A stretch of 64,000 bases of DNA from an uncultured Clostridia bacterium (GTDB lineage Bacteria > Bacillota > Clostridia > Lachnospirales > CAG-274). Under the pieces are notes generated by a model. The model was not told the origin of the DNA. It saw only the letters and a list, made by a program, of their open reading frames with translations, and searched no databases. Positions 1 through 64,000 of this stretch are shown here, piece by piece. The stretch is from contig CALWLD010000009.1 of NCBI GenBank assembly GCA_944381435.1, forward strand, positions 1-64,000, in the 5' to 3' direction. Position numbers and translations under genes: made by a program. Position 1 is the first letter of the stretch, and each line of letters opens with the position of its first letter.

Positions 1-1
1 T

Positions 2-73
2 GCGCGAGTGGCTCAGTGGTAGAGCATCGCCTTGCCAAGGCGAGGGTCGCGGGTTCGAATCCCGTCTCGCGCT
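2..73 (+). tRNA. tRNA-Gly (anticodon GCC)
   Basis: The sequence folds as a full cloverleaf. The acceptor arms GCGCGAG and CTCGCGC pair, the D-arm contains GCTCAGTGGTAGAGC, the anticodon loop CTTGCCAAG gives GCC, and the T-arm GGGTTCGAATCCC is canonical. No CCA is encoded. It lies at the very edge of the window and may be part of a larger tRNA cluster. Confidence 0.97.
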
Positions 74-78
74 TATAA

Positions 79-150
79 AGGGTTATCGCCAAGCGGTAAG
101 GCACAGGGTTTTGATCCCTGCATTCGTAGGTTCGAATCCTACTAGCCCTG
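79..150 (+). tRNA. tRNA-Gln (anticodon TTG)
   Basis: Acceptor arms AGGGTTA and TAGCCCT pair with one G-U. The D-arm is GCCAAGCGGTAAGGC, the anticodon stem CAGGG/CCCTG encloses a loop with TTG, and the T-arm is AGGTTCGAATCCT. No CCA is encoded. It is five bases from tRNA-Gly, so the two are probably co-transcribed. A cognate glutaminyl-tRNA synthetase is encoded at 47119-48777. Confidence 0.96.
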
Positions 151-155
151 TAATT

Positions 156-188
156 AAGCTATGGAAATTTTGTTCCATAGCTTTTTTT
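156..188 (+). terminator. Terminator of the tRNA-Gly/Gln unit
   Basis: A perfect stem AGCTATGGAA / TTCCATAGCT is followed directly by a run of seven T, six bases after tRNA-Gln. Confidence 0.9.
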
Positions 189-281
189 GTGTGTTTTTTT
201 ATTTATTATAAATTTTAATATTTATGAGAGAAATTTTCTTTTAAATACGTTATATAGTGTGTAAAAGAAAGGAGGCTTCTT

Positions 282-821
282 ATGATAACAGAGGAAAACT
301 TTATAAAATATTTAAAGAAAGGCGATGACAAAGTTTTAAACTATATAGTTGATAAATATTTAGGTACAGTAAAAACTATTGTACATAAAATTTTATATAA
401 CAATAAAGAAGAAATAGAAGAATGCATAAATGATATATTTTTTTCTATATGGCAAAATAGAAATAAATTTTATGGTAATGACCAGCTAGAATTTAAAAAA
501 TGGATATTTAAAATATCAAGATATAAAGCTATAGATTATTATAGAAAAATTAATAATGATTTTCAGCTAGAAATAAATGAAAATATAATATCTACAGATT
601 TATCTCCAGAGGATAATTTTATTATTAAAGAAAAAGAAAAAGAAACTTTTAAAATGCTTGATAGTTTAAAAGATACAGATAAAAAAATTTTTATAATGAA
701 ATATTATTTAGGTATGAAATCTGAAGAAATATCTAAAATATTAAATTTAACGCCTACAGCCATTGACAACAGAATTTACAGGGGTAAAAAAATATTAAGG
801 GATAAAGTGATAGGAGGTTAA
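282..821 (+). CDS. ECF-type RNA polymerase sigma factor
   Basis: This 179-aa protein has the two-domain layout of a sigma-70 family extracytoplasmic-function factor. Region 2 lies around residues 20-90, with the core-binding stretch ending in WIFKISRYKAIDYYRK. Region 4 lies around residues 115-172 and ends in a helix-turn-helix (SEEISKILNLTPTAIDNRIYR). It would direct core polymerase to a small regulon. The ATG follows AAAGGAGG at 269-275. Its stop sits in the GGAGG of the next gene, so it is translationally tied to the DUF4179 protein that follows. That pairing is the usual one for a sigma factor with its membrane partner or anti-sigma factor. The promoters it recognises cannot be read from the window. 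Confidence 0.9.
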   Translation: MITEENFIKYLKKGDDKVLNYIVDKYLGTVKTIVHKILYNNKEEIEECINDIFFSIWQNRNKFYGNDQLEFKKWIFKISRYKAIDYYRKINNDFQLEINENIISTDLSPEDNFIIKEKEKETFKMLDSLKDTDKKIFIMKYYLGMKSEEISKILNLTPTAIDNRIYRGKKILRDKVIGG

Positions 822-825
822 TTTT

Positions 826-2046
826 ATGAAAGATATATATGATTTATTAAATGAGATAGATGTAGATATTGAAAATATGAATATAGAAGAAATGGAAACT
901 AACGATATAGAAAAAATAAAAGTTTTAAATAATGTAAAATCTAAAATTAAATCTAAAAAGAAAAATAAAAGAAGAAAAGGTATAGCTATTGCATCAGTTT
1001 TAGCTATTGGGGTTATAACTTTAAATTTATTTGTTAGTAAAAATAGTATATTAGCGTCGGATATACCTATTATACAAGGTATATTTAATATGTTTGGATA
1101 TGGACAAGATTTTGAAAAAGAAGCTAATAAAATAAATTTATATCAAGAAAATGAGCACGGAAGTATAACAATAACAGAGGCTTTGTTTGATGGTAAAAAC
1201 ATCTTTTTAGCTTATACAATAAAATTAAATGAACCATCAGATGATATTTTATATGATGGGTTAGATTTACAATTAAATAATGTTGATAATAAATCTTTAA
1301 GAATAGGTGGAGGAAGTAGTGGAACAGAAAAAATAGATGATTATACTTATGTAGGAACTACTCATCGTTCTCTAGATAATCTTAAAGATACAGAACTAAA
1401 TATGCATTTAGCTAACAATATATCTATAAAAGCTAATTTTGAAAACCTTACAGTTATAAATTTTGATGATGAAAAATATAAAGAAGATGACATTATTTAT
1501 AATATAGAAAATGGGGAAGAATTATCTATGGGTAGCTGGAGCTTTGATATAGATTTACAGGCTTTAGATAGTTATATATATGATATTAATGAAAGTGTTG
1601 TTGCAGAAGATACTAACATAGATGTTGCTATAGATAAAGTGAGAAAATCTCCAGTTGGACTTGAAATTAGATATATGTGGGATATTGAAAACTTACCTGA
1701 AGAATACAAACTTTTAAAAGAAAATCGTAATATACTTACTATAATGTTAAAAGCTAAAGATGATTTAGGCAATGAATATGAAGAAATAGCATTAACAACT
1801 TCTAGCGTAAATGAAAACAAAGATTATGGTTTAGCCCTTTTTAATAATATAGACAAAAATGCTAAAAAACTTTATATTACACCTTATTATGGCATATCAT
1901 CTTCTGGTGGTGAAGTTGCTTTTGATGCAAATGGAAATGCTCAAACTTTAACAACTTACGAAACACCTGAAGATTATAAATCACTTGATGATATAGAATT
2001 AGATACTATAGAAATTGACTTAAAAAATTTAAAATATCAAAAATAA
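826..2046 (+). CDS. DUF4179 membrane protein, probable partner of the ECF sigma factor
   Basis: The 406-aa protein has a short cytoplasmic N-terminus (about 50 residues, acidic then very basic), one membrane segment at about residues 52-71, and a large outside domain. The first part after the membrane (SDIPIIQGIFNMFGYG, then ITITEALFDGKNIFLAY) matches the pattern of DUF4179 proteins, which are commonly encoded directly after ECF sigma factors in Firmicutes. Four bases separate it from the sigma gene, with AGGAGG overlapping the sigma stop. By inference it senses an envelope signal and restrains the sigma factor through its N-terminal tail. No zinc-binding anti-sigma motif is seen. Confidence 0.8.
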   Translation: MKDIYDLLNEIDVDIENMNIEEMETNDIEKIKVLNNVKSKIKSKKKNKRRKGIAIASVLAIGVITLNLFVSKNSILASDIPIIQGIFNMFGYGQDFEKEANKINLYQENEHGSITITEALFDGKNIFLAYTIKLNEPSDDILYDGLDLQLNNVDNKSLRIGGGSSGTEKIDDYTYVGTTHRSLDNLKDTELNMHLANNISIKANFENLTVINFDDEKYKEDDIIYNIENGEELSMGSWSFDIDLQALDSYIYDINESVVAEDTNIDVAIDKVRKSPVGLEIRYMWDIENLPEEYKLLKENRNILTIMLKAKDDLGNEYEEIALTTSSVNENKDYGLALFNNIDKNAKKLYITPYYGISSSGGEVAFDANGNAQTLTTYETPEDYKSLDDIELDTIEIDLKNLKYQK

Positions 2047-2053
2047 AAACTAA

Positions 2054-2085
2054 AATTAAGGCTATAGCAAAAGCTATAGCCTTAA
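2054..2085. terminator. Bidirectional terminator between convergent genes
   Basis: The palindrome ATTAAGGCTATAGC / GCTATAGCCTTAAT with an AAAA loop sits between the convergent DUF4179 and LRR genes. A nearly identical hairpin follows the phosphofructokinase gene at 4985-5013. Confidence 0.85.
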
Positions 2086-2087
2086 TT

Positions 2088-3101
2088 TTATAAAGAAATG
2101 CTTTCACCGTTTATATATAGGTATTTAAGGTTAGGCATATTTTTTAAAATATTTATATCTAAATCTATATTTGTGTATATATATACTCTTTTTAATTTTT
2201 TTAGGTTAGTTAAAATAGATAAATCTTTTATGTTGTTAGAGAGCATAATTTCTATATGCTCTAAATTTTCAAGATTTTTTAAGAAATCTATATTTTCTAA
2301 CATACCAAACTTTATTTCTAATTTTTTAAGGTTATTTAAGTTTGTTAAAGAAGAAAAATCTATATTTTCTATACCCCAATTAAAACTTAGCTCCTCTAAA
2401 GATGTTAGATTATTAAGAGGGCTTATATTTCTTAAACAATGTTTATCTTTATTTGTATTTTCTACATTTTCGTGTTTTAGAGGATTTAGCGCATCTATAA
2501 CTATAGATTTTATATTTGTATATTCTTTTAGAAAATCACAATAAATAGCTATATCATTATCATCTATTTCAAAAAAATCTATACGTTCTAGCTTTTGTAA
2601 AACATTTTTTGTTATAGGCTCTTTGTTAGATAGGCATAGCTGATAACGTATTTCATCTTCTATATAATTATCAGGCATTAAAATATTTTCTTCATTTTCT
2701 TTTATTACATCATTTATATGTTTTTGTATATCTTCTTTAGCTTTTTCTATATCTTCTAATGTTTTAATATAATTATTATCTAAAACATCTTCTTTATCTA
2801 AATCTTTAACAATTTCATTATTCTCTGTATTAATATTTACGTCTTCTACAGGGGTATTTTCTAATTTATTTTTTATATTATCTATAGAAGCTACATTGTT
2901 AGTGCTAAGCTTATCTATAGGTATATCTTCTATTTTTTTATGGTTGTTTTTAACTTTAGAAATAGCATTTTTTATATTTTTATTGATATTATCCACTTTA
3001 TCTGGATATTTTTTCTTTATAACTTTATAAGATACAAAACCTGCTGTAGCAATAGATGTAGCAATAACAGATTTTAGTATATTTTTACTATTTTTTTTCA
3101 T
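2088..3101 (-). CDS. Membrane-anchored leucine-rich repeat protein
   Basis: The 337-aa protein begins with a basic N-terminus and a hydrophobic segment (about residues 9-25), fitting a signal anchor. A long charged, coiled-coil-prone stretch rich in Lys, Asn, Asp and Glu follows to about residue 150. From about residue 215 there are several leucine-rich repeats (NNLTSLEELSF, TNLNNLKKLEI, KNLENLEHIEI, TNLKKLKRVYI, KNMPNLKYLYI). The repeats suggest a protein-binding surface, probably on the outer face. There is no LPXTG signal or enzymatic domain. It is a lone gene, convergent with the DUF4179 gene, and has a GAGGGA ribosome-binding site. I do not know its partner. Confidence 0.7.
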   Translation of the reverse strand: MKKNSKNILKSVIATSIATAGFVSYKVIKKKYPDKVDNINKNIKNAISKVKNNHKKIEDIPIDKLSTNNVASIDNIKNKLENTPVEDVNINTENNEIVKDLDKEDVLDNNYIKTLEDIEKAKEDIQKHINDVIKENEENILMPDNYIEDEIRYQLCLSNKEPITKNVLQKLERIDFFEIDDNDIAIYCDFLKEYTNIKSIVIDALNPLKHENVENTNKDKHCLRNISPLNNLTSLEELSFNWGIENIDFSSLTNLNNLKKLEIKFGMLENIDFLKNLENLEHIEIMLSNNIKDLSILTNLKKLKRVYIYTNIDLDINILKNMPNLKYLYINGESISL

Positions 3102-3270
3102 ATTTATCCCTCGTTTATTATTTAATAGTATATATTTAATTATATAAAAGTTTTTTTCATTTGTAAATAAAATTTATGTTAATTGTTTCTATATATACCA
3201 ATAATTTTACATAGAATAAAAATATATAAATGTTATAATGTATATATATTATAACAAGAGAGGTATATAT

Positions 3271-3666
3271 ATGAACATAGAAAAGCCGATACATACATAT
3301 AACAATGAAATTGTGCCAAAAGTTAAAGAAATAGATATTTTGCTAAAATCTAATGAAAACATATCTTTAAAGAAAGCATCTAGCTTATTAGATATAACTG
3401 AAAGCCAATTAGAAGATATTTTAATAAAAATAAATGAAAAAGAAATAAATAGCTCTAACTTTTTAAGGATAATGTTAAATGGCACAAGCTTTATTTGTAA
3501 AATATTAAAAAGGGAGCTTGAATGTGGTTCGCCATATTTTTATAATGCAAAAGATTTATCTTACATATATGAGCTAGACTATGAAAAAGTTTTAAATGCC
3601 TATAGGTTTTTAGATTTAGACAAAGTTACTGCTAGACAAATCCCAGCTATTTTGGCACAAATATAG
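3271..3666 (+). CDS. Conserved-looking hypothetical protein, 131 aa
   Basis: The start at ATG 3271 is preferred over an in-frame ATG at 3238 because AGAGAGGT lies at a suitable distance only before 3271. The protein is soluble, mostly helical and has no signal peptide. The segment from about residue 25 to 50 (SLKKASSLLDITESQLEDIL) resembles a small DNA-binding or winged-helix-like fold, but I do not recognise the family. It stands alone between the LRR gene (divergent) and pfp. I assign no function. Confidence 0.6.
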   Translation: MNIEKPIHTYNNEIVPKVKEIDILLKSNENISLKKASSLLDITESQLEDILIKINEKEINSSNFLRIMLNGTSFICKILKRELECGSPYFYNAKDLSYIYELDYEKVLNAYRFLDLDKVTARQIPAILAQI

Positions 3667-3753
3667 TGTATGTAAAAACATATTGTAAATACTACCAAAA
3701 TTTGATATAATTATTTTGGTAAAATTATAAAAACTAGGAGGCTTATAAAAAAG

Positions 3754-4983
3754 ATGGGAAATATCATAGTAGGTCAATCGGGAGGGCCAACAGCTGTTAT
3801 AAATGCTAGCTTAGCAGGTGTTTTTAAAGGTGGTAAAGATAATAACATAAAGGTTTATGGTATGATAAACGGCATACAAGGGCTTTTAGAAGAGCGTTTT
3901 GTAGAGCTTAATAAAGAAATAAAAACAGATTTAGATATAGAGCTTTTAAAAAGAACACCATCAGCTTATTTAGGGTCTTGTAGATTTAAGCTACCTAACA
4001 TAGGAGAAAATGATGAAATGTATGAAAAAATTTTTTCTATTTTAGAAAAAATTGATGTAGATAAGTTTTTCTACATAGGTGGCAATGACTCTATGGATAC
4101 TATAAAAAAATTACATACTTACGCTAAAGATAAAGACAAAAATGTTCAATTTATAGGTGTTCCTAAAACGATAGATAACGATTTAGCAGTTACAGACCAT
4201 ACGCCAGGTTTTGGCAGTGCTTGTAAATTTATTGCTACAACTATAAAAGAAATAATAAAAGATGCTACAGTTTATGATGCTAAGAACATCACTATTATAG
4301 AAATAATGGGAAGAAACGCAGGCTGGCTTACAGCATCTGCTGCTATTACAAAATCTGAAGATTGTAACGGAGTTGACTTAATATATTTACCAGAAGTTCA
4401 TTTCGATATAGAAGATTTTGTACGTAGAGTTAAAAAGTTACAAAAAAATAAAAAAAGCCTAGTTATTGCTGTATCTGAAGGGATAAAAAATAAAAATGGT
4501 ACTAACATATGCGAGATAGAAGAAGAAAATACAATTCTTGATAGCTTTGGGCATAAATCTTTAAGCGGAACAGCTGTTACATTAGCTAAAATATTACAGA
4601 GAAACTTAGGTTGTAAAACAAGGGCTATTGAGCTTAACACAACGCAACGTTGTGCAAGCCATTGTATGTCAGAAGTTGATATAAATGAAAGCTTTTTAGC
4701 AGGGGTATATGCTATTAACCTAGCTATGAAAGGTGAAAGCGGAAAGGTTGTTGTTTTTGAAAGGACAAGCAATGCACCTTATAAAATGGATATGAAAGCT
4801 CACGATGTTTATGACATAGCTAACTTTGAAAAGAAAGTGCCGATAAATTGGATAGACACAGAAAATGCAACAGTTAAAAAAGAGCTTATAGATTACATAA
4901 AGCCTCTTATACAAGGTGAGGTTTATCCTATAATGGTAGATGGGCTACCAAAGCATTTAAGGTTAGAAAGAGAAAAATATTAA
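3754..4983 (+). CDS. pfp: 6-phosphofructokinase, probably pyrophosphate-dependent
   Basis: This 409-aa cytoplasmic enzyme of the PFK family phosphorylates fructose 6-phosphate to the 1,6-bisphosphate. The N-terminus has GQSGGPTAVINAS. The phosphoryl-donor motif is GGNDS at about residues 109-113, where ATP-dependent enzymes have GGDGS, and the catalytic block is PKTIDNDL at about 138-145. These are the residues that distinguish PPi-type enzymes, so I infer use of pyrophosphate, as in several clostridia. It is longer than the 320-aa ATP enzymes. The gene is monocistronic. AGGAGG lies about 12 bases before the ATG, which is rather far. Confidence 0.85.
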   Translation: MGNIIVGQSGGPTAVINASLAGVFKGGKDNNIKVYGMINGIQGLLEERFVELNKEIKTDLDIELLKRTPSAYLGSCRFKLPNIGENDEMYEKIFSILEKIDVDKFFYIGGNDSMDTIKKLHTYAKDKDKNVQFIGVPKTIDNDLAVTDHTPGFGSACKFIATTIKEIIKDATVYDAKNITIIEIMGRNAGWLTASAAITKSEDCNGVDLIYLPEVHFDIEDFVRRVKKLQKNKKSLVIAVSEGIKNKNGTNICEIEEENTILDSFGHKSLSGTAVTLAKILQRNLGCKTRAIELNTTQRCASHCMSEVDINESFLAGVYAINLAMKGESGKVVVFERTSNAPYKMDMKAHDVYDIANFEKKVPINWIDTENATVKKELIDYIKPLIQGEVYPIMVDGLPKHLRLEREKY

Positions 4984-4984
4984 A

Positions 4985-5013
4985 AATAAGGCTATAGCTT
5001 TTGCTATAGTCTC
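4985..5013 (+). terminator. Hairpin after pfp
   Basis: A 9-bp stem, GGCTATAGC / GCTATAGTC with a TTTT loop, begins just past the pfp stop. It lacks a T-run on the plus strand, so it may stabilise the 3' end rather than terminate alone. The stem repeats the sequence of the hairpin at 2054-2085. Confidence 0.5.
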
Positions 5014-5049
5014 AAGCTGTAGAAAAAATAATATTAAAGCCTTATACCA

Positions 5050-5196
5050 TAAATATTTAAGTAGTTAAAGGGTTCTAGGGCAAAGCCCTAGAATAAAGGT
5101 GATGGGTGGGTTAAGATAATTACAAAAACCTTTCCTTAAAACAAAAAATTTAAAAATAGCGTTAAGATTGTAGACAAAGTCTACAATCTTAACGCT
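5050..5196 (+). repeat. Dispersed intergenic element, copy A
   Basis: This is the first of three related intergenic sequences. In order it has AAATATTTAAGTAGTTAAAGGG, a palindrome TTCTAGGGC-AAA-GCCCTAGAA (5073-5093), a G-rich stretch (AAGGTGATGGGTGGG), a core (GATAATTACAAAAACC, then TTTAAAAAT), and a perfect 18-bp hairpin (5159-5197). It fills most of the space between pfp and hpf, which converge. Read on the minus strand, the terminal hairpin is followed by a T-rich tract and can serve as the hpf terminator. The other copies are at 26442-26654 and 30176-30351. Confidence 0.7.
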
Positions 5197-5197
5197 A
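5159..5197. terminator. Terminator of hpf (end hairpin of element A)
   Basis: An 18-bp perfect stem AGCGTTAAGATTGTAGAC with an AAA loop, followed on the minus strand by ATTTTTAAATTTTTT, ends just after the hpf stop. Confidence 0.8.
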
Positions 5198-5205
5198 TAT
5201 TATTT

Positions 5206-5748
5206 TTAATATTCAGGGTCTATAAGACCGTAAGTACCATCTTTTCTTTTATAAACAACATTTATTTCATCTGTTGTTGAATTTCTAAATACGAAGAAAT
5301 TATGAGAAACAAGCTCCATCTCCATAACAGCTTCTTCAGCATCCATAGGTTTAATATCAAACTTTTTAGTTCTGTCTATTTTGATTGCTTCCTCTGTATC
5401 CTCTCCATCTAAGCCCATAGATACAGCTTTAAGCTCATCTGCAAATGAAGAATCTCTACGAGATTTATCTCTTAAACGGCTTCTATATTTAACCATTTGT
5501 TTTTCTAATTTATCTACAACTTCATCAATAGCAGCATACATATCATCTCTTGTAACTTCTGCTCTTAAAACTCTTTTTGGAAGCTTAACTGTAACTTCGA
5601 TTTTTTGGTCAAGCTTAACAACAGATAATGTTACATTTATATCTGTATTTTCAGGAAAAAGCCTTTCTATTCTATTGATTTTGCTTTCGATTCTTTCTTT
5701 TAAAGCGTCTGTAACTGTAGTATTTTTTGCTTTGAATGTATAACGCAT
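5206..5748 (-). CDS. hpf: Ribosome hibernation promoting factor, long form
   Basis: This 180-aa protein binds the 30S decoding region and dimerises ribosomes into inactive 100S particles when growth slows. The N-terminal S30AE domain (about residues 1-100: MRYTFKAKNTTVTDAL, then ESKINRIERLFPE) is joined by a linker to the C-terminal dimerisation domain (about 120-180: IKIDRTKKFDIKPMDAEEA, ending VVYKRKDGTYGLIDPEY). This is the long form typical of Firmicutes. I place the start at ATG 5748. The longer frame begins with a GTG at 5757 that lies inside the AAGGAG ribosome-binding site. Confidence 0.95.
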   Translation of the reverse strand: MRYTFKAKNTTVTDALKERIESKINRIERLFPENTDINVTLSVVKLDQKIEVTVKLPKRVLRAEVTRDDMYAAIDEVVDKLEKQMVKYRSRLRDKSRRDSSFADELKAVSMGLDGEDTEEAIKIDRTKKFDIKPMDAEEAVMEMELVSHNFFVFRNSTTDEINVVYKRKDGTYGLIDPEY

Positions 5749-5899
5749 AACGAACACTCCTTTTATCCTTATAAATTAGATAAATAACATTAATTATTTA
5801 TCTTATATATATAATATTCTACAATTAAAACAAAAACCCTTTTTAATTTTATAAAAAATATATACAAAAAAATGCATTTAAAACAAGAAAAATATATTA

Positions 5900-5934
5900 A
5901 AAAATGCCAAAGAAATTAAAACTTTGACATTTTA
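5900..5934 (-). terminator. Probable terminator of the FMN-binding-like gene
   Basis: A 10-bp stem with one mismatch, AATGCCAAAG / CTTTGACATT, lies about 18 bases past the stop and is followed on the minus strand by T-rich sequence. Confidence 0.55.
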
Positions 5935-5951
5935 TATATTATATAGATTAA

Positions 5952-6356
5952 TTATTTTTTAGCATCTTCTAAAGCTTTTTCTACAGCTTTTACTATAATA
6001 TCGCTAGTCATAGAGTTATCTACAGAGGCAGTTATATCTGTACTTTGTGTTTCTATTATTTGAGCAGATACATCATCTATAGAGCGGTTAAAAAGAGGAT
6101 AAAAAACCTCTTGTGTTTGCCCCATATTAACAAGCTTAATATCTAATATTTCATCTTTTGATACTGTAACCTCAACAGATACAGGGTTATTATGTAAAAC
6201 AATATCAGCAGAATATGTACCTGGTTTATAAGCTGTGCTATTTCCTTTAGGTATAAAGAAATAAATAATAATGCCTAATATAATAACACCTACAATAGTT
6301 AATATTGCTTTTTTTATTACATCTCTTAATTTTACAACTATTATTTTTGTGCTCAT
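5952..6356 (-). CDS. Membrane-anchored FMN-binding-domain-like protein
   Basis: The protein (134 aa) starts at ATG 6356; a longer frame uses a GTG inside the AGGAGG site. A hydrophobic segment at about residues 13-34 anchors a small outside domain. That domain has the pattern of the FMN_bind family (YKPGTYSADIVLHNNPVSVEVTVSKDEILDIKLVN), as found in NqrC/RnfG and in flavin-bearing lipoproteins. The flavinylation motif normally reads S-G-A-T-x-T-S before an alanine-rich helix. Here the same position reads SVDNSMTSDIIVKAVEKAL, so the family call rests on overall pattern and FMN attachment is uncertain. It is transcribed divergently from addB. Confidence 0.6.
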   Translation of the reverse strand: MSTKIIVVKLRDVIKKAILTIVGVIILGIIIYFFIPKGNSTAYKPGTYSADIVLHNNPVSVEVTVSKDEILDIKLVNMGQTQEVFYPLFNRSIDDVSAQIIETQSTDITASVDNSMTSDIIVKAVEKALEDAKK

Positions 6357-6456
6357 ATAAAACACCTCCTTTAAACAATATATTTATATTTTTATTACAA
6401 TAATTAAAAAAATATGTTAAAATAATAATAATTATTAAAAAAGATAAGGTGATTAT

Positions 6457-9400
6457 ATGAAATTACAATATATTTTAGGAACTGCAGGTAGTGGAAAATT
6501 AGAAAACTGTATAAATGAAATATTAATAAGGCAAGAAGAAAAATATTTACCTTCTATCCTTATTGTGCCAGAGCAATTTACGCTACAAGCAGAAAGGCTT
6601 GTTATAGAAAAATCTAAATCAAAAGTTTTATTTAATACTTATGTTTTAAACTTTAAAAGGCTTGCTTATCGTGTTTTTTCTGAGCTTGGCATATCAGATA
6701 AAAAGCCCCTTGAAGATATAGGGCAAGCTATGGTTTTAATAAAAATACTTTATAAGCTAGGAAAAGAAGAAAAATTTAAGTTTTTTTCTGAAAAATCTTA
6801 TGCTAACATAGGCTTAATAGAAAAAATAGCAGATATTTTAAAAGAGTTTTTTGAATTTGGCATTACCATAGAAAGCCTTGAAAATGTTATAAAAAATATA
6901 AACACTGCTACAAATGAAAACCTAGGCTTAAAGCTTAACGATTTAAAAGAAATTTATAAAGAATATGCAAGCTTTATAAAAAGTGATTATATAACAGATG
7001 AAGGTATATTAGATATTTTAGCAAGCAAGATAGATAAATCTAGCTTAATAACAAAAGATGCTCAAGTTTTTATATATGGCTTTGATTCTTTAAACAACCA
7101 GGAGCTTAACATTATTTATAAACTATTTGAAAAATGTGAAAAAATAAATATATATTTTACATTAAATGAAAACAAAACTTATTTTGAAAAAATAAACCCT
7201 TTTGATAATTATTTTTATGTAAAAAGCACAATAAACAGAATAAACGACAAAATAGTTAATAAGCTTGGTGTTAGCCTAGAAAAAACTTTGTTTTTACAAG
7301 AAGATAAAAGGCACATAAACAATAAAGAGTTATCATTTTTACAAGAAAATTTTTTAAGATATAATCACAAAAAATATGATGATAATGTGGAAAATATAAA
7401 CATTTATTGCTGTAAAAACAAATATAGCGAAATAGAAAATGTATCTAGCATTATTTTAGATTTGGTAAAAAATAAAAATTATAAATTTAAAGATATAGTA
7501 GTTATTTTAGGAGATTTAAGCTATCAAAAAAACATAAAAATGCTTTTTAATAAATACAAAATACCTTACTTTTTAGATGATAAAAAGAAAATAACAAACC
7601 ACTGTTTAGTGGAGCTTATAATGTCTTCTTTAGATATTATTATATATAACTTTCAATATGAAAGTGTATTTAGATATTTAAGAACAGGAATACTTGATAT
7701 ATTAAATACTTATGACATAACAAAAGAAAACATTGATATAATAGAAAATTATGTTATAAAATATGGCATAAAAGGGGATAAATGGAAAAAGGACTTTGAA
7801 TATGGCTTTTATGAAAACAGCCCTTACACTTATGATAAAATAAACGGCATTAGAAAAAATATTTTAAACAGCCTTTCAAAGCTTGATATTAAAAGAAAGA
7901 AAAAATATACTGTTTTAGAAATAAGCAAAGCTATTTTAGATTTTTTAGTAGATATAAACATAGAAAATGCTATACAAGCTATAATATTAAGAGATAAAGA
8001 GCTTTTAAACAAAGGTATTATAAAAAATGCAGGCGTTATAGATGAGCATATACAAGTTTTTAACAGCATAAGCGAGATTTTACAAAAGTTTGTTGATATA
8101 TTAGGCGAAGAAAAAATGACAATAGAAGAATACAGCAAAATATTAAAATCTGCCTTTGAAAAAGAAACTATAAGTATAATACCTCCTACCCAAGACCAAG
8201 TTTTAATAGGTGATTTTGCAAGGACTAAAATAACAGGTAACAAGGTTTTAATAGCAATGGGGATAAACGAAGGAAACATTCCATCTTATAAAGAGGAAAG
8301 CCCTTTTATATCAGATACAGAAAAAATATATTTATTATCAAATGGTATAGAAATGCGAGGCACTAGCTTATCTAGGATGGCTACAGAAATGTTAAATGTA
8401 TATTCTTTACTTTTAAAGCCTAAAGATAAACTTTACCTAACATATTGTTTAAGCACCTTAGAGGGAGCTAGCAAAAAACCTTCTGTTGTTATAGAAAAAA
8501 TAAAAGGCATTTTTAAAAATTTAAAAGAAAATGTACAAGAAGATAACATAAACCTTATATCTTGCAAGGAAATGGCTTTTGATAACATTTTTAAAAGTTT
8601 TAACTATATAGAAGAGGCAAATGAAGAGATAAAGGCTACATTTAGCTATTTTTTAGAAGATAAAGATTTTTTACCTAAAATAGAACATATAAAAGAAGGT
8701 ATATTAAAAATAGAAAATAGCCAAGATGACTATATTAATAAAGACTTATTAGACAAAGTTTATGAACATAACACTATTTTTTCTAGTGTATCTAAGCTTG
8801 AAGAGTTTAAAAAATGTCCTTTTTCTTATTTTTTAAAGTATACACTTAATATAAAAGAAAGAGATACTAACATTTTAGATTATTTAAAATTAGGTAACAT
8901 ATATCACAATGTGTTAGAAGAATTTTCTAACAAAATATTAAAAGATAACAACATAGAAAACATATCTACAGAAGAAATTTATAGCCTAGTTAATAACATT
9001 ATAGATGATATATGTAAAAGAGATGATTTAATAAGTATGTTTCAGGCATCTTATAAATACAATTATTATATAAAAAGGATAAAGCAGATAGTTGGTATGG
9101 CGGCTAACGCTATAATAAACCAAATAAAAGATGGCTCTTTTGTTCCTAAATATTTTGAAATAAATTTTGATAATATAAACCCTAACAGCAAAGTTTATAA
9201 CAACATAAAGCTTGGGCTTAAAAACAACTATGAAATGATTTTAAAAGGAAAGATAGACCGTGTAGACAAGCTTTATATAGATGATAAAGAATATATAAAA
9301 ATATTAGATTATAAATCTTCTGATAAAAAGCTAAGTGTTGATAAAGTTTACTATGGCTTACAGCTACAAATATTAATGTATTTAGATACTTTCATAAAAA

Positions 9401-9873
9401 TAGAAGAAAATATGCTAAATAAAGATATATTGCCTGCAGGTGCATTTTATTTTCAAGTTAAAGAAGATATGCTAGATGATAAAGATAAAATAGAAAAACT
9501 GCAAAGTAAATTTGACTTAAAAGGCATAATTGCACAAGATGAAAACGTTATAAAAGGCTTTAACAAAAATGAAGATAGCAAAAAAATAAAAGGGGCATCA
9601 TCTAGCCAAGCTATATCTATGGAAGAATTTAAAAACCTTTTATTATTATCTAACATAGTAACAAAAGAAATAGGAAACGATATAACAACAGGTAATATAA
9701 AAGTTTATCCTTATAAATATAAAGATGAAAGTGGTTGCGATTACTGCAACTATAAAGACATTTGTAACTTTGAAATATTAAATAAAAAACAAAAATACAA
9801 TGTTTTAAAAGAAATTAAAGATGACGAAATTTGGGACAAGATAAAAGATAAAATACAAGATGAGGAAAAATAA
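6457..9873 (+). CDS. addB: ATP-dependent helicase/deoxyribonuclease subunit B
   Basis: This 1138-aa subunit of the AddAB (RexAB) helicase-nuclease processes double-strand breaks for recombination. The N-terminus has a Walker A-like GTAGSGK (residues 8-14). The C-terminal RecB-like nuclease contains ILDYKSSD (near 950) and GLQLQILMYLD. An iron-sulfur staple is formed by Cys near 786 (KKCPFSYFL) and three more near 1094-1104 (CDYCNYKDIC). Length and motif order match AddB of Bacillus. The usual partner addA is not adjacent; the next gene is hemA, two bases after the stop. The ATG has a weak AAGGTG site. Confidence 0.95.
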   Translation: MKLQYILGTAGSGKLENCINEILIRQEEKYLPSILIVPEQFTLQAERLVIEKSKSKVLFNTYVLNFKRLAYRVFSELGISDKKPLEDIGQAMVLIKILYKLGKEEKFKFFSEKSYANIGLIEKIADILKEFFEFGITIESLENVIKNINTATNENLGLKLNDLKEIYKEYASFIKSDYITDEGILDILASKIDKSSLITKDAQVFIYGFDSLNNQELNIIYKLFEKCEKINIYFTLNENKTYFEKINPFDNYFYVKSTINRINDKIVNKLGVSLEKTLFLQEDKRHINNKELSFLQENFLRYNHKKYDDNVENINIYCCKNKYSEIENVSSIILDLVKNKNYKFKDIVVILGDLSYQKNIKMLFNKYKIPYFLDDKKKITNHCLVELIMSSLDIIIYNFQYESVFRYLRTGILDILNTYDITKENIDIIENYVIKYGIKGDKWKKDFEYGFYENSPYTYDKINGIRKNILNSLSKLDIKRKKKYTVLEISKAILDFLVDINIENAIQAIILRDKELLNKGIIKNAGVIDEHIQVFNSISEILQKFVDILGEEKMTIEEYSKILKSAFEKETISIIPPTQDQVLIGDFARTKITGNKVLIAMGINEGNIPSYKEESPFISDTEKIYLLSNGIEMRGTSLSRMATEMLNVYSLLLKPKDKLYLTYCLSTLEGASKKPSVVIEKIKGIFKNLKENVQEDNINLISCKEMAFDNIFKSFNYIEEANEEIKATFSYFLEDKDFLPKIEHIKEGILKIENSQDDYINKDLLDKVYEHNTIFSSVSKLEEFKKCPFSYFLKYTLNIKERDTNILDYLKLGNIYHNVLEEFSNKILKDNNIENISTEEIYSLVNNIIDDICKRDDLISMFQASYKYNYYIKRIKQIVGMAANAIINQIKDGSFVPKYFEINFDNINPNSKVYNNIKLGLKNNYEMILKGKIDRVDKLYIDDKEYIKILDYKSSDKKLSVDKVYYGLQLQILMYLDTFIKIEENMLNKDILPAGAFYFQVKEDMLDDKDKIEKLQSKFDLKGIIAQDENVIKGFNKNEDSKKIKGASSSQAISMEEFKNLLLLSNIVTKEIGNDITTGNIKVYPYKYKDESGCDYCNYKDICNFEILNKKQKYNVLKEIKDDEIWDKIKDKIQDEEK

Positions 9874-9874
9874 T

Positions 9875-11089
9875 ATGAAAATAAAAATGCTAGGTATAGA
9901 CCATACAAAAGCACCTATTGAACATAGAGAAAAGGTAGCCTTTAGCAACACTAGAATAATAGATTTTTTAAACATTTTAAAAAAAGAAAAAAACATACAG
10001 GCTTCTGTTGTTTTATCTACTTGTAACAGAACAGAAATTTTCATAAGCTATGAAGATAAGCTAACAAATGATATAGATGTTATTTTATGTAATTTTAAAA
10101 ACATAAATTTAAAAGATTATAAAAAATATTTTGTATACAGAGAAGATAAAGAGGCTATAGAGCATCTTTTTATGGTTACATCGGGCTTAAAATCTAAAAT
10201 TTTAGGGGAAGAACAAATAATAACACAGGTTAAAAACGCTGTAGATATAGCTAGAGAAAATGACTTTTTAGATACAAACCTAGATGTTTTATTTAGAAAC
10301 GCTATAACTGCTAGCAAAAAGATAAAAACAAACTTAAAATTTAACAAAGGAAGCTTTTCTGTTATAGATAGCGTTATAGAAAAGCTAGAAAGCCTTGATA
10401 TAAGTGTTAAAGATAAAAATTGCCTTGTTATAGGTAATGGTGAAATGGGCAGGCTTTGTGTTGAAAAGCTTTTAAAAGCTAAAGCTAACGTTACAATGAC
10501 CCTAAGGCAACATCATAAGGGAAATGTAATAGTACCTGTTGGGGCAAACATTGTTAATTTCACAGATAGATATAATATTTTAAATAAATTTGACATAATA
10601 TTATCTACAACATCTACCAATAGATATATGCTAACTTATGAAGAAGTTTCTAAAATAAATTTAAAAGAAAATGTTGTTTTTATAGATTTAGCAGTGCCAC
10701 GAGATATAGATACAAAAATATTTAGCATAAAAGGTGTAACAGGATTTAATATAGACGATTTTTATATAGAAGAAAGGGAGATTAAAAACCTTGAAGATAC
10801 TATAAAACAGGCTAAAGATATTTTAAATGAATATATAGAAAGCTTTTACAAATGGTATTTTAATAAAGATTTAATAGGAAGCGTTTTTGATATAAGCCAA
10901 AAGGTAGCAGATGATGTTATTTTTCGTGTTAATAAACTTTTAGATGATGATGCTAAAAATATTGTAGAAAGAGCAAGCAAAAAATCTATAGAAAAATTAA
11001 TTTTCTGCTTAAGGGATAATATGGAAACAAAAGATTTTAAAAACTTTATAGATATAATAGAAAAAAACTACTTAAATGAGGATATGTAA
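9875..11089 (+). CDS. hemA: Glutamyl-tRNA reductase
   Basis: This 404-aa enzyme reduces Glu-tRNA to glutamate-1-semialdehyde with NADPH, the first step of tetrapyrrole synthesis by the C5 route. The catalytic cysteine is Cys50 in STCNRTE. The conserved block LGEEQIITQVKNA lies near residue 105, the NADPH-binding stretch VIGNGEMGRL near 185, and the C-terminus is the dimerisation helix. I chose ATG 9875, which follows GAGGA at 9862-9866, rather than the in-frame ATG at 9860 inside addB. The gene starts two bases after the addB stop and overlaps the next gene by one base (TAATG), so it is in one operon with its neighbours. Confidence 0.95.
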   Translation: MKIKMLGIDHTKAPIEHREKVAFSNTRIIDFLNILKKEKNIQASVVLSTCNRTEIFISYEDKLTNDIDVILCNFKNINLKDYKKYFVYREDKEAIEHLFMVTSGLKSKILGEEQIITQVKNAVDIARENDFLDTNLDVLFRNAITASKKIKTNLKFNKGSFSVIDSVIEKLESLDISVKDKNCLVIGNGEMGRLCVEKLLKAKANVTMTLRQHHKGNVIVPVGANIVNFTDRYNILNKFDIILSTTSTNRYMLTYEEVSKINLKENVVFIDLAVPRDIDTKIFSIKGVTGFNIDDFYIEEREIKNLEDTIKQAKDILNEYIESFYKWYFNKDLIGSVFDISQKVADDVIFRVNKLLDDDAKNIVERASKKSIEKLIFCLRDNMETKDFKNFIDIIEKNYLNEDM

Positions 11090-11532
11090 TGTATTTTCCG
11101 TTATTTATTAATTTAGAAAATAAAAATATAGTTATTTTTGGGGCAGGGAAAATTGCCTTAAGGCGTGTTAATTCTTTAATAAATACAAAGGCTAACATAA
11201 CTATAATAGCACCTGATGTTTTAGAGGAATTTTACCATATAAAAAATATAAATATTATTAAAGATTTATATAATAAAAAATACTTGAAAGATGCTTTTAT
11301 AGTTTTGGCTATTACAAACGATAAAAATATAAACGATAAAATATATTTAGATTGCAAAGAAAAAAATATAATAGTTAATATAGCTAGCGATAAGGAAAAA
11401 TGTGATTTTTTCTTTCCTGGTGTTATTTATAAAGATGATTATACAGTAGGCATATGTGGCAATGGGACAAACCATAGCCTTGTTAAAAATACTATAGATA
11501 AAATAAGAAATTTTTTAAACAAAAAGGAGTAA
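11089..11532 (+). CDS. Precorrin-2 dehydrogenase (Met8/CysG N-terminal type)
   Basis: This 147-aa protein oxidises precorrin-2 to sirohydrochlorin with NAD. The N-terminal Rossmann motif reads VIFGAGKIALRRVNSL (about residues 14-30). The family block NIASDKEKCDFFFPG follows at about 97-111, where SirC/Met8 enzymes have V-N-x-x-D-x-x-x-C-x-F-x-x-P. At 147 aa it lacks the C-terminal dimer domain of the 200-aa proteins, so any ferrochelatase activity is uncertain. Start and stop overlap the flanking hem genes, and the stop lies in the hemC ribosome-binding site. It diverts uroporphyrinogen made by this operon toward siroheme or cobalamin. Confidence 0.85.
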   Translation: MYFPLFINLENKNIVIFGAGKIALRRVNSLINTKANITIIAPDVLEEFYHIKNINIIKDLYNKKYLKDAFIVLAITNDKNINDKIYLDCKEKNIIVNIASDKEKCDFFFPGVIYKDDYTVGICGNGTNHSLVKNTIDKIRNFLNKKE

Positions 11533-11538
11533 AAAGTT

Positions 11539-12420
11539 TTGCAAGTAAGGATAGGTAGCAGAGAAAGCAAGCTAGCAGTAGAACAAACTAACATAGTTAT
11601 AAATATGCTAAAAGAAAAATATAAAGATATAGATATACAGCTTGTAACAATGAAAACAACAGGGGACATTATACTTAATAAAACCTTAGATAAAATAGGA
11701 GGAAAGGGGCTTTTTATAAAAGAGCTAGATAAGGCTTTAATAGATAACAAAACAGATTTATCTGTTCATAGCCTAAAAGATATGCCAATGGAGTTAGATG
11801 AAAATTTACCTATTGTTGCATATTTAAAAAGAGAAAACCCATTAGATGTTTTAATACTTCCTAAAGGTGTTAAAGAGCTAGATAAAAACAAGCCTATAGG
11901 TACAAGCAGTAAAAGGCGAAGCATACAGCTTAAAAAAATATATAAAGATTATGAATTTAAGCCTATAAGGGGTAATGTTTTATCAAGGCTTGAAAAGCTA
12001 GATAATGGGGAATATTCTGCCTTAATATTAGCATATGCTGGCTTAAAAAGGCTTAATCTTTTAGATAGGGTTACAAAGGTTTTTAATGAAAATGAAGTTT
12101 TGCCTGCTTGTTGCCAAGGAATAATTGCCATACAAGGTAAAAAGGGACAAGATTATAGCTATTTAAGCTTTTTAAATGATAAAAACACAGAATATGAGGC
12201 AAAATGTGAACGTGCTTTTGTTAGAGAGCTAAACGGAGGTTGTAGCTTGCCTATATGTGCTTTTGCTAACATTAAAGAAGATAAAATAACCTTAAAAGGT
12301 TTTTATGCAGATGATAATAATTACATAATAAAAGAGGCGATAGGTAATATTGAAGATTATGAAAGTATAGGAATAAATTTGGCAAAACAATTTAAGGAGA
12401 TAATAAATGGAAAAAGGTGA
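11539..12420 (+). CDS. hemC: Hydroxymethylbilane synthase (porphobilinogen deaminase)
   Basis: This 293-aa enzyme joins four porphobilinogens into hydroxymethylbilane. The sequence begins VRIGSRESKLAVEQT, has KDMPMEL near residue 80, KRRSIQL near 117, and the dipyrromethane cofactor cysteine in ELNGGCSLPIC (about residue 235). The start is TTG at 11539, placed nine bases after AAGGAG; no ATG fits. The last 14 bases overlap cobA-hemD. It is the third step in the pathway encoded by this operon. Confidence 0.95.
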   Translation: MQVRIGSRESKLAVEQTNIVINMLKEKYKDIDIQLVTMKTTGDIILNKTLDKIGGKGLFIKELDKALIDNKTDLSVHSLKDMPMELDENLPIVAYLKRENPLDVLILPKGVKELDKNKPIGTSSKRRSIQLKKIYKDYEFKPIRGNVLSRLEKLDNGEYSALILAYAGLKRLNLLDRVTKVFNENEVLPACCQGIIAIQGKKGQDYSYLSFLNDKNTEYEAKCERAFVRELNGGCSLPICAFANIKEDKITLKGFYADDNNYIIKEAIGNIEDYESIGINLAKQFKEIINGKR

Positions 12421-13894
12421 AGTTTGGCTTGTGGGAGCAGGGCCTTATGATTTTGAACTTTTAACTATAAAGGCTAAAAAAATTATAGAAAAAGCAGATG
12501 TTATCCTTTATGACAGGCTTGTTTCTCATAGCATAGTAAATTTAAAAAAAGATGATGCTATCTTAATAGATGTAGGCAAATGTGCTGGCAACCATACTAT
12601 GAAACAAGAAGATATAAACAAAACAATTTTAAAATATGCCCTAGAAGGCAAAAAGGTTGTAAGGTTAAAAGGTGGCGACCCATTTTTATTTGGACGTGGT
12701 GGGGAGGAGCTAGAGCTTTTAGTAAAAAATAATATAAAATTTTATGTTATAAACGGGATAACATCACCTATAGCAGTGCCTAGCTATAACGGTATACCTG
12801 TTACTCATAGAGATTTTACAAGCTCCTTACACATAGTAACTGCTCATACTAAAAATAACGATATAAACATAGATTTTAAAGCCCTTGTTAAGCTAGAGGG
12901 CACCCTTGTTTTTTTAATGGGTTTGTCTTCTTTACAAGCCATATGTAAGGGGCTTATAGAGGCTGGAATGGACAAGGATATGCCTATATGTGTTTTAGAA
13001 AAAGGCACAAGCTCTAAACAAAGAAACATAAAAGGCACCCTTTTTGATATTTGTAAAAAATGTGAAGAAGAACAAGCTAAAACACCTGCTATAATAATTG
13101 TTGGTAAAGTTTGTAACCTATCAGATAGCTTTAACTGGAGAAAGTTTTTACCTTTGGCTAGCACAAGGGTTATAGTTACAAGGCCTAAAGATAAAAACAG
13201 TGATTTTTGTGATATGCTAAGGGATAAAGGGGCAGATGTTATAGATTTGCCCGTTATAAAAACTATACCTATAGAAAATGAGGAAATAAAAGAAACATTT
13301 AACAACCTGGACTATGACTATATAGTTTTTACTAGCTACAAAGGTGTGGAAACTTTTTTTCAAAATATGAAGCTATATAAAAAAGATATAAGGCTTTTAT
13401 TTAATAAAAAAATAGCCGTTGTAGGAGAGGTTACAAAAAAAGCTATAGAAGAAAAAGGTATGTTTGTAGATATTATGCCAAAAGTTTACTGTGGTAAAGA
13501 GCTAGGCTATGAGCTATTAAAACATATAAAAAATAATGAAAAAGTGCTTATTGCAAGGGCAAAAGATGGAGATAAAGCTATTTTAGATATATTAAAAAAT
13601 AAAAATGTTAAAGATTTACCTATTTATGAAACAATATATGAAGAGGCAAGCTTTATAAACTATGATTTTGACTATGAAGACATAGTAACCTTTACAAGTG
13701 CATCTACTGTAAAGGGATTTATAAAAGCAGTTAAAAGCTATAACCTTGATTATAGCAAAATAAGGGCAATATGTATAGGTAAGCAAACAGAAGAAGAGGC
13801 TAAAAAGCATAATTTTAAAACATTTGTATCTGATAAAGCAACCTTATATAGCTTGGTTGATAAAGTAATAGATGTAACTAAAAAGGAGGGTTAA
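12407..13894 (+). CDS. cobA-hemD: Fused uroporphyrinogen-III C-methyltransferase / uroporphyrinogen-III synthase
   Basis: The 495-aa protein carries two enzymes. Residues 1-245 are a SAM-dependent methyltransferase (VGAGPYDFELLTIKA, then VVRLKGGDPFLFGRGGEE, then GTLVFLMG) that makes precorrin-2. From about 250 to the end is uroporphyrinogen-III synthase (STRVIVTRPKDKNSDF, YIVFTSYKGVETF, VTFTSASTVKGF). This fusion is common in clostridia. It lets one polypeptide cyclise hydroxymethylbilane and then methylate the product. The gene overlaps hemC by 14 bases, with AAGGAGA before the ATG, and ends one base before hemB. Confidence 0.95.
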   Translation: MEKGEVWLVGAGPYDFELLTIKAKKIIEKADVILYDRLVSHSIVNLKKDDAILIDVGKCAGNHTMKQEDINKTILKYALEGKKVVRLKGGDPFLFGRGGEELELLVKNNIKFYVINGITSPIAVPSYNGIPVTHRDFTSSLHIVTAHTKNNDINIDFKALVKLEGTLVFLMGLSSLQAICKGLIEAGMDKDMPICVLEKGTSSKQRNIKGTLFDICKKCEEEQAKTPAIIIVGKVCNLSDSFNWRKFLPLASTRVIVTRPKDKNSDFCDMLRDKGADVIDLPVIKTIPIENEEIKETFNNLDYDYIVFTSYKGVETFFQNMKLYKKDIRLLFNKKIAVVGEVTKKAIEEKGMFVDIMPKVYCGKELGYELLKHIKNNEKVLIARAKDGDKAILDILKNKNVKDLPIYETIYEEASFINYDFDYEDIVTFTSASTVKGFIKAVKSYNLDYSKIRAICIGKQTEEEAKKHNFKTFVSDKATLYSLVDKVIDVTKKEG

Positions 13895-13895
13895 T

Positions 13896-14870
13896 ATGAA
13901 CAGAGGTAGAAGGCTTAGACAAAGCCAAAATATAAGAAATTTAGTTAGCGAAACAAAAGTTTCTAAATCTTCTTTAATATATCCTATATTTATACAAGAG
14001 GGAAACAACATAAAAGATGAAATAAAAGCTATGCCTAACCAATTTAGATATAGCGTAGATACCGTTTCTTTTGAAATAGAAAACCTTTTAAAACAAGGGA
14101 TAAACAATGTTATCTTATTTGGTATACCAGATAAAAAAGATAGCGTTGGAACAGGAGCTTACATTGAAAATGGTATTATCCAAAAGGCTTTAAGGGAGAT
14201 AAAGAAAAATTTTAATGAAATAACTTGTATAACAGATGTTTGTATGTGCGAATATACAAACCACGGGCATTGTGGCATACTAGATAAAAACAATATAGTA
14301 GATAACGATAAAACAATACAAATTTTAGGTAAAATAGCAACAAGCCATATAGAAGCGGGGGCAGATATTGTTGCCCCGTCAGATATGATGGACGGACGTA
14401 TAAAAGAAATAAGAAAAGCGTTAGATAATAAAGGCTTTGTAAATACCCCTATTATAAGTTATGCAGTAAAATATGCATCGGCTTTTTATGGGCCTTTTAG
14501 AGAGGCGGCAGATTCGGCACCTAGCTTTGGAGATAGAAAAACATATCAAATGGACTTTAGAAACAGAAATGAGGCTATAAAAGAAGCTTTTTATGACATA
14601 GAAGAAGGGGCAGACATAATAATGGTTAAGCCTGCTCTTAGCTATTTAGATATAATACGTGATATAAAAAATAGGATTAACTTGCCTGTATGTGCATATA
14701 GCGTTAGCGGAGAATATTCTATGATAAAGCTAGCAGGGGAAAAGGGGTTAATAGATGAAGATAAAATAATTATAGAAACAACAACAAGTATGTACAGAGC
14801 AGGTAGCGATATTTTAATTACATATTTTGCTAAAGAAATTGCAAAATTTATAGATGAAGGAAGGTTTTAA
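13896..14870 (+). CDS. hemB: Delta-aminolevulinic acid dehydratase (porphobilinogen synthase)
   Basis: This 324-aa enzyme condenses two aminolevulinates to porphobilinogen. The cysteine cluster DVCMCEYTNHGHCG near residues 114-127 points to the zinc-dependent type. The two Schiff-base lysines are in VKYASAFYGPFR (about 192) and MVKPALSYLD (about 245). The start codon lies after AAGGAGG, which forms the end of cobA-hemD. It sits in the operon although it acts before hemC. Confidence 0.96.
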   Translation: MNRGRRLRQSQNIRNLVSETKVSKSSLIYPIFIQEGNNIKDEIKAMPNQFRYSVDTVSFEIENLLKQGINNVILFGIPDKKDSVGTGAYIENGIIQKALREIKKNFNEITCITDVCMCEYTNHGHCGILDKNNIVDNDKTIQILGKIATSHIEAGADIVAPSDMMDGRIKEIRKALDNKGFVNTPIISYAVKYASAFYGPFREAADSAPSFGDRKTYQMDFRNRNEAIKEAFYDIEEGADIIMVKPALSYLDIIRDIKNRINLPVCAYSVSGEYSMIKLAGEKGLIDEDKIIIETTTSMYRAGSDILITYFAKEIAKFIDEGRF

Positions 14871-14871
14871 A

Positions 14872-16131
14872 ATGAGCATTTTTGAAATTGCTAATAAATA
14901 TATACCAGGAGGGGTAAACAGCCCTGTTAGAGCTTTTAAAGCTGTAGATTTAGAGCCTATATTTATAGATAGAGCAGACAAGGCTTATTTATACGATATA
15001 AACGGAAAAGAATATATAGATTATGTTTGTTCTTGGGGGCCTATGATACTTGGGCATAACAATGAGGAAATAAGAAAAAACGTTATAAAAGCTTGTGAAA
15101 AAGGCTTAAGCTATGGAGCAACAACAAAGCTTGAGGTAGATATGGCACAGTTTATATGTGAAAACATAGAGCATATAGACAAAATACGTATGGTTAATTC
15201 TGGTACAGAAGCTGTTATGAGTGCTATAAGGCTTGCAAGAGGATATACAGGCAAAGAAAAGGTAATAAAATTTGACGGTTGTTACCACGGACATAGCGAT
15301 TCTATGCTTATACAGGCAGGTTCAGGGCTTATGACAGAAGGTATACCAGATAGCAACGGAGTTACAAAAAATTGTGCTATAGATACAATAAGCATACCTT
15401 ATAATGATTTAGATACATTAGAGGAAGTTTTTAACAAACATAAAGATAACATAGCTTGTGTTATTTTAGAGCCTGTAGCTGCTAATATGGGTGTTGTTTT
15501 ACCTAAAGATGGTTATTTAAAGGGGATAAGAGAGCTATGTGATAAGCATAAAAGCCTATTAATATTTGATGAGGTTATAACAGGCTTTAGGTTATGCTTT
15601 GGAGGAGCAGCAAAATATTTTAACATAAAGCCAGATTTGGTAACTTATGGCAAAATAATAGGAGCAGGTATGCCTGTTGGAGCTTATGGTGGAAAAAAAG
15701 AAATAATGGATATGATAGCACCAAGTGGTAGCGTTTATCAAGCAGGTACATTAAGCGGTAACCCTATTGCTATGACGGCAGGGCTTACACAGCTTAAAAT
15801 TTTAAAAGAAAACGAAAATATTTATGATGATATAAATAATATTTCTAAATATTTCTTTGATAATATAAATGATATTATAAAAAGAAAAAATTTAGATTGT
15901 AGCATAAATTATATAGGTTCTTTAGGTAGCTTATTTTTTACTAAAGATAAGGTTACAGATTATGTTTTAGCTAAAAAATCGGATACAAAAAAATATGCTA
16001 GTTATTTTAAAAATATGTTAGATAAAGGAGTTTATATAGCACCTGCTCAATTTGAGGCTATGTTTATAAGCAAAGAACATAACAAAAATATTATTGATAA
16101 AACATTAAACATTATAGAAGAAAGTTTATAA
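14872..16131 (+). CDS. hemL: Glutamate-1-semialdehyde 2,1-aminomutase
   Basis: This 419-aa PLP enzyme converts glutamate-1-semialdehyde to 5-aminolevulinate. It begins with YIPGGVNSPVRAF, has CYHGHSDSML near residue 140, DEVITGFR near 235, and the PLP lysine in TYGKIIGAGMPVGAYGG at about 261. I chose ATG 14872 because AAGGAAGG at 14857-14864 is spaced correctly for it; an in-frame ATG at 14854 lies upstream of that site. It closes the operon and is followed by a strong palindrome. Confidence 0.96.
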   Translation: MSIFEIANKYIPGGVNSPVRAFKAVDLEPIFIDRADKAYLYDINGKEYIDYVCSWGPMILGHNNEEIRKNVIKACEKGLSYGATTKLEVDMAQFICENIEHIDKIRMVNSGTEAVMSAIRLARGYTGKEKVIKFDGCYHGHSDSMLIQAGSGLMTEGIPDSNGVTKNCAIDTISIPYNDLDTLEEVFNKHKDNIACVILEPVAANMGVVLPKDGYLKGIRELCDKHKSLLIFDEVITGFRLCFGGAAKYFNIKPDLVTYGKIIGAGMPVGAYGGKKEIMDMIAPSGSVYQAGTLSGNPIAMTAGLTQLKILKENENIYDDINNISKYFFDNINDIIKRKNLDCSINYIGSLGSLFFTKDKVTDYVLAKKSDTKKYASYFKNMLDKGVYIAPAQFEAMFISKEHNKNIIDKTLNIIEESL

Positions 16132-16166
16132 AATAAAGGCGATAGGTTAACCTATCGCCTTTATTT
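16131..16166. terminator. Bidirectional terminator, hem operon versus globin gene
   Basis: A perfect palindrome AAATAAAGGCGATAGG / CCTATCGCCTTTATTT with a TTAA centre lies between the convergent hemL and globin genes. A-rich and T-rich arms allow use from both sides. Confidence 0.9.
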
Positions 16167-16181
16167 TATAATTTAAAAACA

Positions 16182-16619
16182 CTATTTTGATTCAGCGTAT
16201 ATTTTTTCTTCTGTTTTAATGAAAACATCTGCTAAAACTTGATAAGTTTCTTTCCAAGCATTTAATACTTCATCTGTAGCTGCATCTTTTAAAACTTCTT
16301 TTATAGCTTTTAATAAATGCTTGCCAACGATAGGATAATGCTCAGGTTTAACATTAGCTTTGCAATGTATAGCACCGATATTTTCAACTAAGCCACTTAT
16401 AGCACCTAAGTTATCTATGTTTTGAGCAGCTGCTAATATAGACATAGCTAAAGCTTTTGGCTGTTCGCCAGATTCTTGTTTATCCATATTAAAAAGAGGT
16501 TTAACCTCTGGGTTTTCTTGGAACATATTTTTATAAAATACTTTTGTAATTTCTAAACCGTGCTCTTTTAAAGCAGGTACAGTTGCTTTAACAATATTTA
16601 TAGTTTCTTGACTTAACAT
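16182..16619 (-). CDS. Single-domain globin of the flavohaemoglobin type
   Basis: This 145-aa haem protein matches the globin domain of flavohaemoglobins but has no reductase domain. TyrB10 is seen in [15 protein letters not shown], GlnE7 in [12 protein letters not shown], and the proximal HisF8 in [17 protein letters not shown]. These are the residues used for NO dioxygenation or tight oxygen/NO binding. A separate reductase would have to supply electrons. The start is ATG 16619; a longer frame begins with GTG inside the AAGGAG site. It converges on the tetrapyrrole operon, which in this window stops at sirohydrochlorin, so the source of its protohaem is not visible. Confidence 0.92.
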
Positions 16620-16749
16620 AATTAACACTCCTTATAATATATTATAATATTTAATAATATTTATTACTTTATGTTAAACATTATAACATATCCTAGCGAT
16701 TTAGTCAAGATAAATTTCGACAAAATATTTTATATATTAAAAATGCTTA

Positions 16750-17916
16750 TTATTTAACACTTCCAGAACCTTTAATTTTTGTAGTGCATTTTATGTCAAA
16801 ATCTATATAATCATAAATATTATTATTTTCTAAATTATATTTATCATATAAATTATACTCATTTTTTCTTATAAGCTCTTTTATGTTAAGGATATCTACA
16901 TCAAGGTCTTTTATTATATCTATAGAGTTGTTTATTTCTGCTTTTACATAGTTATTTATTTCTTCTTCTATCATTTTATATTTATTTGTATCTATCATTA
17001 TGTTTTTACCTAAATAATATTCTGATATATTACCCTCTAGGCTAATGTTAAAGCTACAAATTATTTTGTTATCCTTTTCATAAAAATTTTTTTCTATTTT
17101 CTTTTTAAAGATAGTTGTAGATACATAGCCATTTTCAAAGGGTATGGCTATTTCTCCTAAAGATTTTTTATCAAGTATCCATAAAAGACCTTTTGTTGTG
17201 GCATCATCTAGGTAACCTATATATTTGCTATCTTTAATTGCCATAAGGCCTTGAAGTTTTATATCTTCATCTATAACTTGTATGCTAGGTATAGCTATAT
17301 CTCCTGTAGATAAAAGGCTAGAGATTACATCTTCTAAATCTACGCTATAGGTAAAAGATGAAAACTTTTTATTGTTTTTAAAAAAATCATTTATATATAT
17401 ACCAAGTATTTTTTCATCTTTAGGTACAGTTTTTAATATATCTTCTGCTCTATTTTGTGAGCCTAAAACTATTATTTTTCTGCTTATTTCATTATTTCTT
17501 TCTAAAGCATCTAAAGTTTCTTTTAAAAAAAGCTCATCTTCTAATATGTCTTTGCCTAAAACAACAACCTTTGTATGCCCATAGTATAAATTTTTACTTA
17601 TATAACTATCTATTAGCTCCATAGTAGAAGATACACTAGCACCTTCTCCTATTTTTATAGATTTATTTTCTTTATTTTCGCTATTATCGTCTTTTTTGTT
17701 AGATTTTTCACCTTCGGATACATTTGGCATAGCTAAAGATACAACAAAGCGTTTTTCTTCTCCTGTTTTTTCTATGCTTGTGTTGTTTTCTTCTATATAT
17801 TTATCTATACCAATTGCTAAAACAATACCGCGTTCTTCTAGCTCTATTTTATCAAAGCAACCTGTTAAAAGGATAGGGCAAAATATTATTAAACAAAAAA
17901 TTTTAAATAGTTTCAT
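16750..17916 (-). CDS. gerC: Spore germination protein, Ger(x)C family lipoprotein
   Basis: This 388-aa lipoprotein is the C subunit of a GerA-type nutrient receptor in the spore inner membrane. The signal peptide ends in the lipobox LLTGC with Cys20. The next residues (DKIELEERGIVLAIGID) are the family hallmark. Ger(x)C regions follow, with a low-complexity Asn/Lys/Glu stretch near 75-90. It overlaps gerB by 14 bases and is the last gene of a gerA-gerB-gerC operon on the minus strand. I see no obvious terminator. Confidence 0.92.
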   Translation of the reverse strand: MKLFKIFCLIIFCPILLTGCFDKIELEERGIVLAIGIDKYIEENNTSIEKTGEEKRFVVSLAMPNVSEGEKSNKKDDNSENKENKSIKIGEGASVSSTMELIDSYISKNLYYGHTKVVVLGKDILEDELFLKETLDALERNNEISRKIIVLGSQNRAEDILKTVPKDEKILGIYINDFFKNNKKFSSFTYSVDLEDVISSLLSTGDIAIPSIQVIDEDIKLQGLMAIKDSKYIGYLDDATTKGLLWILDKKSLGEIAIPFENGYVSTTIFKKKIEKNFYEKDNKIICSFNISLEGNISEYYLGKNIMIDTNKYKMIEEEINNYVKAEINNSIDIIKDLDVDILNIKELIRKNEYNLYDKYNLENNNIYDYIDFDIKCTTKIKGSGSVK

Positions 17917-19006
17917 TTTTTAACCCCCTTATTTTAGCAACTGTGTATAAAGCTAAAGGTAAAATAACTATATAAAAAATGCCAAAAGTTAAATAAAATT
18001 TATCCATTAACATATAAACTTCTGTTATGTTAGCTGGTAAAAAAGAAATAATGTATATAACAGGTATGCAAATACATATAAAGGTTGTATGTGTACCTAT
18101 CTTGGCTATATCTTTAAATATTAAAGAAGAGAAAAATATGCCAGCGTTAACCATCATAAATATAGATATTATCCAAAAAGTCATTATAAGAGCATCTTGC
18201 CTTTCTATAAAAGAGCCAGGCAGGTCTATTGTATCCATAATTTCTAAAACAGGCCACATTTGATGAGCTATGTCATATTTTCCAAACCTTGCTATAGTTA
18301 TTGTTGTTATGGCAGTCATTATTAAGCCTACAGTTATTATTGCGCCTATAGTTGCCTTTTGTATCTTTTCTTTTTCTCTAACATAAGGATAAACTAAAAA
18401 GATAAACTCTATCCCTGTAAAATAAAATATCATATAACCGCTACCTTCTAAAGCTTTTTTAGCCTCTATCTCTTTAAAAAAAGGTTTTAAATTAGAAAAA
18501 TCTATATCAAATATAGCTATGAAAAAAACAAAGGCTAAAGGGATAAAAACAACAAAAACAAGTATTTCTGCTATACGCCCTCTTGCCTCATAGCCTTTGC
18601 TTGCCATAAAGCCACATAATGCTAACATAGAAAAAGATATTACCCAAAAAGGTGTGTTAAAAAGCATTATCTCTTTTAAAATTTCTGAAAAAATACGTAT
18701 TTCCATAGCAACGCCTATCATTATTTTTATAATAAAGCCAAAGCTTATTATTATGCCTAAAGGTTTTCCTAAAATTTTACAGGTATAATCTACAAAATTA
18801 TCATTAGGGTATATTTTAGCTACATTATTTATTACCATTAAAAAGAAAATAGATAAAACTAAGCCAACTAAAATAAGCAACCAACCGTTTTGTCCACCAA
18901 AATATACTGCTTTTTGAGGTAATATAGTTATGCCCATACCAAAAATATCTAAAATTAAAAGTAGCTTTAATTGTCTTATAGTTATAAAGTTATTATCAGA
19001 AAACAC
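17903..19006 (-). CDS. gerB: Spore germination permease, GerB (GerAB) family
   Basis: This is the integral membrane B subunit of the receptor, about 367 aa with about ten membrane segments across its whole length, an APC-superfamily-like fold thought to bind the germinant. The family N-terminus (ITIRQLKLLLILDIFGMGI) is present. AGGAGG allows a GTG start at 19006 (spacing 7) or a TTG at 19009 (spacing 4); I prefer 19006. It lies between gerA (8-11 bases) and gerC (overlapping). The germinant cannot be told from sequence. Confidence 0.9.
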   Translation of the reverse strand: MFSDNNFITIRQLKLLLILDIFGMGITILPQKAVYFGGQNGWLLILVGLVLSIFFLMVINNVAKIYPNDNFVDYTCKILGKPLGIIISFGFIIKIMIGVAMEIRIFSEILKEIMLFNTPFWVISFSMLALCGFMASKGYEARGRIAEILVFVVFIPLAFVFFIAIFDIDFSNLKPFFKEIEAKKALEGSGYMIFYFTGIEFIFLVYPYVREKEKIQKATIGAIITVGLIMTAITTITIARFGKYDIAHQMWPVLEIMDTIDLPGSFIERQDALIMTFWIISIFMMVNAGIFFSSLIFKDIAKIGTHTTFICICIPVIYIISFLPANITEVYMLMDKFYLTFGIFYIVILPLALYTVAKIRGLKNETI

Positions 19007-19017
19007 CAATACCCCTC

Positions 19018-20532
19018 CTAGTTAATATCTTCTTTTTTATTTTTTTTAAGGCTTAACCTTGTCTTTTGGCTATCTTTAGCAAAAATAGGTCTTTTACGGA
19101 GCATAAAAATAGGTAATTTTATTAATGTATCTTTAATGTCGTTAAGCCCGTATTTTTTTACAGACACAAAAGGGTATAAATAAGGTATACCAAAGCTTTT
19201 TAAAGTTACAAGATGGATAAGGCAAACTAAAATAGCTAGCCAAAAACCAAAAAAGCCAAGCAAAGAAGAAAGCAGTATTATAAAATATTTAATAAGCCTA
19301 TATCCTGCAACAAGGGCAACGCTAGGTATGGCAAAGCTACATATAGCAGTAAGGGCTATAACGATTACAACAATAGGGCTTACAATGCCTGCTTCAACAG
19401 CAGCTTGTCCTATTATAATACCTCCAACTATGCCAAGGGTAGAGCCTATAGCGGTGGGCATTCTTATACCTGCCTCTTTTAAGGTTTCAAAGGCAAGCTC
19501 CATTAAGATTATTTCAACAACGGCGGGGATAGGGACAGTTTTTCTAGCTTCTGCCATTTTCAAAATAAGCTCCATAGGTATCATAGCAGGGTGATATACT
19601 GCTATTGCTATATATAGCCCAGGAAGGCAAACAGCTAAAAAACCTGCAATGTATCTTATTATCCTTACAAAGCTCATTATTTCAAAACGTTGGTAATAAT
19701 CTTCTGAAGATTGATAAAAGCTAGCTAATATAGTAGGAACTATTATAACAAAAGGGCTGTTATCAACTATTATTGCAATGCGCCCCTCTAAAAGGGCAGC
19801 AGCTACCTTATCTGGCCTTTCTGTTAGTTGCATTTGAGGGAAAGGGGATTTATAATCATCTTCTATAAATTGCTCTATATATCCGCTATCTAGTATGCCA
19901 TCTATATCTATCATATCAAGGCGTTTTTCTACTTCCCTTAAAATTTCATCACGAGCTATATCTTCCATATACATTATGCCAACATCTGTTTTGCTTCTTT
20001 TGCCTATTCTTATTTGTTTTAATTTTAAATTAGTATCTCTTATTCTTCTTCTTATTAAAACTGTGTTTACCCTAAAAGTTTCTGTAAAGGCCTCTTTAGA
20101 ACCTTGCACCACAACCTCTGTATCAGGGGTAGAAACACTTCTCCTAGGAAAGCCTTTTGTAGATAAAATGATAGCCTTATCAAAGCCGTCTATTAATAAA
20201 AGAGTGTTACCCGATAATATTTCATCTATAACTTTTTCAAAATCACTTTCTTCAAAAAAATCGGCAGTTGCTATGCCTCCATTTTTTAAGGCTTCAAATA
20301 TATTTTCCTTAAGCTCATTACCAGTTGGTTTAACTTGTCTTATATCTATCATAAGTATGTCTATAAGCTCATCGATAAAAGCTCTATCTGTCATTACATC
20401 TATATAGCTTATATAAATATTTGTTTCTCTATTTTCTCCAACAGGGAATTTTCTTTTAACTATATCGCCAAAATTTTTAAACCTTGCATCTAAATATTTT
20501 ATATTTTCATCTATATTTTTATTTATATACAA
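19018..20532 (-). CDS. gerA: Spore germination protein, GerA (GerAA) family
   Basis: The 504-aa A subunit has a soluble N-terminal domain to about residue 290 and then about five membrane segments (from VRIIRYIAGFLAVCLPGLYIA onward). It carries typical GerA blocks: LIDGFDKAIIL, SVSTPDTEVVVQGSKEAFTE, LLEGRIAIIVDNSPF. The only well-placed start is TTG at 20532, seven bases after GGAGG. It is the first gene of the operon. Forespore sigma-G control is expected from the family, but I could not identify a convincing promoter. Confidence 0.93.
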   Translation of the reverse strand: MYINKNIDENIKYLDARFKNFGDIVKRKFPVGENRETNIYISYIDVMTDRAFIDELIDILMIDIRQVKPTGNELKENIFEALKNGGIATADFFEESDFEKVIDEILSGNTLLLIDGFDKAIILSTKGFPRRSVSTPDTEVVVQGSKEAFTETFRVNTVLIRRRIRDTNLKLKQIRIGKRSKTDVGIMYMEDIARDEILREVEKRLDMIDIDGILDSGYIEQFIEDDYKSPFPQMQLTERPDKVAAALLEGRIAIIVDNSPFVIIVPTILASFYQSSEDYYQRFEIMSFVRIIRYIAGFLAVCLPGLYIAIAVYHPAMIPMELILKMAEARKTVPIPAVVEIILMELAFETLKEAGIRMPTAIGSTLGIVGGIIIGQAAVEAGIVSPIVVIVIALTAICSFAIPSVALVAGYRLIKYFIILLSSLLGFFGFWLAILVCLIHLVTLKSFGIPYLYPFVSVKKYGLNDIKDTLIKLPIFMLRKRPIFAKDSQKTRLSLKKNKKEDIN

Positions 20533-20566
20533 TATTTTCCCTCCTATATTAAGTTTTATTTATACA

Positions 20567-20586
20567 ATTAAGGTATGACTTAATAT
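20567..20586. repeat. Small palindrome, partner of 25818-25837
   Basis: AATTAAG-GTATGA-CTTAATA in the leader of gerA on the minus strand shares about 20 of 22 bases with the site at 25814-25835. Function is unknown. Confidence 0.45.
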
Positions 20587-20743
20587 TTTAGAACAAAAAT
20601 TATAAACGTGGTTTTTGTTTTAAATTTTGTGAATAAAATATTTAGGAATACCTGTTTTTGAATATAAAATATTCAAAAAATTGATTATAGCTTTAGCTTT
20701 TACCAATATTTTTTAATTTATACATAATAAGTTATATTAAATA

Positions 20744-20773
20744 TTGGACTTTTTTTTAATTTTAATGTAGAAT
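20744..20773 (+). promoter_or_regulatory. Possible sigma-A promoter of the GNAT gene
   Basis: TTGGAC (20744-20749) and TAGAAT (20768-20773) are separated by 18 bases, about 30 bases before the start codon. The match is moderate in a very AT-rich region. Confidence 0.4.
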
Positions 20774-20802
20774 ATAAATATATCTATTAGGAGGTAATGT
20801 TT

Positions 20803-21300
20803 ATGCAAAATATAGATTTTGATAGCATTTATGAAATTTTAGAAAGTTCCTTTGAACCTTTTTTACATAGAGGTTATGAAAGACAAAAACAGCTTTTAAA
20901 CAAAGAAGATTATAACTTAATAGTTCATAAAGAAGATGGTAAAATTTTAGGGTTTTTAAGCTATTACAACATAGAGCCAAGCCTTTTATTTGTAGAACAT
21001 TTTGCAGTTAGCCCACAGGCTAGAGGAAAGGGGATAGGTAGCAAAATATTTGATGAGCTTTTAAAGCTAGAAGGAGATAAGGTGCTAGAGGTAGAGCCAC
21101 CTCATACAGAAATAGATAAAAAAAGGATAAAACTATATGAAAGCTTTGGGCTTATATTTCACGAAGAAGAATATTACCAGCCACCTTATAACAAAGGAGA
21201 TGATAAAACAAGGCTTCATATTATGTGCTCTAAAAGCCTTGATAAAAATACATTTGATAACATAGTAAATAAAATTTACAAGAAGGTTTATGATTTATAG
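20803..21300 (+). CDS. GNAT-family N-acetyltransferase
   Basis: This 165-aa protein has the acetyl-CoA-binding loop of the GNAT fold (VSPQARGKGIGSKIFDEL, about residues 70-87) after the beta-strand LFVEHFAV, and ends with a YESFGL element typical of the fold. The acceptor is unknown. The start at ATG 20803 is eight bases after AGGAGG; an ATG at 20797 is too close. It is 11 bases upstream of the YesL-like gene and may form a unit with it. Confidence 0.85.
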   Translation: MQNIDFDSIYEILESSFEPFLHRGYERQKQLLNKEDYNLIVHKEDGKILGFLSYYNIEPSLLFVEHFAVSPQARGKGIGSKIFDELLKLEGDKVLEVEPPHTEIDKKRIKLYESFGLIFHEEEYYQPPYNKGDDKTRLHIMCSKSLDKNTFDNIVNKIYKKVYDL

Positions 21301-21311
21301 GGGGCGTTTAT

Positions 21312-21992
21312 TTGAAAGAGTATTTTAACATAGAGCGTATAATGACTTTTTGTAATTATATATTTTATTTTTTATGTATAGATTTATTATGCGTAGCTTT
21401 AAATATACCTTTAGTTTTATTTATAGTATTTATAGGTATAAAACAGGTAGCAACATATTTACCTTTGTTTATATTATGCTTAATACCTATGCCTATATCT
21501 TTTTGTGCTAGTTTTTATTCTATGGCAAAACTTATAAAAAACAAAGACTTAAATGTTTTTAAAGATTTTTTTAAAGGTATAAAAAATAGCTTTTTTCAGG
21601 CTACGTTTATAGGAATAATTTATTTAATATTAATTTTTATATTATCTAATAATATAATTTATGTTTTAAAAAATAACATTAGCTTAAGCTTATTATTCTT
21701 TTTTATAGTTTTTCTTGCTTTTGTTATATTATCTAGCATAAATTCATTTTTGTTAATAAGTAAGTTTTCTATAAAAACAACACAAATTTTAAAATATTCC
21801 TTTATAATAACTTTTACAAGACCAACTTTAACCCTTGCAAACGGATTTTGCCTTGTTTTTTCTACATATGTATTTACTTTATATCCTATACAAATGTTTT
21901 TCTTTATATTTAGCTTAAATTCTTTTTTTATTTGGTTAATCAATAGGCATTTTTTAGCTTATTTAGAAGAAAAAAGCTATGAAAATAAGTAA
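21312..21992 (+). CDS. YesL-like (DUF624) membrane protein
   Basis: The 226-aa protein has about five membrane segments and the N-terminal pattern of the DUF624/YesL family (YFNIERIMTFCNYIFYFLCIDLLC). These proteins are often encoded beside lplB/ytcP/lipO-type sugar transporters, and one starts 340 bases downstream here. The role of the family is not established. The start is TTG at 21312, after GGGGG at 21299-21304. The stop codon lies inside the stem of the terminator that follows. Confidence 0.7.
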   Translation: MKEYFNIERIMTFCNYIFYFLCIDLLCVALNIPLVLFIVFIGIKQVATYLPLFILCLIPMPISFCASFYSMAKLIKNKDLNVFKDFFKGIKNSFFQATFIGIIYLILIFILSNNIIYVLKNNISLSLLFFFIVFLAFVILSSINSFLLISKFSIKTTQILKYSFIITFTRPTLTLANGFCLVFSTYVFTLYPIQMFFFIFSLNSFFIWLINRHFLAYLEEKSYENK

Positions 21993-22016
21993 ATTTTTAC
22001 TTATTTTCATAGCTTT
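21973..22016 (+). terminator. Terminator after the YesL-like gene
   Basis: A perfect 20-bp stem AAGCTATGAAAATAAGTAAA with a short T loop is followed by TAATTTTTTC. The coding stop lies within the first arm. Confidence 0.85.
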
Positions 22017-22141
22017 AATTTTTTCAAGAAAATATCAATATGCACAATGAATGACGTAAAAAATTAGATAAAATGCTACAAAAATATTAAATACACATTT
22101 ATAAAAAATTACCAAAGTTGTTATTTTTTATAAAAAAGTGA

Positions 22142-22169
22142 TTGAATATGTTATTTTTTGTGATATAAT
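22142..22169 (+). promoter_or_regulatory. Sigma-A promoter of the ABC transporter operon, with downstream inverted repeat
   Basis: TTGAAT (22142-22147) and TATAAT (22164-22169) are separated by 16 bases. The predicted leader is about 155 bases. It contains an inverted repeat TGCTAAAAT / ATTTTAGCA at 22200-22228 that could be an operator or leader structure. No regulator gene is adjacent. Confidence 0.6.
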
Positions 22170-22333
22170 ATATAACATAGATTAAACTTATCTAATAGTT
22201 GCTAAAATTATTTATAGTTATTTTAGCATAAAAATATATCTTTACATTTTTTCAATCATTATCTAAAGCTTAATTTAATATATTAAATTATATATTATTT
22301 AAGTAATATTTCAAAAGTTAGGGGGAGTTAATA

Positions 22334-23272
22334 TTGAATAAAAGAAAGAAAAAGTTTTTGACAAGAGATGATATAGAGCTAACGTTATTATCCTTACCTA
22401 CACTTATTTGGTTTATAATATTTAGTTTTATCCCTATGATAGGTATATTGATAGCCTTTAAAGATTTTAGGATATTGCCAGGGCAAGGTTTTATAGGAAG
22501 CCTTATATCTAGCGAAAATGTAGGGCTTAAAAACTTTGAATTTTTATTTAAAACACCAGATGCTGCTATAATAATAAGAAACACTGTTTTATACAATATT
22601 TTATTTATTATTATAGGTACAGTTATTCCTGTTGTTTTAGCTATAGCTATAACACAGCTTTATAGCAAAAAGCTTGCAAAAGTATGTCAAACTGCTATGT
22701 TTTTACCTCACTTTTTATCTTGGGTTGTTGTTAGTTATTTTGTTTTTTCATTTTTAAGCTATGACAAAGGGATATTTAACCAAATCCTAGTTAAGTTTGG
22801 CAAAGAACCTGTACAATGGTATATGGAAAATAAATATTGGCCTTATATAATTATTTTTATGAATACCTGGAAGGGAATGGGCTATGGTATGGTTGTATAT
22901 TTAGCTGCCATAACAGGTATTGACCAAAGCTATTATGAGGCAGCACTTATTGATGGGGCTAAAAAATGGGACCAAATAAAATATATTACAATCCCGCTTA
23001 TTAAGCCTATTATAATAATTATGTTTATTATGGCTGTTGGTAACATATTTAAGTCAGACTTTGGTTTATTCTATCAAGTACCAAGAAACTCAGGCTTATT
23101 ATTTAACACAACTGCTACCATTGATACTTACGTATATAAAGCTATTGAAGGTACAGGTAGTATGGCTATGAGCTCTGCTGCTAGCTTTTTACAATCTGTT
23201 ATCGGCTGTATAACTATAATTATAGCTAATGCAATAGTTAAAAAAATAGATGGCGAAAATGGTCTTTTCTAG
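22334..23272 (+). CDS. Carbohydrate ABC transporter permease, LplB type
   Basis: This 312-aa permease of the CUT1 class has six membrane segments. The EAA loop that contacts the ATPase reads YYEAALIDGAKKWDQIKYITIP (about residues 195-217). The start is TTG at 22334 after GGGGGAG. It is the first gene of a three-gene unit with the second permease and the binding lipoprotein. No ATPase gene is present, as is usual for this subclass, which shares an MsmX-like ATPase encoded elsewhere. By family the substrate is probably a complex or plant-derived oligosaccharide, but it cannot be read here. Confidence 0.88.
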   Translation: MNKRKKKFLTRDDIELTLLSLPTLIWFIIFSFIPMIGILIAFKDFRILPGQGFIGSLISSENVGLKNFEFLFKTPDAAIIIRNTVLYNILFIIIGTVIPVVLAIAITQLYSKKLAKVCQTAMFLPHFLSWVVVSYFVFSFLSYDKGIFNQILVKFGKEPVQWYMENKYWPYIIIFMNTWKGMGYGMVVYLAAITGIDQSYYEAALIDGAKKWDQIKYITIPLIKPIIIIMFIMAVGNIFKSDFGLFYQVPRNSGLLFNTTATIDTYVYKAIEGTGSMAMSSAASFLQSVIGCITIIIANAIVKKIDGENGLF

Positions 23273-23283
23273 GAGGTGGATAT

Positions 23284-24213
23284 ATGAAATCGAATAAAAC
23301 TAAATTAGGTGGCTTTGAAAAATTTAACCGTGTATCACCTTCTGCAAATGTAACAATATCTATAGTTTTTATACTTTTAGCTATTGTATGTATTTTGCCT
23401 ATAATATTGGTGTTTATGGTATCTATTAGCTCAGAAAAATCTATACAAAACTTAGGTTATAGGTTTTGGCCAGGAGAATTTTCTTCTCAGGCTTATAGCT
23501 ATCTGGCAGAATCTAAAGATAGCATACTTAGGTCTTTTGGTGTATCTATATTAGTTACTGTCTTAGGTACTATAATAGGGCTTATATTAAACACGACTAT
23601 CGCTTATGCATTATCGAGAAAAAACTTTAAATTTAAGTCGTTTTTTACTTGGGTTATATTTATACCTATGTTATTTAACGGTGGTATGATATCATCTTAT
23701 ATAGTTATATCTACTATGTTAAATTTAAAAGATACTATTTGGGCTTTGATATTGCCTATGGCTGTGTCGTCTTTTAATATTATTATTTTAAGAACATTTT
23801 TTCAAACAACAATACCAGATTCTCTTATAGAATCGGCTAAGCTAGACGGAGCTAACCAGCTTAGGATTTTTACAACTATTGTTTTACCTATATCCTTACC
23901 AGCTATTGCTACCATAGGCTTGTTCCTTACATTTGCCTACTGGAACGACTGGTACAATGCACTTTTATATATAGATAACAATAGCTTAATACCTATACAA
24001 GCTCTTCTAAATAGAATACAAGGTGATATTGAATTTATGAACTCTAACGTATCTTTATTAGGTGCATCTGCTGCAGATATTATTGATAAATTACCTTCAG
24101 AATCTGTAAGAATGGCTATAGTTGTTGTTGTTGTTTTACCTATTGCTTGCTCTTATCCGTTTTTCCAAAAATATTTTATTTCAGGTTTAACAATAGGTGC
24201 AGTTAAAGAATAA
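23284..24213 (+). CDS. Carbohydrate ABC transporter permease, YtcP/LplC type
   Basis: The 309-aa partner permease has six membrane segments and the EAA motif LIESAKLDGANQLRIFTTIVLP (about residues 180-201). It ends in the conserved KYFISGLTIGAVKE of the YtcP group. It starts 11 bases after the previous permease, with AGGAGG. The gene upstream encodes its heterodimer partner. Confidence 0.9.
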   Translation: MKSNKTKLGGFEKFNRVSPSANVTISIVFILLAIVCILPIILVFMVSISSEKSIQNLGYRFWPGEFSSQAYSYLAESKDSILRSFGVSILVTVLGTIIGLILNTTIAYALSRKNFKFKSFFTWVIFIPMLFNGGMISSYIVISTMLNLKDTIWALILPMAVSSFNIIILRTFFQTTIPDSLIESAKLDGANQLRIFTTIVLPISLPAIATIGLFLTFAYWNDWYNALLYIDNNSLIPIQALLNRIQGDIEFMNSNVSLLGASAADIIDKLPSESVRMAIVVVVVLPIACSYPFFQKYFISGLTIGAVKE

Positions 24214-24282
24214 ATTATTAATATGATACTAATCTATCTTAAGATAGTTTAATATAATTTTTTTAGAAAAGAGGTTTTGTTT

Positions 24283-25752
24283 ATGTTAAAAAACGTAATT
24301 AAAAAATCATTAGCTTTAGCTATAACAGGCTCTTTGTTAGTAGGTTCTTTAGTAGGTTGTACCTCAAAAACAGATACATCTACTACAGATAATAAAACAG
24401 AGGCTAACAAAGAAGCAAGCTCAGATGAACCTGTAGATTTAATATGGTGGACTATAGGTAATGAGCCTAAAGATTATCAATTAGTTAGCGAAGAAATTAA
24501 CAAGTATACTAGAGAAAAGTTAAATGTTAATTTACAAATTAAATATGCTAGCTGGGGCGAATATAACACAAAAATGTCTAAGATAGTACAAAGCGGTGAG
24601 CCATTTGACATTGCTTTTACATCTGGCATTGAAAACTACCAAGACTTATTAAACAAAGGTTATTTTATGGACTTAACAGAGCTTTTACCAACAGTAACTC
24701 CAGCTTTATATGATTTTGTACCAGAAGATTTATGGACTGGTGTTACTATCGATGGCAAAATCTTAGGTGTGCCTGCTTATAAAGATTCTGCTCAAGCTCA
24801 ATATTGGATTTGGGATAAAGCTACAGTAGAAGAGCTTGGCATAGACTATGAAAACATTGAAACATTACAAGATTTAGAGCCTGTTTTACAAAAAATGAAA
24901 GAGGCTAAACCTAACGAATATCCTTTAATCCTTAATGCTAACGAAGGTATTAACGGTTTCCACGCTGCTATAAATGGATATGACGAAATAGTTGTAAAAC
25001 CTGCTATAGGTATATCTTATTTTGATGATACTGCTAAAGTTGTTGGTATTTGGGAACAAGAAAACGTTTTAGAAAATTTAAGAATTTTACACAGCTGGTT
25101 TAACAAAGGTTATATAAACCCAGATGCTGCTACCTTATTAGAGCTACCTAAAACACGTGTTTTATCTGCTGCTCAATCTTTTGAAGGTGGCTGGAAAGAT
25201 ACAGAAATAGGTCATAAATTCTTTGGCCCTGCATATTCTACAAGAACAATACAAGGCTCTTTCTTATCTATATCTGCAGGTTGTAAAAACCCAGAAGCTG
25301 CTTTAAAAGTTATAGAGCTTGTTAACACAGATGAATACTTTAGAAACCTTTTAGCTTTTGGTATAGAAGGTGTACATTATGAAAAAACAGGTGATAACAC
25401 TATTAAAAAATTAAATGATAAATACGAAGCTCCTGCTTATACACAAGGTACATTCTTTAATATGTATGTACAAGAGCCAAACCCAGCAGACCAATGGCAA
25501 AAATTACAAGAATTACAAGAAACTGCTTTTGCATCTCCTGTATTAGGTTTTACATTTGATTCTAGCAGTGTACAAAACCAAATATCTGCTTGTGCTAACA
25601 TAGAAGCTAAATATAACAGCTCTTTAATTACAGGCTCTGCTAACCCTGATGAAGTTTTACCACAGATGATTGAAGAATTAAATGCGGCAGGCTATCAAGA
25701 TATTATAGCAGAAGCTCAAAGACAAGTTGATGAATTTTTAGCTAATAAATAA
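24283..25752 (+). CDS. Extracellular sugar-binding lipoprotein (LipO-like, DUF3502)
   Basis: The 489-aa binding protein of the transporter carries a signal peptide with lipobox LVGC (Cys26). A family-1 solute-binding domain starts at DLIWWTIGNEPKDY. The C-terminal region (about 400-489; QEPNPADQWQKLQELQE, then LGFTFDSSSVQNQISACANI) is the DUF3502 type seen in LipO. The start is ATG 24283; an in-frame TTG six bases upstream is less likely given AAGAGG at 24269-24274. Codon use is smoother than in neighbours (more CTT, CCA and ACA), as in a highly expressed gene. Confidence 0.9.
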   Translation: MLKNVIKKSLALAITGSLLVGSLVGCTSKTDTSTTDNKTEANKEASSDEPVDLIWWTIGNEPKDYQLVSEEINKYTREKLNVNLQIKYASWGEYNTKMSKIVQSGEPFDIAFTSGIENYQDLLNKGYFMDLTELLPTVTPALYDFVPEDLWTGVTIDGKILGVPAYKDSAQAQYWIWDKATVEELGIDYENIETLQDLEPVLQKMKEAKPNEYPLILNANEGINGFHAAINGYDEIVVKPAIGISYFDDTAKVVGIWEQENVLENLRILHSWFNKGYINPDAATLLELPKTRVLSAAQSFEGGWKDTEIGHKFFGPAYSTRTIQGSFLSISAGCKNPEAALKVIELVNTDEYFRNLLAFGIEGVHYEKTGDNTIKKLNDKYEAPAYTQGTFFNMYVQEPNPADQWQKLQELQETAFASPVLGFTFDSSSVQNQISACANIEAKYNSSLITGSANPDEVLPQMIEELNAAGYQDIIAEAQRQVDEFLANK

Positions 25753-25776
25753 AATTATATATTTTAATTTAAAAAC

Positions 25777-25808
25777 AAAAGGAATATTGAAATTTCAATA
25801 TTCCTTTT
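25777..25808. terminator. Bidirectional terminator
   Basis: The palindrome AAAAGGAATATTGAAA / TTTCAATATTCCTTTT lies between the convergent binding-protein and lipoprotein genes. Confidence 0.9.
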
Positions 25809-25817
25809 GTTAATACA

Positions 25818-25837
25818 ATTAAGGTATTACTTAATTT
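25818..25837. repeat. Small palindrome shared with 20567-20586
   Basis: AATTAAG-GTATTA-CTTAATT, preceded by ATAC, lies at the end of the 25838-26359 gene. A near copy (ATACAATTAAGGTATGACTT) is in the gerA upstream region. It is a 7-bp stem with a 6-base loop. Confidence 0.45.
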
Positions 25838-26359
25838 TTATAAAAACTTAAAGGTTTCAAATATACAGCTTGATTGTTCTTCAAATTTGTTTATTATTTC
25901 AAAATCGTTAGTTCCTTGTTCATAAGGGTTAGATTGTAAAGGATATATAACTACAACTCTATCATTAGATTTACCTAGCTCAATAGGTTTAGGCCCTTCT
26001 TCTTGTTGCATTTTATCCCAATAGGATATGCTCATTTCTTCTAGCATTATAATGATGCTTTCGTTTTCCTCACCTTGATAATTAACATATACCCTGTTTA
26101 TTGTTTCATCTTCTATATTTATGCTTTCTTCTTCAAAAGTAACTTTATCAGATACTATGGAAGGTAGGTTAAAAGAAAATCCTAAATTTTCATTTTCATA
26201 TAAAAATGTATCTTCTTTTAAATTATCTTTTTCAGAGGTATCTTGTGATGTTACCTCTGTGCTAGGTTCTGTTGAAGCGTTATTTTGTGTGTTAGAACAA
26301 CCTGTTGATAAGAACAAAATAGAGCTTAATACTAAACTTGTTTTTAAATAAATTTTCAT
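25838..26359 (-). CDS. Uncharacterised lipoprotein
   Basis: The 173-aa protein has a signal peptide with lipobox STGC (Cys21) and then a Ser/Thr/Glu-rich linker to about residue 50. A compact domain of about 120 residues (NENLGFSFNLPSIVSDKVTFEEE, ending SSCIFETFKFL) follows. The layout resembles small Firmicutes lipoproteins with a PsbP-like domain, but I cannot name a family. The ATG follows AGGAGG. It is a single gene with a strong terminator shared with the transporter operon. Confidence 0.65.
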   Translation of the reverse strand: MKIYLKTSLVLSSILFLSTGCSNTQNNASTEPSTEVTSQDTSEKDNLKEDTFLYENENLGFSFNLPSIVSDKVTFEEESINIEDETINRVYVNYQGEENESIIIMLEEMSISYWDKMQQEEGPKPIELGKSNDRVVVIYPLQSNPYEQGTNDFEIINKFEEQSSCIFETFKFL

Positions 26360-26441
26360 AGTAAAACCTCCTTTATTTTATAGATTAATAAAAAACAAAA
26401 AAAGTTTTAATTATTATAAAAAAATTTATTATATTACAAAA

Positions 26442-26654
26442 AAATTACTTTGTAGTAAGTAATTTGAGATTGGCGACAAAGTTGACAATCTTTTTGTAAT
26501 TTTTAAATTTTTTTGGTTTAAGGCAAGGTTTTTGTAATTATCTAAACCCACCCACCACCCTATGGGGGGACACCTAGCACCAGTGACCTATGGCTTAAAT
26601 TTTTAAAAAATATTTATTTTGTCTACAGTCTGAAATTACTTTGTAGTAAGTAAT
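26442..26654 (-). repeat. Dispersed intergenic element, copy B, flanked by direct repeats
   Basis: This 378-base gap holds an inverted copy of the element at 5050-5196. Read on the minus strand it has a G-rich block (GGTGGTGGGTGGG), the core (TTTAGATAATTACAAAAACC, TTGCCTTAAA, then TTTAAAAAT) and an imperfect end hairpin (26466-26490: AGATTG / CAATCT). The outer palindrome of copies A and C is replaced by a different sequence with a near-palindrome (26569-26589) and a repeated CCTATGG. The whole is flanked by direct copies of ATTACTTTGTAGTAAGTAAT at 26444-26463 and 26635-26654, each itself a 7-bp hairpin. Confidence 0.65.
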
Positions 26655-26692
26655 ATTTATTCTATTATATATAAAAATAGAGCTAAATTAAA

Positions 26693-26739
26693 AGGTATAT
26701 ATAAGAGTGAAGAAAAAATCTTCACTCTTATATATACCT
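26693..26739 (-). terminator. Terminator of the oxidoreductase operon
   Basis: A 20-bp perfect stem AGGTATATATAAGAGTGAAG surrounds an A-rich loop. On the minus strand it is followed by TTTTAATTT. It begins at the TAG stop of the alpha-beta gene. Confidence 0.88.
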
Positions 26740-28978
26740 ATAAATAAGGGCTTTCTGCTCTTGCCTTTAACCTTTGCCATCTTATATCAATTTCTTTTTG
26801 TATGCTTTCTGTTATATCTTTATATTTTTCATCTTTTAAATGTTTTGTTCTTCCCATTTTAAATAGAAAATCTGTTATAGGAAGCTTTTCTCCTTTTTCT
26901 TCGGGGTTATAAGTTATTTTTGTTATGCCCTGTTCTATTTCATAAAGAGGGTGATAACAAGATTTTACACCAACCTCTATAACACTTCTTTCATATCGAG
27001 GTTCATCACCCCAGTTTAAAGGGCAGGCAGATAAACATTTTATATAAGAAAGCCCAAACTTTTTGCTATATTCTTGAGCCTTTCTTGCTTTTTTTACAAA
27101 ATCCGGTATATGACTTTCGGATACTGTAGCAACATAGGGGATATTGGTAGCGGCAAATATTTGAGGGTTGTCTTTATGGAATAGCTCTTTGCCGTATTCA
27201 TAATCTCCTATATGGCTTGTAGATGTTTTAGCCCCTTTAGGTGTAGAATAAGAAAGTTGGTAACCTGTGTTCATATATCCACCGTTGTCATATTCAAATA
27301 TTATCATATTATGGTTTCTTATAGCAGTACCTAAAGCAGAGCCAAGCCCTATATCAAGGCCACCATCACCAGATACCATTATAAATGTTATGTCTTTATC
27401 CTCAATCTCTCCTCTTTTTATCCTTTCTTTATACATTTCTAAAATGCCAGATAATGTAGCACTTCCATTTTGAAATAAATTATGCACATAGTTTACCTTA
27501 AAAGCAGTTTTAGGATAAGATGTTGTAACAACCATACCACAGCCTGTTTGAAAAAGTAAAACTACATTACCTTCTATGCCACTTAACAATAAATTAAGAT
27601 TAACAGGTATGCCACAGCCTGGACAAGCACTATGCCCTGCACATATTCTTTTTGGCATTTTAGGTAAATCTTTAACATTACCACCTGTAACATTAAATGT
27701 TTTTGTGCTTTCGTTATATTCTGCATTTGTTATATTTACAAGTGTATCTTTAGGGTTTATTACATTAAAGAATGGGCTATCTTTATGCTCTATATCTCCT
27801 ACATATTTACCAATATAATCGAACCTTTTAAGCTCCTTACCTTCAAGGCAATCAAAGGCATCTTCAAACAAGCTAACAGCATCTTCCACATAAAAATCTT
27901 TCCCACTAAGCCCGTATACACGGCTTATTACCTTTGTATTTAGCTCTTTTTCTTGTAAGCTTGCCTTAATTTCTAAGCTCATATTACCACCGTTAGCTCC
28001 ATAGCTATCTTGTCTATCAAGGCATATTAAAAGTTTGCTATCTTTACAGATATTATATATATCATCTGTTATCCACGGGCGTAAACATTTAATGGTAAAA
28101 GCACCTGCTTTTTTACCTTCTTTTCGCATTTTATCTACAGCTTCTTTTGTTGTTTCAAAGGTAGAGCCTAAAGAAAACATTAAAACATCGGCATCTTTTG
28201 TTAAATATCCTTCATAAGTTTTATATTCTCTTCCTGATATTTCTTTATATTCTTCAAATAGTTTAGGTAAATATTCTTTAGCCTCTTCCATAGCTAAATT
28301 TAATTGATATTTATTGTTTATTAAGTCTGGTTCGTTCATATAAGAGCCTATAGTTATAGGGTTATCCATATTTAAGGCACTATATTTTCTTTCACATTTA
28401 CCTATAAAATCTTGCACATCTTTATCGTTATCAAAAATATGAGCTTTTTTCTTTTGATGGCTTGTAAAAAAACCATCAAAAGCTATTATAACAGGAAGAT
28501 TAACTTTCTCTGCAAGCTTTAAACCTATTATGTTAAAATCATATACTTCTTGGTTATCTTTAGCAAAAAGTATTATCCAACCTGTATTTAATGTATACAT
28601 TATGTCGCTATGGTCGCCTTTTATAGATAAAGGGCCAGATACACTTCTGCAAGCAACGTTTAAAACCATAGGAAACCTAGTTCCAGATTGAACAGGTAAC
28701 TGCTCTAGGCTATATAAAAGCCCGTTTGCACTTGTAGCACTAAAAACTCTACCACCACCAACAGATGCACCATAGCATATACCGCTTGCACTATGCTCTC
28801 CCTCTGCAGCAATAAGCCTTGTGTTACATTCTCCGTTAGCTATCATATAATCTATATTTTCAGCTATTTGTGTAGACGGTGTTATAGGATAATATCCCAT
28901 TATGTGATAATTTATCTGCTTACAGGCAATGCTTGCAAGCTCGTTACCACTTTCAAAAATAACTTTCTGTTTTAACAT
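26738..28978 (-). CDS. 2-oxoacid:ferredoxin oxidoreductase, fused alpha and beta subunits
   Basis: This 746-aa protein has the pyrimidine-binding alpha part first (GYYPITPSTQIAENID near residue 30, then the KGDHSDIMY region, then domain II to about 400). The TPP- and [4Fe-4S]-binding beta part follows (GHSACPGCGIPVNLN near 460, FQTGCGMVV, the TPP motif VSGDGGLDIGLGSALGTAIRNHN near 540-565, and a fourth cysteine in CLSACPLNWG). It oxidises a 2-oxoacid, most likely pyruvate, to the acyl-CoA while reducing ferredoxin. The alpha sequence is closest in pattern to pyruvate enzymes, but a branched-chain 2-oxoacid is possible. It lies ten bases after the gamma-delta gene, with AGGAGG. Confidence 0.88.
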   Translation of the reverse strand: MLKQKVIFESGNELASIACKQINYHIMGYYPITPSTQIAENIDYMIANGECNTRLIAAEGEHSASGICYGASVGGGRVFSATSANGLLYSLEQLPVQSGTRFPMVLNVACRSVSGPLSIKGDHSDIMYTLNTGWIILFAKDNQEVYDFNIIGLKLAEKVNLPVIIAFDGFFTSHQKKKAHIFDNDKDVQDFIGKCERKYSALNMDNPITIGSYMNEPDLINNKYQLNLAMEEAKEYLPKLFEEYKEISGREYKTYEGYLTKDADVLMFSLGSTFETTKEAVDKMRKEGKKAGAFTIKCLRPWITDDIYNICKDSKLLICLDRQDSYGANGGNMSLEIKASLQEKELNTKVISRVYGLSGKDFYVEDAVSLFEDAFDCLEGKELKRFDYIGKYVGDIEHKDSPFFNVINPKDTLVNITNAEYNESTKTFNVTGGNVKDLPKMPKRICAGHSACPGCGIPVNLNLLLSGIEGNVVLLFQTGCGMVVTTSYPKTAFKVNYVHNLFQNGSATLSGILEMYKERIKRGEIEDKDITFIMVSGDGGLDIGLGSALGTAIRNHNMIIFEYDNGGYMNTGYQLSYSTPKGAKTSTSHIGDYEYGKELFHKDNPQIFAATNIPYVATVSESHIPDFVKKARKAQEYSKKFGLSYIKCLSACPLNWGDEPRYERSVIEVGVKSCYHPLYEIEQGITKITYNPEEKGEKLPITDFLFKMGRTKHLKDEKYKDITESIQKEIDIRWQRLKARAESPYL

Positions 28979-28988
28979 ATAACCCCTC

Positions 28989-30044
28989 CTAAATTTTAGT
29001 ATCTTCCGTATAACTTTCGCTAGTTACAAAAGAGCTAGCTCCTATATTTTCAAAGTCTAGTTTATCTATTATTAAATCTTTGTTTCTTATATGTTGTTCA
29101 TATATATTTATATCTTTTTCTAGCTTTGCTTCTAAAGCGTTTACAGGGCATATTTCTACGCACCTTAAACACCCTTTACAATGATGATAATCTATACCTA
29201 AATTTACCATAGCTTCTTTCCCTTTATATTCACCCTTTACAAACTGAAAGCTCATATCAGGACAGGTGCTATCACAAAGCCCACAGTTTATACATTTATC
29301 TTTTATAAAAACAGGCACATATCCTTCTCTACTAGCCGATACATCGTTAGATATGCTACTACCAAAGGAAGGGTTAACACCACCTATAGGAGCATTTTTA
29401 TAACCCCATTTTGTTTTTATATCATCGCTTACTATATAGTCGTATTTATTATCTACTTTTATTTCTTTAAATTTAACCATTTCATAGCCTTTTTTTATAG
29501 CGTTTAAGTTATTTTCTAAAGCCTTTGGATATTTTTTGCCTATTGTATCTTTAATGCAATCTTCTAGTTTATTAATATCTAAAAAATCGTTAGTTTTTGC
29601 TATAGCTCCAAGCATAACCATATTTATACGGCTTTTTGTTTCTATAGCAATATTTAAAGCATCTATACAATAAAGTTTTCCGCCATATAGCTTTAAAATA
29701 TCTCTTACTTCATCTATATCTTTATTAGTGTTTACAACAATAGATGTGTTTTCGCTAACTCCTGCTAATAAATTTTCTTTACCTGCTAATGCAATATGAA
29801 ATATACCTAGTACATCTGGTGTTTTAATAGGGCTATTAACCCTTATAGGCGTATTTTCTTTTGCATACCTTATATAAGATTTTACAGGAGAACCTCTTTT
29901 TTCTGAGCCATAGCTTGAAAAGCTAGAAGCATTAAGCCCTAGATATAAGGCTCCATATTCTCCTAAAATTTTACCAGCTAAGTTTGCTCCAAGCCCTCCT
30001 ATACTCTCTAGCCTTATCTCAAAATAATCTTTTTTAAAGCTCAT
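28989..30044 (-). CDS. 2-oxoacid:ferredoxin oxidoreductase, fused gamma and delta subunits
   Basis: The 351-aa protein starts with the gamma domain (EIRLESIGGLGANLAGKILGEYG, then YGSEKRGSPVKSYIR; to about residue 190). It ends with a delta-type domain holding two [4Fe-4S] motifs: CINCGLCDSTCPD near residue 247 and CKGCLRCVEICPV near 287. The delta part carries electrons from the beta cluster to ferredoxin. It is the first gene of a two-gene operon; together the two polypeptides contain all four classical subunits. The ATG follows AAAGGAG. Confidence 0.88.
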   Translation of the reverse strand: MSFKKDYFEIRLESIGGLGANLAGKILGEYGALYLGLNASSFSSYGSEKRGSPVKSYIRYAKENTPIRVNSPIKTPDVLGIFHIALAGKENLLAGVSENTSIVVNTNKDIDEVRDILKLYGGKLYCIDALNIAIETKSRINMVMLGAIAKTNDFLDINKLEDCIKDTIGKKYPKALENNLNAIKKGYEMVKFKEIKVDNKYDYIVSDDIKTKWGYKNAPIGGVNPSFGSSISNDVSASREGYVPVFIKDKCINCGLCDSTCPDMSFQFVKGEYKGKEAMVNLGIDYHHCKGCLRCVEICPVNALEAKLEKDINIYEQHIRNKDLIIDKLDFENIGASSFVTSESYTEDTKI

Positions 30045-30175
30045 AAAAAAACTCCTTTCAAAACAAATAACTAATATTAGTATTTATTTTAAAAGAAGTT
30101 TTTATTCATTTTTTGTTATATAACTATATTTTGTTTACATTTTACTATATTTTATAAATATTTTTATTTTATATA

Positions 30176-30351
30176 AAATATTTAAGTAATTAAAGGGTTC
30201 TAGGGCAAAGCCCTAGAAGAAGGGTGGTGGGGGAATATATAATAACAAAAACCTTGCCTTAAATAAAAAAACCTAATAACTGTATATAATTTTTGCAAAG
30301 TAAAAATTAATATATATTGAAAAAGGTTGTCGACTTTGTCGACAACCTTAA
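30176..30351 (+). repeat. Dispersed intergenic element, copy C
   Basis: This copy fills most of the 307-base gap between the DUF951 gene and the oxidoreductase operon. It has AAATATTTAAGTAATTAAAGGG, the same 21-base palindrome as copy A (30198-30218), AAGGGTGGTGGGGG, the core AATAACAAAAACCTTGCCTTAAA, a diverged AT-rich section, and the end hairpin AAGGTTGTCGAC / GTCGACAACCTT (30324-30350). Confidence 0.7.
30324..30350 (-). terminator. Terminator of the mscS-DUF951 unit (end hairpin of element C)
   Basis: A 12-bp stem AAGGTTGTCGAC / GTCGACAACCTT with a TTT loop. On the minus strand it is followed by TTTTTC, just past the DUF951 stop. Confidence 0.75.
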
Positions 30352-30540
30352 CTAGCTTTTATTATCTTCTACTTTATATTTAACTGCTTTTTCAAACTTA
30401 GCCCTAGGTAGCATAACTATATGCCCACAGCCTAAGCATTTTATCTTAAAATCTGCCCCAACACGTATAACTTCCCATTGATGACTTTTACAAGGGTGAG
30501 GTTTTTTAGTATATACAATATCGCCTATAGCATAATCCAT
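30352..30540 (-). CDS. DUF951 family protein
   Basis: The 62-aa basic protein matches the DUF951 (YyzM-like) pattern: GDIVYTKKPHPCKSHQWEVIRVGADFKIKCLGCGH, then MLPRAKFEK. Its three cysteines (CKSH, CLGC) suggest a small metal-binding or nucleic-acid-binding fold of unknown role. It starts three bases after the mscS stop. In Firmicutes DUF951 genes are often found directly after mscS genes, as here, so co-transcription is likely. Confidence 0.9.
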   Translation of the reverse strand: MDYAIGDIVYTKKPHPCKSHQWEVIRVGADFKIKCLGCGHIVMLPRAKFEKAVKYKVEDNKS

Positions 30541-30543
30541 ATT

Positions 30544-31401
30544 TTAAGCTTCCTTTCTTTTGTTTTCTACAATTTCTATAACTCGTTTAGGGTAAGGTAT
30601 ATTAATATTTTCTTTATCAAAGCGTTTTTTCATAAGCCTTCTTATTTCGCGTTCTACCTGCCAGTTTTCTCCTATATCTGTATCGGCAAGTATCCTTATA
30701 ACAACAGCACTATCTGCTAAATCTATTATGCCTAAAACTTTAGGCTCTGCAATAAGCCCAGAAACAGTTTTTTCTTTATAAATTTTAGCAACTTCATCTT
30801 TCATAACATCTATAACTCTATCTATGTTTTCTTCGTAGGCAACACCTATATCAATGGTACCACGGTTAAATTCTTTAGACATATTAGTTATTATTTTAAT
30901 CATACCGTTTGGGATAATATGTAAATCTCCATCAGCACTTCTTATCCTTGTGCTTCTAAGGCCTATGCTTTCAACAGTGCCTGTTAGCATATCTACAGTT
31001 ATAATATCACCAACGCCAAACTGGTCTTCAAATAAAATAAACATACCTGTTATTACATCTTGAACTAAGCTTTGAGCCCCAAAACCTATGGCAACGCTAC
31101 CAACCCCAGCAACAGCAATTAAAGAGGTTACGTTTACACCGAAGGTTGTAAGGATGCTACATATTACAATAAACCAAACAGTATATTTTATAACGCTTGA
31201 TAAAACCTCAGATAAAGTTTGCTTTTTTCTCTCTGTAAGTTTGTTATTTAGCTTTAAAGATTTTCTTATAAAAGCATTTAATAACTTTATAACAATACCT
31301 GCGATTATTATTTGAACAATGCTTATACCTATATGCCCTATAATATCTATAAGCCATTCTAAACTTTTTATAGCTTCCATTTTTTCATTAAATTTATCCA
31401 T
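30544..31401 (-). CDS. Small-conductance mechanosensitive channel, MscS family
   Basis: This 285-aa channel releases solutes on hypo-osmotic shock. Three membrane segments cover about residues 18-120. The pore helix carries the Ala/Gly pattern of the family (AVAGVGSVAIGFGAQSLVQDVITGMFILFEDQFGVGDII). A beta domain (GTVESIGLRSTRIRSADGDLHIIPNG) and the alpha/beta C-terminal domain follow. Length is normal. AAGGAG precedes the ATG. Confidence 0.95.
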   Translation of the reverse strand: MDKFNEKMEAIKSLEWLIDIIGHIGISIVQIIIAGIVIKLLNAFIRKSLKLNNKLTERKKQTLSEVLSSVIKYTVWFIVICSILTTFGVNVTSLIAVAGVGSVAIGFGAQSLVQDVITGMFILFEDQFGVGDIITVDMLTGTVESIGLRSTRIRSADGDLHIIPNGMIKIITNMSKEFNRGTIDIGVAYEENIDRVIDVMKDEVAKIYKEKTVSGLIAEPKVLGIIDLADSAVVIRILADTDIGENWQVEREIRRLMKKRFDKENINIPYPKRVIEIVENKRKEA

Positions 31402-31434
31402 TGTTAGCTCCTTCTTCTTTTGTATAATTTTAAA

Positions 31435-32091
31435 TTATTTTGTACTGTTTAAAAAATATGTAAATATATTTTTGCTATGTACATCAAAAAGTGCCTCTGG
31501 GTGCCATTGTAACCCCATAAAAAATATGCTGTTATCTTTATATTCTATAGCTTCTATAACATCATCACACATAGCACTTATTTTAAAGTCTTTTGCTAGC
31601 TTATCTATAGCTTGATGATGTAAAGAATTTACCTTTATAAAATCTGATTTAATTATATTGTGTAAAATAGTATCTTTTTGTATGTTTACACTATGTGTTT
31701 TTATACATTTATCTTCTTTTTGCATATGGTTAGGTATGTGTTGTTTTATGGTGCCGTTAAAAGCAACGTTCATTATTTGAACCCCTCTACATATAGCTAG
31801 AGTTGGTATTTTTCTTTTTAATGCTTCTTTTAAAAGGCACATTTCAAACATATCTCTTTCTATGTATATATTGCTTGTTTCTTTTTCTTTTTTTTGGCTA
31901 TAAAAGCTAGGCTCTATATCTCCGCCACCTGTTAATAATATACCTTTTATATAGTCATAGTTTATATTTTTTATGTTATAATCACTAATATAATAAGGTT
32001 CATTTAAAGCTTTAATATTTTCTATATAATTTTTATTAACAAAAAACTTGTCATTATCTATAGAAGGAACTATAAGAATAAATTTATCCAT
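31435..32091 (-). CDS. Class I glutamine amidotransferase-like peptidase (C26)
   Basis: The 218-aa protein belongs to the gamma-glutamyl-GABA hydrolase/peptidase C26 group. The oxyanion loop GILLTGGGDIEPSFY lies near residue 50, the nucleophile is Cys101 in AICRGVQIMN, and the catalytic His is in GLQWHPEALFD near 196. It probably cleaves a gamma-glutamyl amide in the cytoplasm; the substrate is unknown. It is a single gene with AAGGAGGG, divergent from cheC. Confidence 0.88.
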   Translation of the reverse strand: MDKFILIVPSIDNDKFFVNKNYIENIKALNEPYYISDYNIKNINYDYIKGILLTGGGDIEPSFYSQKKEKETSNIYIERDMFEMCLLKEALKRKIPTLAICRGVQIMNVAFNGTIKQHIPNHMQKEDKCIKTHSVNIQKDTILHNIIKSDFIKVNSLHHQAIDKLAKDFKISAMCDDVIEAIEYKDNSIFFMGLQWHPEALFDVHSKNIFTYFLNSTK

Positions 32092-32251
32092 AAACCCTCC
32101 TTAAAACCTAATATACCTATATTTTATTAGAGTGAATAAAAAATATACTTAAATTTTATAAAATAGTTTTCAAAATTTAATTTTTGTGATAAAATTATTA
32201 TACTATAAATTATTAAATATGTAAATTAATTAAATTTTAAAGGAGTTTATT

Positions 32252-32830
32252 ATGAGTAGCTTAAATTTAATGGATATAGATATGCTAAAAGAAGTTGCAA
32301 ACATAGGAACAGGAAACGCAGCTACCAGCCTTTCAAATCTTGTTAAACAACGTATATCAATGAGCGTACCAACTGTTAAAATGCCAGAATTTAAACATCT
32401 TGCAGATTTTGTTGGAGGAGCAGATGCTTTAATTTCAGGACTGTTAGTTGGAATTAGCGGTGATGTAGATGGGATAATGATGTATCTTATGACAGAAAAA
32501 TCTGCTTGCACCCTTGCCAAAGAAATAATGGGAAGAGATAAAAAAAGCTTTGCTGATTTTGATGAAATAGATTACTCTATGCTTACAGAAATAGGCAATA
32601 TCCTTACAAGCTCTTACCTTACAGCTTTATCGCAACTTATGAACTATAAAATAAACCAATCTGTACCATCTTTATCTGTTGATATGGCAGGTGCTATATT
32701 AAGTGTTCCTGCTATAGAGTTTGGACGTGTTGCAGATAAAGTTTTATTTATAGAATCAACATTTATGCAAACTACAGGAGAGGATAAAGACCTATCAGGC
32801 TACTTTATGTTAATACCAGAGGTAAAATAA
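32252..32830 (+). CDS. cheC: Chemotaxis protein CheC (CheY-P phosphatase)
   Basis: This 192-aa protein of the CheC/CheX/FliY family removes phosphate from CheY. Both active-site copies are intact: DMLKEVANIGTGNA (about residues 10-23, E14 and N17) and SMLTEIGNILTSSY (about 109-122). Each is followed by the conserved SVP. CheC usually works with CheD, which is not in the window. It lies next to a hydrolase gene (one base apart) rather than in a chemotaxis operon. Confidence 0.9.
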   Translation: MSSLNLMDIDMLKEVANIGTGNAATSLSNLVKQRISMSVPTVKMPEFKHLADFVGGADALISGLLVGISGDVDGIMMYLMTEKSACTLAKEIMGRDKKSFADFDEIDYSMLTEIGNILTSSYLTALSQLMNYKINQSVPSLSVDMAGAILSVPAIEFGRVADKVLFIESTFMQTTGEDKDLSGYFMLIPEVK

Positions 32831-32831
32831 T

Positions 32832-33614
32832 ATGGAGAATAATATTAAAGTTTCTACTTATAACATTAGATACGATAATTTAGGTGATGTAAACTGGGGA
32901 TTTGATAAAAGAGGCGAGCATATTTTAAATATGATAAAAAGAGAGAACTTTGATATACTAGGTATACAAGAAGCTTTGCCTCATCAGCTAGATATGCTAA
33001 AAACAATGGATACATATAGCTTTTTTGGCGTGTCTAGAAGTGGCAACCCTAAAGAAGATGAATATAACGGAATATTTTATAAAAAAGATAGATTTGAAAA
33101 GATAGATGGAGGTTATTTTTGGTTATCTAAAACACCAAATGAGCCATCTATTTATGAAGGTGCAGGTTGTAAGAGGATATGTGTTTTTGTTATTTTGTTA
33201 GATAAATTAACTAGCGAAAAATATGTATTTTCAGTAACTCATCTTGATAACATATCAGAAGAAGCTCGCGTTTATGGAGCTAACCTTATATTAAAAAATC
33301 TTTGTAAATATTTTACATATCCTTTTGTTTTAATGGGTGATTTTAACTCTTTTACAACAGATGAAGTTTATAAAATTATAACAAACAAGCTTGATGAGGT
33401 AAAAGTTATAATAGATTATAAAAATAGGGGAACATTTACAGAAGATGCAGATTTCTTGGTAGATTCTAAAGCTAAAGAGTTAGAAATTGACTTTATATTC
33501 ATAAATAAATTTTTTAATGTATCAAATGTTAATATATTAAGGGACAGTTTTAATGGTAAATATATATCAGACCATTTTCCTGTTGTTGCTAATTTATACA
33601 CAAAAAAAGCATAG
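32832..33614 (+). CDS. Endonuclease/exonuclease/phosphatase family hydrolase
   Basis: This 260-aa protein has the metal-dependent EEP fold. Motifs seen are STYNIRYDN near residue 8, DILGIQEALPHQ near 38 (metal-binding Glu), SVTHLDN near 135, LMGDFNSF near 168, and SDHFPVVANL at the end (catalytic His). There is no signal peptide, so it acts in the cytoplasm on a phosphodiester or phosphomonoester of unknown identity. It follows cheC by one base and shares its transcript. Confidence 0.9.
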   Translation: MENNIKVSTYNIRYDNLGDVNWGFDKRGEHILNMIKRENFDILGIQEALPHQLDMLKTMDTYSFFGVSRSGNPKEDEYNGIFYKKDRFEKIDGGYFWLSKTPNEPSIYEGAGCKRICVFVILLDKLTSEKYVFSVTHLDNISEEARVYGANLILKNLCKYFTYPFVLMGDFNSFTTDEVYKIITNKLDEVKVIIDYKNRGTFTEDADFLVDSKAKELEIDFIFINKFFNVSNVNILRDSFNGKYISDHFPVVANLYTKKA

Positions 33615-33638
33615 ACATTTTCTATGCTTTTTTTGTGT
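33602..33638. terminator. Bidirectional terminator
   Basis: AAAAAAAGCATAG / CTATGCTTTTTTT with a short loop lies between the EEP gene and the XRE-type frame on the other strand. Confidence 0.88.
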
Positions 33639-33648
33639 ATAAAAAATT

Positions 33649-33990
33649 TTATGTTCTTTTAAGCTCTAAATCTAATAAAACATTAATTATTTTTTTGCTA
33701 TAATTATCTAATTTTTTATATTTTTTTATAAAATCTAAATCTTCTTCTGATAAATCAACATTTTGACTAGAATAAGACTTAATTTTTGTAAGCCCCAAAA
33801 TATAATCAATAGATACATCATAAAATTTTGATATCTTTATAAGAAAATCTGAATTAGGCTCTCTTATACCAGATTCGTAATTAGCATAGGTAGTATATTT
33901 TATATTTAATTTATCTGTAAGTTCTTTTTTAGATAGGTTAGCATCTTTTCTTAAATTTTTTAAAGTTTCCTGATTTTTAAATTTAAAAAT
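33649..33990 (-). pseudogene. XRE-type HTH regulator lacking a normal start
   Basis: A 113-codon frame on the minus strand encodes a clear helix-turn-helix domain (NLRKDANLSKKELTDKLNIK, YTTYANYESGIREPNSDFL, ISKFYDVSIDYILGLT) followed by an acidic and then basic C-terminal helix. The frame opens after a stop at about 34000. It has no ATG, GTG or TTG before the domain, and no Shine-Dalgarno sequence lies upstream. The nearest possible initiator is ATT at 33990. Either the 5' end has been lost or mutated, or an unusual start is used. It is adjacent to another broken gene, which favours decay. Confidence 0.6.
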
Positions 33991-34023
33991 GGAGTATTAA
34001 TAGTAAATAATGTGTTAATTAGT

Positions 34024-34297
34024 ATGGCTAATGGGTTGTTTACTACTAATAATATTTTTAATAATCTTATTAGTAGTTTAGCAACAATGATAGTCGCACC
34101 GCATATGTTATTTGTGGGCTTATCTGTAATTTTTAATTGGATAGGTTGGGCAATGCTTAATATAGACTGCTCTTGTTTCAGGCATATTATATGCAGTTTC
34201 TATGTTACTAATGATTATATCTGCCCATTTTGTTCTTATATAAATGGTTTTAAGCTTTATAGCATTTAGCAAAATGAAAAGCATTAATCAACAATAA
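34024..34297 (+). pseudogene. Broken gene for a small membrane protein (about 90 aa)
   Basis: From ATG 34024 the frame reads MANGLFTTNNIFNNLISSL, then two hydrophobic segments, to about 34164. A one-base shift near 34165 then moves the reading into another frame that continues as a hydrophobic protein (TALVSGILYAVSMLLMIISA, then FVLI). An in-frame TAA at 34241 interrupts it before MVLSFIAFSKMKSINQQ and the final TAA at 34295. Joined, the pieces make a compact protein with three to four membrane segments. Two lesions indicate a pseudogene. The intact protein resembles small clostridial membrane proteins of unknown role. A large inverted repeat follows directly. Confidence 0.65.
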
Positions 34298-34351
34298 ATT
34301 ATACAAAAATAAGACTATAATTTTATATATAGTGTTATTTTTGTATAATTT
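34296..34351. repeat. Long inverted repeat (17-bp perfect arms) after the broken membrane gene
   Basis: AAATTATACAAAAATAA (34296-34312) is exactly complementary to TTATTTTTGTATAATTT (34335-34351). An inner 6-bp stem ACTATA / TATAGT extends it. It may be a terminator or the remnant of a small mobile element. Confidence 0.75.
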
Positions 34352-34383
34352 AATAAAAATTACATATTAGCTATAAAAAGTAG

Positions 34384-34412
34384 TTGAAAAATTAATAAAA
34401 ATATTATATAAT
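34384..34412 (+). promoter_or_regulatory. Sigma-A promoter of the chemoreceptor gene
   Basis: TTGAAA (34384-34389) and TATAAT (34407-34412) are separated by 17 bases, about 31 bases before the start codon. Confidence 0.65.
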
Positions 34413-34443
34413 TAGAAGAACTGTTTTTAAGGGGGAGAAATAA

Positions 34444-36690
34444 ATGAAGAAAATACTCAATTTAAAACTTTATATGAAGTTTGTACTAACTTTTTCTACA
34501 ATACTTGTTTTAGTATTGATTTTAGGATTAAGTGGAATATTTGCTTTATCTTATGCAAATAGCACGTACTATAAAGCAATTAACTCTAACAACACAATTG
34601 TTAAAGATAGTATGGAGCTTACTAAAAGTATTGCCGATATGAGGCGTATAATTACAGGGCTTGCTTATAAAGATGCACCTACAGAACAGGAAAAGCAAGA
34701 TGTAGTAAATTTATATAATGCATCTAAAACTTCAGCTGAAAAGTATCTAGAAGATGTTAAAGCACTACAAGAACAAGGCGAAGATAGACAAGAAAGTATT
34801 ACGCTTATAGAAGATGTACTAAAATCACTAGATGAATATTATGTTTTATATGAAAAGCTAATAGTTGCTATTGAAAGTAACAAAGATGCAGAAGCACAAA
34901 ACACTCTTTCTCAAATGGTAACTCTTGGCGAAACTTTCTTTGAAGAAGCTTATCAAGTGCCAGAAAAAGCATTTGAAACATTAATCTTAGATATGAGCAT
35001 AGTTAAAGAAAATATTGTTATAAGACAAATAGGCTTAATAGTTATGTTTATAATAATAGTGATTGTAGGTTCTGTGTTTGGCATAAGCCTTTCACGCTTA
35101 ATTAGAAAACCTATTGAAAAACTAAGAGATGTTGCTTTAGAGGTTTCTAAAGGTAATTTAGATGTAGACTGTAGAACAAACATAACAGATGAAATAGGTG
35201 ATTTATCAAATGCTATTTCTCATATGTCAGATACATTTAGAGGAATTTTATTAGATATTAATGAATTATCTAGCCAGTTAGATAAAGGTAATATTAAATA
35301 TCGCATAAAAGAAGATAGATATGAGGGAGCTTTTAAAGAGGCTATAATATCTATTAACGAAGCAACTAACAATTTAATACAAGATAGTTTATATGTAGTA
35401 GATAAAGTTAAAGAATTTGGAAATGGTAACTTTGAATTTGATGTTAAAGATTTCCCAGGAGATAAAGTTATTGTAAAAGAAGGAATTTTATCTGTACAAA
35501 ACGCTTTAAAACTTGTATCACAAGATATACATAACCTTATAAATGCAGCTAATGATGGTAACTTAGAGTTTAGATTAGATGCTAGCAAATATATTGGCCA
35601 ATGGGAAAAAATTACTAATGATTTAAATGAATTTGTAGAAAATGTTGTTGTTCCTATTAAAGAAACTCAAAACGCACTTAACCAATTTGCCGTTGGTAAC
35701 TTTGATCATAGAATAACTAATGAATACAAAGGCGAATTTGATAATATAAAACAAACAGTTAATTACACAGCAGAAACAATAGGTTCGTACATATCTGAAA
35801 TATCTCACGTATTAAATGAAATGGCAAATAAAAACTTTGATGTTTCTATAGACAGAGAATATTTAGGTAATTTTGAACAAATTAAAAATTCTGTAAACTT
35901 AATAATTACAAACCTTAATGAGCTTACAAAAGATATTATATTATCAGCAGAAAAAGTATCAGCAGGGTCTAGACAAATATCTCAATCTAGTATATCTTTA
36001 GCAGAAGGTGCTACTAAACAAGCAGAGGCTGTGGAAGAGCTTAACTCTAACGTTAGGGTTATATCTGAACAAGCTAGAGATAATGCTATAAATTCTGAAA
36101 GAGCAAATTCTCTTGCACAACAAGCTAGAGATAATGCTAATGATGGTAGCCATCAAATGGATAATATGCTTTTAGCTATGGAAGAAATAAACGCAGCATC
36201 TAATAGCATATCTAATATTATAAAAGTAATAGACGATATAGCTTTCCAAACTAATATACTTGCACTTAATGCCGCTGTAGAAGCAGCACGTGCTGGTGAA
36301 CACGGAAAAGGCTTTGCCGTTGTTGCAGAGGAAGTTAGAAACCTTGCCGCTAGAAGCCAACAAGCAGCTAGAGAAACTACAGAACTTATAGAAAGCTCTG
36401 TAGAAAAAGTAGAAGAAGGTTCTAAGATAGCTAACAATACAGCTAAATCTTTAATTAGCATTGTTTCACAAATAGAAGAAATATCTAGCTTAGTAGATTC
36501 ATCTACAAAATCTTCTAAAGAACAAGAAAAATCTATAGAGGAAGTTACACTAGGTATAGCTCAAATAGCTACAGTTACTCAAAGCAATACTGCTAGCAGT
36601 GAAGAAACAGCTGCGGCATCTCAAGAACTTGCTAGCCAAGCAGAGATATTCTACTCTTCTGTTTCAGATTTTAAATTAAAATATGACTAA
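34444..36690 (+). CDS. Methyl-accepting chemotaxis protein with repeated HAMP-like modules
   Basis: This 748-aa chemoreceptor has a first membrane segment (about residues 12-34), a helical four-helix-bundle-type sensor outside (35-190), a second membrane segment (about 195-218), and a HAMP domain (about 218-270). Further HAMP-like modules follow, each starting G-N-[IFL]-x-[FY]-x-[IV]: near 281, 326, 374, 419 and, less well, near 464. The signalling domain (about 495-740) contains the canonical hairpin tip ([37 protein letters not shown]), which contacts CheA and CheW. The ligand is unknown. It is monocistronic, with GGGGGAG before the ATG. Confidence 0.93.
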
Positions 36691-36735
36691 TAAATTTTCG
36701 TCTAAAATATTAAGAGATATCTTAATCTTATAGAT

Positions 36736-36774
36736 AAAAAGGTTGTAGGTAATAAAATCTACAGCCTTTTTTAT
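36736..36774 (+). terminator. Terminator of the chemoreceptor gene
   Basis: AAAAAGGTTGTAGG / TCTACAGCCTTTTTT stem with a TAATAAAA loop and a T-run. Confidence 0.85.
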
Positions 36775-36845
36775 TAACATAAAATATTTATATCATTACT
36801 TATTTACATATTAAAATTATTTTTATATAAAAAATATTAAAATGG

Positions 36846-36903
36846 TTGACAAATTTAATGATTTGTGTTAATATAACATAGACGTGATGTGCGTCTTTTT
36901 TTT
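36846..36903 (+). promoter_or_regulatory. Strong promoter and 5'-end hairpin of the rpmG-secE-nusG operon
   Basis: TTGACA (36846-36851) and TAATAT (36869-36874) are 17 bases apart. The predicted first transcribed bases form a small hairpin AGACG-TGATGTG-CGTCT followed by eight or nine T (36880-36903). That would be a terminator-like structure at the extreme 5' end of the transcript. Confidence 0.7.
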
Positions 36904-36934
36904 GCATAAATAAAATACAAGAGAGGTGGAAGTC

Positions 36935-37084
36935 TTGAGAACAAAAATTACTTTAGCATGTACTGATTGTAAACAAAGAAACTATAACACAATGAAAGAC
37001 AAAAAAGTACATCCAGACAGAATGGAAACTAAAAAATACTGCAAATTCTGTGGCAAACATACTTTACACAGAGAAACTAAATAA
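36935..37084 (+). CDS. rpmG: 50S ribosomal protein L33
   Basis: The 49-aa protein begins at TTG 36935 after [28 protein letters not shown], then [17 protein letters not shown]. Its two CxxC pairs bind zinc, so it is the C+ form. It is the first gene of the rpmG-secE-nusG-rplK-rplA cluster, in the standard order. Confidence 0.96.
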
Positions 37085-37119
37085 TTCTCTCTAGTTTATC
37101 GAAAGGGGTTTGATAAAGT

Positions 37120-37386
37120 ATGCAAGAGAATAATGAACAGGCAAAAAACGTGTCAAGTGAATCTTCTTCTAAACCTAAAAAAGCTAAGAAAAAAGAAAAG
37201 AAAAAAAATAGCTTTTTTTCAGAGCATAAAGCTGAATTTAAAAAAATAACTTGGCCTAATAGAAAAATTTTAACAAAGCAAACTATTACGGTTATATTTA
37301 TATCTATAATTGTAGGTATAATTATTTTTGGCTATGATTTTTGTATAGATTTTGTAATACAAAGCTTAGTAAAATTTACGGCTTAA
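37120..37386 (+). CDS. secE: Preprotein translocase subunit SecE
   Basis: The 88-aa protein has a long Lys/Ser-rich N-terminus, the conserved amphipathic segment EHKAEFKKITWPNRK (about residues 38-52) and one membrane segment (about 58-80). It clamps SecY in the SecYEG channel. It is 22 bases upstream of nusG, the usual neighbour. The start follows GAAAGGGG. Confidence 0.95.
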   Translation: MQENNEQAKNVSSESSSKPKKAKKKEKKKNSFFSEHKAEFKKITWPNRKILTKQTITVIFISIIVGIIIFGYDFCIDFVIQSLVKFTA

Positions 37387-37408
37387 GCTATTAAAAGGAT
37401 ATGATTAT

Positions 37409-37996
37409 ATGGATAAAAACGAAATAGATATTAATCTTTTAGAAGAAGAAATTTCATCTAACCAAACTGCCCCTACAGAAAAACCTAGGTGGTATGTTAT
37501 ACACACATACTCAGGCTATGAAAAAAATGTTAAAACTAGCATTGAAAAAATCATAGAAAACAGAGATATGTATGATGTTATAACAGAGGTTGTTGTTCCT
37601 ATACAAAAAACCTATGAAACAACAAAATCTGGGAAGAAAAAAGAAGTGGAAAGAAAAATTTTTCCAGGATATGTTTTTCTAAAAATGATAATGAATGATG
37701 ACACTTGGTATGTTGTTCGAAATACTCGTGGTGTAACTAGCTTTGTTGGGCCTGGCTCTAAGCCTGTTCCTTTAACAGATGATGAAGTTATATCTATGGG
37801 TATAGAAGCTTTTGTAGACACTTGTGAAATAGAAATTGGTGATTTGGTCATTATAAAAGATGGTCCTTTTGCCAAATCTAACGGTGTTGTTAAAGAAGTT
37901 AACCCTAACAGAAAAACTGTTATTGTTAATGTCAACTTTTTGGGGAGAGAAACCCCTGTTGAGCTAGATTTTCATCAAGTTCAACAAATGGGATAA
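37409..37996 (+). CDS. nusG: Transcription termination/antitermination factor NusG
   Basis: This 195-aa factor binds RNA polymerase through its NGN domain ([19 protein letters not shown] at about residues 28-46, [21 protein letters not shown]). It carries a C-terminal KOW domain ([22 protein letters not shown], about 147-170). It couples transcription to translation or to Rho. Length is slightly above the usual 175-185 because of an acidic N-terminal extension of about 25 residues. Confidence 0.96.
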
Positions 37997-38034
37997 TGTC
38001 CTTGTTACAACTGTTAATGGTATAGATTTATACC

Positions 38035-38065
38035 GTGGGAGGGAAAATCCCGCTAATTACCACAT
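38035..38065 (+). promoter_or_regulatory. Structured leader before rplK, copy 1
   Basis: The sequence GTGGGAGGGAAAATCCCGC followed by TAATTACCACAT can pair GTGG with CCAC around an inner GGGA / TCCC stem. A near-identical copy lies before rplA. I infer a ribosomal-protein leader, probably bound by L1 for autoregulation. Confidence 0.6.
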
Positions 38066-38086
38066 TACTTAGGAGGTGCCTTAAAA

Positions 38087-38512
38087 ATGGCAAAAAAAAT
38101 ATCTGGTTACATTAAATTACAAATTCCTGCTGGAAAAGCTACTCCAGCTCCACCTGTTGGTCCTGCTCTTGGTCAACACGGTGTAAACATTATGGGCTTC
38201 TGTAAAGAATTTAACGAAAGAACATCTAAAGATGCTGGCCTTGTTATACCTGTTGTTATTACTGTATATCAAGATAAAAGTTTTACATTTGTTACAAAAA
38301 CTCCACCAGCTGCTGTTCTTTTAAAGAAAGCTTGTAAATTAGAATCTGGTTCTGGTGTTCCTAACAAAACAAAAGTTGCAAAAATATCTAAAGATGAAGT
38401 TAGAAAAATCGCTGAATTAAAAATGCCAGACTTAAACGCTGCATCTGTTGAAGCTGCTATGAGTATGATTAGCGGTACAGCTAGAAGTATGGGTATTGTT
38501 GTAGAAGATTAA
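38087..38512 (+). CDS. rplK: 50S ribosomal protein L11
   Basis: The 141-aa protein has the N-terminal block [26 protein letters not shown] and the C-terminal rRNA-binding domain ending [12 protein letters not shown]. It forms the GTPase-associated centre with 23S rRNA. AGGAGG precedes the ATG, and the structured leader lies just upstream. Confidence 0.98.
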
Positions 38513-38528
38513 TAATTCAGTAAATTAA

Positions 38529-38558
38529 GTGGGAGGGAAAATCCCGCTATTACCACAT
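38529..38558 (+). promoter_or_regulatory. Structured leader before rplA, copy 2
   Basis: This repeats the copy at 38035-38065 with only one base fewer (CTATTACC instead of CTAATTACC). It lies 14 bases before the rplA start. Confidence 0.6.
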
Positions 38559-38572
38559 AAGGAGGAACTATT

Positions 38573-39268
38573 GTGAAAAGAGGAAAAAAATATCTTGAAA
38601 AAGAAAAATTAGTTGATAAATCTATGCTTTATGATACAAATGAAGCAGTTGAGTTAGTTGTTAAAACATCTACTGCTAAATTTGACGAAACAGTTGAAGC
38701 ACATATCCGTTTAGGCGTTGACAGCAGACACGCTGACCAACAAGTACGTGGTGCCGTTGTATTACCACACGGTACTGGTAAAAAAGCTCGTGTTTTAGTT
38801 TTTGCTAAAGGCCCTAAAGCTGAAGAAGCTGAAAAAGCTGGTGCAGATTATGTTGGTGCTGAAGATATGGTAGCTAAAATCCAAAATGAAAACTGGTTTG
38901 ATTTTGATATTATCGTTGCTACACCTGATATGATGGGTCTTGTAGGTCGTATCGGTCGTGTTTTAGGTCCTAAAGGTCTTATGCCTAACCCTAAAGCAGG
39001 TACTGTTACTATGGATGTTGCTAAAGCTATCGAAGATATCAAAGCTGGTAAAATTGAATACCGTCTTGATAAAACTAACATTATCCACGTACCACTTGGA
39101 AAAGTTTCTTTCGGTGCAGAAAAATTAAATGATAACTTCCAAACTCTTATTGGTGCTGTAATAAAAGCTAAACCTGCTGCTACTAAAGGTCAATATTTAA
39201 AAAGCGTTGTGCTTTCTACAACTATGGGACCTGGTGTAAAAGTAAACCACGCTAAAATTACAGAATAA
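38573..39268 (+). CDS. rplA: 50S ribosomal protein L1
   Basis: The 231-aa protein starts at GTG 38573 after AAGGAGG. It has the typical [12 protein letters not shown] start and the signature [21 protein letters not shown] (about residues 124-144). It binds the L1 stalk of 23S rRNA and, in many bacteria, represses its own message. A terminator follows. rplJ, rplL and rpoB, which normally come next, are not here. Confidence 0.98.
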
Positions 39269-39275
39269 TATATAT

Positions 39276-39310
39276 AAAAAGGGTGTAGATTTTCTACACT
39301 CTTTTTGTTC
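39276..39310 (+). terminator. Terminator after rplA
   Basis: AAAAAGGGTGTAGA / TCTACACTCTTTTT stem followed by TGTT. Confidence 0.88.
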
Positions 39311-39366
39311 GAAATTAATATTTTTAATAATTTATATTTAAAAATAGATATTACTTATTTAGAATT

Positions 39367-39401
39367 AATAAAAGCTGTAGGATTTACCTACAGCTTTTAT
39401 T
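39367..39401 (-). terminator. Terminator of htpG
   Basis: AATAAAAGCTGTAGG / CCTACAGCTTTTATT palindrome ends at the htpG stop region and has T-rich sequence on both sides. Confidence 0.85.
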
Positions 39402-41306
39402 TTATATGTTATTATTTATAAGTAATTCTAATATTTTGTTACTTCTTTCTATAAAGTTTGTTTTTGAATTCATATCTAAATGTTTATTACTCATTGTTGC
39501 TAAATCATAAATTTGGTTACAAATAAGGCTTGTTTCTTCTTTTTTGCTTTCATCATCTTTTAATTTTAAAAGTAATTTAACAACATTATTATTACCATTT
39601 AAGATTAATGTTTCATCACTTGGCATAGCACCAAAAGGTATAGACATACCATACATTTGAGCCATCTCTTCCATTCTTCGTGCTTGTTCACTAAGCTGGA
39701 TAACACCAGATATATCTGTAGTTTTTAAATTTTCTACTTTAATTTTAAGGTTATCACCTTTGTTTAATGTTTCTTTAAATAAAGTTTCTAAAGCCTCATT
39801 AAGTTCTTTATTTTCTTCTATGTTGTTATCTTTTAAAGTGTCAGATAAATCGCTATCTATCCTAACAAAGCTAATACCTTGGTTATACATTTCTAAAGTA
39901 GACATATAAGGGTTATCTAATTTTGTATTTAAAATAACAGCGTCCATATTGTTATCTTTAAACATTTTAATGTATTGAGCTTGTTGTGTTTTATCTGTAA
40001 CATAGAAAACTTTATTTTCGTGATGTTCTTTGTTTTGTTCTAAATATTCGTTTAATGTAACATATTTATCATTAATAGTTTTAAATAATAAGCTATCTTT
40101 TACTTTATCATAAAAATCTTTTTCTTTAAGACAGCCATATTTTATAAATTGGCTTATATCGTCCCAAAAACCTTCAAATTCTTCACGTTGTTTTTTAAAT
40201 AAGCTATTTAGCTTATCAGCAACTTTTTTAGTGATATACTTACTCATTTTTGTAACATAGCCATCGTTTTGTAAAAAGCTACGGCTTACATTAAGTGGTA
40301 AATCAGGACAATCTAGCGTACCTTTTAAAAGAAGTAAAAATTCTGGTATAACTTCTTTTAAATTATCTGCTATAAACACTTGATTGTTATATAATTTAAC
40401 TTGTCCTTCTATAGAATCTAGCTCGTGTTTTAATTTAGGGAAATATAAGATACCTTTTAGCTTGAAAGGATAGTCCATATTTAAGTGTATCCAAAATAAT
40501 GGTTCGTTAAAATCGGAAAATACTTGATGATAAAATTCTTTGTATTCTTCATCGCTACATTCGTTAGGTTGTTTTAGCCAAAGAGGGTTAGTTTTATTAA
40601 TAGGTAAAAGCTCTTTAACCTCATTTTCATCTATTGTATCGTTATTTTTATCTTCTTCGGCTTCTTTTTTCATTGCCTCTATATCTTCAAAGAATATTTC
40701 TATAGGCATAAAATAGCAATATTTATTTAATATTTCACGTAGTTTAAAGGCATTTAAAAAGTCTTTACCTTCTTCTCCCACAAAAAGTGTGATTGTAGTA
40801 CCACGTTCTTTTCTATCGCTTTCACCAATTTCATATTCTATGCCACCGTCACATATCCATTTAGCAGGTTTAGCACCTTCTTTATAAGATAAAGAATCTA
40901 TCATAACTTTATCTGCAACCATAAATGCAGAATAAAAACCAAGACCAAAATGCCCTATAATGTCTCCACCATCTTCTAGTTGGTCTTTATATTTATTAAC
41001 AAAATCGCTAGCACCTGAAAAAGCTATTTGCGTAATATATTCTTCTATTTCATCAGCAGTCATACCTATACCGTTATCTATAATTTGTATAGTGCTATTT
41101 TCTTTATCAAGGACAACTTTAATGCTAAATTTTTCATTATCAGGAAGGCTAGCCTCACCCATAGTATTTAATTTTTTTAATTTATTTATGGCATCGCAGC
41201 CGTTAGAAACTAATTCCCTAATAAATATATCAGAATCAGAATAAAGCCATTTTTTTATAATAGGCAAAATGTTTTCACTATTAATTGAAAGATTACCTTT
41301 TTTCAT
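39402..41306 (-). CDS. htpG: Chaperone protein HtpG (Hsp90)
   Basis: The 634-aa ATP-dependent chaperone has the GHKL ATPase domain first (IFIRELVSNGCDAINKLKKL, then IQIIDNGIGMTADEIEEY, then GHFGLGFYSAFMVADKV), the middle domain (FWIHLNMDYPFKLKGILYFPK, then PLNVSRSFLQND) and the C-terminal dimer domain. Length is normal. AGGAGG precedes the ATG. Its promoter and a CIRCE palindrome lie directly upstream, which indicates HrcA control. Confidence 0.97.
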   Translation of the reverse strand: MKKGNLSINSENILPIIKKWLYSDSDIFIRELVSNGCDAINKLKKLNTMGEASLPDNEKFSIKVVLDKENSTIQIIDNGIGMTADEIEEYITQIAFSGASDFVNKYKDQLEDGGDIIGHFGLGFYSAFMVADKVMIDSLSYKEGAKPAKWICDGGIEYEIGESDRKERGTTITLFVGEEGKDFLNAFKLREILNKYCYFMPIEIFFEDIEAMKKEAEEDKNNDTIDENEVKELLPINKTNPLWLKQPNECSDEEYKEFYHQVFSDFNEPLFWIHLNMDYPFKLKGILYFPKLKHELDSIEGQVKLYNNQVFIADNLKEVIPEFLLLLKGTLDCPDLPLNVSRSFLQNDGYVTKMSKYITKKVADKLNSLFKKQREEFEGFWDDISQFIKYGCLKEKDFYDKVKDSLLFKTINDKYVTLNEYLEQNKEHHENKVFYVTDKTQQAQYIKMFKDNNMDAVILNTKLDNPYMSTLEMYNQGISFVRIDSDLSDTLKDNNIEENKELNEALETLFKETLNKGDNLKIKVENLKTTDISGVIQLSEQARRMEEMAQMYGMSIPFGAMPSDETLILNGNNNVVKLLLKLKDDESKKEETSLICNQIYDLATMSNKHLDMNSKTNFIERSNKILELLINNNI

Positions 41307-41337
41307 TTTTGTACCTCCTAAAAATTGTATTAATTAT

Positions 41338-41366
41338 ATTTTAATACCTTATATGTAAAATGTCAA
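41338..41366 (-). promoter_or_regulatory. Sigma-A promoter of htpG
   Basis: On the minus strand TTGACA (41366-41361) and TAAAAT (41343-41338) are exactly 17 bases apart, about 31 bases before the htpG ATG. Confidence 0.85.
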
Positions 41367-41373
41367 GAAAAAA

Positions 41374-41400
41374 CTAGCACTCTTTTTAAAAGAGTGCTAG
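41374..41400. promoter_or_regulatory. CIRCE element (HrcA operator), also terminator-like
   Basis: CTAGCACTC-N9-GAGTGCTAG matches the CIRCE consensus TTAGCACTC-N9-GAGTGCTAA at eight of nine positions in each arm, with the exact spacer of nine. On the minus strand it is followed by TTTTTTC and then by the htpG -35 box. It starts 11 bases after the stop of the upstream flavoprotein gene, so the same palindrome could end that transcript. Confidence 0.9.
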
Positions 41401-41411
41401 TAAATGAACTT

Positions 41412-42998
41412 TTACAAACTATTAATAATTGCCTCAGCACATTTTATACCATCAACACCAGCAGATACAATACCCCCAGCATAGCCACAACCTTCTCCAC
41501 AAGGATATAAACCTTTATATTTTAAAGATTGTAAGCTATCTTTATCTCTAATTATTCTAATAGGAGATGAGCTACGGCTTTCTACGGCAGTTAATATACC
41601 GTTTTCATCACCAAAGCCTTTTATTTTTTTATCCATTTCTATGATACCAAGCTTTATAGATTGGTATATAAAATCAGGGAATATTTCTCTAAAATCGGAA
41701 GGGGTTACCCCTGGTTTAAAGGTAGGTTCAATATTGCCTATAGATGTAGATTTTACATCTTTTAATATATCACCGATTTTTTGAACAGGTGCAAAGTAAT
41801 TGTTACCACCTGCTATAAAAGCTTTTTCTTCAATGCTACGTTGAAATTTAACACCAGATAACATATCATTATCGTCTAAATCATCAGGATAAACTTCTAT
41901 TAATAAAGCACTGTTTGCATTTTTGCCACCTCTATCAAAATAGCTCATACCGTTTGTAACAAGCCTATTTTTTTCTGAAGAAGCATTTACAACATAACCA
42001 CCAGGGCACATACAAAATGTATAAGCACCACGGTTATTAGGGAGCCTTACAGCTAGCTTATAATCGGCAGGGGGTAGATAGCAAGCAAATTTGCCGTATT
42101 GAGCTTTATTAATAAAATCTTGGCTATGTTCTATACGAACGCCTACTGCAAAAGGTTTTTTCTCAATAGGGTGGTTTTTGCTATTTATAAGTTCAAAAGT
42201 ATCTCTAGCACTATGACCTATTGCTAATATTACATTATCTGTTTCTATATTAAAAACTTTATTTTCTTTTAAACTTTCCACAGTAACGCCTGTTATTTTG
42301 TTATTTTCTGATAATAAATCTATCATTTTATGCTCAAATAAAACTGTACCACCTAAAGATATTATTTCGTTACGCATATTTCTAACCATTGTTATAAGCC
42401 TATCTGTGCCTATATGTGGCTTTGCAGTATATAATATTTCTTCAGGAGCAGATGCTTTTACAAACTCCTCTAACAAAACACGGCATCTATAGTCTTTTAT
42501 ACCTGTTGTAAGCTTGCCGTCAGAAAATGTACCAGCACCACCTTCTCCAAACTGTACATTAGAATTTTCATCAAGATTACCATTTTCCCAAAAATCATCT
42601 ATATCTTTTTTACGTTCATCAACGCTTTTGCCACGTTCTATAATGATAGGGTTTAAGCCACTACGAGAAAGGACAAGACCTGCCATAAGACCTGCAGGGC
42701 CAAAGCCTACTATAACAGGGCGTTTGTTATGTTGTTTTTTAGGTATATCATATATAAAAGGCGTAACTTTTGTAACATCTTTAATTTTTAAATATTTATC
42801 TTCTTCTTTTACATCAATATCTAATGCAAGAACATAAAAACCACCACGTTTTTCCCTTGCATCTATAGATTTTTTAGCTATTTTTATATTTAAAATATTA
42901 TTTTTTTCTGTTTTTAAAATTTTACATACAATATTTTTTAAATTATCTATTGTTATTTCCTTTTCTAAAGGGTATTTTATATTAGATATTTTTATCAT
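41412..42998 (-). CDS. FAD-dependent dehydrogenase (COG2509 type)
   Basis: The 528-aa flavoprotein has an N-terminal domain of about 90 residues, then the FAD-binding Rossmann motif VIVGFGPAGLMAGLVLSRSG (about 95-114). The block VQFGEGGAGTFSDGKLTTG (about 148-166) is the hallmark of this uncharacterised group. The C-terminus has the second nucleotide contact GLYPCGEGCGYAGGIVSAGVDG. The substrate is unknown. It lies 12 bases downstream of the second flavoprotein gene and is probably co-transcribed with it. Confidence 0.88.
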   Translation of the reverse strand: MIKISNIKYPLEKEITIDNLKNIVCKILKTEKNNILNIKIAKKSIDAREKRGGFYVLALDIDVKEEDKYLKIKDVTKVTPFIYDIPKKQHNKRPVIVGFGPAGLMAGLVLSRSGLNPIIIERGKSVDERKKDIDDFWENGNLDENSNVQFGEGGAGTFSDGKLTTGIKDYRCRVLLEEFVKASAPEEILYTAKPHIGTDRLITMVRNMRNEIISLGGTVLFEHKMIDLLSENNKITGVTVESLKENKVFNIETDNVILAIGHSARDTFELINSKNHPIEKKPFAVGVRIEHSQDFINKAQYGKFACYLPPADYKLAVRLPNNRGAYTFCMCPGGYVVNASSEKNRLVTNGMSYFDRGGKNANSALLIEVYPDDLDDNDMLSGVKFQRSIEEKAFIAGGNNYFAPVQKIGDILKDVKSTSIGNIEPTFKPGVTPSDFREIFPDFIYQSIKLGIIEMDKKIKGFGDENGILTAVESRSSSPIRIIRDKDSLQSLKYKGLYPCGEGCGYAGGIVSAGVDGIKCAEAIINSL

Positions 42999-43010
42999 TT
43001 TGTTACCTTT

Positions 43011-44246
43011 CTAAATCATAGATTTTACACAAGCTTTTGTAGCAACATAAGAAGAAGCCCAAGCCCATTGTAAATTAAAGCCACCACAATCTCCTACAAC
43101 ATCTAAAATTTCCCCAGCACAATATAAGCCTTTTATTATTTTAGATTCTAAAGTTTTATCATTAAACTCCTTAGTTTTTAACCCACCAGCAGTAACCTGT
43201 GCATTGTTAAAGCCGTTTGTATCTAATATTTCTAGTTTATAATTTTTTATATGATAAGCCATATTTTTAAGGATATCATCTGTTAAGTTTTTTACTAAAA
43301 AAGATAGCTTTTCTATGCCACTTGTTTTAGCTATAATATTACCTAAACGTTTGTTTAAAAGACCATTAAAATAGTTTTCTAAATTTGTGTAAGAAAGTAT
43401 TTTTTTTCTATCTTTTAATATGTTAAAAACATCTTCTTCTGTGAAATTTGGCATAAAATCTATATAGCCTATTAAGTTTTTATACCTAGCAAAAAGGGTA
43501 GATAGCTGAAAAACAGGAGGACCGGATATGCCATAATCTGTAAATAAAATTTCTCCGTATTCTTCTTTTAAAAAGGTATCTTTTGAATACATTTTTAAAT
43601 TACCTGTTATTTTAATACCTTTTAATGCTTTTACCTTTTCTGTAGGTGTTTTTAACTGTACTAAAGCAGGGGTAAGGGGAGTTGAGCTATGTCCTAAAGA
43701 TTTTAACAGCTTAATACCACCACCGTTTGTGCCTAAATTAGGGCTTGCAGTACCACCTGTTGCAAATATTATTTTATCTGCTAACACAGTTTCACCTTTT
43801 GCAGAAGTTATTTTAAATTTATCATTTTTTTTACTAATATTTTTAACATCAAATTCTGTTTTTATAGGTATATTTAAGCTATCAATTTTATTTCTTAAAG
43901 CATCTAATATGCTAGAGGCTTGTTCACTATAAGGATATACCTTACCATTTTCTAAAACAGTATGTAAGACACCTAGGTTATAGAAAAAATTTATAGTATC
44001 TTGAGAGGAAAACTGCTCTAAAAAATATTTTGTAAAAAAGCTATCTTCCCCATAAAAATTTTCATAAGTTGCATATATATTTGTAAAATTACAACGTCCA
44101 TTACCTGTTGCTAATATTTTTTTACCAACTCTATCTAGTTTTTCTAAAATAATTATATTTATTTTATCTTTTGCAAAGTTATAAGCGTGTATTGCTGAGC
44201 TAAGCCCAACAGCACCACCACCTACAATAGCTAATGTTTTTTTCAT
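43011..44246 (-). CDS. BaiN/YhiN-type flavoprotein (HI0933 family)
   Basis: The 411-aa protein starts with AIVGGGAVGLSSAIHA and has the family motif GKKILATGNGRCNFTN (about residues 42-57), GGTASPNLGTNGGG near 165, and a C-terminal FAD contact GLYCAGEILDVVGDCGGFNLQWAW. The family is annotated as aminoacetone oxidase-like or as 3-dehydro-bile acid reductase (BaiN); the real substrate here is unknown. It forms an operon with the following COG2509 flavoprotein. Confidence 0.88.
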   Translation of the reverse strand: MKKTLAIVGGGAVGLSSAIHAYNFAKDKINIIILEKLDRVGKKILATGNGRCNFTNIYATYENFYGEDSFFTKYFLEQFSSQDTINFFYNLGVLHTVLENGKVYPYSEQASSILDALRNKIDSLNIPIKTEFDVKNISKKNDKFKITSAKGETVLADKIIFATGGTASPNLGTNGGGIKLLKSLGHSSTPLTPALVQLKTPTEKVKALKGIKITGNLKMYSKDTFLKEEYGEILFTDYGISGPPVFQLSTLFARYKNLIGYIDFMPNFTEEDVFNILKDRKKILSYTNLENYFNGLLNKRLGNIIAKTSGIEKLSFLVKNLTDDILKNMAYHIKNYKLEILDTNGFNNAQVTAGGLKTKEFNDKTLESKIIKGLYCAGEILDVVGDCGGFNLQWAWASSYVATKACVKSMI

Positions 44247-44342
44247 TTTATCACCTTAGTTTATATTTTATAAATTTATCTTTATAGAGTATACACTTAT
44301 TAAACTATCAATGCAAGCATAAAAACATATTAATTATCATAA

Positions 44343-44370
44343 AAATAGCCACTATTTTTATAGTGGCTAT
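44343..44370 (-). terminator. Terminator of the LCP gene
   Basis: AAATAGCCACTA / TAGTGGCTATTT stem with A/T-rich flanks directly after the LCP stop. Confidence 0.85.
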
Positions 44371-44373
44371 TTT

Positions 44374-45735
44374 TTAAGAAGAAGTTTCCTCTGTATCTTG
44401 GCTTGCTGTTTCTATAAGTTCATCTTCAGTGCCTAAAACTATTGTTATATCATAGCCATATTCTTCTGTTTTTAGCTTGTTTACAACAATTTTAGAATTT
44501 TTAAAGAATTTTTGTAAATCATTTCCTTGTCCGTGCTCTGCTACATATATTTTTGTTTCCTGTGATTTAGCATCTAGGGAGTCACCAATGTTACCTACAA
44601 TATATCCATTATCTTGTAGAAGGTCTTTTGTTTTACCTGCTAAGCCAGATGTATAGCTACCATTTAATACTTGTATAGATTTATCAAAGCTATCTACGTA
44701 TACAATATCTTCTGGGTTTACAGTAGGAGCTTTAAATACTTCATATGCAAATTCTTTAACCTGTGCATCATCTAAAATAACAAAAGAAGTACCACTTATA
44801 GTTTGTGGTGTACAAGGGATAGTGTAGGTGTTAATATTATTTGTATCTATTTTTTTGATTTCTCCTAAATATTTTACAGCATCATCTATACCAAAGTTTG
44901 TATCTACATATTGAGTTAAAGTTGTATAATATGCTTTAGGGTTAGATATAACAGTATCTACACTTGTAACCTTTTTTATAAACTCACTAACAAAAGCTTG
45001 TTGAACTTCAACTCTATCTAAATCCCCACGAGCATAGCCAGATTTTTTACCGTTATCATATCTATAACGTAAAAGCTGTTCTGCCTTATCCCCGTCTAAA
45101 AGTTGCATACCTGGTTGTAAATCTATATACAAATCTTGTGTTGGGTCTGAATATTTCATACGTCTAGGTACATCAAACTCTATACCACCAACAGAATCTA
45201 CTATATATTTAAAGCCTTCAAAGTTAAAATGTACATAGTAATCTATCTCTACATCTAATAAATCTTCTAAATATCTTTCTAAAAACTCCATCCCTTGCTC
45301 TTGACCATAGTTTGGTATAGCATTTATCTTTTTAAAGTCTGGGTTATCATTTTTTATTATAGGAAAATTTTGTACCATAACTTCCCACATATCAGGAGGG
45401 ATTGAAACCTTTGTATCTCTAGGGATAGATACTACAGATACTTGGTTATTTATAGCGTTATAATCTACAAGCATTATGCCATCTGTTCTTCCTTCCTCTT
45501 CATCGGTACAAGCTACAAGGACTAGCGTTCTATCTGGTGGCTTTGGTAAAACCTTTTCTGTAACCTTGTTTACAAAGCTACCACCACCATTATTAGGGTC
45601 GCTTGTTATAAAAGCATATACAAAAAAGCAAACTAGCCCTATAAAATATAACGTTAGCATTGAGAAAACTATTTTAAAAAACTTTCTCTTTAGGCTTTTT
45701 TTCTTCTTTCTTTTTCTTCTGTTTCTATTTTGCAT
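44374..45735 (-). CDS. LytR-CpsA-Psr family protein
   Basis: This 453-aa envelope enzyme transfers teichoic acid or polysaccharide chains from lipid carriers to peptidoglycan. It has a very basic cytoplasmic start (RNRRKRKKKKSLKRK), one membrane segment (about residues 17-39) and the LCP catalytic domain (about 75-260). That domain includes VSIPRDTKVSIP, INAIPNYGQEQG, VDSVGGIEFDVP and AEQLLRYRYDNGKKSGYARGDLDRVEVQQ, which hold the conserved Asp and Arg residues. A LytR_C domain (about 345-435) follows. The ATG has AAAGGAG. Confidence 0.92.
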   Translation of the reverse strand: MQNRNRRKRKKKKSLKRKFFKIVFSMLTLYFIGLVCFFVYAFITSDPNNGGGSFVNKVTEKVLPKPPDRTLVLVACTDEEEGRTDGIMLVDYNAINNQVSVVSIPRDTKVSIPPDMWEVMVQNFPIIKNDNPDFKKINAIPNYGQEQGMEFLERYLEDLLDVEIDYYVHFNFEGFKYIVDSVGGIEFDVPRRMKYSDPTQDLYIDLQPGMQLLDGDKAEQLLRYRYDNGKKSGYARGDLDRVEVQQAFVSEFIKKVTSVDTVISNPKAYYTTLTQYVDTNFGIDDAVKYLGEIKKIDTNNINTYTIPCTPQTISGTSFVILDDAQVKEFAYEVFKAPTVNPEDIVYVDSFDKSIQVLNGSYTSGLAGKTKDLLQDNGYIVGNIGDSLDAKSQETKIYVAEHGQGNDLQKFFKNSKIVVNKLKTEEYGYDITIVLGTEDELIETASQDTEETSS

Positions 45736-45760
45736 AAGTTCTCCTTTTTATGTTAATTTT

Positions 45761-47086
45761 TTATATATTTTTAGGGTGCCATTTTTTAGAAAATATCCTT
45801 GTAAAATAAAAAGCAGACCTAAACACCCAATCTATATACATACCTGCCCAAACACCATATATTCCATAGCCTAGATATACACCAAGCAACCAAGAGAAAA
45901 ATATCCTAAAAATAATAAGGCTTATTACAGATATGTTCATAGTAAACTTAGCATCACCTGTAGCTCTTAATGCACTAGGTGTCATAAAAGATGTTGCCCA
46001 AAAGATAGGGCTTAAAATTAAAAAGCTATTTATAAGGTTATGAGAATATTCTAAAACTTGAGCATCTTTTGTATATAATAAATATATATTACCACAAAAT
46101 AGGTAAAAAATGATGTTCATTATAAGCTGGGATATGTTAGCGCCAAAGGTTTGGCTTAGCATAACTTTTTTTGTTCGGTTCATATCTCCGCTTCCATAGG
46201 CAACGCCTGTGGTTGGAACACAGGTAACTTGATATGTTTTGCCTGGTAATTGTATAAAATTTGATATAGAATTACATATTGTATTTGCAGATAGTGCAGG
46301 TGTACCCATACCAGACATAAAAACTTGCACTAATAGCTTACCACCGTTAAATATTATACCGTCTACAGAATTTGGTATTGCTATATCTAAAACAGGTTTT
46401 AAAATTTTTAAGCTAAATTTTATAGTAGGCTTTGGCATTTTTAAAATACGTGGCTTAAAATATATGTAAAAATAAAGGATTCCGCTAGATATAAGGCGAG
46501 AGGCTAAAAGCCCATACCCAACGCTACTTATACCAAGCTTTAAAACTTTTATACAAAAAACAGTTATTATTACATAAAATATATTTGATAAAAAGGCACC
46601 TATAAGAGGGCTTAAATTATCACCTGTTGCACGCCTTATACCTGTAAAAACATTAAAAAGTGCTAAAAAGGGCAAGGATATAGATGTAAAAAATAAATAT
46701 ACACCAGCAGAATCTAAAACTGCTTGCTCTGCCTTGCCAAAAAGCAGATTTAAAAGAGGGGTTCTAAATATCATAAGAAAAGCACTTATAATGATAGATG
46801 CATAAATAGATATAGTGATAGAATGGTTAGCACAATCTTGTGCTTTTTTTATATCGTTTCTACCTACGCATTGGGATACTATTGCTGTTATACCAGTTGC
46901 AATACAAGTTAAAACATTCATAAATACAAAGTTTATCTGATCTACCATACCAACACCAGCACTAACAGCCGTACCAAGCCCACTAACTAACATTGTGCCT
47001 AGCATAGTAGAAACAGTAGAAAGTGTTTGCTCTAGCATAACAGGTAAATATAAATTGAAAAAGCGATAAGCCTTTAAGCTTTTCAT
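45761..47086 (-). CDS. MATE-family efflux transporter
   Basis: The 441-aa membrane protein has about twelve segments. The two halves begin with the MATE pattern (FFNLYLPVMLEQTLSTVSTMLGTMLVSGLG near residue 9; DIAIPNSVDGIIFNGGKLLVQVFMSGMG near 235). It would export cationic compounds with sodium or proton exchange. It starts 32 bases downstream of glnS and ends 25 bases before the LCP gene on the same strand. Confidence 0.9.
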   Translation of the reverse strand: MKSLKAYRFFNLYLPVMLEQTLSTVSTMLGTMLVSGLGTAVSAGVGMVDQINFVFMNVLTCIATGITAIVSQCVGRNDIKKAQDCANHSITISIYASIIISAFLMIFRTPLLNLLFGKAEQAVLDSAGVYLFFTSISLPFLALFNVFTGIRRATGDNLSPLIGAFLSNIFYVIITVFCIKVLKLGISSVGYGLLASRLISSGILYFYIYFKPRILKMPKPTIKFSLKILKPVLDIAIPNSVDGIIFNGGKLLVQVFMSGMGTPALSANTICNSISNFIQLPGKTYQVTCVPTTGVAYGSGDMNRTKKVMLSQTFGANISQLIMNIIFYLFCGNIYLLYTKDAQVLEYSHNLINSFLILSPIFWATSFMTPSALRATGDAKFTMNISVISLIIFRIFFSWLLGVYLGYGIYGVWAGMYIDWVFRSAFYFTRIFSKKWHPKNI

Positions 47087-47118
47087 AAAATTGCCCCCTC
47101 TAAAATAAGTTTATAAAA

Positions 47119-48777
47119 CTATGCTTTAAAAGAACTTTTTAAAGAAACTATTCTGTTAAATACAAGGTTATCTTTTTCAAAATGCTTACTATCTGCTATA
47201 AAATAGCCGTTTCTTATAAACTGGAACCTATCCATTTTGTTTGCGTTACATATAGAAGGCTCTATATAAGCATTGTTTAATACTATTAAAGAATTTTTGT
47301 TTTCAACAAGCTCTTTTTCATTTTCTTCAGATGGCACCACAAGGCTATCGTATAAATTAACAGTAGCTTTAACTGCGTGTTTAGCAGATACCCAGTGTAT
47401 TGTACCTTTTACCTTACGCCCTGTAAAGCCTGAACCGCTTTTTGTTTCTGGGTCGTAAGTACATCTAAGCTCTATAATGTTGCCATTTTCATCTTTTATA
47501 ACTTCGTTACACATTATAAAATAAGCACCTTTTAGCCTAACTTCTTTACCAACAGAAAGCCTAAAGAACTTTTTAGGTGCATCTTCTAAAAAGTCATCTC
47601 TTTCTATATAAAGCTCACGACAGAAAGTAACTTCTCTAGTGCCTAAATCTTCATTTTCTGGGTTGTTTTCTATAACTAATGTTTCTTCTTTATCTTCTGG
47701 GTAATTAGTTATAACAACTTTTATAGGGTCTAAAACGGCCATAACAACATTTACTTTAGCCTTTAAATCTTCCCTTATACAGTATTCAAGCTGAGCTGTA
47801 TCTACAACACTTGATGCTTTTGATACACCTACCATTTGGCAGAAGTTTTTTATAGATTCTGGGGTATAACCTCTTCTTCTAATACCAGATAAGGTAACAA
47901 GGCGTGGGTCGTCCCAACCATCTACCTTGCCTTCTTCTACTAATTGTCTTAAATATCTTTTACCCATAATTGTATTAGATAAATTAAGCTTTGCAAATTC
48001 TATTTGGCGTGGCTTAACTTTAAAATCAAGCTCGTTTATAAACCAATCGTATAAAGGGCGATGGTCTTCAAATTCCATTGTACAAATAGAATGTGTTATT
48101 TCTTCAAAGGCATCTTCTAAAGGGTGTGCAAAATCGTACATAGGGTATATGCACCAATCGTTGCCTGTTTTATGGTGAGGGATATGAGCTATCCTATAAA
48201 TAACAGGGTCTCGCATATTTATATTGCCTGATGACATATCTATTTTTGCACGAAGAGTTTTTTCACCATCTTTAAATTCGCCTTTTCTCATACGCTCAAA
48301 AAGGTCTAGGTTTTCTTCTATAGAACGGTTTCTATAAGGGCTTTCTTCACCTTTAGTGTTTAATGTGCCTCTTTTTTCTCTTATTTCTTCTGGGGTTAAA
48401 TCGCATACGTAAGCTTTGCCTTTTTTTATAAGCTTAACGGCACATTCATACATTTTTTCAAAATAGCTAGATGCAAAATAAAGCCTATCTTCCCAATCAA
48501 AGCCTAGCCAAGCTATGTCTTCTTTTATAGAACGAACAAACTCATCATCTTCTTTAGCTGGGTTTGTATCATCAAAACGAAGGTTACATTTGCCACCATA
48601 ATGCTCTGCAAGCCCAAAGTTAAGGCAGATACTTTTAGCGTGTCCTATGTGAAGATAGCCGTTAGGTTCTGGAGGAAACCTTGTATGAAGCTTATTAAGC
48701 TCGCCTTTTAAATCTTCTTGTATATAGCTATGTATAAAATTACCTGTTTGAGCTAGGTTGTTATTTTCATTTTCCAT
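47119..48777 (-). CDS. glnS: Glutaminyl-tRNA synthetase
   Basis: The 552-aa class I enzyme charges tRNA-Gln. The HIGH motif is in [22 protein letters not shown] (about residues 34-55), followed by [16 protein letters not shown] and the catalytic-core block [32 protein letters not shown]. The KMSKS-equivalent reads [12 protein letters not shown], where many bacterial enzymes have VMSKRKL. The C-terminal anticodon-binding barrels end near [12 protein letters not shown]. Length is normal. AGGAGG precedes the ATG. Its product acts on the tRNA-Gln at 79-150. Confidence 0.95.
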
Positions 48778-48796
48778 AAATTTATCCTCCTAATAT

Positions 48797-49027
48797 TTAA
48801 AGTGAATGACTTTCAAAATCGTAATAATAAAAAACTTTTTTACAATGCTTACACATACCAAATTTCATTATTTTATCATTATTTTCTGTTGAAAGCTTAA
48901 AATCTAGATTTACTTTTATATTATTACCAGTTTTTTGGCAAATATGATTTTCAAAATAATAATTTTTGCTTTTTTCAAAGCCTGTAGCATTTGACATAAT
49001 ATCTCTTAAGCTATCTAAAAGCTCCAT
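48797..49027 (-). CDS. Small uncharacterised protein with Cys pairs, 76 aa
   Basis: I place the start at ATG 49027, five bases after GGAGG; the in-frame ATG at 49039 overlaps that site. The first 20 residues are helical (MELLDSLRDIMSNATGFEKS). The rest has a single Cys (NHICQKTGN) and a CxxC (GMCKHCKKVFYYYDF), which may bind metal. I recognise no family. It is 20 bases upstream of glnS and may be co-transcribed with it. Confidence 0.55.
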   Translation of the reverse strand: MELLDSLRDIMSNATGFEKSKNYYFENHICQKTGNNIKVNLDFKLSTENNDKIMKFGMCKHCKKVFYYYDFESHSL

Positions 49028-49042
49028 AATATCCTCCATATA

Positions 49043-49121
49043 ATATTAAAATAAAATTTAATATATATTAAAATAAAATTTTATATATATATTAAAATAA
49101 TATTTATATATATTAAAATAA
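49043..49121. repeat. Four AT-rich tandem repeats of about 22 bases
   Basis: The word ATATTAAAATAA occurs at 49043, 49065, 49089 and 49110, with similar intervening sequence. It lies in the upstream region of the 76-aa protein gene. No CRISPR-like spacers are present. Confidence 0.75.
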
Positions 49122-49229
49122 TGTATTTTAATCATTAATATATTATTATATTATAAACGTATTAAAAGGTCAAATTTTTTTGAAATTTTAGCTGTTAAAA
49201 AAATTTTTAAAAAAATTTTAAAAAAAGTG

Positions 49230-49258
49230 TTGACATATTGAAAATTATAATATATAAT
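49230..49258 (+). promoter_or_regulatory. Strong promoter of the tRNA-Phe/Lys unit
   Basis: TTGACA (49230-49235) and TATAAT (49253-49258), both perfect, are separated by 17 bases and lie about 20 bases before tRNA-Phe. Confidence 0.9.
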
Positions 49259-49278
49259 TGATTTTGTTGTTGAGGCAA

Positions 49279-49354
<76 letters not shown>

Positions 49355-49358
49355 TTTT

Positions 49359-49431
49359 GGGTCACTAGCTCAGTTGGTAGAGCACTGGACTTTTAATCCA
49401 GGTGTCCCGGGTTCGAGCCCCGGGTGACTCA
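49359..49431 (+). tRNA. tRNA-Lys (anticodon TTT)
   Basis: Acceptor arms GGGTCAC and GTGACTC, D-arm GCTCAGTTGGTAGAGC, anticodon loop CTTTTAA, T-arm CCGGGTTCGAGCCCCGG. No CCA is encoded. It is four bases from tRNA-Phe and shares its promoter and terminator. Confidence 0.97.
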
Positions 49432-49442
49432 CTTATAAAAAG

Positions 49443-49476
49443 GGTGTACGCTATTAAGCGTATGCTTTTTTTGTAT
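49443..49476 (+). terminator. Terminator of the tRNA-Phe/Lys unit
   Basis: A 9-bp stem GTGTACGCT / AGCGTATGC with two G-U pairs is followed by seven T. Confidence 0.85.
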
Positions 49477-49722
49477 ATAAAATTATTATTTATAACATTT
49501 TATCAGCTTATAACAGAAATGGTGGATATTTTATAATAATACTATATAGTATATTACATATTAAGTATTTTTACATTGTTCTATAATAAATTAATTAAAA
49601 AATGTGGATATATTTTACCATTTATGTTAAAATTAAAAATAAAACTATAATTATAATATACAATACACTTTGTGTTATACATATAGATACCATATATAGT
49701 TATAATTTTAAAGGAGAATGAT

Positions 49723-52362
49723 ATGGAAAAATTAATGCTTATTGACGGACACAGTATAATGAACAGAGCTTTTTATGCAATACCACTTTTAACAAATAAA
49801 GATGGACAGCATACAAACGCTATATATGGCTTTTTAAACATTTTATTTAAGCTTATAGAAGAAGAACAACCTACATATATAGGCGTTAGTTTTGATTTGC
49901 CAAAACCTACATTTAGACACTTAAAATATAGCGATTATAAAGGAAACAGAAAAAAATCTCCAGATGAGCTTAGAACGCAAATTCCTTTAATTAAAGAAGT
50001 TTTAAAAGCTATGAACGTTATTATTTATGAAAAAGAAGGTTATGAGGCAGACGATGTTTTAGCTACTATTGCAAAAAAGGCAGAGGCTATGGGTATAAGC
50101 CCTGTTATTGTAAGCGGAGATAGAGATTTATTGCAAATTGCTACAGAAAATATAAAAATTAAAATACCTAAAACAAAAGCAGGTAAAACAGAAACAGAAG
50201 ATTATTTTGAAAAAGATGTTATAGAAAAATATGGGGTAACACCTACAGAATTTATAGAAGTTAAAGCACTTATGGGGGATACATCAGACAATGTACCAGG
50301 GGTACCTTCTGTTGGTGAAAAAACTGCTATAAAAATAATAAATGAATATAAAACAGTGGAAACTGCTATAGAAAATGCAGAAAACATTAAGCCTAAAAAG
50401 GCAGGGGAAAATCTTTTACAATATAAAGAACAGGCAATGCTTAGCAAATATTTAGTTACTATAGATACTAATGTACCTATAGATTTTATAAATGTTAAAA
50501 CAGAAGATATATTTAACGAAAGTTTTTTTAATGAATGCCAAAAATATGAACTAAAAAGCATATTAGCTAAATTTAAAGAAACACCTAAAAAAGAAGATGA
50601 TGTTAAATTTAACCTTATAGACAACATAGAAGAGGCTAAAGCATATTTTGATACCCTTAAAAAAGATGAAGAAATAGCATATAAAATGATATATGATAAT
50701 GATATATTTGCAGGGGTTGGCTTTACAACAAAAGAAGATAACGGTACGTTTATTAAAGTTTATGATTGCATAGATGAAGATGAATTTTTAAATATATATA
50801 AGCCTTTTTTTGAAGAGAACTATAAAAAAATAACATTAGATGGTAAAACAGATATTGTGTTTTTAACAAAAAAAGGAATAAGCTTAAATAACCTAACATT
50901 TGATGTTATGATAGGGGCTTATATATTAAACCCTAGCAAAAATAAATACGACTATAACCATATTGCAGAAGAATTTTTAAGCCTAGAATACGATGAAAAA
51001 GATGATATATTAGGCACTAGAAAATCTAAAAAGTTTATTTATGATATAGAAGAAGATTTATGGTTTAAATACTGCGCAAGGCATAGCTATGTAGCTTATA
51101 AAGCAAAGGAGATTATTAGCAAGAAAATAGAAGAAAATGACCAACAAAATTTATTTTATAACATAGAAATGCCTCTTATAGAAGTTTTAGCTAGTATGGA
51201 GCTTTATGGCATAAAAGTTTGTAAAGAAGAGCTTATAGAATATCAGCAAGAGCTAGATAAAGAGATAGAAGAGCTTACAAAAGAAATACATTTAATAGCA
51301 GGGGAAGAATTTAACATAAATTCTTCTAAACAACTAGGAGAAATACTTTTTGATAAATTTAACTTAAAAGGTGGCAAAAAAACAACAAGAGGCTGGTCTA
51401 CATCTGCCGATGTTTTAGAAAAGCTATATGATAAACACGAAATAATACCTAAAATATTAGTATATAGAACTTATGCAAAATTAAAAAGTACTTATGCAGA
51501 TGGGCTTTTAAACGTTTTAGATGAAAAAACAAGCAGGATATATTCAAGCTTTAACCAAACAGCAACAGCAACAGGTAGGCTAAGTAGCACTGAACCTAAC
51601 TTACAAAACATACCTATAAAGATAGAGCTTGGGCATAAGGTAAGAAAAGTTTTTAAACCAGAGGAAGGTTACATTTTTGTAGATGCTGATTATTCTCAAA
51701 TAGAGCTTAGGGTGCTTGCACATTTATCTCAAGATGAACATCTTATACAAGCTTTTAACGAAGGGCAAGATATACACAAAATGACAGCATCTAAAATTTT
51801 TAAAAAGCCTTTAGATGAGGTTACAACTTTTGAAAGAGGAGCAGCTAAAGCTATAAACTTTGGGCTTATATATGGAAAACAAGCCTTTTCTCTTTCTCAA
51901 GATTTAGGCATTACAAAGGCTAAAGCAGAAGAATATATAAACGACTATTTTGATAAATACCCTAGCATAAAAGAATTTTTAGATAATACAGTAAAACAAA
52001 CTAAAGAAACAGGATATACTAAAACTTACTTTGGCAGAATAAGATATGTACCTGAGATAAATTCATCTAACTTTTTACAAAGAGGCATAGGCGAAAGGAT
52101 AGCTATGAACACGCCTATACAAGGTACAGCTGCAGATATTATAAAAATTGCTATGATAAAAGTTTACAACCGTATAAAAAAGGAAAACCTAAAGTCAAGG
52201 TTAATATTACAAGTGCACGATGAGCTTTTAATAGAAACTTACAAAGAAGAAAAAGAAATTATTAAAAATATTTTAAAAGATGAAATGGAAAATGCTATAC
52301 AATTTTCTGTAAAAATGCTTATAGATATAAACGAAGGTGAAAACTGGTATGACACAAAATAA
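49723..52362 (+). CDS. polA: DNA polymerase I
   Basis: The 879-aa enzyme fills gaps and removes RNA primers. The N-terminal 5' nuclease domain (about 1-290) has LIDGHSIMNRAFYA, YEADDVLATIA and GDTSDNVPGVPSVGEKTA. The middle 3'-5' exonuclease-like domain (about 300-470) lacks the first D-x-E motif and the final Y-x-x-x-D, so proofreading is probably absent, as in Bacillus and Thermus. The polymerase domain has motif A DYSQIELRVLAHLSQD near 655, motif B around GAAKAINFGLIYG near 707, and motif C LQVHDELLIE near 828. It heads an operon: coaE overlaps its end by 14 bases. Confidence 0.97.
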   Translation: MEKLMLIDGHSIMNRAFYAIPLLTNKDGQHTNAIYGFLNILFKLIEEEQPTYIGVSFDLPKPTFRHLKYSDYKGNRKKSPDELRTQIPLIKEVLKAMNVIIYEKEGYEADDVLATIAKKAEAMGISPVIVSGDRDLLQIATENIKIKIPKTKAGKTETEDYFEKDVIEKYGVTPTEFIEVKALMGDTSDNVPGVPSVGEKTAIKIINEYKTVETAIENAENIKPKKAGENLLQYKEQAMLSKYLVTIDTNVPIDFINVKTEDIFNESFFNECQKYELKSILAKFKETPKKEDDVKFNLIDNIEEAKAYFDTLKKDEEIAYKMIYDNDIFAGVGFTTKEDNGTFIKVYDCIDEDEFLNIYKPFFEENYKKITLDGKTDIVFLTKKGISLNNLTFDVMIGAYILNPSKNKYDYNHIAEEFLSLEYDEKDDILGTRKSKKFIYDIEEDLWFKYCARHSYVAYKAKEIISKKIEENDQQNLFYNIEMPLIEVLASMELYGIKVCKEELIEYQQELDKEIEELTKEIHLIAGEEFNINSSKQLGEILFDKFNLKGGKKTTRGWSTSADVLEKLYDKHEIIPKILVYRTYAKLKSTYADGLLNVLDEKTSRIYSSFNQTATATGRLSSTEPNLQNIPIKIELGHKVRKVFKPEEGYIFVDADYSQIELRVLAHLSQDEHLIQAFNEGQDIHKMTASKIFKKPLDEVTTFERGAAKAINFGLIYGKQAFSLSQDLGITKAKAEEYINDYFDKYPSIKEFLDNTVKQTKETGYTKTYFGRIRYVPEINSSNFLQRGIGERIAMNTPIQGTAADIIKIAMIKVYNRIKKENLKSRLILQVHDELLIETYKEEKEIIKNILKDEMENAIQFSVKMLIDINEGENWYDTK

Positions 52363-52954
52363 AACTATAATAATAGGTTTAACAGGAGGAACAGGCTGTG
52401 GAAAAACCACAGTTTGTTCTATCTTAAAAAAATATAACGCATATATTATAGATGCAGATAAGATAGCCCATAGCGTTATAAAAAAAGGAAAAGATGCATA
52501 CATTCAAATAGTAGATTATTTTGGAAATGACATTTTAAATGATGATAAAGAGATAGATAGAAAAAAACTTGGGAAAATAGTTTTTTCTGATAAAGAAAAG
52601 CTAGATTATTTAACAAAAACAACTCATAAATACATTGTTAAAGAAATAAAACAATTAATAAATACTAAAAAAGAAGAAAATAAATATAACTATATTGTGA
52701 TAGATGCTCCTCTCTTGATAGAAGCTAATTTACATAAAATAGTAGATACTGTATGGATAGTTTATGCTAATTTAGAAACAAGAATACAAAGGCTTAAGGT
52801 AAGAGATAATATAGAAGAAGAGGTTGTTATAAACAGGATAAACAGCCAAACACCTTTTGAGGAAAACAAAAAATTTGCAGATTTTGTTATATTTAACGAT
52901 GAAGGGGCTAACCTTGAAGAAATTATAAAACAACAATTAAAAAAGGAAGTTTGA
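52349..52954 (+). CDS. coaE: Dephospho-CoA kinase
   Basis: The 201-aa enzyme does the last step of coenzyme A synthesis. The P-loop GLTGGTGCGKTTVCSILKK is at about residues 9-27, IIDADKIAHSV follows near 32, and the C-terminus has the VVINRINSQTPFEENKKFAD region. I chose ATG 52349 over an in-frame GTG at 52337. It overlaps polA by 14 bases; polA-coaE linkage is common in Firmicutes. Confidence 0.95.
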   Translation: MTQNKTIIIGLTGGTGCGKTTVCSILKKYNAYIIDADKIAHSVIKKGKDAYIQIVDYFGNDILNDDKEIDRKKLGKIVFSDKEKLDYLTKTTHKYIVKEIKQLINTKKEENKYNYIVIDAPLLIEANLHKIVDTVWIVYANLETRIQRLKVRDNIEEEVVINRINSQTPFEENKKFADFVIFNDEGANLEEIIKQQLKKEV

Positions 52955-52956
52955 TA

Positions 52957-53529
52957 ATGTTTTATACTTTAGACAGTAAAAAATTCGTAAAAATTTTAAA
53001 AATAATATTATTTTTGATTTTGATAATATTAATATCTAGGCTTTTTATAAACTATGTTTTACCTAGAAAATATGATGAAATAATAGATAAATATGCTAAA
53101 AAATATAATTTAGAAAAAGAGCTTGTATATGCAGTTATAAATGCAGAAAGCAGGTTTGATGGCAAAGCTGTATCAAACAAAGGTGCTATAGGCCTTATGC
53201 AAATAATGCCTGATACAGGAAAATGGCTTGCCAATAAGATAGAAATGGAAAACTTTACAGAAGATATGCTATATGAAGTACAGGTTAACATAGAGCTTGG
53301 CTGTTATTACTTAAGCTATCTTTTAGATAAATTTAAAGATGAAAGGCTTGCCCTTTGTGCTTATAACGCAGGAAGCACCAACGTTTACAAATGGCTTGAT
53401 AACGACAAATACTCTTTAGATGGATATATCCACACTATACCTTTTGAAGAAACTAATAAATACGTTAAAAAAATAAATATAATGAAAAAAGGATACAAAA
53501 TTTTGTTTAAGATAGACATTTTTAAATAG
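52957..53529 (+). CDS. Membrane-anchored lytic transglycosylase (SLT family)
   Basis: The 190-aa protein has one N-terminal membrane segment (about residues 12-32) and an SLT domain outside. The catalytic Glu is in YAVINAESRFDGKAVS (about residue 63), followed by KGAIGLMQIMP, IELGCYYLSYLL and ALCAYNAGSTNV. It cleaves peptidoglycan glycan strands. The start is ATG 52957 after AAAGGAAG; an in-frame TTG six bases earlier is less likely. It follows coaE directly, as in many clostridia. Confidence 0.92.
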   Translation: MFYTLDSKKFVKILKIILFLILIILISRLFINYVLPRKYDEIIDKYAKKYNLEKELVYAVINAESRFDGKAVSNKGAIGLMQIMPDTGKWLANKIEMENFTEDMLYEVQVNIELGCYYLSYLLDKFKDERLALCAYNAGSTNVYKWLDNDKYSLDGYIHTIPFEETNKYVKKINIMKKGYKILFKIDIFK

Positions 53530-53537
53530 GAGGAAAT

Positions 53538-55181
53538 ATGAAATTATACAAAGGAATTTTAATTTTTTTGGCTTGCCTTATGTTATCAGCTTGTGGCAAT
53601 GAAAAAGAAGAAAACATAGAAAGTAACACAGAAACTGTAAACACACAAGCCGATGCACAAAACACAGAAGAAACTACCGTAAATAACACACAAACAACAG
53701 AAGAAAACAAAGCAGAAACTATAACTGAAGGTGGAGAGCTAGTGCTATCTATGCGTATGCCAAAAACATTAAACCCTTTAATAAATGAAGATGCAACTGT
53801 AGATGATATTTTAAAGCTAGTTTTTGAACCTCTTTTTACAATAGATAGTGAAAGCTTAAAGCCTATGCCTAACATAGCAAGCAATTACTCCATATCAGAA
53901 GATGGAAAAACTATATATATAGATATAAAAAATGACATATATTGGCACGATGGTAAACCTATAACTGCTAAAGACGTTGTTTTTTCACTAGATGTTATAA
54001 AACAAACGCCTACATCTTTATATGTTAATGCTTTATATAAAGTGGAATCTTATAGTAGCAAAGGTAACCAAGTTATCATAAAATATACAGAGCCTTATAG
54101 CTTTTTTATGTATAACTTATGTTTTCCTGTTATACCTAGCCATTATTACAAAAATAACTTAAGCTTAGAAAGTAGCCAAAGCTTAAAGCCTATAGGAAGC
54201 GGAAGTTTTAAATATTCAAGCTATAGGCTTGCAAACTATCTTATATTAGAAAAAACAACATCTTTTAAAGGAACCCCTTATATTAACACTATAAAAGTGC
54301 TTATAACTCCTGATAGCTATACAGACTTAAATGCTTTTGAAAAAAATATAACTAATAGCATATCTATAGATTTTTCTAGCTGGGGTAACTTAAATTATAA
54401 AAGAGAAAAAATATCTACTGGTATAACTAGCAATAACTTTGAATATTTAGGATTTAACTTTGATAAAGATATATTTAAAAATGTAGAATTTAGAAAGGCT
54501 ATAGCCTATGCCATACCTAAAGATGAAATAATAAACAACATTTATTTAAGCAAAGGACAAAAGGCAATAGCACCTATAAATCCTAATTCTTTCTTGGCTT
54601 ATAAGGATATAGAAACCTATGATTATAACATACAAAAAGCTATGGAGGCTTTAGGAAAAGCTAATTTAACACAAGATATGATAAATATAAACTTATTAGT
54701 TAATTTAGAAAATAAAGAAAGAATAGAAACAGCTGAACTTATACAAAAAAGGCTAAATCAAATAGGCCTTAATGTTAATGTTGTTAAAAAGCCTTTTGAA
54801 GAATATAAAAATGACTTGCAAACTGGTAACTTTGATATGTTTTTAGCTGGTATAGATTTTGGAGTTATACCTAATTTACAAAACTTTTTAATGTCATCTG
54901 GTACAGGAGAAGGTGGGATTAATTATCAAAACTTTAAAGATTCTAGAATGGACTATCTAGTAGGAAATATTTATACAGCTACATCTGAAGAAGCCTTTTT
55001 AAAATCAAGCATAGAAATGCAACAATATTTTACAGAACAACTACCTGTTGTTGGTATATTTTTTAAAGATAAAATTTTACTTACAGATTACACTGTTAAA
55101 GGGGAGAAAAAACCTAATATTTATAACCAATATAATAATATAGAAAAATGGTATATAGAACAGGAAGTGGAAAATGATTAA
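53538..55181 (+). CDS. Peptide-type extracellular binding lipoprotein (SBP family 5)
   Basis: The 547-aa protein has a signal peptide with lipobox LSAC (Cys19). A Glu/Thr/Asn-rich linker of about 50 residues follows, and then a family-5 solute-binding fold (MPKTLNPLINEDATVDDIL, DIYWHDGKPITAKDVVFSLDVI, FRKAIAYAIPKDEII). This fold binds oligopeptides or nickel. No permease or ATPase genes are near, so it is an orphan. It lies nine bases after the transglycosylase gene and overlaps the galT-like gene by eight bases, in a polA-led operon. Confidence 0.9.
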   Translation: MKLYKGILIFLACLMLSACGNEKEENIESNTETVNTQADAQNTEETTVNNTQTTEENKAETITEGGELVLSMRMPKTLNPLINEDATVDDILKLVFEPLFTIDSESLKPMPNIASNYSISEDGKTIYIDIKNDIYWHDGKPITAKDVVFSLDVIKQTPTSLYVNALYKVESYSSKGNQVIIKYTEPYSFFMYNLCFPVIPSHYYKNNLSLESSQSLKPIGSGSFKYSSYRLANYLILEKTTSFKGTPYINTIKVLITPDSYTDLNAFEKNITNSISIDFSSWGNLNYKREKISTGITSNNFEYLGFNFDKDIFKNVEFRKAIAYAIPKDEIINNIYLSKGQKAIAPINPNSFLAYKDIETYDYNIQKAMEALGKANLTQDMININLLVNLENKERIETAELIQKRLNQIGLNVNVVKKPFEEYKNDLQTGNFDMFLAGIDFGVIPNLQNFLMSSGTGEGGINYQNFKDSRMDYLVGNIYTATSEEAFLKSSIEMQQYFTEQLPVVGIFFKDKILLTDYTVKGEKKPNIYNQYNNIEKWYIEQEVEND

Positions 55182-56070
55182 ACAAAATTTCTTAACAGGA
55201 GAATATGTTATATATTCTTTAGAAAGATTTAAAAGACCACAAAGTAATAAAAAAAATATATTAACAACTCCTATAGATATATGTCCCTTTTGTATAGAAA
55301 ATAAGCATTTAGCAGCTAATAACATATATACAACATTTAATGAAGAAATAAGGATAATAGATAACAAATATCCTATATTAACTAATAATGATACAAACTA
55401 TGGCAAACATTATGTTTTGATAGATACTAAAGACCATTATAAAAACATTATAGATTTTACAGATGAACATTTATTTTATTTAATTAAAAGCATAAAAGAA
55501 TTTTTTGAAATATTATCTACAGATAAAAACCTTAAATATGTACAAGTATTTAAAAACCAAGGACAAAATGCAGGAGCATCTCAAGAGCATTCTCATTGGC
55601 AGGTTTTAGGTTTATCAACATTACCAAATAAGCAAAAATATATGATAAATGCTTTAAAAAAATATGAAGAAGAAAATGAAAAATGTTATTTTTGTAGCTT
55701 AGATTATAGCGAAAATTTTGTATATGAAAATAAAGATTTTTTAGCTTTTTGCCCTGAAGATAGCTTATATTGTTATGAAGTTAATATTATACCTAAAAAG
55801 CATATTACAAATATTATATATTTAGATGATAAGATGCTTAAAAACTTAGGTGTTATATTAAAAAAAATATTAATAAAGCTTAACTTAATGTATAACAACC
55901 TAGACTATAATATATGTTTATACAACGGGCTTAAAAGCCAAGAGGAATATCATTTTTTTATTCAGATTATACCAAGAGTTGGTAACTTAGGTGGATTTGA
56001 ATTTTCTACTGGTATGTTTGTAAACTCTGTTTTGCCAACAGATGCTGCTAAAGCTTTAAGAAATATATAA
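55174..56070 (+). CDS. HIT-superfamily nucleotidyltransferase, GalT-like
   Basis: The 298-aa protein resembles class I galactose-1-phosphate uridylyltransferases. It has a Cys pair CPFC (about residues 36-39), the block FKNQGQNAGASQEHSHWQVLGL with a HxHxQ catalytic motif near 138-142, and a second half with CYFC and a HIT-like KKHITN. The true sugar or nucleotide is unknown, and galK and galE are not present. It may belong to the DUF4931 group. Its start overlaps the SBP gene. Confidence 0.75.
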   Translation: MIKQNFLTGEYVIYSLERFKRPQSNKKNILTTPIDICPFCIENKHLAANNIYTTFNEEIRIIDNKYPILTNNDTNYGKHYVLIDTKDHYKNIIDFTDEHLFYLIKSIKEFFEILSTDKNLKYVQVFKNQGQNAGASQEHSHWQVLGLSTLPNKQKYMINALKKYEEENEKCYFCSLDYSENFVYENKDFLAFCPEDSLYCYEVNIIPKKHITNIIYLDDKMLKNLGVILKKILIKLNLMYNNLDYNICLYNGLKSQEEYHFFIQIIPRVGNLGGFEFSTGMFVNSVLPTDAAKALRNI

Positions 56071-56092
56071 AATATAGTTTTGGAGGGATAAT

Positions 56093-57010
56093 ATGAAAAT
56101 AAACCTTATGATTTTAAAAGGTGGAACATCTTTAGAACGAGAAATATCTTTAAAATCTTTTGAGAATGTAATAAAACATATAGACAAAGATAAATACAAT
56201 ATATTAGATATTGACGTTTTAAATATAAATGACTTAATAAATTATATAAAATTATTTAACCCAGATATTGTATTAAACCTTATGCACGGGGGCATAGGGG
56301 AAGATGGGACTATACAAGCTTTTTTAGATATATTAAATATAAAATATATAGGCAGTAAAGCCTTATCTAGCGGTATATGTATGGACAAAAATCTCTCCAA
56401 AACTATATTAAAGGCTAACAACATACCTGTTGTAGATTATGTTTATATAAAAAAAGAAGAAGATTATTACCTTTACAAAAGTGAAATAGATGAGCTTATT
56501 TATCCTGTTATTGTAAAGCCTAACAAAGGTGGCTCTAGCATAGGTATAAAAATTGCTAAAAACATAGAAGAAGCCTTTGAAGCTATAAAAGATATAAAAA
56601 AGCTAGATGATGATATTTTAATAGAAAAATTTATAGACGGTAAAGAGGCTATATGTAGCGTTGTACAAAACAAAGAGGGGGTTTATGTTTTGTCTATGCT
56701 AGATATAGATACCGATACAGATATATTTGGATATGATGAAAAATATGACAAAAACACTAATATACATTTTTCAAGACTTCCTAAGTTTTTACAAACAATG
56801 ATAAAAGAAATATCTAAAAAAGCCTTTAATCTTTTAAAATGCGAAGGTTATGCTAACATAGATTTTATGATAAAAGATGATGATGTTTATGTTTTAGAGG
56901 TAAACACCATACCTGGATTTACAGAAAAAAGCTTATTACCTAAAGGTATTACATTACATAATAAAACAATAAAAGAATTTTTAGATGAAATAATAGAGCT
57001 TTACATATAA
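56093..57010 (+). CDS. ddl: D-alanine--D-alanine ligase
   Basis: The 305-aa ATP-grasp enzyme makes the D-Ala-D-Ala end of peptidoglycan precursors. It begins LMILKGGTSLEREISLKS, has LMHGGIGEDGTIQ near 64, the ATP-binding VIVKPNKGGSSIGIKIAKN near 140, and the metal-binding VLEVNTIPGFTEKSLLP at about 270-286. Length is normal. The start follows GGAGG. It groups with another peptidoglycan gene (transglycosylase) in the same transcript. Confidence 0.95.
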   Translation: MKINLMILKGGTSLEREISLKSFENVIKHIDKDKYNILDIDVLNINDLINYIKLFNPDIVLNLMHGGIGEDGTIQAFLDILNIKYIGSKALSSGICMDKNLSKTILKANNIPVVDYVYIKKEEDYYLYKSEIDELIYPVIVKPNKGGSSIGIKIAKNIEEAFEAIKDIKKLDDDILIEKFIDGKEAICSVVQNKEGVYVLSMLDIDTDTDIFGYDEKYDKNTNIHFSRLPKFLQTMIKEISKKAFNLLKCEGYANIDFMIKDDDVYVLEVNTIPGFTEKSLLPKGITLHNKTIKEFLDEIIELYI

Positions 57011-57032
57011 ATAATAAAAAGAAGGTGTTTTT

Positions 57033-57434
57033 ATGAACCAAAAAATAACTATATTTACAACCATATTTTTTATAGTGTTATTTTTTATCCTTACCATTGT
57101 AAGTGCTAAAAACCATAGCAAGATAATGTACTTAACAGGTGGTAACGGTAAAAATACAGTTATAAGCCAAAATACTACATATAAAAATGGCAAAAAAAAC
57201 AATAGCAAAAGTGTAAATAAAGGAAAAAAAGAAGAAAACAAAAAAAGTGAAGATGGGCAGAAAGAAAATGGAAATAATATACAACATTATAAAAATATAA
57301 ATTATTTTCTCATTGCCATAATATGCTTATCTATAGCTATGAGCATAACTTTATTTTTAACTTTATTTATACTTATATATCTTATTAAAAACAGAAAGAT
57401 AGCAAAAAATATATCTTTAGAAAATGAAAATTAA
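57033..57434 (+). CDS. Small membrane protein of unknown function
   Basis: The 133-aa protein has a membrane segment at about residues 6-25, a very hydrophilic Lys/Asn/Ser/Glu-rich stretch (about 40-85), and a second membrane segment (about 92-116) with a basic tail. No domain is recognised. It starts 22 bases after ddl, with AAGAAGGTG, and is the last gene before the lysine riboswitch. Confidence 0.6.
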   Translation: MNQKITIFTTIFFIVLFFILTIVSAKNHSKIMYLTGGNGKNTVISQNTTYKNGKKNNSKSVNKGKKEENKKSEDGQKENGNNIQHYKNINYFLIAIICLSIAMSITLFLTLFILIYLIKNRKIAKNISLENEN

Positions 57435-57465
57435 TCATAAATTTTTATAAACATAATATAATATA

Positions 57466-57494
57466 TTGACATAAAAAAAATTAAATGTTATTAT
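57466..57494 (+). promoter_or_regulatory. Promoter of the lysine-riboswitch transcript
   Basis: TTGACA (57466-57471) and TATTAT (57489-57494) are 17 bases apart; the riboswitch starts ten bases later. Confidence 0.8.
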
Positions 57495-57503
57495 ATAAAA
57501 AAT

Positions 57504-57669
57504 GATAGAGGTGCATTTTTTATTAGTAAGTATGTAGATGTATTTAGGTACAAATGAAATATACTAAAAGGAAAAAATGCCGAAGGTATTAAACACCTAA
57601 ATGTTTTTTACCTGGTTGTGCTGGTTAAGAGCCGTACGACTGTCGTCTTTTTATTGACGGAGAGCTATC
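57504..57669 (+). promoter_or_regulatory. Lysine riboswitch (L box)
   Basis: Conserved pieces occur in order: GATAGAGGTGC at the start, AGTAAG, TGCCGAAGG, TGGTTGTGCTGGTTAAGAG, CGACTGTCGTC and GGAGAGCTATC at the end. GATAG and CTATC close the P1 stem. It lies upstream of asd-dapA-dapB, the first genes of the lysine branch, so lysine should shut the operon down. Confidence 0.93.
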
Positions 57670-57679
57670 TTGAAATTTA

Positions 57680-57753
57680 GAACAACATATTTATTAGCCT
57701 TTTGGCTAGTTCTATAAAATTTTCAGGCTGGCTTTTTAGTCAGTCTTTTATAT
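57680..57753 (+). terminator. Riboswitch expression platform with terminator
   Basis: After P1, TAGAAC...TAGCC-TTTT-GGCTA...GTTCTA can form a stem. Next, GGCTGGCT-TTTT-AGTCAGTC followed by TTTTA (57726-57753) forms the terminator. It ends about 24 bases before the asd start. Confidence 0.75.
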
Positions 57754-57777
57754 TATATTTTTTAGGAGAGTATGTTT

Positions 57778-58779
57778 ATGAAAAAAGTTAATTTAGCTGT
57801 TGTTGGTGTTACAGGTATGGTTGGTAGAACTTTCTTAAAAGTTTTAGAAGAAAAAAACTTACCTATAGATAAGTTTTACGCATTTGCATCTAAAAAAAGT
57901 GCAGGCAGTAAAATAACTTTTAACGGAAAAGAATATGAGGTTGAAGAGCTTAAAGAAGATTCTTTTGATAGAGGCATTGATATAGCTTTATTTTCAGCAG
58001 GTGGCGAAACAAGCAGAGTATATGCACCTATAGCTGCTAGCAAAGGTTGCATTGTAATAGATAATAGCTCATATTTTAGAATGGATAAAGAGGTGCCTCT
58101 TGTTGTACCTGAGGTAAACCCTGAAGATATTTCAAAACATAAGGGGATAATTGCAAACCCTAACTGTTCTACTATACAGGCGGTTGTTGCACTAAAACCT
58201 CTTAATGATAAATATAAAATAAAAAGAATTGTATATTCTACTTATCAAGCTGTATCTGGTGCAGGAAGAGCTGGTGTTTTAGATTTACAAAACGGCTTAA
58301 AAGGTATAGAGCCTAGTATGTTTTTACACCCTATAGCAAATAACTGTATACCTCACATTGATAACTTCTTAGATACAGGCTATACAAAAGAAGAAATGAA
58401 AATGATAAATGAAACAAGAAAAATATTACACAATGATGATTTAAAAATTACTGCTACAACAGTTCGTGTACCTGTTGAAAATTCTCACAGTGAAAGCATA
58501 AATGTAGAATTTTATAACGATTTTAACTTAGATGAGCTTATAAAAGACTTAGAAAATATGCAAGGTGTTGTAGTTTTAAACGATTTTACAAAAAATGAAT
58601 ATCCATTAGCTACTATAGCTAATGACACAGACGAAGTTTACATAGGAAGAATAAGAAGAGATGAAAGCCTAGACAGCGGTATAAATATGTTTGTTGTTGC
58701 TGATAACATAAGAAAAGGGGCTGCATCTAACGCAGTACAGATAGCTGAGTATATTATAAAAAATGATATGTTAAAATAA
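57778..58779 (+). CDS. asd: Aspartate-semialdehyde dehydrogenase
   Basis: The 333-aa enzyme reduces aspartyl phosphate with NADPH. It starts VNLAVVGVTGMVGRTFLKVLEE, has the active-site Cys in IIANPNCSTIQ (about residue 129), and the SGAGRAGVLDL and VPVENSHSESINVEF blocks. The start is ATG 57778; an ATG six bases earlier is too close to AGGAG. It is the first gene after the lysine riboswitch. Confidence 0.97.
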   Translation: MKKVNLAVVGVTGMVGRTFLKVLEEKNLPIDKFYAFASKKSAGSKITFNGKEYEVEELKEDSFDRGIDIALFSAGGETSRVYAPIAASKGCIVIDNSSYFRMDKEVPLVVPEVNPEDISKHKGIIANPNCSTIQAVVALKPLNDKYKIKRIVYSTYQAVSGAGRAGVLDLQNGLKGIEPSMFLHPIANNCIPHIDNFLDTGYTKEEMKMINETRKILHNDDLKITATTVRVPVENSHSESINVEFYNDFNLDELIKDLENMQGVVVLNDFTKNEYPLATIANDTDEVYIGRIRRDESLDSGINMFVVADNIRKGAASNAVQIAEYIIKNDMLK

Positions 58780-58796
58780 AAAAGAGGTGTATAAAT

Positions 58797-59681
58797 ATGA
58801 GTATTTTCACAGGTTCGGGCGTTGCTATAGTAACTCCTTTTAAGGAAGATAAAACGGTAGATTTTGAAGCTTTTGAAAGGCTTATAAACTTTCAAATAGA
58901 AAATGGCACTGATGCTATAATTGTTTGTGGCACAACAGGTGAGCCTAGCACATTAACAGATGAAGAAAAATTTCAGGTTATTAAATTTTGTGTAGAAAAG
59001 GTTAACAAAAGAGTGCCTGTTATAGCAGGGGCTGGAAGTAACAACACTATGCACAGCGTTAGTCTTTGCAAAAAATGTGAAGAGATAGGTGTAGATGGGC
59101 TTTTAATAGTTACACCTTATTATAACAAAACTACACAACAAGGCATAATAAATCATTATAAAATATTAGCACAAAGCGTAAAGCTTCCTATAATACTTTA
59201 TAATGTTCCTTCTAGAACAGGGCTTAATATGTTACCTAAAACTGTTTTAGAGCTATCTAAAATAGATAACATTGTAGGGGTTAAAGAAGCTAGCGGAAAT
59301 ATATCACAAGTTGTTGAGATAGCTAGCATTTGTGATAAAGATTTTTACATTTATTCTGGTAACGATAACCAAATTGTACCTATATTATCTATAGGCGGTA
59401 AAGGTGTTATATCTGTAATGGCTAATATTATACCTGAAGATACTCATAATATTGTACAAAGCTTTTTAGATGGAAATATTGAAGAAAGCAAAAACTTACA
59501 ACTTTCTACTGTTGAGCTTAACAATGCACTCTTTTGCGAGGTAAGCCCTATACCTGTAAAAACTGCTTTAGATATTTTAGGCTATGGCAAAGCTTATTTT
59601 AGAGAGCCTCTTGTAGATATGGAAGAAAAAGATGTTATAATCTTAAAAGAAGCTATGAAAAACTATGGCTTAATTAAATAA
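58797..59681 (+). CDS. dapA: 4-hydroxy-tetrahydrodipicolinate synthase
   Basis: The 294-aa enzyme condenses pyruvate with aspartate semialdehyde. It begins FTGSGVAIVTPF, has GTTGEPSTLTDEEK near 45, the Tyr in LPIILYNVPSRTG near 133, and the Schiff-base lysine in NIVGVKEASGN near 161. AAGAGGTG precedes the ATG. It lies 17 bases after asd. Confidence 0.97.
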   Translation: MSIFTGSGVAIVTPFKEDKTVDFEAFERLINFQIENGTDAIIVCGTTGEPSTLTDEEKFQVIKFCVEKVNKRVPVIAGAGSNNTMHSVSLCKKCEEIGVDGLLIVTPYYNKTTQQGIINHYKILAQSVKLPIILYNVPSRTGLNMLPKTVLELSKIDNIVGVKEASGNISQVVEIASICDKDFYIYSGNDNQIVPILSIGGKGVISVMANIIPEDTHNIVQSFLDGNIEESKNLQLSTVELNNALFCEVSPIPVKTALDILGYGKAYFREPLVDMEEKDVIILKEAMKNYGLIK

Positions 59682-59690
59682 TTAATAAAT

Positions 59691-59721
59691 ATTAAGCCTA
59701 TTCTAACAGAATAGGCTTAAT
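59691..59721 (+). other. Perfect hairpin between dapA and dapB without a T-run
   Basis: ATTAAGCCTATTCT / AGAATAGGCTTAAT with an AAC loop is followed by AACAAAATAA, not by T. It may be a processing or stability element inside the operon rather than a terminator. Confidence 0.6.
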
Positions 59722-59750
59722 AACAAAATAACTAATGAAAAGGTGATAAT

Positions 59751-60509
59751 ATGTTAAAAATAATAATGCACGGTTGTAACGGAAAAATGGGACAAGCTAT
59801 TTGCAAGATTGTAGAGAAAGATGAAACTTGTGAAATTGTAGCTGGTGTTGATGTTTTTGCTAATAATTCTAGCTTTCCTGTTTTTACAGATATAAAAGAA
59901 TGTAACATAGAGGCAGATGTTATTATAGATTTTTCTACAGCTAGTGCTGTTGATAGACTTATCGATTATTGTTTAGATAAAAAAATGCCTGTTGTTTTAT
60001 GCACTACAGGGCTTAGCGAAGATACTATCAAAAAAATAGAGGAGGCATCTAAGGTTATACCTGTTTTTAAATCTGCTAATATGAGCCTTGGCATTAACCT
60101 TATTGCAAGCTTGCTTAAAAAAGCATCTGCTATTTTAGATGAAAATGGCTTTGATATAGAAATAATAGAAAAGCATCATAACCAAAAAATAGATGCTCCT
60201 AGCGGTACTGCTCTTTTACTTGCTGATGCTATAAACGATTCTATGGATAATAAATTTGAATATGTTTATGATAGAAGCAAAACAAGAGAAAAAAGAAGTA
60301 AAAAGGAAATAGGTATATCTGCTATTAGAGGTGGTAATATTGTTGGGGAACATTCTGTTATATATGCTGGTAAAGATGAAATAATAGAGTTTACTCATTT
60401 TGCTCACTCTAAAGAAGTATTTGCTATTGGAGCTGTTAAAGCTTCTAAATTTTTATATAATAAGCCTGCTGGGAAATATGATATGCAGGATATAATGGAT
60501 AGTTTATAA
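59751..60509 (+). CDS. dapB: 4-hydroxy-tetrahydrodipicolinate reductase
   Basis: The 252-aa enzyme reduces the DapA product. It has the nucleotide-binding GCNGKMGQAICKIVE (about residues 8-22), VIIDFSTASAV near 62, SANMSLGINL near 110, and the catalytic block IEKHHNQKIDAPSGTALLLA near 139-158. AAAAGGTG precedes the ATG. It ends the operon. Confidence 0.97.
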   Translation: MLKIIMHGCNGKMGQAICKIVEKDETCEIVAGVDVFANNSSFPVFTDIKECNIEADVIIDFSTASAVDRLIDYCLDKKMPVVLCTTGLSEDTIKKIEEASKVIPVFKSANMSLGINLIASLLKKASAILDENGFDIEIIEKHHNQKIDAPSGTALLLADAINDSMDNKFEYVYDRSKTREKRSKKEIGISAIRGGNIVGEHSVIYAGKDEIIEFTHFAHSKEVFAIGAVKASKFLYNKPAGKYDMQDIMDSL

Positions 60510-60532
60510 TTTTAAAGAATATAATGTAGATT

Positions 60533-60564
60533 AAGACTGTATGATTTTAATACAGTCTTTTTAA
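60533..60564 (+). terminator. Terminator of the asd-dapA-dapB operon
   Basis: AAGACTGTA / TACAGTCTT stem with TTTTT. The rest of the 302-base gap up to 60811 is AT-rich, and I see nothing else in it. Confidence 0.82.
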
Positions 60565-60811
60565 AGTATCATTTAGAAAATTTATGATAGATATTTACAG
60601 TACAAAATATAATTATATAATTTATGGATTAACAAAGCATATAAGTTAATAAATTACCAATAGAAAATAAAAACAATATAGGATATATTAAGAGTTTATA
60701 TTGAATAAATGTAAAAATATAAAAATTAAATTAATATTTATAAAAAAAATATTGAAATAAATATATTTATATGGTACAATTTGTTATATCTATTATAAGG
60801 AGGATTTTGAA

Positions 60812-61444
60812 ATGGAGTATACAAAACAAGATGATATAAAAGAATATGTCATATCTATGGCTAACAAAATATCAAAAACTTATCTTAGCATTAACTTGAC
60901 AGTTATATCTTTTGCTGTTATAATCTTAATCTTAGTTAATACTGTTCTAAAGGATAGTACAGGAGATACAGGTGATACTAACAAAATATTAGGTATTTTA
61001 CTTGGTGCAGCATTAGTTATTACTATACTTGTTCCTTTTATACTTAAAGCTAAGGCTAAAGCAGCTTTAGCAAAGCTACCTTCTGATATTAACGAGAAAT
61101 TTAGAACAGGTGTTAGATTTAAAGATATGCAAAGGTTTATCTTGGCAGATGAAGGGTTAATAACTTTTATTGATTCTAGACCTATTTATATAAGATATAT
61201 AGATATGCAAAAAGCTTATGTTTTTAAGTTATCACAAAGAATATTACTTATACCTATATTTACACAACACTTTATAAACATAGAAACATTAGAAAAAAAA
61301 TATTCTATACCTATTAAAACAAAAATGGATAAGATTAAATACACAGAACAAGATTTCATAGATTTAACTTATGCATTACATAGCAAAAATGAAAATATTA
61401 CCTTAGATGGTATTTCAAAAAGAAACAATAGAGTAAATGTATAA
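60812..61444 (+). CDS. Uncharacterised membrane protein with two N-terminal segments
   Basis: The 210-aa protein has two membrane segments (about residues 22-45 and 58-80). A cytoplasmic domain follows (RTGVRFKDMQRFILADEGLITFIDSRPIYIRYIDMQKAYVF) and ends in a charged tail. The pattern is reminiscent of YcxB-like C-terminal domains, but I cannot name the family. It is a single gene with AAGGAGG and its own terminator. Confidence 0.6.
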   Translation: MEYTKQDDIKEYVISMANKISKTYLSINLTVISFAVIILILVNTVLKDSTGDTGDTNKILGILLGAALVITILVPFILKAKAKAALAKLPSDINEKFRTGVRFKDMQRFILADEGLITFIDSRPIYIRYIDMQKAYVFKLSQRILLIPIFTQHFINIETLEKKYSIPIKTKMDKIKYTEQDFIDLTYALHSKNENITLDGISKRNNRVNV

Positions 61445-61481
61445 AATTAAGGCTACCCATTTAACGGGTAGCCTTAATTTT
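61444..61481 (+). terminator. Terminator before the flagellar genes
   Basis: AAAATTAAGGCTACCC / GGGTAGCCTTAATTTT stem begins at the stop of the preceding gene. Confidence 0.88.
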
Positions 61482-61621
61482 ATACATTATTTTTACATAT
61501 AATAAAAATAATATTTTAAAAATTTGTATTAATATTTTTAAAGTTGTGTACGATATATATATTAGATAGTTTAAAACTATGGGGGAAGGTATTTATTATT
61601 GGCTACAAGGAGGATTTATTT

Positions 61622-61885
61622 ATGAAAATAACAAATTTATTTAATGCAACAAATTTATATAATAAAAATATAAAAAACGATAAAAAAATTGAAAAACAAG
61701 AAAAGAAAAATGATACTTTTATAGTTTCTAATCAAGCTAGAGATTTTCAAACTGTTTTAAAAGCAGTGGCAAATAGCCCTGATGTTAGAGAAGAAAAAGT
61801 AAATAACATATTAGATAAAATGAAAAATGAAAGCTACAACGTATCTACAGAAGATATTGCTAAAAAGCTTTTATCTAAATACTAA
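61622..61885 (+). CDS. flgM: Negative regulator of flagellin synthesis FlgM (anti-sigma-28)
   Basis: The 87-aa protein is small, charged and probably unfolded in its first half. The C-terminal half has the FlgM pattern (FIVSNQARDFQTVLKAVANSPDVREEKVNNILDKM, then YNVSTEDIAKKLLSKY) that binds the flagellar sigma factor. I chose ATG 61622, which follows AAGGAGG at 61607-61613; a longer frame from 61544 has no ribosome-binding site. It is 13 bases before flgN. Placement ahead of flgN-flgK is the normal Firmicutes order. Confidence 0.9.
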   Translation: MKITNLFNATNLYNKNIKNDKKIEKQEKKNDTFIVSNQARDFQTVLKAVANSPDVREEKVNNILDKMKNESYNVSTEDIAKKLLSKY

Positions 61886-61898
61886 TTGAGGTGATATT

Positions 61899-62399
61899 TT
61901 GGCAAGCCTTATAAAAGAACTTATAGATACTCTAGAAGAACAAACCAATATTTACCAATCCCTTTTAGAAATAGCCTCAAAAAAGAAGGTTTCTATTATA
62001 GAAAATAACATAGATGAATTACAAGCTTTTGTTAAAGAAGAAAATGTTCTTGTTGGAAGAAACCAAAGGTTAGAGAAAAAAAGAATTGAATTTTTTAAAG
62101 ATATATCTATGGTTTTAGGTAAAAACCAAAATATATCTTTAAAAGATATTATAGAAAATATAAAAGGGCAAGATGGAGAAAAAGAACTTATAGAGCTTAG
62201 AGAAAAAATGCTTGATGTTTTACCTAAGTTAAAATCTATTAACGACCAAAACCAAGAGCTTTTAAAAATGTCTATAGATTATGTAGATTTTTCTATAAAT
62301 TTAATAAGAGGAGCAGGGGGGGCATCTCCCACATATTACGACTTGGCAGGTAATGAAATAAACTCATCAGATAAAAAAATGTTTGATGCTAAACAATAA
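61899..62399 (+). CDS. flgN: Flagellar export chaperone FlgN
   Basis: The 166-aa protein is mostly helical, with the FlgN pattern (LIDTLEEQTNIYQSLLEIASKKKVSIIENNIDELQAFVKEE) and a coiled-coil middle. It escorts FlgK (and FlgL) to the flagellar export gate. The start is TTG at 61899 after GAGGTG. The next gene is its client flgK. Confidence 0.88.
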   Translation: MASLIKELIDTLEEQTNIYQSLLEIASKKKVSIIENNIDELQAFVKEENVLVGRNQRLEKKRIEFFKDISMVLGKNQNISLKDIIENIKGQDGEKELIELREKMLDVLPKLKSINDQNQELLKMSIDYVDFSINLIRGAGGASPTYYDLAGNEINSSDKKMFDAKQ

Positions 62400-62417
62400 A
62401 TAAAGGAGCGTTTTATT

Positions 62418-64000
62418 ATGTCGATAGCAGGTATTAGCACCGCTTTAAGCGGTCTTAGAGCAGCACAAGCAGGCTTAGCAGTTACAGGGCATAACGTTGC
62501 AAACTCTAGCGTGGCAGGATACACTAGGCAACAAGCTATGCAATGGGACTTTTCTTATAGAAATTTAGGCTCAAGCCCTGTAGGTAGCTTAAAACTTCAA
62601 GCTGGACTTGGTACAAATGTATCCCAAGTTAGACAGCTTAGAAACAAATTTTATGATGCAACATATAGAGAAGAAAATAGCATTGGAAACTATTATTCTA
62701 GAAAATACACAGCAGGTGAAGAAATAAATAACATTATAGGTGAATTACAAAGTGATTATAGAGCTCAAGATGTTATAGCAGATGTTTGGGACGCTATAAA
62801 CGAAGTTAGCAAAAACCCTGGTGCTATAGAAACAAGGTCTACTTTTATCCAAAGTTGTGTTACTCTTTTAAATAAAATGCAAGATATTAACAAAAATTTA
62901 TTTGAATATCAAATGAACTTAAATAACCAAATTAAAAAAGAAGTAGACAGCATAAATACTATTGTTGAACAAATAGCAGAATTAAATCAAAGAATAGAAG
63001 AAATAGAGGTAGATGGTAGCAAAGCTAATGACTTAAGAGATACAAGAAACAACCTTATAGATGAGCTTAGCGGATACCTAGACATAGAGGTTAAAGAAAC
63101 CCCTGTTGGAAACGGCAATAGCACAAGAATGGATATATTATTTCAAGGTAATGAGCTTTTAGTTGGAAATGTGCAACAAAAAATAGGTCTTAAATATTGC
63201 AACGGGGATTATCCTTTTGTTGAACCTGTATTTACTAGCAGTAAAGAAATTTTATCTGCTGATAGCACTGCAACTCCTCTTTTCCCTAACCTTGCATCTG
63301 AAGATTTAGGCACAAACTCTACAGTTACTAAAGGGTCTTTAAAAGGGCTTTTAGTATCTCGTGGTGAGGTTATAGGTAATTATGTTATGCCTGATAGTGA
63401 TATTGGTAATTTCTCTATACCTAACATACAAAAGAAAATTGACACTCTTATGCACGAGATAGTAACCTTATTAAACGATGCATCTACAAGTGGTGTTGGG
63501 CTAGATGGAAACCCTGGCATACCTATTTTTATTAGAAAATCTGGAGCTACAGGTGCAGAAGATCCTAATGACTACGGAACTTTATTTACCCTTAATAATA
63601 TAGAAATAAACCCAGAGCTTTTAGAGGCAGATGGATATAACAAACTAGGGTTTTCTGTGGAAGGAGATAAAGACGATAATACTATTTTGATGCAACTTAT
63701 AAAAGACTGGAAAGAACCTTTAGCAAACTTAGAAGGCTCTTCCATAGATGGATATTACAAAAAAATAATAACTGATTTTGCAGTTAAAGTACAAGAAGAT
63801 AGAGAAAAGCTTGAATCTAAAGTTGGTAGCATTGACCTTGCCCAAAATAAAAGACTTACTATTTCTGGGGTTTCTTTAGATGAAGAGCTTAGCAATATGT
63901 TAAAATACCAACACGCATATAATTCTGCTGCTAAAATTGTAAATGTTTTAGACGGTATGATGGATAAAATAATAAACGGTACAGGCAGAGTTGGTTTATA
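62418..64000 (+). CDS. flgK: Flagellar hook-associated protein FlgK (runs to the window edge)
   Basis: The open frame from ATG 62418 has 527 codons and ends in the window with the first two bases (TA) of the next codon. It forms the hook-filament junction. The N-terminus is the rod/hook signature GISTALSGLRAAQAGLAVTGHNVANSSVAGYTRQ. The C-terminus LKYQHAYNSAAKIVNVLDGMMDKIING and the last residues TGRVGL match the normal end of FlgK, so the cut codon is probably the stop. AAAGGAG precedes the start. It is co-transcribed with flgM and flgN. Confidence 0.95.
   Translation, partial: MSIAGISTALSGLRAAQAGLAVTGHNVANSSVAGYTRQQAMQWDFSYRNLGSSPVGSLKLQAGLGTNVSQVRQLRNKFYDATYREENSIGNYYSRKYTAGEEINNIIGELQSDYRAQDVIADVWDAINEVSKNPGAIETRSTFIQSCVTLLNKMQDINKNLFEYQMNLNNQIKKEVDSINTIVEQIAELNQRIEEIEVDGSKANDLRDTRNNLIDELSGYLDIEVKETPVGNGNSTRMDILFQGNELLVGNVQQKIGLKYCNGDYPFVEPVFTSSKEILSADSTATPLFPNLASEDLGTNSTVTKGSLKGLLVSRGEVIGNYVMPDSDIGNFSIPNIQKKIDTLMHEIVTLLNDASTSGVGLDGNPGIPIFIRKSGATGAEDPNDYGTLFTLNNIEINPELLEADGYNKLGFSVEGDKDDNTILMQLIKDWKEPLANLEGSSIDGYYKKIITDFAVKVQEDREKLESKVGSIDLAQNKRLTISGVSLDEELSNMLKYQHAYNSAAKIVNVLDGMMDKIINGTGRVGL

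What the first reader, a model, noticed from the sequence alone, without database searches (positions are those of the whole stretch)
41338..41400. CIRCE palindrome doubles as a terminator just ahead of the htpG promoter
The 27-base element at 41374-41400 matches CIRCE (eight of nine bases per arm, N9 spacer). On the htpG strand it is followed by six T and then by a perfect TTGACA-17-TAAAAT promoter. It begins 11 bases after the stop of the upstream flavoprotein gene. Thus one sequence could end the upstream transcript and hold HrcA upstream of the -35 box, whereas CIRCE usually lies at or downstream of the start point. htpG is outside the HrcA regulon in Bacillus subtilis, so this control is itself of note.
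Basis: partly seen in the sequence, partly recalled or inferred. Interest (0 to 1): 0.55.

Follow-up and report, generated by a model that had tools for sequence, protein, structure and literature searches.

The report
Heat-shock operator that resembles a terminator
A heat-shock control site sits just upstream of the promoter of the Hsp90 gene htpG at a nearly fixed distance in many related bacteria, and the same palindrome also has the form of a stop signal for the gene before it; that htpG carries such a site in some clostridia is already known, while the fixed upstream position and the likely double use are the interesting part.

Summary
Observation confirmed: CTAGCACTC-N9-GAGTGCTAG at 41374-41400, then T6, C, TTGACA-17-TAAAAT (11 of 12) and htpG, minus strand; the upstream stop is 11 bases away. 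The genome has hrcA. The layout is widespread: 33 of 48 family genomes carry it exactly, all at htpG; 222 of 392 order genomes and 36 of 228 other class genomes match the pattern, against 2 of 115 outside the class. CIRCE to -35 is 7 nt in 107 of 114 htpG loci. Best reading: an HrcA operator upstream of the promoter. The terminator half is plausible but secondary: a T-run follows 89 of 105 htpG CIRCEs against 3 of 108 flanks of other CIRCEs; T-run and fully pairing spacer occur in 55 and 26 of 59 loci with an abutting same-strand gene, against 9 and 0 of 17 with a divergent one. Only 3 supported independent lineage pairs exist, so this is suggestive. CIRCE at htpG in clostridia is already in print; position and link with neighbour orientation are the new part.

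The parts
41374..41400 (-). CIRCE operator, CTAGCACTC-N9-GAGTGCTAG (predicted HrcA site)
   Evidence: 2 mismatches to the 18-base consensus, none in 100 shuffles; hrcA present; kept at htpG in relatives
41373..41401 (-). 13-bp RNA hairpin, loop of 3, made of the CIRCE arms plus the self-complementary spacer
41368..41373 (-). run of six T directly after the CIRCE (possible U-tract of a terminator; also the stretch just upstream of the -35 box)
   Evidence: T-run of at least 4 in 89 of 105 htpG loci
41361..41366 (-). -35 box TTGACA, 7 nt after CIRCE
   Evidence: gap of 7 nt in 107 of 114 loci
41338..41343 (-). -10 box TAAAAT
39402..41306 (-). htpG (Hsp90)
   Evidence: NF003555
41412..42998 (-). 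FAD-dependent protein gene that ends 11 nt before CIRCE
   Evidence: PF21688

Best explanation
The palindrome is an HrcA operator (CIRCE) for htpG placed at about -69 to -43 relative to an inferred start point, just upstream of a sigma-A-type promoter. HrcA bound there most likely represses by covering the stretch where the alpha C-terminal domains and region 4 of sigma approach the promoter; heat occupies GroE, HrcA loses activity and the promoter is freed. Where a same-strand gene ends right before it, as here, RNA of the same palindrome plus the T-run also acts as an intrinsic terminator for that gene and shields htpG from read-through. Shown: sequence anatomy, conservation, nearly fixed spacing, hrcA in the genome. 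Inferred: start point, HrcA binding, direction and mode of control, termination.
For: hrcA present, 199.9 bits; near-exact CIRCEs (1 mismatch in 16 core bases) lie before hrcA and before a groES-like gene in the same genome. CIRCE, 6-7 nt, TTGAC precedes htpG in 8 of 8 named loci. Family: 33 of 48 genomes match; 33 of the 34 sites are at htpG. Order: 222 of 392 genomes match; of the sites fetched, 70 of 70 primary ones are at htpG and 6 of 6 second or odd-gap ones, fetched on purpose (one of them the family's 34th), show no htpG in the stretch held. Class: 18 of 20 fetched sites precede htpG, gap 7 in 15, 8 in 2, 9 in 1. The layout stays when the neighbour changes or diverges. Terminator half: T-run of 4 or more after 89 of 105 htpG CIRCEs but in 3 of 108 flanks of 61 other CIRCEs of the family, none starting within 2 bases of the core; T-run 55 of 59 abutting against 9 of 17 divergent; spacer fully pairing in 26 of 59 against 0 of 17, Fisher p 0.0003, with 6 expected from shuffled spacers and, taking one locus per genus, 13 of 33 against 3; in the window's genus 7 of 7 against 0 of 1.
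Against: No binding, expression or 3'-end data. Published HrcA sites whose passages I saw lie at or after the start point (L. plantarum +3 and +4; C. jejuni over the start site). On the tree only 3 well-supported independent pairs separate abutting from divergent loci; full spacer pairing goes the predicted way in 2.3 on average and never the other way, but the sign test cannot reach 0.05; for T-runs the agreement is weaker (T5 or more: 1.5 the same way, 0.1 the other). By genus, abutting against divergent plus far gives T-run 31 of 33 against 18 of 24 (p 0.06) and spacer pairing p 0.11. T-runs persist in 9 of 17 divergent loci, so they are not only a terminator feature. 33 of 59 abutting loci lack a fully pairing spacer. 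The A-runs that replace T-runs come from three genera only (g6, g11, g35); in g6 and g11 they occur with divergent and with far same-strand neighbours alike, and in g35 with an abutting gene. Genus g7 keeps htpG without any CIRCE-like site (up to 4 mismatches) in 7 of 7 readable stretches.
Confidence: 0.6

Rival explanations
1. Operator only. The palindrome is an HrcA site; it looks like a terminator because any CIRCE is an inverted repeat and its promoter-side flank is AT-rich, and the T-run serves the promoter.
For: T-run kept in 9 of 17 loci with a divergent neighbour, one of them in the window's own genus; operator and spacing kept where no terminator is needed; independent pairs too few to exclude shared ancestry.
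Against: Among 29 parsed TTGACA-17-TAWAAT matches elsewhere in this genome only 3 have five or more T in the 9 nt upstream; by eye 5 have five or more A. Full spacer pairing in abutting loci is well above shuffled spacers (26 against 6) and absent in 17 divergent ones.
Confidence: 0.29
2. Terminator only. The hairpin ends the flavoprotein transcript and its likeness to CIRCE is incidental.
For: Stable hairpin plus T6 placed 11 nt after a stop codon.
Against: No such CIRCE match in 100 shuffles; the arms and the 7-nt gap persist at htpG with unrelated or divergent neighbours over an order; in g6 and g11 the T-run is gone but CIRCE stays.
Confidence: 0.03
3. HrcA bound at about -56 does not simply block the promoter: it acts as an activator, or as a roadblock to read-through from the upstream gene rather than on the htpG promoter.
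For: The site lies where upstream activators can bind (recalled); relative to read-through polymerase it lies ahead, as classical CIRCEs do; the nearly fixed gap suggests a defined geometry.
Against: HrcA is described as a repressor; the layout persists with divergent neighbours, where there is no such read-through.
Confidence: 0.08

Closest known systems
HrcA/CIRCE class I heat-shock control (groES-groEL, hrcA-grpE-dnaK-dnaJ)
   Same: Same operator sequence, regulator gene in the genome, chaperone target.
   Different: The operator lies upstream of the -35 box at a nearly fixed 7 nt, instead of at or after the start point as at this genome's own hrcA (by eye) and in L. plantarum and C. jejuni (passages).
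CIRCE upstream of hsp90/htpG in Clostridium cellulovorans and C. acetobutylicum (PMC8336468, passages; the cited Tomas 2003 not seen)
   Same: Same operator and target gene.
   Different: The passages give no position relative to the promoter and no terminator role.
CIRCE upstream of chaperone promoters in Mycoplasma gallisepticum (PMC4245973, passages)
   Same: Operator described as upstream of the promoters.
   Different: Other genes (clpB, dnaK, lon, dnaJ_2); no fixed spacing or terminator use in the passages seen; that paper also questions the function of CIRCE there.
Rho-independent (intrinsic) terminators
   Same: Stem, short loop and T6 just after a same-strand stop codon.
   Different: The stem is also a match to a protein-binding site; only 5 of 13 pairs are G-C.

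Membership tests
HrcA/CIRCE operator | Inverted repeat TTAGCACTC-N9-GAGTGCTAA with few mismatches | tested here: met
   2 mismatches of 18, none in 100 shuffles
HrcA/CIRCE operator | hrcA gene in the same genome | tested here: met
   PF01628, 4.9e-59; TIGR00331 over cut-off
HrcA/CIRCE operator | Lies before a chaperone gene and is kept there in relatives | tested here: met
HrcA/CIRCE operator | Bound by HrcA; target released without HrcA or by heat | not testable with these tools
   needs gel shift, footprint, hrcA mutant
HrcA/CIRCE operator | Usual (not defining) position at or after the start point | tested here: not met
   upstream of the -35 box; start point itself inferred, not mapped
Intrinsic terminator | Stable hairpin with short loop followed at once by a T-run | tested here: met
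Intrinsic terminator | Placed after the stop of a same-strand gene, no other terminator-like site before the next promoter | tested here: met
Intrinsic terminator | Terminator features tied to an abutting same-strand gene in relatives | tested here: inconclusive
   trend; too few independent pairs
Intrinsic terminator | Transcript 3' ends map to the T-run | not testable with these tools
   needs 3'-end mapping
Sigma-A promoter | TTGACA, 16-18 nt, TATAAT-like box | tested here: met
   11 of 12, spacer 17; -10 columns partly conserved although not part of the search pattern

The most novel reading that the evidence does not exclude
Across much of one clostridial order the htpG CIRCE is a two-level element: as DNA it holds HrcA at a fixed distance upstream of the -35 box, and as RNA it ends the abutting upstream gene. 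The orientation of the neighbour then shapes its free parts: self-pairing spacer and T-run where a same-strand gene abuts, relaxation, in two lineages to an A-run like an ordinary UP element, where no terminator is needed. Because the operator brings its own terminator, upstream genes can be exchanged freely, as seen in the window's genus.
Probability: 0.33. Interest if true: 0.6.

Novelty: new variant of a known kind. Interest (0 to 1): 0.42.

Why it matters
CIRCE is usually described at or after the start point. A nearly fixed placement upstream of the -35 box at one gene over a whole order gives a clean system to ask how HrcA acts from there, and whether one palindrome is kept by selection on both its DNA and its RNA form. 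It also predicts that htpG belongs to the HrcA regulon in a large clostridial group.

Tried and rejected
A chance palindrome was rejected (none in 100 shuffles). A local oddity was rejected. Terminator alone was rejected (CIRCE kept without T-run in g6 and g11). A conserved second promoter upstream of CIRCE, which would put CIRCE in the classical place, was looked for as column conservation in 52 genus representatives: beyond the bases next to the arm, the highest column in the 60 upstream is 0.6 bits, so it was not supported. The phylum search gave 2 of 115 genomes outside the class, not followed up. The tree test for relatedness proved underpowered (HtpG fragments, 97 rows, shortest 46 residues; part of its output was cut). 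CtsR was not found in the genome, but the same search did not ring in B. subtilis, which has CtsR (passages), so the absence is not conclusive. Paper searches for an operator that doubles as intrinsic terminator and for CIRCE in Lachnospiraceae gave nothing on point in their listings.

Limits of the counts. The pattern demands exact 8-base arms and TTGAC, so conservation of those columns is partly by selection; gap length, gap letters, flanks and the -10 box are not. Six of the eight named loci (L006-L010, L013) match G-handle loci closely and look like the same sites, so all eight named loci are left out of the 105; L075, with no readable upstream gene, is left out too. Order-level loci beyond the family are those the tool fetched (30) plus 40 that I picked to spread over genera, out of 222 matching genomes. 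Upstream genes were called by open-frame length, not by family search; 8 of 105 were set aside as unknown by my judgement, and 2 (L045, L049) re-assigned after a tblastn hit. The cut at 30 nt for 'abutting' was mine. The listing was cut by the tool, so most genomes of the window's genus are missing from the 61 control CIRCEs; its last base had to be non-G; what genes the controls belong to was not checked.

Full report
What is there. On the minus strand, reading towards htpG: flavoprotein stop codon (last base 41412), 11 bases, CTAGCACTC-TTTTAAAAA-GAGTGCTAG (41400-41374), TTTTTT C, TTGACA (41366-41361), 17 bases, TAAAAT (41343-41338), a leader with AGGAGG, and the htpG ATG at 41306. The element matches CIRCE with one mismatch per arm and is the only such site in the window; 0 in 100 shuffles. 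Because the nine-base spacer pairs with itself, the RNA form is a 13-bp stem with a 3-nt loop, -17.9 kcal/mol, z -6.4. The promoter scores 11 of 12; the plain consensus scans found no clear excess over shuffles (promoters 4 against 4.6, terminators 1 against 0.5).

Regulator and other sites. The genome (38 contigs, 98.8% complete) has one hrcA match. Sites with up to 3 mismatches in 16 core bases: htpG (0), before a groES-like gene (1; gene named by eye), before hrcA (1), and a weak one (3) before an mcsA-like gene (103.6 bits, under the model's cut-off of 210). At hrcA the CIRCE lies after a -35/-10 pair read by eye, the usual place. So this genome seems to hold both layouts.

Conservation. 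The 8 named relatives found by protein search (uncultured Clostridia or Eubacteriaceae, one Blautia, one Lachnospiraceae) all have CIRCE, 6 or 7 bases, then TTGACA or TTGACT before htpG. In the family the exact pattern occurs in 33 of 48 genomes, 34 sites; 33 sites are at htpG (30, three) and one is not. Of 45 family genomes with an htpG match, 36 have the CIRCE: 33 exact and three with one changed arm base (G010, G011, G028). In genus g7 no CIRCE-like site with up to 4 mismatches is present in 7 of 7 readable stretches; G018 is cut by a contig end and G027's htpG is incomplete. In the order 222 of 392 genomes match; 70 of 70 fetched primary sites are at htpG. In the class 36 of 228 genomes outside the order match; 18 of 20 fetched precede htpG, with gap 7 in 15, 8 in 2 and 9 in 1, the last (L174) without a clear promoter. 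Outside the class 2 of 115 match. In 114 family, order and named loci the gap, free to be 3-11 nt, was 7 in 107, 6 in 4 and 8 in 3.

Neighbour. In 51 of 113 loci the upstream gene belongs to one sequence cluster of same-strand genes, mostly of about 150-180 codons; the one member tested matches DUF5721. In the window's genus (8 genomes) the neighbour is the flavoprotein in 5, two other same-strand genes in 2, all seven ending 3-11 nt before CIRCE, and a divergent gene in 1. In 12 of 59 abutting loci the upstream stop lies inside the CIRCE. Little or no room is then left for another terminator.

Terminator test. Of 105 loci: 59 abutting same-strand, 7 intermediate, 14 far, 17 divergent, 8 unknown. 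T-run of four or more: 55 of 59, 6 of 7, 11 of 14, 9 of 17, 8 of 8. A-run of four or more: 1, 0, 2, 6 and 0, from three genera only. Spacer pairing at all three outer positions: 26 of 59, 1 of 7, 2 of 14, 0 of 17, 2 of 8; abutting against divergent p 0.0003; in 61 control CIRCEs 0 or 4, by the strand read; shuffled spacers give 6 of 59. By genus, mean pairing is 1.5 in 33 against 0.4 in 10 groups (p 0.02), but abutting against divergent plus far is p 0.11 for pairing and 0.06 for the T-run. On a tree of HtpG fragments only 3 supported independent pairs exist; full pairing goes the predicted way in 2.3 on average and never the other way, which cannot reach significance. The T-run is typical of htpG CIRCEs (89 of 105) and rare at other CIRCEs (3 of 108 flanks), and rare before other TTGACA-17-TAWAAT matches of this genome (3 of 29 with five or more T; 30 of 78 matches fetched, 29 parsed).

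Reading. The simplest account of a CIRCE at a nearly fixed distance upstream of one chaperone gene's promoter, over an order and parts of a class, is an HrcA operator. With the start point inferred 7 nt after the -10 box it covers about -69 to -43. Repression by covering the polymerase's alpha and sigma contacts is my inference from recalled promoter knowledge. The terminator role fits the anatomy at this locus very well and the comparative trend modestly. The T-run persists in about half of the divergent loci, so it probably also has a promoter role or decays slowly.

Known and new. CIRCE upstream of hsp90 is in print for C. cellulovorans and, as cited there, C. acetobutylicum (PMC8336468, passages). 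Heat induction of htpG in C. botulinum is in PMC3806222, which in the passages seen sets htpG apart from the class I genes and names CIRCEs only at the dnaK and groE operons. In B. subtilis HrcA is described as repressing the hrcA-dnaK and groE operons (PMC8957991, passages). CIRCE upstream of promoters is mentioned for M. gallisepticum (PMC4245973, passages). In the listings of my searches I found no paper on the fixed upstream position at htpG or on a CIRCE used as terminator (the library lacks most subscription papers).

Noticed in passing
L005 (contig C8:38619-38643): A weak CIRCE-like site (3 mismatches) whose spacer holds TTGACA lies just before an mcsA-like gene (under cut-off); no CtsR was found in the genome, though that search also missed B. 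subtilis. HrcA may control this operon.
   Followed up: partly
htpG loci of the order; window 41401-41403: The flank before the left CIRCE arm is conserved beyond the textbook 27 bp: T at -2 carries 1.76 bits, T at -3 1.12 and G at -1 1.04 in 52 genus representatives. Many other CIRCEs show the complementary ACAAA on one side. The HrcA site may be longer than described.
   Followed up: partly
L078-L084 (genus g7 of the family): Seven readable htpG upstream regions of one genus have no CIRCE-like site although exact CIRCEs occur elsewhere in these genomes.
   Followed up: partly
L072, L073, L110, L113, L116, L118, L119, L120, L124, L126, L129, L132: The upstream same-strand frame ends inside the CIRCE (12 of 59 abutting loci), so a ribosome there would cover part of the left arm of the hairpin.
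   Followed up: partly
L032, L034, L076: The htpG match starts several hundred bases after CIRCE, suggesting long leaders in a few genomes.
   Followed up: no
L171, L172 (class, f30): At htpG outside the order the T-run can be an A-run (AAAAAGTA) with the same 7-nt gap to TTGACA.
   Followed up: no
window 41412-44246: Two adjacent FAD-dependent oxidoreductase-like genes (PF21688 type, and TIGR00275 type) precede htpG on the same strand.
   Followed up: no
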